Assembly (NCBI GenBank): GCA_030834835.1
Contig: JAUQXD010000329.1
Location: forward strand, 1 to 10,069
Direction of reading: 5' to 3'
DNA: 10,069 nt
Source: Thermoflexales bacterium
GTDB lineage: Bacteria; Chloroflexota; Anaerolineae; Fen-1058
How positions within the stretch are numbered: position 1 is the stretch's first letter; every line of letters starts with the position of its first letter. A model generated the notes under the pieces. It was not told where the DNA came from and ran no database searches. It saw nothing but the letters and a program-made list of their open reading frames with translations. Position numbers and translations under genes: made by a program. Below, piece by piece: positions 1-10,069 of the stretch.

Positions 1-605
1 GAACTATACGTGCCATAGAAGTTGACGTAGCCGCCGAACATATGTAGCAATCGCGCCAGCGGCCCGCTGCCTTTGTAGGTGCTGTCAACCCCGCCCGCAA
101 TCTGGCCGGAAGCATACTGATAGTAGAAGGCTTCATTGCCATATTGCTCTTTGATGCGCTTCATTTGGCCGGCGATGGTATCCAGCGCCTCTTCCCACGA
201 GATGCGCTCGAATTTGCCCTCGCCGCGCTTGCCCACGCGCTTCATCGGATACTTCAAGCGCTCGGCTGAATACACACGGCGGGTCTGCGAACGGCCGCGC
301 AAACAGGGAATCGCCCGCGGTCGATCGAGGCTGTCCTGCGGGTCTTGATCCGGCAGCAGGCGCAGCACCTGGCCGTCTTTGACTTCCGCATACAGGATGC
401 AGCGGCCGCCGCAGTTGTGATAGCAGCTTGTGGTGAGCAGCTGGCTGCCTTCCGCCGTGCCGGCTGCCTCCACCGCTTTCAAGCCGATGCTCACGCCACC
501 GGCCAATGCGGCTGCACCACCCACGGCGCCACTCCACTTGAGGAAGGTGCGCCGGGTCAACATCGTGTCAGTGATGGCTTTCGTGAGGAAAGGGGTGTCG
601 CTCAT
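1..605 (-). CDS. dmsA: Tat-exported DmsA-like molybdopterin oxidoreductase, N-terminal part (cut by window edge)
   Basis: I translated this frame by hand: 201 codons without a stop from the ATG at 605-603, open at the left edge, so only the N-terminus is present. Residues 1-50 form a twin-arginine signal: TRRTFLKW with arginines 18 and 19, then a hydrophobic Ala/Gly-rich stretch, so the enzyme should be folded with its cofactor and exported. Cys61, Cys65, Cys69 and Cys101 form the N-terminal [4Fe-4S] (FS0) site, spaced Cx3Cx3C as in DmsA. The last visible segment, FGGYVNFYGTYS, aligns with the DMSO reductase region that carries the serine ligand of molybdenum, making Ser201 the candidate ligand. 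The start is supported by AGGAGG at 614-619, 8 nt upstream. It is a paralogue of the 868-aa gene at 2420-5026; the signal peptides and first 130 residues align closely. Known family role: terminal reductase for S- or N-oxides. The true substrate cannot be read from sequence. Confidence 0.93.
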   Translation of the reverse strand, partial: MSDTPFLTKAITDTMLTRRTFLKWSGAVGGAAALAGGVSIGLKAVEAAGTAEGSQLLTTSCYHNCGGRCILYAEVKDGQVLRLLPDQDPQDSLDRPRAIPCLRGRSQTRRVYSAERLKYPMKRVGKRGEGKFERISWEEALDTIAGQMKRIKEQYGNEAFYYQYASGQIAGGVDSTYKGSGPLARLLHMFGGYVNFYGTYS

Positions 606-613
606 TGAGGTTT

Positions 614-619
614 CCTCCT
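614..619 (-). promoter_or_regulatory. Shine-Dalgarno site of the second dmsA-like gene
   Basis: AGGAGG on the minus strand, 8 nt before the ATG at 605. It follows the predicted pseudoknot arm by 8 nt, so folding of the leader could affect ribosome access. Confidence 0.8.
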
Positions 620-627
620 ATAGATGT

Positions 628-660
628 CTGTCGGGCAAGCGGTGGGCCGACAGTCCCACC
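628..660 (-). promoter_or_regulatory. Predicted H-type pseudoknot in the leader of the second dmsA-like gene
   Basis: Read on the minus strand, GGTGGG (646-641) pairs with CCCACC (660-655 region of the same leader, as complementary arms), and CTGTCGG (653-647) pairs with CCGACAG (634-628). The arms are interleaved in order stem1, stem2, stem1, stem2, with 6 and 7 base pairs, a 1-nt first loop, no nucleotide between stem 2 and the second stem 1 arm, and a 6-nt last loop (GCTTGC). Such short loops are sterically suited to an H-type pseudoknot. The structure ends 22 nt before the ATG and 8 nt before the ribosome binding site. If no pseudoknot forms, the same arms make two mutually exclusive hairpins, which could also act as a switch. 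The structure is inferred from complementarity only; the matching structure at 5049-5078 is the main support. Confidence 0.55.
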
Positions 661-722
661 CAACAAAACGGCCCAAGCGATGATCCGTATAGTCGCCTCC
701 TGCGCCAGTTTGAGTTTGTTTC

Positions 723-728
723 AGGATA
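723..728 (-). promoter_or_regulatory. Putative -10 box of the second dmsA-like gene
   Basis: TATCCT on the minus strand, followed by GA, lies 18 nt downstream of the conserved 43-nt block. The equivalent box upstream of the other dmsA-like gene, TATGCT at 5115-5120, is at exactly the same distance. No good -35 hexamer is present at 16-18 nt spacing; the conserved block occupies that place, as expected for a promoter that needs an activator. A start site near 716 is inferred, giving a leader of about 110 nt. Confidence 0.45.
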
Positions 729-746
729 CGAGCATCCAGCGGACAA

Positions 747-789
747 TACATCCACCCGTCGAATAATCCTCTATCGCCCGATCGGGTGA
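747..789 (-). promoter_or_regulatory. Conserved upstream element with 16-bp palindrome, copy A (candidate response-regulator operator)
   Basis: On the minus strand this 43-nt block starts with TCACCCGATCGGGCGA, a palindrome with a perfect CCCGATCGGG core (774-789), then GAGGATTATTC, and ends in TGGATGTA. Aligned without gaps to 5139-5181, 33 of 43 positions are identical. It sits directly upstream of a TATCCT box. A two-fold symmetric site fits binding by a homodimer; the LuxR-type regulator encoded at 5256-5918 is the obvious candidate, which is inference from proximity. Confidence 0.6.
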
Positions 790-811
790 TTTGTCCCAAC
801 CGTCTAAAACA

Positions 812-838
812 CGACAGGGGGCAATGTGCCCCCTGTCG
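812..838 (-). terminator. Intrinsic terminator after dmsABC-type operon
   Basis: A perfect 12-bp stem (CGACAGGGGGCA at 812-823 with its complement at 827-838) closes on a 3-nt loop. On the minus strand the stem is followed by GTGTTTT. It begins 26 nt after the stop codon of the membrane anchor gene and separates that operon from the next regulatory region. Confidence 0.88.
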
Positions 839-864
839 GTTTGCTGTACAGCCAAGTATCTAAC

Positions 865-1782
865 CTACAAGCCGAAGCCGGTGTGCATGGCATAGAACAG
901 ATAGCGTCCCAGCACCTCGCCGATCAGCACGAAGGCAAAGGCGGCGTACATCAGGTTGCCCAGCACCTTCTCCCGCCCCGCGCTCATCGCATTGCGATAC
1001 ACGAACAGCCCGAACACTCCCGCGCCCACAAACACCAGCGCCAGCCGCAGCACAAACACCAGCGCATACTGCTGCGTGATCAACTGGCTGGCCGCCGCCG
1101 TGTCCGCACTGCTCGCCAGGTAGGCCACGTACATCGGGATCACCACGAACTGCACGCCCAACAACCCGATCGCACTCAGCGCGATCCCGCGCGCCGTGTC
1201 CCGCAGCAGCACACACTGCTCACTCACACAGCCCGGCTGCTTGCGCTGCACGTAGGCATAGTTCGCCACGAAGGCCGCGCCCATCGCCAGTGCGCCCAGC
1301 AGGAAGGTCGTGGCAAAGAACGACAGCGGCGTCGTCAGCGTGTTCCAGACCGGCACCGTCCGCAGCATGTAGACTTGCGACATGCAGAACACCGCGATCA
1401 GGCCCAACACGGCCGCCACCCAGGCCACGATGTTGCGCACCGCGAAGGTGCTGACCTTGCGCCACTGCATCAGGGCGAACACGCCGCCCACCACCACGAA
1501 GGCCACGCTGAAAAAGATCTCGCGGCTCAGCCACGACGTCCCCAGATTGGCGATCGCCCGCGGCGCATTGAGCGGGTTGCCCAGGTGGCCGAACGAACCG
1601 ATCAGCCCCAGCACCAGCACCGGCCCGATCGCCAGCAGCGCCCGATCGCTCAACTGATCGGCCTGTTCTGGCCCGGCCTTGCGCAGCGCATAGGTATGCA
1701 CCAGCCCCAACACCACAAACGCCCCCACCGACATCTGCGTCAGAATCGTGAACAGAATCAACGCCCATTCTCGCACGTTCAT
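865..1782 (-). CDS. dmsC: DmsC-type membrane anchor and menaquinol oxidase subunit
   Basis: This 305-aa integral membrane protein should anchor the reductase and oxidise menaquinol, passing electrons to the ferredoxin subunit. Eight hydrophobic segments are visible at roughly 6-30, 48-66, 88-107, 117-140, 153-177, 199-223, 239-262 and 275-297, matching the eight helices of E. coli DmsC (287 aa). Family signatures that I recognise are GHLGNP, where His66 corresponds to the quinol-site His65 of E. coli DmsC, LGTSWLSREI (80-89), TVPVWNTLTTPLSFF (142-156) and the C-terminal GEVLGRYLFYAMH (288-300). I chose the ATG at 1782 over the upstream in-frame ATG at 1800: a GAGGAGGG ribosome binding site lies between them, 6 nt before 1782, and the N-terminus MNVREWALILFTILTQ then lines up with DmsC. 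The gene starts 1 nt after the TAA of the preceding subunit, so translation is probably coupled. Confidence 0.93.
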   Translation of the reverse strand: MNVREWALILFTILTQMSVGAFVVLGLVHTYALRKAGPEQADQLSDRALLAIGPVLVLGLIGSFGHLGNPLNAPRAIANLGTSWLSREIFFSVAFVVVGGVFALMQWRKVSTFAVRNIVAWVAAVLGLIAVFCMSQVYMLRTVPVWNTLTTPLSFFATTFLLGALAMGAAFVANYAYVQRKQPGCVSEQCVLLRDTARGIALSAIGLLGVQFVVIPMYVAYLASSADTAAASQLITQQYALVFVLRLALVFVGAGVFGLFVYRNAMSAGREKVLGNLMYAAFAFVLIGEVLGRYLFYAMHTGFGL

Positions 1783-1783
1783 G

Positions 1784-2416
1784 TTAACCCTCCTCAGCAT
1801 CTGTCACGATGCGACCGGTGCCGTGCCCGCTGGCTTGCGCGTGGCGATGCGGCTTGATCACGATCGACGGGTCGGTTAGATCAGCGGTCGGCAGCGGCGC
1901 TACCGCATTGACTGCGCCATGTTTGGCCCGCAGCTCTTCCAGATCGCCAAACTCCAGAGCGCGCATGACACAGGCCGAAGTGCAGTAGGGGCTTTCATCC
2001 TTCGCCAGTTGATCCTGACAGAAGTCGCATTTGGTCATCACGCCCGCCGCCTCGTTGAACTGCGGTGCGCTATACGGACACGCCCACTCGCAGTAGCGGC
2101 AGCCGACACACTTGTCTTTGTCGATCAGCACCACACCATTATCACGCTTGGTGATAGCGCCTGCCGGGCAGACTTCCACACAGATCGGCTGCTGGCAGTG
2201 CATGCATGAAATCGACATGGCATACGCAAAGATGTTGTTGGGTTGGATAAAACCCGGATTCTGCGGGTCCGCCACCCAACTACCACCGCCATATTCGTAC
2301 ACGCGCCGCCAATTGATACCGACCGGCAGTTGATTCTTGGACTTGCAGGCGACGACACAGGCTTTGCAGCCATTGCAGGCGCTTGAGTCAAAGTAGAAAC
2401 CCAGTTGTTTGGCCAT
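1784..2416 (-). CDS. dmsB: DmsB-type electron-transfer subunit with four [4Fe-4S] clusters
   Basis: This 210-aa ferredoxin-like protein relays electrons from the membrane anchor to the catalytic subunit. Sixteen cysteines form four complete cluster motifs: Cys14/17/20/24, Cys71/74/79/83, Cys103/106/109/113 and Cys130/133/145/149, the arrangement of the DmsB/PhsB/NrfC family; length is close to E. coli DmsB (205 aa). The third motif, KCVGCRYCEWACPY, keeps cysteine as first ligand, as in DmsB. There is no signal peptide, so it should be exported by the Tat route together with its Tat-signal-bearing partner. The start is backed by AGGAGG at 2425-2430, 8 nt upstream and inside the last codons of the catalytic-subunit gene, whose stop lies 3 nt before the ATG. 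The C-terminal 25 residues are His/Gly rich and without a recognisable motif. Confidence 0.96.
   Translation of the reverse strand: MAKQLGFYFDSSACNGCKACVVACKSKNQLPVGINWRRVYEYGGGSWVADPQNPGFIQPNNIFAYAMSISCMHCQQPICVEVCPAGAITKRDNGVVLIDKDKCVGCRYCEWACPYSAPQFNEAAGVMTKCDFCQDQLAKDESPYCTSACVMRALEFGDLEELRAKHGAVNAVAPLPTADLTDPSIVIKPHRHAQASGHGTGRIVTDAEEG
1789..1794 (-). promoter_or_regulatory. Shine-Dalgarno site that decides the dmsC start
   Basis: AGGAGG on the minus strand, 6 nt before the ATG at 1782. It lies inside the last codons (Glu-Glu-Gly) of the upstream ferredoxin gene and downstream of the alternative ATG at 1800, so it can only serve the 1782 start. Confidence 0.82.
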
Positions 2417-2419
2417 GAC

Positions 2420-5026
2420 CTATGCCTCCTTGATCGCGATGCGCTGCGGCCAGGTGTAATCAGGCTTCAGCTGGATCGAGCCGACGTACTTCTCGATCTT
2501 GACGTTGCACGTGTTCCAGCCCTGATGCCCCTGCCCGTTCGGAATCGCGCCATTCAACGTGTTGGTCGCGCCCGCCTTGTCGATGCCTGACGCCTCGTCA
2601 ACTTCGGCCCAGGCCCCTTCGCCCAACATCACCACGCCGGGCAGCAAGCGCTCGGTCAGATACAAGGGGCGCAGCACCGTGCCGTGGCGGCTGGTCACCT
2701 GCACCGTATCGCCGACCTTCAGGCCAAGCGCCGCAGCGTCCATCGGATTCATCATGAACGACTGCGGGAACAGCTCGCGCAGCCATGGGACATTGTCGAA
2801 GATCGAGTGTGAGCGCCGTCGATAGTGGATCGTCACCAACTGGAACGGATACTCGCCTTTGACGCGTTTTTCCCAGTCGGCGAATGTATCTTCGTAGCCT
2901 TCCGTCGGCTTCACGTAAACCGGCAGCTGGCTGATCTCGGTGAAGCCCGATTTCTTCACGAAGTCGGCAATATCCTGGCAGAAAACCTCGAGCTTGCCGC
3001 TCTTCGACTTCAGCGGATTGGCCGCCGGGTCCTGGCGGAAAGCCGCGTGCGCGATGTAGCCCAGCTTGTCACCGGGTGAGCGCGGCACGACGTACACGCC
3101 CTGCTCTTTGAATTCCTGCAGCGTGATGCGGCCGGTTTGGGCTTTGCCTGTGACACCCATGTCGGCGATATCTTGCTCGGTGATGGTGAGCAGCGGCTCT
3201 TTCTCGGAGCCATCCGGCTTCATTACCCAGGCCCCGGCCAACCGATTGAAGGTCTGCTGCTCCAGGGACAGCGGCGCAATCAGGGCCGCATCCAGACCGA
3301 GGCGTTTGCCCAATTCGGCGGCGATCCACTCGTCATCCTTCGCCTCAAACAAGGGCCTGGTGATCTGGCGCGCCCAGATCAAGTGCTCGCGATTGCCGTG
3401 GAAGTAGCTGTAGCGTTCCCACTGCGTGGTAACCGGGAGGACGACATCTGAATACCTGGCGTTGGTGTTGAGCGTGAAGTTGGAAGTCAACACAAACTCC
3501 ACCGCACGATGCGCCGCGATGCCTTTAGTCATGCCGACTTTCTGATTCAGCGCGGAGCCGCCATCGTGGATGATCATCTGGATGTCGATGTCTTTCACGC
3601 TCTGGTAGCCGGCGGTGTACTTCTTGCTCAGAATCGCTTCCCAGATCTCGTTGTTGTTGATCGTAATGCTGACCGGCTTCGGATCCATCTCATCGGTCTT
3701 GAGGCCCGGCACACCTGCGCCGCCGCTGCCGATAATGGCTGGTCCGCCGTTCGCGGTGTAGTCCCAGCAACTGACGCCCGTCATCCGCCCGGGCTGCCCG
3801 ATGTGGCCCGTCATGGCGCCGAGGGTCATGAAGATTTGCGGCCACGAGTCGGTGTTGTTGGTGCGCGCCGGTGCCCAGGCAGTGAGCAGCGCCGCTCGCT
3901 TGGTGCGCGCAATCTCGCGCGCCAGCGATCGAATTTTGTTGGGTGTGACGCCGCAAATTTCCGACGCCCACTCGGGTGTCTTCGGCTGGCCGTCCAGCCC
4001 GCCCAGCACGTAATCTTTGAAGTTCTGTTTCGGATCCGCGCCTTCGGGCATATGCTCGGCATCGAAGCCCACCGTGCATCGATTGAGGAAATCCCAATCG
4101 ATCAGCGGGTCGTTGGCCGGATCATCTTCGGTGAGCAGCGTGTGAGCCATGCCCAGCGCCAGAGCGTGATCGGTGGCTGGCCTCACAGGCACCCACTCGT
4201 CGGCCAGGATCATGGCCGAATCGTTGTACAGCGGATCGATGAAGATGAACTTGGCGCCCGCGCGCTTGGCCTCCCGATAGAACGACATGGAATTGCCCTG
4301 CGCGCTCCACGCGGGATTGCCGCCCCAGATGACGATGAGTTGGCTATTGCGCAAGTCCAGACGATCATTGTGGCTGGTCAGATTCAGGCCGTCGCCCAGA
4401 CCTATCTTGGGGCCGGTGTAGAACCACGTGCCCCACGACGTGGTGCCCCAGGTGCGGACCGTGCCGCCAAACAGGGTCAATGGCCGCGACATGAAGCTGC
4501 CCAGTTCCATGATGCCCGTGTTGCCGTACTTGTCTTTGACGCGCTTTAATTCGCTGGCGACGATGTCCAAAGCCTCGTCCCAACTGATGCGCACCCACTC
4601 GTCCCGGCCGCGCAATTCCTTCTTGCCGCCGCCCGGCTCCCAGTTCTTGCGCTTCATCGGGTACTTCAGCCGATCCGCGCCGAAGACCTGATGCTGCTGC
4701 GAACGGCCGCGCGCGCACCCTCGGATTTGCGGATGATCGGGGGTGTCAGGATGCGTGTCGTCGGTCTTCACGCGCTGCACCACACCATCAACCACCTGGG
4801 CCTTGAGCACACACCGCTGGCCGCCGCAGTTGTGCCAGCAGGCGCCCGTAATCCACTCGCCTTCACCGGCGGCTGCCTGCGCGGCCTCCCCGGCTTTCTT
4901 CAAGCCAAAGGTCATGCCGCCGGCGAGTGCTACCGTGCCTCCGACCGCACTGCTCCACTTTAGGAAGGTGCGTCGCGACAGCACGGTATCGGTCAGAGCC
5001 TTCGTGAGAAGGTTGCCTTCACTCAT
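2420..5026 (-). CDS. dmsA: Tat-exported DmsA-like molybdopterin oxidoreductase, catalytic subunit
   Basis: This complete 868-aa protein is the catalytic subunit of a DMSO reductase family enzyme. Residues 1-52 form a Tat signal with SRRTFLKW (Arg18-Arg19) and a hydrophobic stretch ending near AAQAAA. Cys63, Cys67, Cys72 and Cys104 are the N-terminal [4Fe-4S] ligands, but the spacing is Cx3Cx4C: an extra Gln70 not present in the paralogue at 1-605 (Cx3Cx3C). FGGTVRTWGTTSWGTW aligns Ser197 with the serine that ligates molybdenum in DMSO reductases. IVIWGGNPAWS (231-241) and FIFIDPLYNDSA (260-271) belong to the cofactor-binding core; about 725-868 is the C-terminal molybdopterin-dinucleotide-binding domain (RRRSHSIFDNVPWLRELFP, QGHQGWNTCNVKIEKY). 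It is slightly longer than E. coli DmsA. AGGAGG at 5034-5039 lies 7 nt before the ATG. It heads a three-gene operon with dmsB and dmsC. S- or N-oxide reduction is likely, but the substrate is not settled by sequence. Confidence 0.95.
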   Translation of the reverse strand: MSEGNLLTKALTDTVLSRRTFLKWSSAVGGTVALAGGMTFGLKKAGEAAQAAAGEGEWITGACWHNCGGQRCVLKAQVVDGVVQRVKTDDTHPDTPDHPQIRGCARGRSQQHQVFGADRLKYPMKRKNWEPGGGKKELRGRDEWVRISWDEALDIVASELKRVKDKYGNTGIMELGSFMSRPLTLFGGTVRTWGTTSWGTWFYTGPKIGLGDGLNLTSHNDRLDLRNSQLIVIWGGNPAWSAQGNSMSFYREAKRAGAKFIFIDPLYNDSAMILADEWVPVRPATDHALALGMAHTLLTEDDPANDPLIDWDFLNRCTVGFDAEHMPEGADPKQNFKDYVLGGLDGQPKTPEWASEICGVTPNKIRSLAREIARTKRAALLTAWAPARTNNTDSWPQIFMTLGAMTGHIGQPGRMTGVSCWDYTANGGPAIIGSGGAGVPGLKTDEMDPKPVSITINNNEIWEAILSKKYTAGYQSVKDIDIQMIIHDGGSALNQKVGMTKGIAAHRAVEFVLTSNFTLNTNARYSDVVLPVTTQWERYSYFHGNREHLIWARQITRPLFEAKDDEWIAAELGKRLGLDAALIAPLSLEQQTFNRLAGAWVMKPDGSEKEPLLTITEQDIADMGVTGKAQTGRITLQEFKEQGVYVVPRSPGDKLGYIAHAAFRQDPAANPLKSKSGKLEVFCQDIADFVKKSGFTEISQLPVYVKPTEGYEDTFADWEKRVKGEYPFQLVTIHYRRRSHSIFDNVPWLRELFPQSFMMNPMDAAALGLKVGDTVQVTSRHGTVLRPLYLTERLLPGVVMLGEGAWAEVDEASGIDKAGATNTLNGAIPNGQGHQGWNTCNVKIEKYVGSIQLKPDYTWPQRIAIKEA

Positions 5027-5033
5027 GTGCGTT

Positions 5034-5039
5034 CCTCCT
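5034..5039 (-). promoter_or_regulatory. Shine-Dalgarno site of the first dmsA-like gene
   Basis: AGGAGG on the minus strand, 7 nt before the ATG at 5026 and 9 nt after the last arm of the predicted leader pseudoknot. The stretch from pseudoknot to ATG resembles that of the other copy (ATCT..AT.AGGAGGAA). Confidence 0.8.
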
Positions 5040-5048
5040 GATGAGATT

Positions 5049-5078
5049 CTGCTGATGTCATCGGCCAGCAGTTGCCGA
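5049..5078 (-). promoter_or_regulatory. Predicted H-type pseudoknot in the leader of the first dmsA-like gene
   Basis: On the minus strand TCGGC (5078-5074) pairs with GCCGA (5065-5061), and CTGCTG (5071-5066) pairs with CAGCAG (5054-5049). The arms are interleaved as in an H-type pseudoknot: 5-bp stem 1, 2-nt first loop (AA), 6-bp stem 2, no intervening nucleotide, 6-nt last loop (TGACAT). It ends 22 nt before the ATG, exactly as the structure at 628-660 does. The stem sequences differ from that copy, yet pairing is kept. Inferred from complementarity; no experiment or energy calculation was possible here. Confidence 0.55.
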
Positions 5079-5114
5079 GGTTAGCCAATCGTGATAGATA
5101 AGTCACGCCCTCTC

Positions 5115-5120
5115 AGCATA
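5115..5120 (-). promoter_or_regulatory. Putative -10 box of the dmsABC-type operon
   Basis: TATGCT on the minus strand followed by GA, 18 nt after the end of the conserved 43-nt block, aligned position for position with TATCCT at 723-728. No convincing -35 hexamer. A start site near 5108 and a leader of about 80 nt are inferred. Confidence 0.45.
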
Positions 5121-5138
5121 GCCGCAATACGATCGAGT

Positions 5139-5181
5139 TACATCCATCCACAGAGTAATCCTCACTCACCCAACCGGGTGA
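5139..5181 (-). promoter_or_regulatory. Conserved upstream element with 16-bp palindrome, copy B (candidate response-regulator operator)
   Basis: On the minus strand the block starts with TCACCCGGTTGGGTGA, a palindrome with TCACCC/GGGTGA arms (5166-5181), then GAGGATTACTC, and ends in TGGATGGATGTA. It shares 33 of 43 positions with 747-789 without a gap. It lies in the 230-nt gap between the response-regulator gene and the dmsABC-type operon, just past the regulator operon's terminator. Confidence 0.6.
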
Positions 5182-5202
5182 TATTGGCCGCAGCGTGACA
5201 AC

Positions 5203-5232
5203 AAAAAGCCGCTCGATCGTTGAGCGGCTTTT
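5203..5232 (-). terminator. Intrinsic terminator of the regulator operon
   Basis: A perfect 11-bp stem (AAAAGCCGCTC at 5204-5214 with GAGCGGCTTTT at 5222-5232) closes on a 7-nt loop. On the minus strand the stem ends in CTTTTTGTTGT, a U-rich tail. It starts 23 nt after the stop codon of the response regulator and isolates that operon from the following promoter. The reverse strand also ends in TTTT, but no gene reads towards it from that side. Confidence 0.9.
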
Positions 5233-5255
5233 CAAAGCAGCGGCTGAGCGGTTGC

Positions 5256-5918
5256 CTAATTCAGCGATTGGGGTGGCAACAAACCCGATCGGACGGCGTA
5301 GGCCGCCGCCTGAGTTCGATTCTCCACTTGCAATTTATCGAGAATATTGCGCAGGTGGACTTTCACCGTATTAATCGTGATGTTGAGTTGCTGCGCGATG
5401 TGTGGATTGCTGCACCCCTGCGCGACCAGCCGCAACACATCGATCTCGCGCTCGGTCAGCGCCTGTTCGCCTGTCTCGGGCCGGACGGCATGTTGGGCTA
5501 CGGCCTTCAATAATCGGGCCGCCATCGTGCGCGTCATCGCCGCTTCACCGTGAGCGACGCCCGACAACAGTTCAAACAGTTCGACGGCGTCCAGACTTTT
5601 CAACAAGTAGCCAGCCGCGCCCAATCGCACTGCTTCATACAGATGGTCATCCAACTCCGAGGCCGTGAGCATGATGACGGCCACACTCGGCACACACGTC
5701 CGAATTTGCGCCGCCGCCTGCAGGCCGTCACCATCAGGCATGTGAATGTCCAGCAGGACCACGTCTGGCCGCAGGCTGAGCGAGAGCTGCACGGCTTCAC
5801 GCCCGGTCGCCGCTTCCCCGACGACTTCCACCAGATCCCGCCGTGTGCCCATCAAACCGATGAGGCCCTGCCGAAACAGGCGATGATCATCAGCCACCAA
5901 CACTTTCATTGGCAACAT
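5256..5918 (-). CDS. NarL/LuxR-family response regulator
   Basis: This 220-aa DNA-binding regulator is the expected partner of the adjacent kinase. The receiver domain spans about 4-122, with Asp10-Asp11 (acidic pocket), Asp57 in VVLLDIHMPDGDG as phosphorylation site, Thr85 and Lys107 as the conserved switch residues. About 152-216 is a LuxR-type helix-turn-helix, LTEREIDVLRLVAQGCSNPHIAQ followed by TINTVKVHLRNILDKL. Length and order match NarL-type regulators. The ATG at 5918 is preceded by AAAGGA at a suitable distance; Met4 is a possible alternative start without its own site. The gene begins 12 nt after the kinase stop and ends before a strong terminator. Its likely targets, by position, are the palindromes at 774-789 and 5166-5181 upstream of the two dmsA-like genes; this is inference. 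Confidence 0.96.
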   Translation of the reverse strand: MLPMKVLVADDHRLFRQGLIGLMGTRRDLVEVVGEAATGREAVQLSLSLRPDVVLLDIHMPDGDGLQAAAQIRTCVPSVAVIMLTASELDDHLYEAVRLGAAGYLLKSLDAVELFELLSGVAHGEAAMTRTMAARLLKAVAQHAVRPETGEQALTEREIDVLRLVAQGCSNPHIAQQLNITINTVKVHLRNILDKLQVENRTQAAAYAVRSGLLPPQSLN

Positions 5919-5930
5919 ACTGCATCCTTT

Positions 5931-7862
5931 CTATTGACCCGACCGTGCAACCGTCGGGATCCATAACTCAACTTGAGTCCCCACGCCCGGCTCCGAGTTG
6001 ACCGTCAACCCGCCGCCCACGCTTTCGGCTCGCTCGCGCATCGTCTGCAAGCCGAAGTGTCCCCGCAGCACCTGTCCATTGATGCCCACGCCATCGTCCG
6101 TGATCGACGTGGCGAAACACCCGCGTTGCAGCGCCAGCCGAACCTGCGCGTGGTGCGCGTGGGCGTGCTTGCGCACGTTGGTCAGTGCCTCTTGCACAAT
6201 GCGCACCATGTGCGCTTCCGCCAGCGGCGATAGATTCGCCTGCCCGCCGCACTCATCGATCAGCTGCGCGTCAATGCCGGTCTGCACGCTGAATTCCTCG
6301 ACGTATTGTTGCAGCGCCGGAATCAAGCCCACCTCGCCCGCTAGGGTCGTGCGCAGGCTCAGAATGTTCTCGCGCACATCGGCCTGAGCGTCTTTGATGC
6401 GCGCGCGCGCCTGACACAACTCGGCCAACGCTCGTTCGCAATTGTTTTGCCGGACATACGCTTCCAGCGTCTGTAACTGCAAACTCAAATAGCCCAACAC
6501 TTGCGCCAGACCGTCGTGCATCTCGCGGGCGATGCGGGTGCGTTCTTCTTTCACCGCCAGCGATTGCAGCTGCGCCGTCATTGAGGCGTGTTCCAGCGCA
6601 ATCACCGCCTGATCGGCCAGCCGCTCCAGCCCGATCACATCGGTCGCGGTAAAGGGCTGCGCCTCCGTCCGCGATACCCATATTCCACCCACCGCCTGCG
6701 CCTCCAGACGCAACGGCACGATCAACGCCGCGCGAATCTCGTGCTGAAGCACAACCGATCCCCAGGCGCGCGGCGATTCACCTTCGTCGTCGGGATACCG
6801 GTACGCCCGATCGGTGCGGAGTGCATCCAGGACGATTTCATTTTTGGAATGCCTGGACTCGATCGGATGCAGCCCCTCAGCCGTCGCGTAGTTCTTAAGC
6901 ATCAGGTATTGGCGGTTTTCATCCCACAGGCCCAGCACCGAGAGATCAGTTCGCAACAGACGCCGCGCCAGATCGACAATCGCCGCCAGGATGTCGTCAG
7001 TCGCTTCCATATCCGCGATGCGGCGGCCGACGCCCACCAGCCCTTCGGTCCAACTTTCAGCCGCCCAGCGGGCTGCCGATTGCGCTTGCAGCGTAGCCTG
7101 TTGGGCCTGTTCGCGCTGCGTCTGTAATTCAGCGATATGCTGCTTCCGCTCAGCCTCGAATACTCCCAGGGCGCGCATCACAAAGTACATGACCGCCAGC
7201 CCCGACAACATCCGCCAGATTTGAACCGGCACCCGGGTCACGGCCAGGGCGTTGTCGTAGTTCAGCCAGGGCGCCAGACCATAGGCCGCCGTGGGCACAA
7301 TGAGTCCAGCCACGAACGCGTTAAAAGAGAACGTGAGGGCCGCCCCCAACAACAAGTGCCGCGCCGGACCATACTTGCCATTCGCCAGTAGATTCCATTG
7401 CCGCACAAAGCCAACCGCGGCCAACACATTGCCGGGAAAATACAGCAGATAACGTGACCACACGTCGGCGGCCAATTCGAGCGGCGGTTCCATCACCGCC
7501 ACGATCAGCGCGTAGGCCAGCAGCAGCCCGATTGGCGCAATAAACACCACCGGCAGCAGCGACAACCAGGCCGGCAGTGGGCCGGCGTCATTCACTAAGC
7601 CGATCCCAAATCGAACCAGCAGCAGCGCCGACACCGGCAGCATCACCGTGCGCACCACCGTCAACGCTTCGTGCACCGGGCCGGTGGGCACCGCCAGCAA
7701 AAACAGATCGCACCACTCGACCGCGGCGTGCGTCAGCCCGAAGGCAGCCAGCCATCGCAGTTGGCGACCCAGCGGCAGCTCACTGGCGTGGCGCGTCTCC
7801 AGCAGCGCCGCCAACCCCAGACTAAAGAAAGCCAGCCCGTAGACAAAGTAAACGGCGATCAT
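5931..7862 (-). CDS. Seven-helix membrane sensor histidine kinase with GAF domain (NarX/DegS type)
   Basis: This 643-aa kinase should sense a signal at or in the membrane and phosphorylate the regulator encoded next to it. Seven hydrophobic segments lie at about 1-21, 36-57, 70-90, 98-124, 137-155, 168-190 and 211-232, followed by a Gln/Glu-rich probable coiled coil (236-268), a GAF domain (about 281-425), a HisKA_3 dimerisation domain with the phospho-acceptor His449 in REMHDG, and an HATPase_c domain (about 545-637) with Asn562 in the N box, DDGVG (589-593) and GHFGLQTMRER (601-611). No large periplasmic sensor loop of the NarX type is visible. The GAF domain has no cysteine, so it does not look like an oxygen-sensing Fe-S sensor. 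Its start overlaps the chaperone stop by 4 nt (ATGA), with GGTGA about 8 nt upstream. I do not recognise the seven-helix domain as a named family. Confidence 0.94.
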   Translation of the reverse strand: MIAVYFVYGLAFFSLGLAALLETRHASELPLGRQLRWLAAFGLTHAAVEWCDLFLLAVPTGPVHEALTVVRTVMLPVSALLLVRFGIGLVNDAGPLPAWLSLLPVVFIAPIGLLLAYALIVAVMEPPLELAADVWSRYLLYFPGNVLAAVGFVRQWNLLANGKYGPARHLLLGAALTFSFNAFVAGLIVPTAAYGLAPWLNYDNALAVTRVPVQIWRMLSGLAVMYFVMRALGVFEAERKQHIAELQTQREQAQQATLQAQSAARWAAESWTEGLVGVGRRIADMEATDDILAAIVDLARRLLRTDLSVLGLWDENRQYLMLKNYATAEGLHPIESRHSKNEIVLDALRTDRAYRYPDDEGESPRAWGSVVLQHEIRAALIVPLRLEAQAVGGIWVSRTEAQPFTATDVIGLERLADQAVIALEHASMTAQLQSLAVKEERTRIAREMHDGLAQVLGYLSLQLQTLEAYVRQNNCERALAELCQARARIKDAQADVRENILSLRTTLAGEVGLIPALQQYVEEFSVQTGIDAQLIDECGGQANLSPLAEAHMVRIVQEALTNVRKHAHAHHAQVRLALQRGCFATSITDDGVGINGQVLRGHFGLQTMRERAESVGGGLTVNSEPGVGTQVELWIPTVARSGQ

Positions 7863-8596
7863 AGTTTAGTCACCGGTGGCAGGTAACCCGGGCCGTGTTC
7901 GAGTTTCAGCCACGCATCGGCCAGCTGCGCTAAACCCTCGTAAGCATTGGACATCGCCCGCGCTTGCACGCGCCAGCAAAACTCGGCCAGCCAACGGCCC
8001 AGATGATCATCGAGAAACGACTTCTGGTGGCGGCGCAATTGCCGCGCCATGTCTGGCAGACCGTTTGACCAACTCTCGGCTTCACGCCCGCACAAAAACG
8101 ACATGAACTCCAATTCAACGGCGACGTGATCCTCCCGCTCCGCCACGGGCGCAATATTGAACTGCTGATAGTGCAGCCGCAGCAGGCGCGTGATCGTCTC
8201 ACCATTATTCAACAGGTCAGAAGCGTCACGCCAACGATACGCGGCTTCGCGCGGCGACACCCGATCGAGCCCTTTGCCAAACAGGCGCTGATACTCGGCC
8301 GCGAGTTCGATCTGAGTGACAGCGCAGCAGCGCTGCAGGCGCTGGAGACCTTCATCGAACAACTGTTGATCTTTGCCCAGCCACTCGAGCGCGGCCACCA
8401 CGCCATAGACCAGACGCTGACTGATCAAGGCTTCGGCAAACTGATCATCGGGCGCGTAGAAGCCTAACGCCAGCCAGCGGTACATCGTCTCGCGGCTGCT
8501 TGCCACGCGGGCCAGAATCGCAAACGCTCGTTCACGCGGATCGATCACGTTCGGGGCTGCCTCTGCCGAAAGTCGCCTTCCAATCTGATCAGTCAT
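7859..8596 (-). CDS. TorD/DmsD-family molybdoenzyme maturation chaperone
   Basis: This 245-aa, almost wholly helical cytoplasmic protein belongs to the TorD/DmsD/NarJ chaperones, which bind the Tat signal or apo-form of molybdoenzymes until the cofactor is in place. Visible family features are EYQRLF (101-106), SPREAAYRW (114-122), the conserved EDHVAVELEFMSFLC (155-169) and HQKSFLDDHLGRWLAEF (190-206). It is somewhat longer than E. coli TorD (199 aa) or DmsD (204 aa), mainly from about 20 extra N-terminal residues. The start overlaps the ferredoxin stop by 4 nt (ATGA), and no clear ribosome binding site precedes it, so translation is likely coupled. As the only such chaperone visible, it may serve all three oxidoreductases; that is inference. 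Confidence 0.9.
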   Translation of the reverse strand: MTDQIGRRLSAEAAPNVIDPRERAFAILARVASSRETMYRWLALGFYAPDDQFAEALISQRLVYGVVAALEWLGKDQQLFDEGLQRLQRCCAVTQIELAAEYQRLFGKGLDRVSPREAAYRWRDASDLLNNGETITRLLRLHYQQFNIAPVAEREDHVAVELEFMSFLCGREAESWSNGLPDMARQLRRHQKSFLDDHLGRWLAEFCWRVQARAMSNAYEGLAQLADAWLKLEHGPGYLPPVTKL

Positions 8597-9216
8597 GTCA
8601 GGTAATACACCGACGGCGCGGTGCCCTTCTCGGCCAATAGTTGAAAATGCGGACGCGTGCGCAGCAGCCTGGCCACGTCGCTCTCAGGATCGTCCAGATC
8701 GCCAAAGGTGCGCGCTCGCGCCGGACACACATCCACGCAAGCCGGCTGTAAGCCTTGTGCCAGACGATGCGCACAGAACGTGCACTTCTCGACGGTGCGA
8801 CCGCGATGCATCAGGGGATTGCTACCCGTCGGGAAAGGCAGTACATAGTGCGGCTCGGCTTCGGCAAACACACGCACGCTGGTGAACGGGCAAACCAACA
8901 TACAATAGCGGCAGCCGATGCACAGGCTAGGGTCTTGCATCACCAGACCATCGTCGCGCCGGAACGTCGCCGAGGTCGGGCACACATCGACGCAGGGGCC
9001 GTTGACACAATGCTGACAGGCCAGCGGCAAATATTCCAGACTCAAATCAGGATAGCTGCCCTGCGGCGATTCGTCGCCATTGGAACCGACCGTGATGACT
9101 TGCGTCCACCACACACCTTCCGGCAGGTTGTTTTCTTGCTTGCAGGCCACCGAGCAAGTATTACAACCCGTGCACAATTGCAGGTCGATCACCATGACGT
9201 AGTGCTTAGCTCTCAT
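8593..9216 (-). CDS. Four-cluster [4Fe-4S] electron-transfer subunit (DmsB/NrfC type)
   Basis: This 207-aa protein is the electron-transfer partner of the oxidoreductase encoded just upstream. Four full cysteine motifs are seen: Cys15/18/21/25, Cys67/70/75/79, Cys99/102/105/109 and Cys145/148/160/164, the same arrangement as the DmsB-like protein at 1784-2416, with which it is clearly homologous (LCIGCRYCMLVCPF against KCVGCRYCEWACPY). There is no signal peptide. The start overlaps the end of the oxidoreductase gene by 11 nt and has only a weak GAGG upstream, so coupled translation is likely. Unlike the dmsABC operon, the following genes are a chaperone and regulators, not a membrane anchor, so how this subunit obtains electrons is not shown in the window. 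Confidence 0.95.
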   Translation of the reverse strand: MRAKHYVMVIDLQLCTGCNTCSVACKQENNLPEGVWWTQVITVGSNGDESPQGSYPDLSLEYLPLACQHCVNGPCVDVCPTSATFRRDDGLVMQDPSLCIGCRYCMLVCPFTSVRVFAEAEPHYVLPFPTGSNPLMHRGRTVEKCTFCAHRLAQGLQPACVDVCPARARTFGDLDDPESDVARLLRTRPHFQLLAEKGTAPSVYYLT

Positions 9217-10069
9217 CGCCGCGCCGAACCTCTTTCACCACTTCCACCAGCACATCTGAAAACGACATATTCACCCCCAACGCATTCGACGGATTGCCCT
9301 GCCCGTGCGTCAGCGTTTGCGCGTGCCCGGCCTGAAAATCGGTCGATTGCCAGCCTTGCGTGAGATACACCGTGCCCGGCGGCACCGATTGAACGATCCG
9401 CGCCCGCAGCACCGCAAAACCCCGATCGTTATACAGCCGAACGACATCATCGTTGTGGATACCGCGCGCTTCGGCCATCGACGGATGCAGCACCGCGCGC
9501 GGCTCCCGATCAAGTTCACGCAACCAGGGCGCATTGCTAAAGGTGCTGTGCACGCGATAACGGCTGTGCTCGGTCAGACAAACCAGCGGATAACGCTTGA
9601 TCAACTCGCCATCGGGATTCGCCTCAATCGGTGGCACGTAGTCGGGCAGCGCCTGTTGATAGGGCTGCAAGCGCTCGACGTAGAATTCGACACGGCCCGT
9701 GGGGGTGTTGAAGACCCGATCGGTGTGCGGCACCAACCGGCGCAGCGTCTTGAGTTCGATCACGCCCTGCGCGCGCAGCTCATCAAATGACAACGCGGGA
9801 TCCGTTTGAGCCAGAATCGCTTTAAGATACGTAGCCGGTGATTCGGAGAAATAGCCGCCTACACCCAATCGCTGCGCCAACGCTGCTGCAATGTCAAAGT
9901 CTGATCGGCAATCGCCGGGCGGCGGCAGAATCGGCGGTTGATATTGAATGTACGGCCCCGGCCCTTTTACCATGTCTTCGCGCTCGAACAGCCACGCCGC
10001 CGGCAACACGTAATCGGACCAGCGCGCGGTCTCCGTCATGAACTGATCGACAGTGACGATCAGATCGAG
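9206..10069 (-). CDS. Molybdopterin oxidoreductase, C-terminal part (cut by window edge)
   Basis: The reading frame is open to the window edge; the 287 visible residues begin LDLIVTVDQFMTETARWSDYVLP, the conserved segment of the molybdopterin oxidoreductase core in which the protein commits to the fourth domain. The methionine at 10039 is internal and not a start. The end is the molybdopterin-dinucleotide-binding domain: CLTEHSRYRVHSTFSNAPWLREL, then RGIHNDDVVRLYNDRG, then TVYLTQGWQ and the terminal NPSNALGVNMSFSDVLVEV. The N-terminal Fe-S site, molybdenum ligand and any Tat signal lie outside, so substrate class and location cannot be judged. It is a third catalytic subunit, clearly divergent from the two dmsA-like paralogues, and heads the visible part of an operon with ferredoxin, chaperone, kinase and regulator. 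Confidence 0.95.
   Translation of the reverse strand, partial: LDLIVTVDQFMTETARWSDYVLPAAWLFEREDMVKGPGPYIQYQPPILPPPGDCRSDFDIAAALAQRLGVGGYFSESPATYLKAILAQTDPALSFDELRAQGVIELKTLRRLVPHTDRVFNTPTGRVEFYVERLQPYQQALPDYVPPIEANPDGELIKRYPLVCLTEHSRYRVHSTFSNAPWLRELDREPRAVLHPSMAEARGIHNDDVVRLYNDRGFAVLRARIVQSVPPGTVYLTQGWQSTDFQAGHAQTLTHGQGNPSNALGVNMSFSDVLVEVVKEVRRGDES

What the first reader, a model, noticed from the sequence alone, without database searches (positions are those of the whole stretch)
5049..5078. Second leader keeps the same pseudoknot layout with different stem sequences
The leader of the other dmsA-like gene has TCGGC / GCCGA and CTGCTG / CAGCAG in the same interleaved order, loops of 2, 0 and 6 nt, and ends exactly 22 nt before the ATG, as at 628-660. 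The stems share little sequence, so pairing has been kept while sequence changed. Two paralogous genes with matching structure and spacing make chance less likely and suggest a so far unnamed cis-regulatory RNA linked to DmsA-type reductases.
Basis: partly seen in the sequence, partly recalled or inferred. Interest (0 to 1): 0.75.

Follow-up and report, generated by a model that had tools for sequence, protein, structure and literature searches.

The report
Twin RNA knots before two reductase genes
Two related respiratory-enzyme genes in one bacterial draft genome each carry, just before the ribosome-binding site, a small knotted RNA fold with the same shape but different letters; the pair is very unlikely to be chance, but most relatives examined lack it, so it looks like a local control element and not a widespread family.

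Summary
On the minus strand, 5078-5049 reads TCGGC-AA-CTGCTG-GCCGA-TGACAT-CAGCAG and ends 22 nt before the dmsA ATG (5026); at 660-628 the second gene has GGTGGG-A-CTGTCGG-CCCACC-GCTTGC-CCGACAG, also 22 nt before its ATG (605). Such tight H-type knots arose in 14 and 15 of 20,000 shuffles of the two leaders, and in 1 of 149 other SD-led leaders sampled in this genome, not at this distance. The twin knots are not chance.

The wider claim, an RNA class linked to DmsA-type reductases, is only weakly supported. Of 45 distinct leaders (the window's two included), 25 share the window's operator. Among these, tight knots occur only in the two window leaders and L051, all ending 22-24 nt before the start codon. 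L013 has a longer-loop version; L079's candidate is not kept in same-genus L174. What is widely conserved is DNA: a palindrome (TCACCC-N4-GGGTGA) with a -10-like box 61 nt on, usually beside a NarL-type regulator gene. No Rfam family matches. Best reading: a lineage-restricted leader pseudoknot next to the ribosome-binding site that tunes dmsA translation under a two-component promoter.

The parts
5049..5078 (-). H-type pseudoknot in the dmsA leader: S1 5078-5074/5065-5061, L1 5073-5072, S2 5071-5066/5054-5049, L3 5060-5055
   Evidence: direct reading; chance rate; energy estimate
628..660 (-). H-type pseudoknot in the second dmsA-like gene's leader: S1 660-655/646-641, L1 654, S2 653-647/634-628, L3 640-635
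   Evidence: direct reading; chance rate; energy estimate
5027..5048 (-). 22-nt linker with Shine-Dalgarno AGGAGG (5034-5039) between knot and ATG
   Evidence: direct reading
606..627 (-). 22-nt linker with Shine-Dalgarno AGGAGG (614-619) between knot and ATG
   Evidence: direct reading
5166..5181 (-). palindromic operator TCACCC-GGTT-GGGTGA, probable response-regulator site
   Evidence: recurs upstream of homologues; 2 of the 3 places of TCACCCN4GGGYGA in the own genome lie in this window; binding not tested
774..789 (-). operator TCACCC-GATC-GGGCGA of the second dmsA-like gene
5115..5120 (-). -10-like hexamer TATGCT, starting 61 nt after the operator start
723..728 (-). -10-like hexamer TATCCT, starting 61 nt after the operator start
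   Evidence: role inferred
2420..5026 (-). DmsA-like Tat-exported molybdopterin oxidoreductase (868 aa)
   Evidence: TIGR02166 495.1 bits, below its 777.7 cut-off
1..605 (-). second DmsA-like gene, start only (runs off the contig)
   Evidence: 57% identity, query residues 1-172, to the first; TIGR02166 best hit
5256..5918 (-). NarL-type response regulator, immediately upstream of the operator
   Evidence: NF007935 168.8 bits, below its cut-off of 250; synteny
5931..7862 (-). NarX/NarQ-type sensor histidine kinase
   Evidence: NF008184 134 bits, below its cut-off of 553; synteny

Best explanation
Each leader carries a classical H-type RNA pseudoknot whose 3' edge lies 8-9 nt upstream of the Shine-Dalgarno sequence, that is, near the upstream edge of the 30S footprint. 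The promoter, probably driven by the neighbouring NarL-type response regulator through the palindromic operator, makes a leader of roughly 80-110 nt; the knot then folds and modulates how well ribosomes start on the dmsA-type gene. Most likely it keeps the ribosome-binding site out of competing structure: in the dmsA leader, stem 1 uses two bases of a CCUC (5080-5077) that can otherwise pair with the GAGG of the Shine-Dalgarno, so folding of the knot would free the site. The element is lineage-restricted; related operons have other leader structures in its place. Shown: sequence, geometry, spacing, non-randomness, recurring operator and synteny. Inferred: transcription start, folding in the cell, effect on translation. 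Whether a ligand or protein binds it is unknown.
For: Exact coordinates. Rare in shuffles and in real leaders of the same genome. All tight knots of at least 9 bp found in 25 operator leaders (last 130 nt) end at 22-24 nt, in WIN1, WIN2 and L051; the background of 1.7e-4 per position predicts about 0.012 hits at 22-24 nt in the 23 other leaders, against 1 seen. Loop lengths fit the usual steric limits of H-type knots (recalled). Rough energies: knot -22.5 to -25.1 kcal/mol against -11.7 for the best nested fold of the same 33 nt (leader 1), -16.5 to -19.1 against -7.5 for the 30 nt of leader 2. The nested competitor of leader 2 with flanks (65 nt, -13.5) pairs CCUC with the Shine-Dalgarno. The stems share little sequence although both promoters share the operator, which fits RNA pairing better than a common protein site.
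Against: 20 of 25 operator leaders have no comparable knot, among them the most syntenic relative L127/L200 and L047, 73% identical in protein. Without the two window leaders, the operator group as a whole is not significant (Fisher p 0.55). In the group without operator 2 of 20 leaders also reach p below 0.01 when longer third loops are allowed, so L013 is weak; L079's stem 2 has a mismatch in same-genus L174 and its stem 1 is explained by a nested hairpin. Leader 1 has a nested competitor of nearly equal estimated energy (-21.5 for 66 nt). The CCUC/Shine-Dalgarno competition of leader 2 is not present in the same form in leader 1. Knot energies are stack sums with an assumed penalty of 7-9.6 kcal/mol.
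Confidence: 0.5

Rival explanations
1. A genuine but non-regulatory RNA fold: a structural element that only protects the transcript or keeps the ribosome-binding site open, with any stable fold serving equally well. Relatives then fill the same place with other folds.
For: Homologue leaders hold different structures, seen by reading: terminator-like hairpins in L054, L127, L199, L210, a nested hairpin in L079/L174 with one compensatory C-G to T-A change, a long nested stem in L197.
Against: A generic need for any fold does not predict the same knot topology and the same 22-nt spacing twice in one genome.
Confidence: 0.25
2. The knots are part of an attenuation-type leader switch, in which the knot competes with another fold; terminators in relatives are the other form of the same control.
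For: L054, L127, L199 and L210 carry a GC-rich hairpin followed by a T-run between promoter and dmsA (by reading); leader 1 has two mutually exclusive folds of similar estimated energy.
Against: No T-run follows either window knot, and I see no terminator between knot and ATG (by reading; no terminator scan was run).
Confidence: 0.15
3. The interleaved repeats are DNA sites for a protein (two overlapping inverted repeats) and not an RNA fold.
For: Inverted repeats of 5-7 bp are typical of dimeric protein sites, and the genes sit beside a response regulator.
Against: The two leaders would be expected to share the site, but the stems share little beyond the outer CTG...CAG of S2; repeat spacing differs; the shared operator lies elsewhere, upstream of the -10-like box.
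Confidence: 0.05
4. Chance co-occurrence picked out by the reader.
For: The feature was chosen after seeing the sequence, and 42 of 45 distinct leaders lack a tight knot ending at 22-24 nt.
Against: Rates of about 7e-4 per leader in shuffles and 1 of 149 in real leaders of the same genome, with identical spacing on top.
Confidence: 0.05

Closest known systems
preQ1 class I riboswitches (H-type pseudoknots in 5' leaders)
   Same: small H-type knot in a 5' leader close to a ribosome-binding site
   Different: in the translational types described in the passages of PMC11625349 that I saw, Shine-Dalgarno bases take part in or are buried in the knot; here the Shine-Dalgarno lies 8-9 nt outside; no Rfam match; the downstream genes are respiratory molybdoenzymes
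Moco riboswitch candidate (molybdenum cofactor RNA; recalled, seen only as a cited title in PMC2864571)
   Same: a leader RNA upstream of genes tied to molybdenum cofactor
   Different: no Rfam hit at any threshold used; the present element is 30-33 nt with two stems only
NarL/NarP-regulated anaerobic respiratory promoters
   Same: NarX/NarQ-type kinase and NarL-type regulator next to a palindromic site and a molybdoenzyme operon
   Different: TCACCC-N4-GGGTGA differs from the NarL heptamers TACYYMT in 7-2-7 array (recalled); regulator and kinase score below the equivalog cut-offs

Membership tests
H-type RNA pseudoknot (fold class) | two interleaved Watson-Crick stems with short connecting loops | tested here: met
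   for both leaders; by sequence and rough energy only, no probing
   the 2 window leaders plus L051 (tight) and L013 (long L3) out of 25 operator leaders; 20 of 25 lack a comparable knot; L079 not kept in L174
Moco riboswitch | match to its Rfam covariance model | tested here: not met
   no hit at gathering score over the window or at E up to 10 in the two leader regions
preQ1 riboswitches | match to the Rfam preQ1 models | tested here: not met
preQ1 riboswitches | Shine-Dalgarno inside the knot (translational types) | tested here: not met
   8 and 9 nt lie between the knot's last base and AGGAGG
DMSO reductase subunit A (TIGR02166) | score above curated cut-off | tested here: not met
   495.1 bits against 777.7; hence DmsA-like; the partner DmsB passes TIGR02951 (233.6 against 214.1)

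The most novel reading that the evidence does not exclude
A new leader RNA of respiratory molybdoenzyme operons in Chloroflexota: a 30-33 nt H-type knot held at a fixed 22-24 nt from the start codon by stem pairing, with hardly any conserved sequence, which works as a translational switch or standby structure downstream of a two-component-controlled promoter, and which has replaced, or been replaced by, transcription attenuators in sister lineages.
Probability: 0.25. Interest if true: 0.65.

Novelty: new member of a known kind. Interest (0 to 1): 0.42.

Why it matters
If the knots act on translation, DmsA-type respiration in this Chloroflexi lineage has a second layer of control in the leader RNA beneath a two-component promoter, and the leaders of the operon family show turnover of RNA structure type (knot, hairpin, terminator-like) between lineages. 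The recurring operator and -10 spacing also give a directly usable marker for the regulon of the adjacent kinase/regulator pair across Anaerolineae.

Tried and rejected
Knot conserved in DmsA homologues at large: leaders of 77 of the 80 loci plus the window's two were scanned, later 34 and then 45 distinct leaders, each count including the window's two; not found in general. One search guessed start codons from tblastn match starts; searches used a twin-arginine pattern ([STN]RR.F[LMV]KW), which drops homologues without that exact motif (many Firmicutes among them).

Long-loop knots (L3 up to 26-35 nt) as extra members: L079 and L013 looked promising, but the group without the operator also shows such hits (L075, L211, L044), and L174, same genus as L079, has a mismatch in stem 2 while its hairpin CGAGCC-TGT-GGCTCG becomes TGAGCC-TTT-GGCTCA. 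I count L079 as not supporting and L013 as weak. Fisher combination over the 25 operator leaders gives p 0.029 with the window and 0.55 without; over the 20 others 0.063.

A leader peptide overlapping the dmsA start in the f27 lineage: frames are open in L079, L174, L089, L095 and in the window's dmsA leader, but L079 against L174 shows 4 synonymous and 9 non-synonymous codon changes and no codon-position bias (5, 6, 7), so protein-level constraint is not supported.

The window's leader DNA in 396 class genomes: 19 other genomes gave matches of 20-41 nt, all in the knot-to-start half of the query; re-examined, all 19 lie in open frames of 145-1007 codons and none holds a knot, so they are chance matches.

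Literature: five searches of an open-licence library. Of the listed papers (1 of 1, 12 of 18, 2 of 2, 12 of 178, 4 of 4) none bears, by title and start of abstract, on a pseudoknot in a dmsA leader or on this operator in Anaerolineae. I saw passages of PMC2864571, PMC11625349 and PMC13245402; the rest as listings only.

Full report
What is there. The window is contig C1293 of a 6.48 Mb draft genome in 1452 contigs (90.7% complete, 7% contaminated), probably metagenome-assembled (inferred). The nearest named homologues of its dmsA are Chloroflexi/Anaerolineae (up to 73% identity). The genes considered lie on the minus strand: a DmsA-like C-terminal part, an FeS protein, a TorD-type chaperone (below cut-off), a NarX/Q-type histidine kinase, a NarL-type response regulator, dmsA, dmsB, a membrane subunit that I call NrfD-like by position and look (865-1800; no NCBIfam hit), and the start of a second dmsA-like gene.

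The dmsA leader has TCGGC-AA-CTGCTG-GCCGA-TGACAT-CAGCAG at 5078-5049; the second leader has GGTGGG-A-CTGTCGG-CCCACC-GCTTGC-CCGACAG at 660-628. Each ends 22 nt before its ATG, with AGGAGG between.

Chance. In 4000 dinucleotide shuffles per leader, a Watson-Crick-only knot with stem 1 of at least 5, stem 2 of at least 6 and loops 1-3, 0 and 4-8 arose 0 times (leader 1) and once (leader 2). With both stems at least 5 and total at least 11, 14 and 15 of 20,000 shuffles had one anywhere in 150 nt; 1 of 20,000 reached leader 1's 13 bp. In 1.78 million strand-positions of the loci then held (overlapping and duplicate loci included) there were 36 distinct knots of this class. In 43 of 1452 contigs of the own genome (196,123 bp) there were 13, three of them in the window; of 149 other SD-led ORF leaders one had such a knot, 40 nt from the start. 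The twin knots are real features and not a reading accident, although the choice of feature was post hoc.

Promoter. The two leaders share a 44-bp block at 77% identity. It holds the palindrome TCACCC-N4-GGGTGA and a GGATTNYTC-N7-GGATG block; a TATNNT hexamer follows, starting 61 nt from the operator start. TCACCCN4GGGYGA has only 3 distinct places in the own genome, 2 of them here. Across 396 class genomes, ATCACCCN4GGGTGA occurs in 116, against 10 genomes, by my count of the table, for the reversed control. A homologue of the window's response regulator (60-71% identity) lies directly upstream of the operator-bearing dmsA leader, or in L058 of the gene before it, in L013, L014, L045, L047, L051, L058, L078, L081, L092, L127 and L146; it is not in the stretch held for L052, L054, L079, L083, L089 and L095 (some of these short), and lies 3.7 kb away in the longer L079-type stretch L206. 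I infer that the regulator binds this site; no binding was tested.

Is the knot conserved? I collected 45 distinct leaders of dmsA-type genes with a twin-arginine start, the window's two included: 25 with the operator (at least 11 of 12 matches) and 20 without (two of these with 10 of 12). Tight knots of at least 9 bp (loops 1-3, 0, 4-8) within 130 nt of the start occurred only in WIN1, WIN2 and L051 among the 25, all ending at 22-24 nt, and in L044 at 28-29 nt among the 20. The real-sequence rate for this class, 1.7e-4 per position (200 in 1,178,440; a chosen subset of loci that includes a copy of the window's knot), predicts 0.012 for positions 22-24 in the 23 non-window operator leaders, so L051 is a modest independent hit. 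Allowing loop 3 up to 26 nt, one G-U per stem and at least 11 bp adds L013 (23 nt) and L079 (22 nt), but also L045 (39), L201 (44) and L210 (3-4, 75) and, without operator, L211 (22) and L075 (26-28). L079 is undermined by its same-genus relative L174. Per-leader shuffle tests give p of at most 0.01 for 5 of 25 operator leaders and 2 of 20 others; without the two window leaders the operator group is not significant by Fisher's method (p 0.55). G118, whose neighbourhood matches the window's best (FeS, TorD, kinase, regulator, DmsA in the same order; L200), has no knot in its leader (L127).

What sits there instead. By reading, L054, L127, L199 and L210 have a GC-rich hairpin followed by a T-run; L079 and L174 a 6-bp hairpin; L197 (first gene a lipoprotein-like protein) a long nested stem. 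Leaders of this operon family are often structured, but not by one conserved fold.

Fold energies. Stack sums with coaxial stacking and a penalty of 7-9.6 give -22.5 to -25.1 kcal/mol for leader 1 and -16.5 to -19.1 for leader 2, against -11.7 and -7.5 for the nested minimum of the same stretches. With flanks, nested competitors reach -21.5 (66 nt) and -13.5 (65 nt). In leader 2 that competitor pairs CCUC (5080-5077) with the Shine-Dalgarno; stem 1 of the knot starts inside this CCUC, so the two exclude each other. This is the basis of the proposed mechanism, in which knot formation leaves the ribosome-binding site free. Leader 1 does not show the same arrangement.

Known families. No Rfam match at gathering scores over the window, and only chance-level matches at E up to 10 in both leader regions (NsiR4 0.28, SNORD83 7.3, STnc320 9.8; sraA 4.2). 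Five literature searches listed nothing on such a leader (capped lists in 47 and 57); three papers were seen in passages.

Verdict. Observation confirmed; interpretation partly supported: a genuine twin pseudoknot in one genome, suggestive traces in one or two relatives, and a recurring operator that is the better-supported finding. Function on translation is my best inference at about 0.5.

Noticed in passing
window 5166-5181 and 774-789, minus strand; loci listed: Recurring promoter of dmsA-type operons in Anaerolineae: TCACCC-N4-GGGTGA, then GGATTNYTC-N7-GGATG, then TATNNT starting 61 nt from the operator start in 17 of 24 listed cases; probable regulon marker of the adjacent NarL-type regulator.
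   Followed up: partly
L014, L047, L083, L092, L127, L199, L201 (7 of 25 or more operator leaders tested): An inverted repeat of 9-12 bp with differing, complementary sequences links the -10 region (TCCTGATAG...) to a CAGGA stretch 6-44 nt further on. If the -10 assignment is right the 5' arm is not in the RNA, so its role is unexplained. The window leaders lack it.
   Followed up: partly
L054, L127, L199, L210 leaders: Terminator-like hairpins with T-runs between promoter and dmsA, seen by reading, suggesting transcription attenuation in that family.
   Followed up: no
L079 and L174 leaders: Hairpin CGAGCC-TGT-GGCTCG becomes TGAGCC-TTT-GGCTCA in a same-genus relative: one compensatory pair change in a nested leader hairpin.
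   Followed up: partly
G118 contig C32 and G154 contig C12: Four (G118) and three (G154) dmsA-type paralogues on one contig; among the G118 leaders read, two have the operator (L127, L199) and two do not (L132, L211).
   Followed up: no
window about 5203-5232 and 811-838: Terminator-like inverted repeats just upstream of each operator, probably ending the preceding transcription unit (by reading).
   Followed up: no
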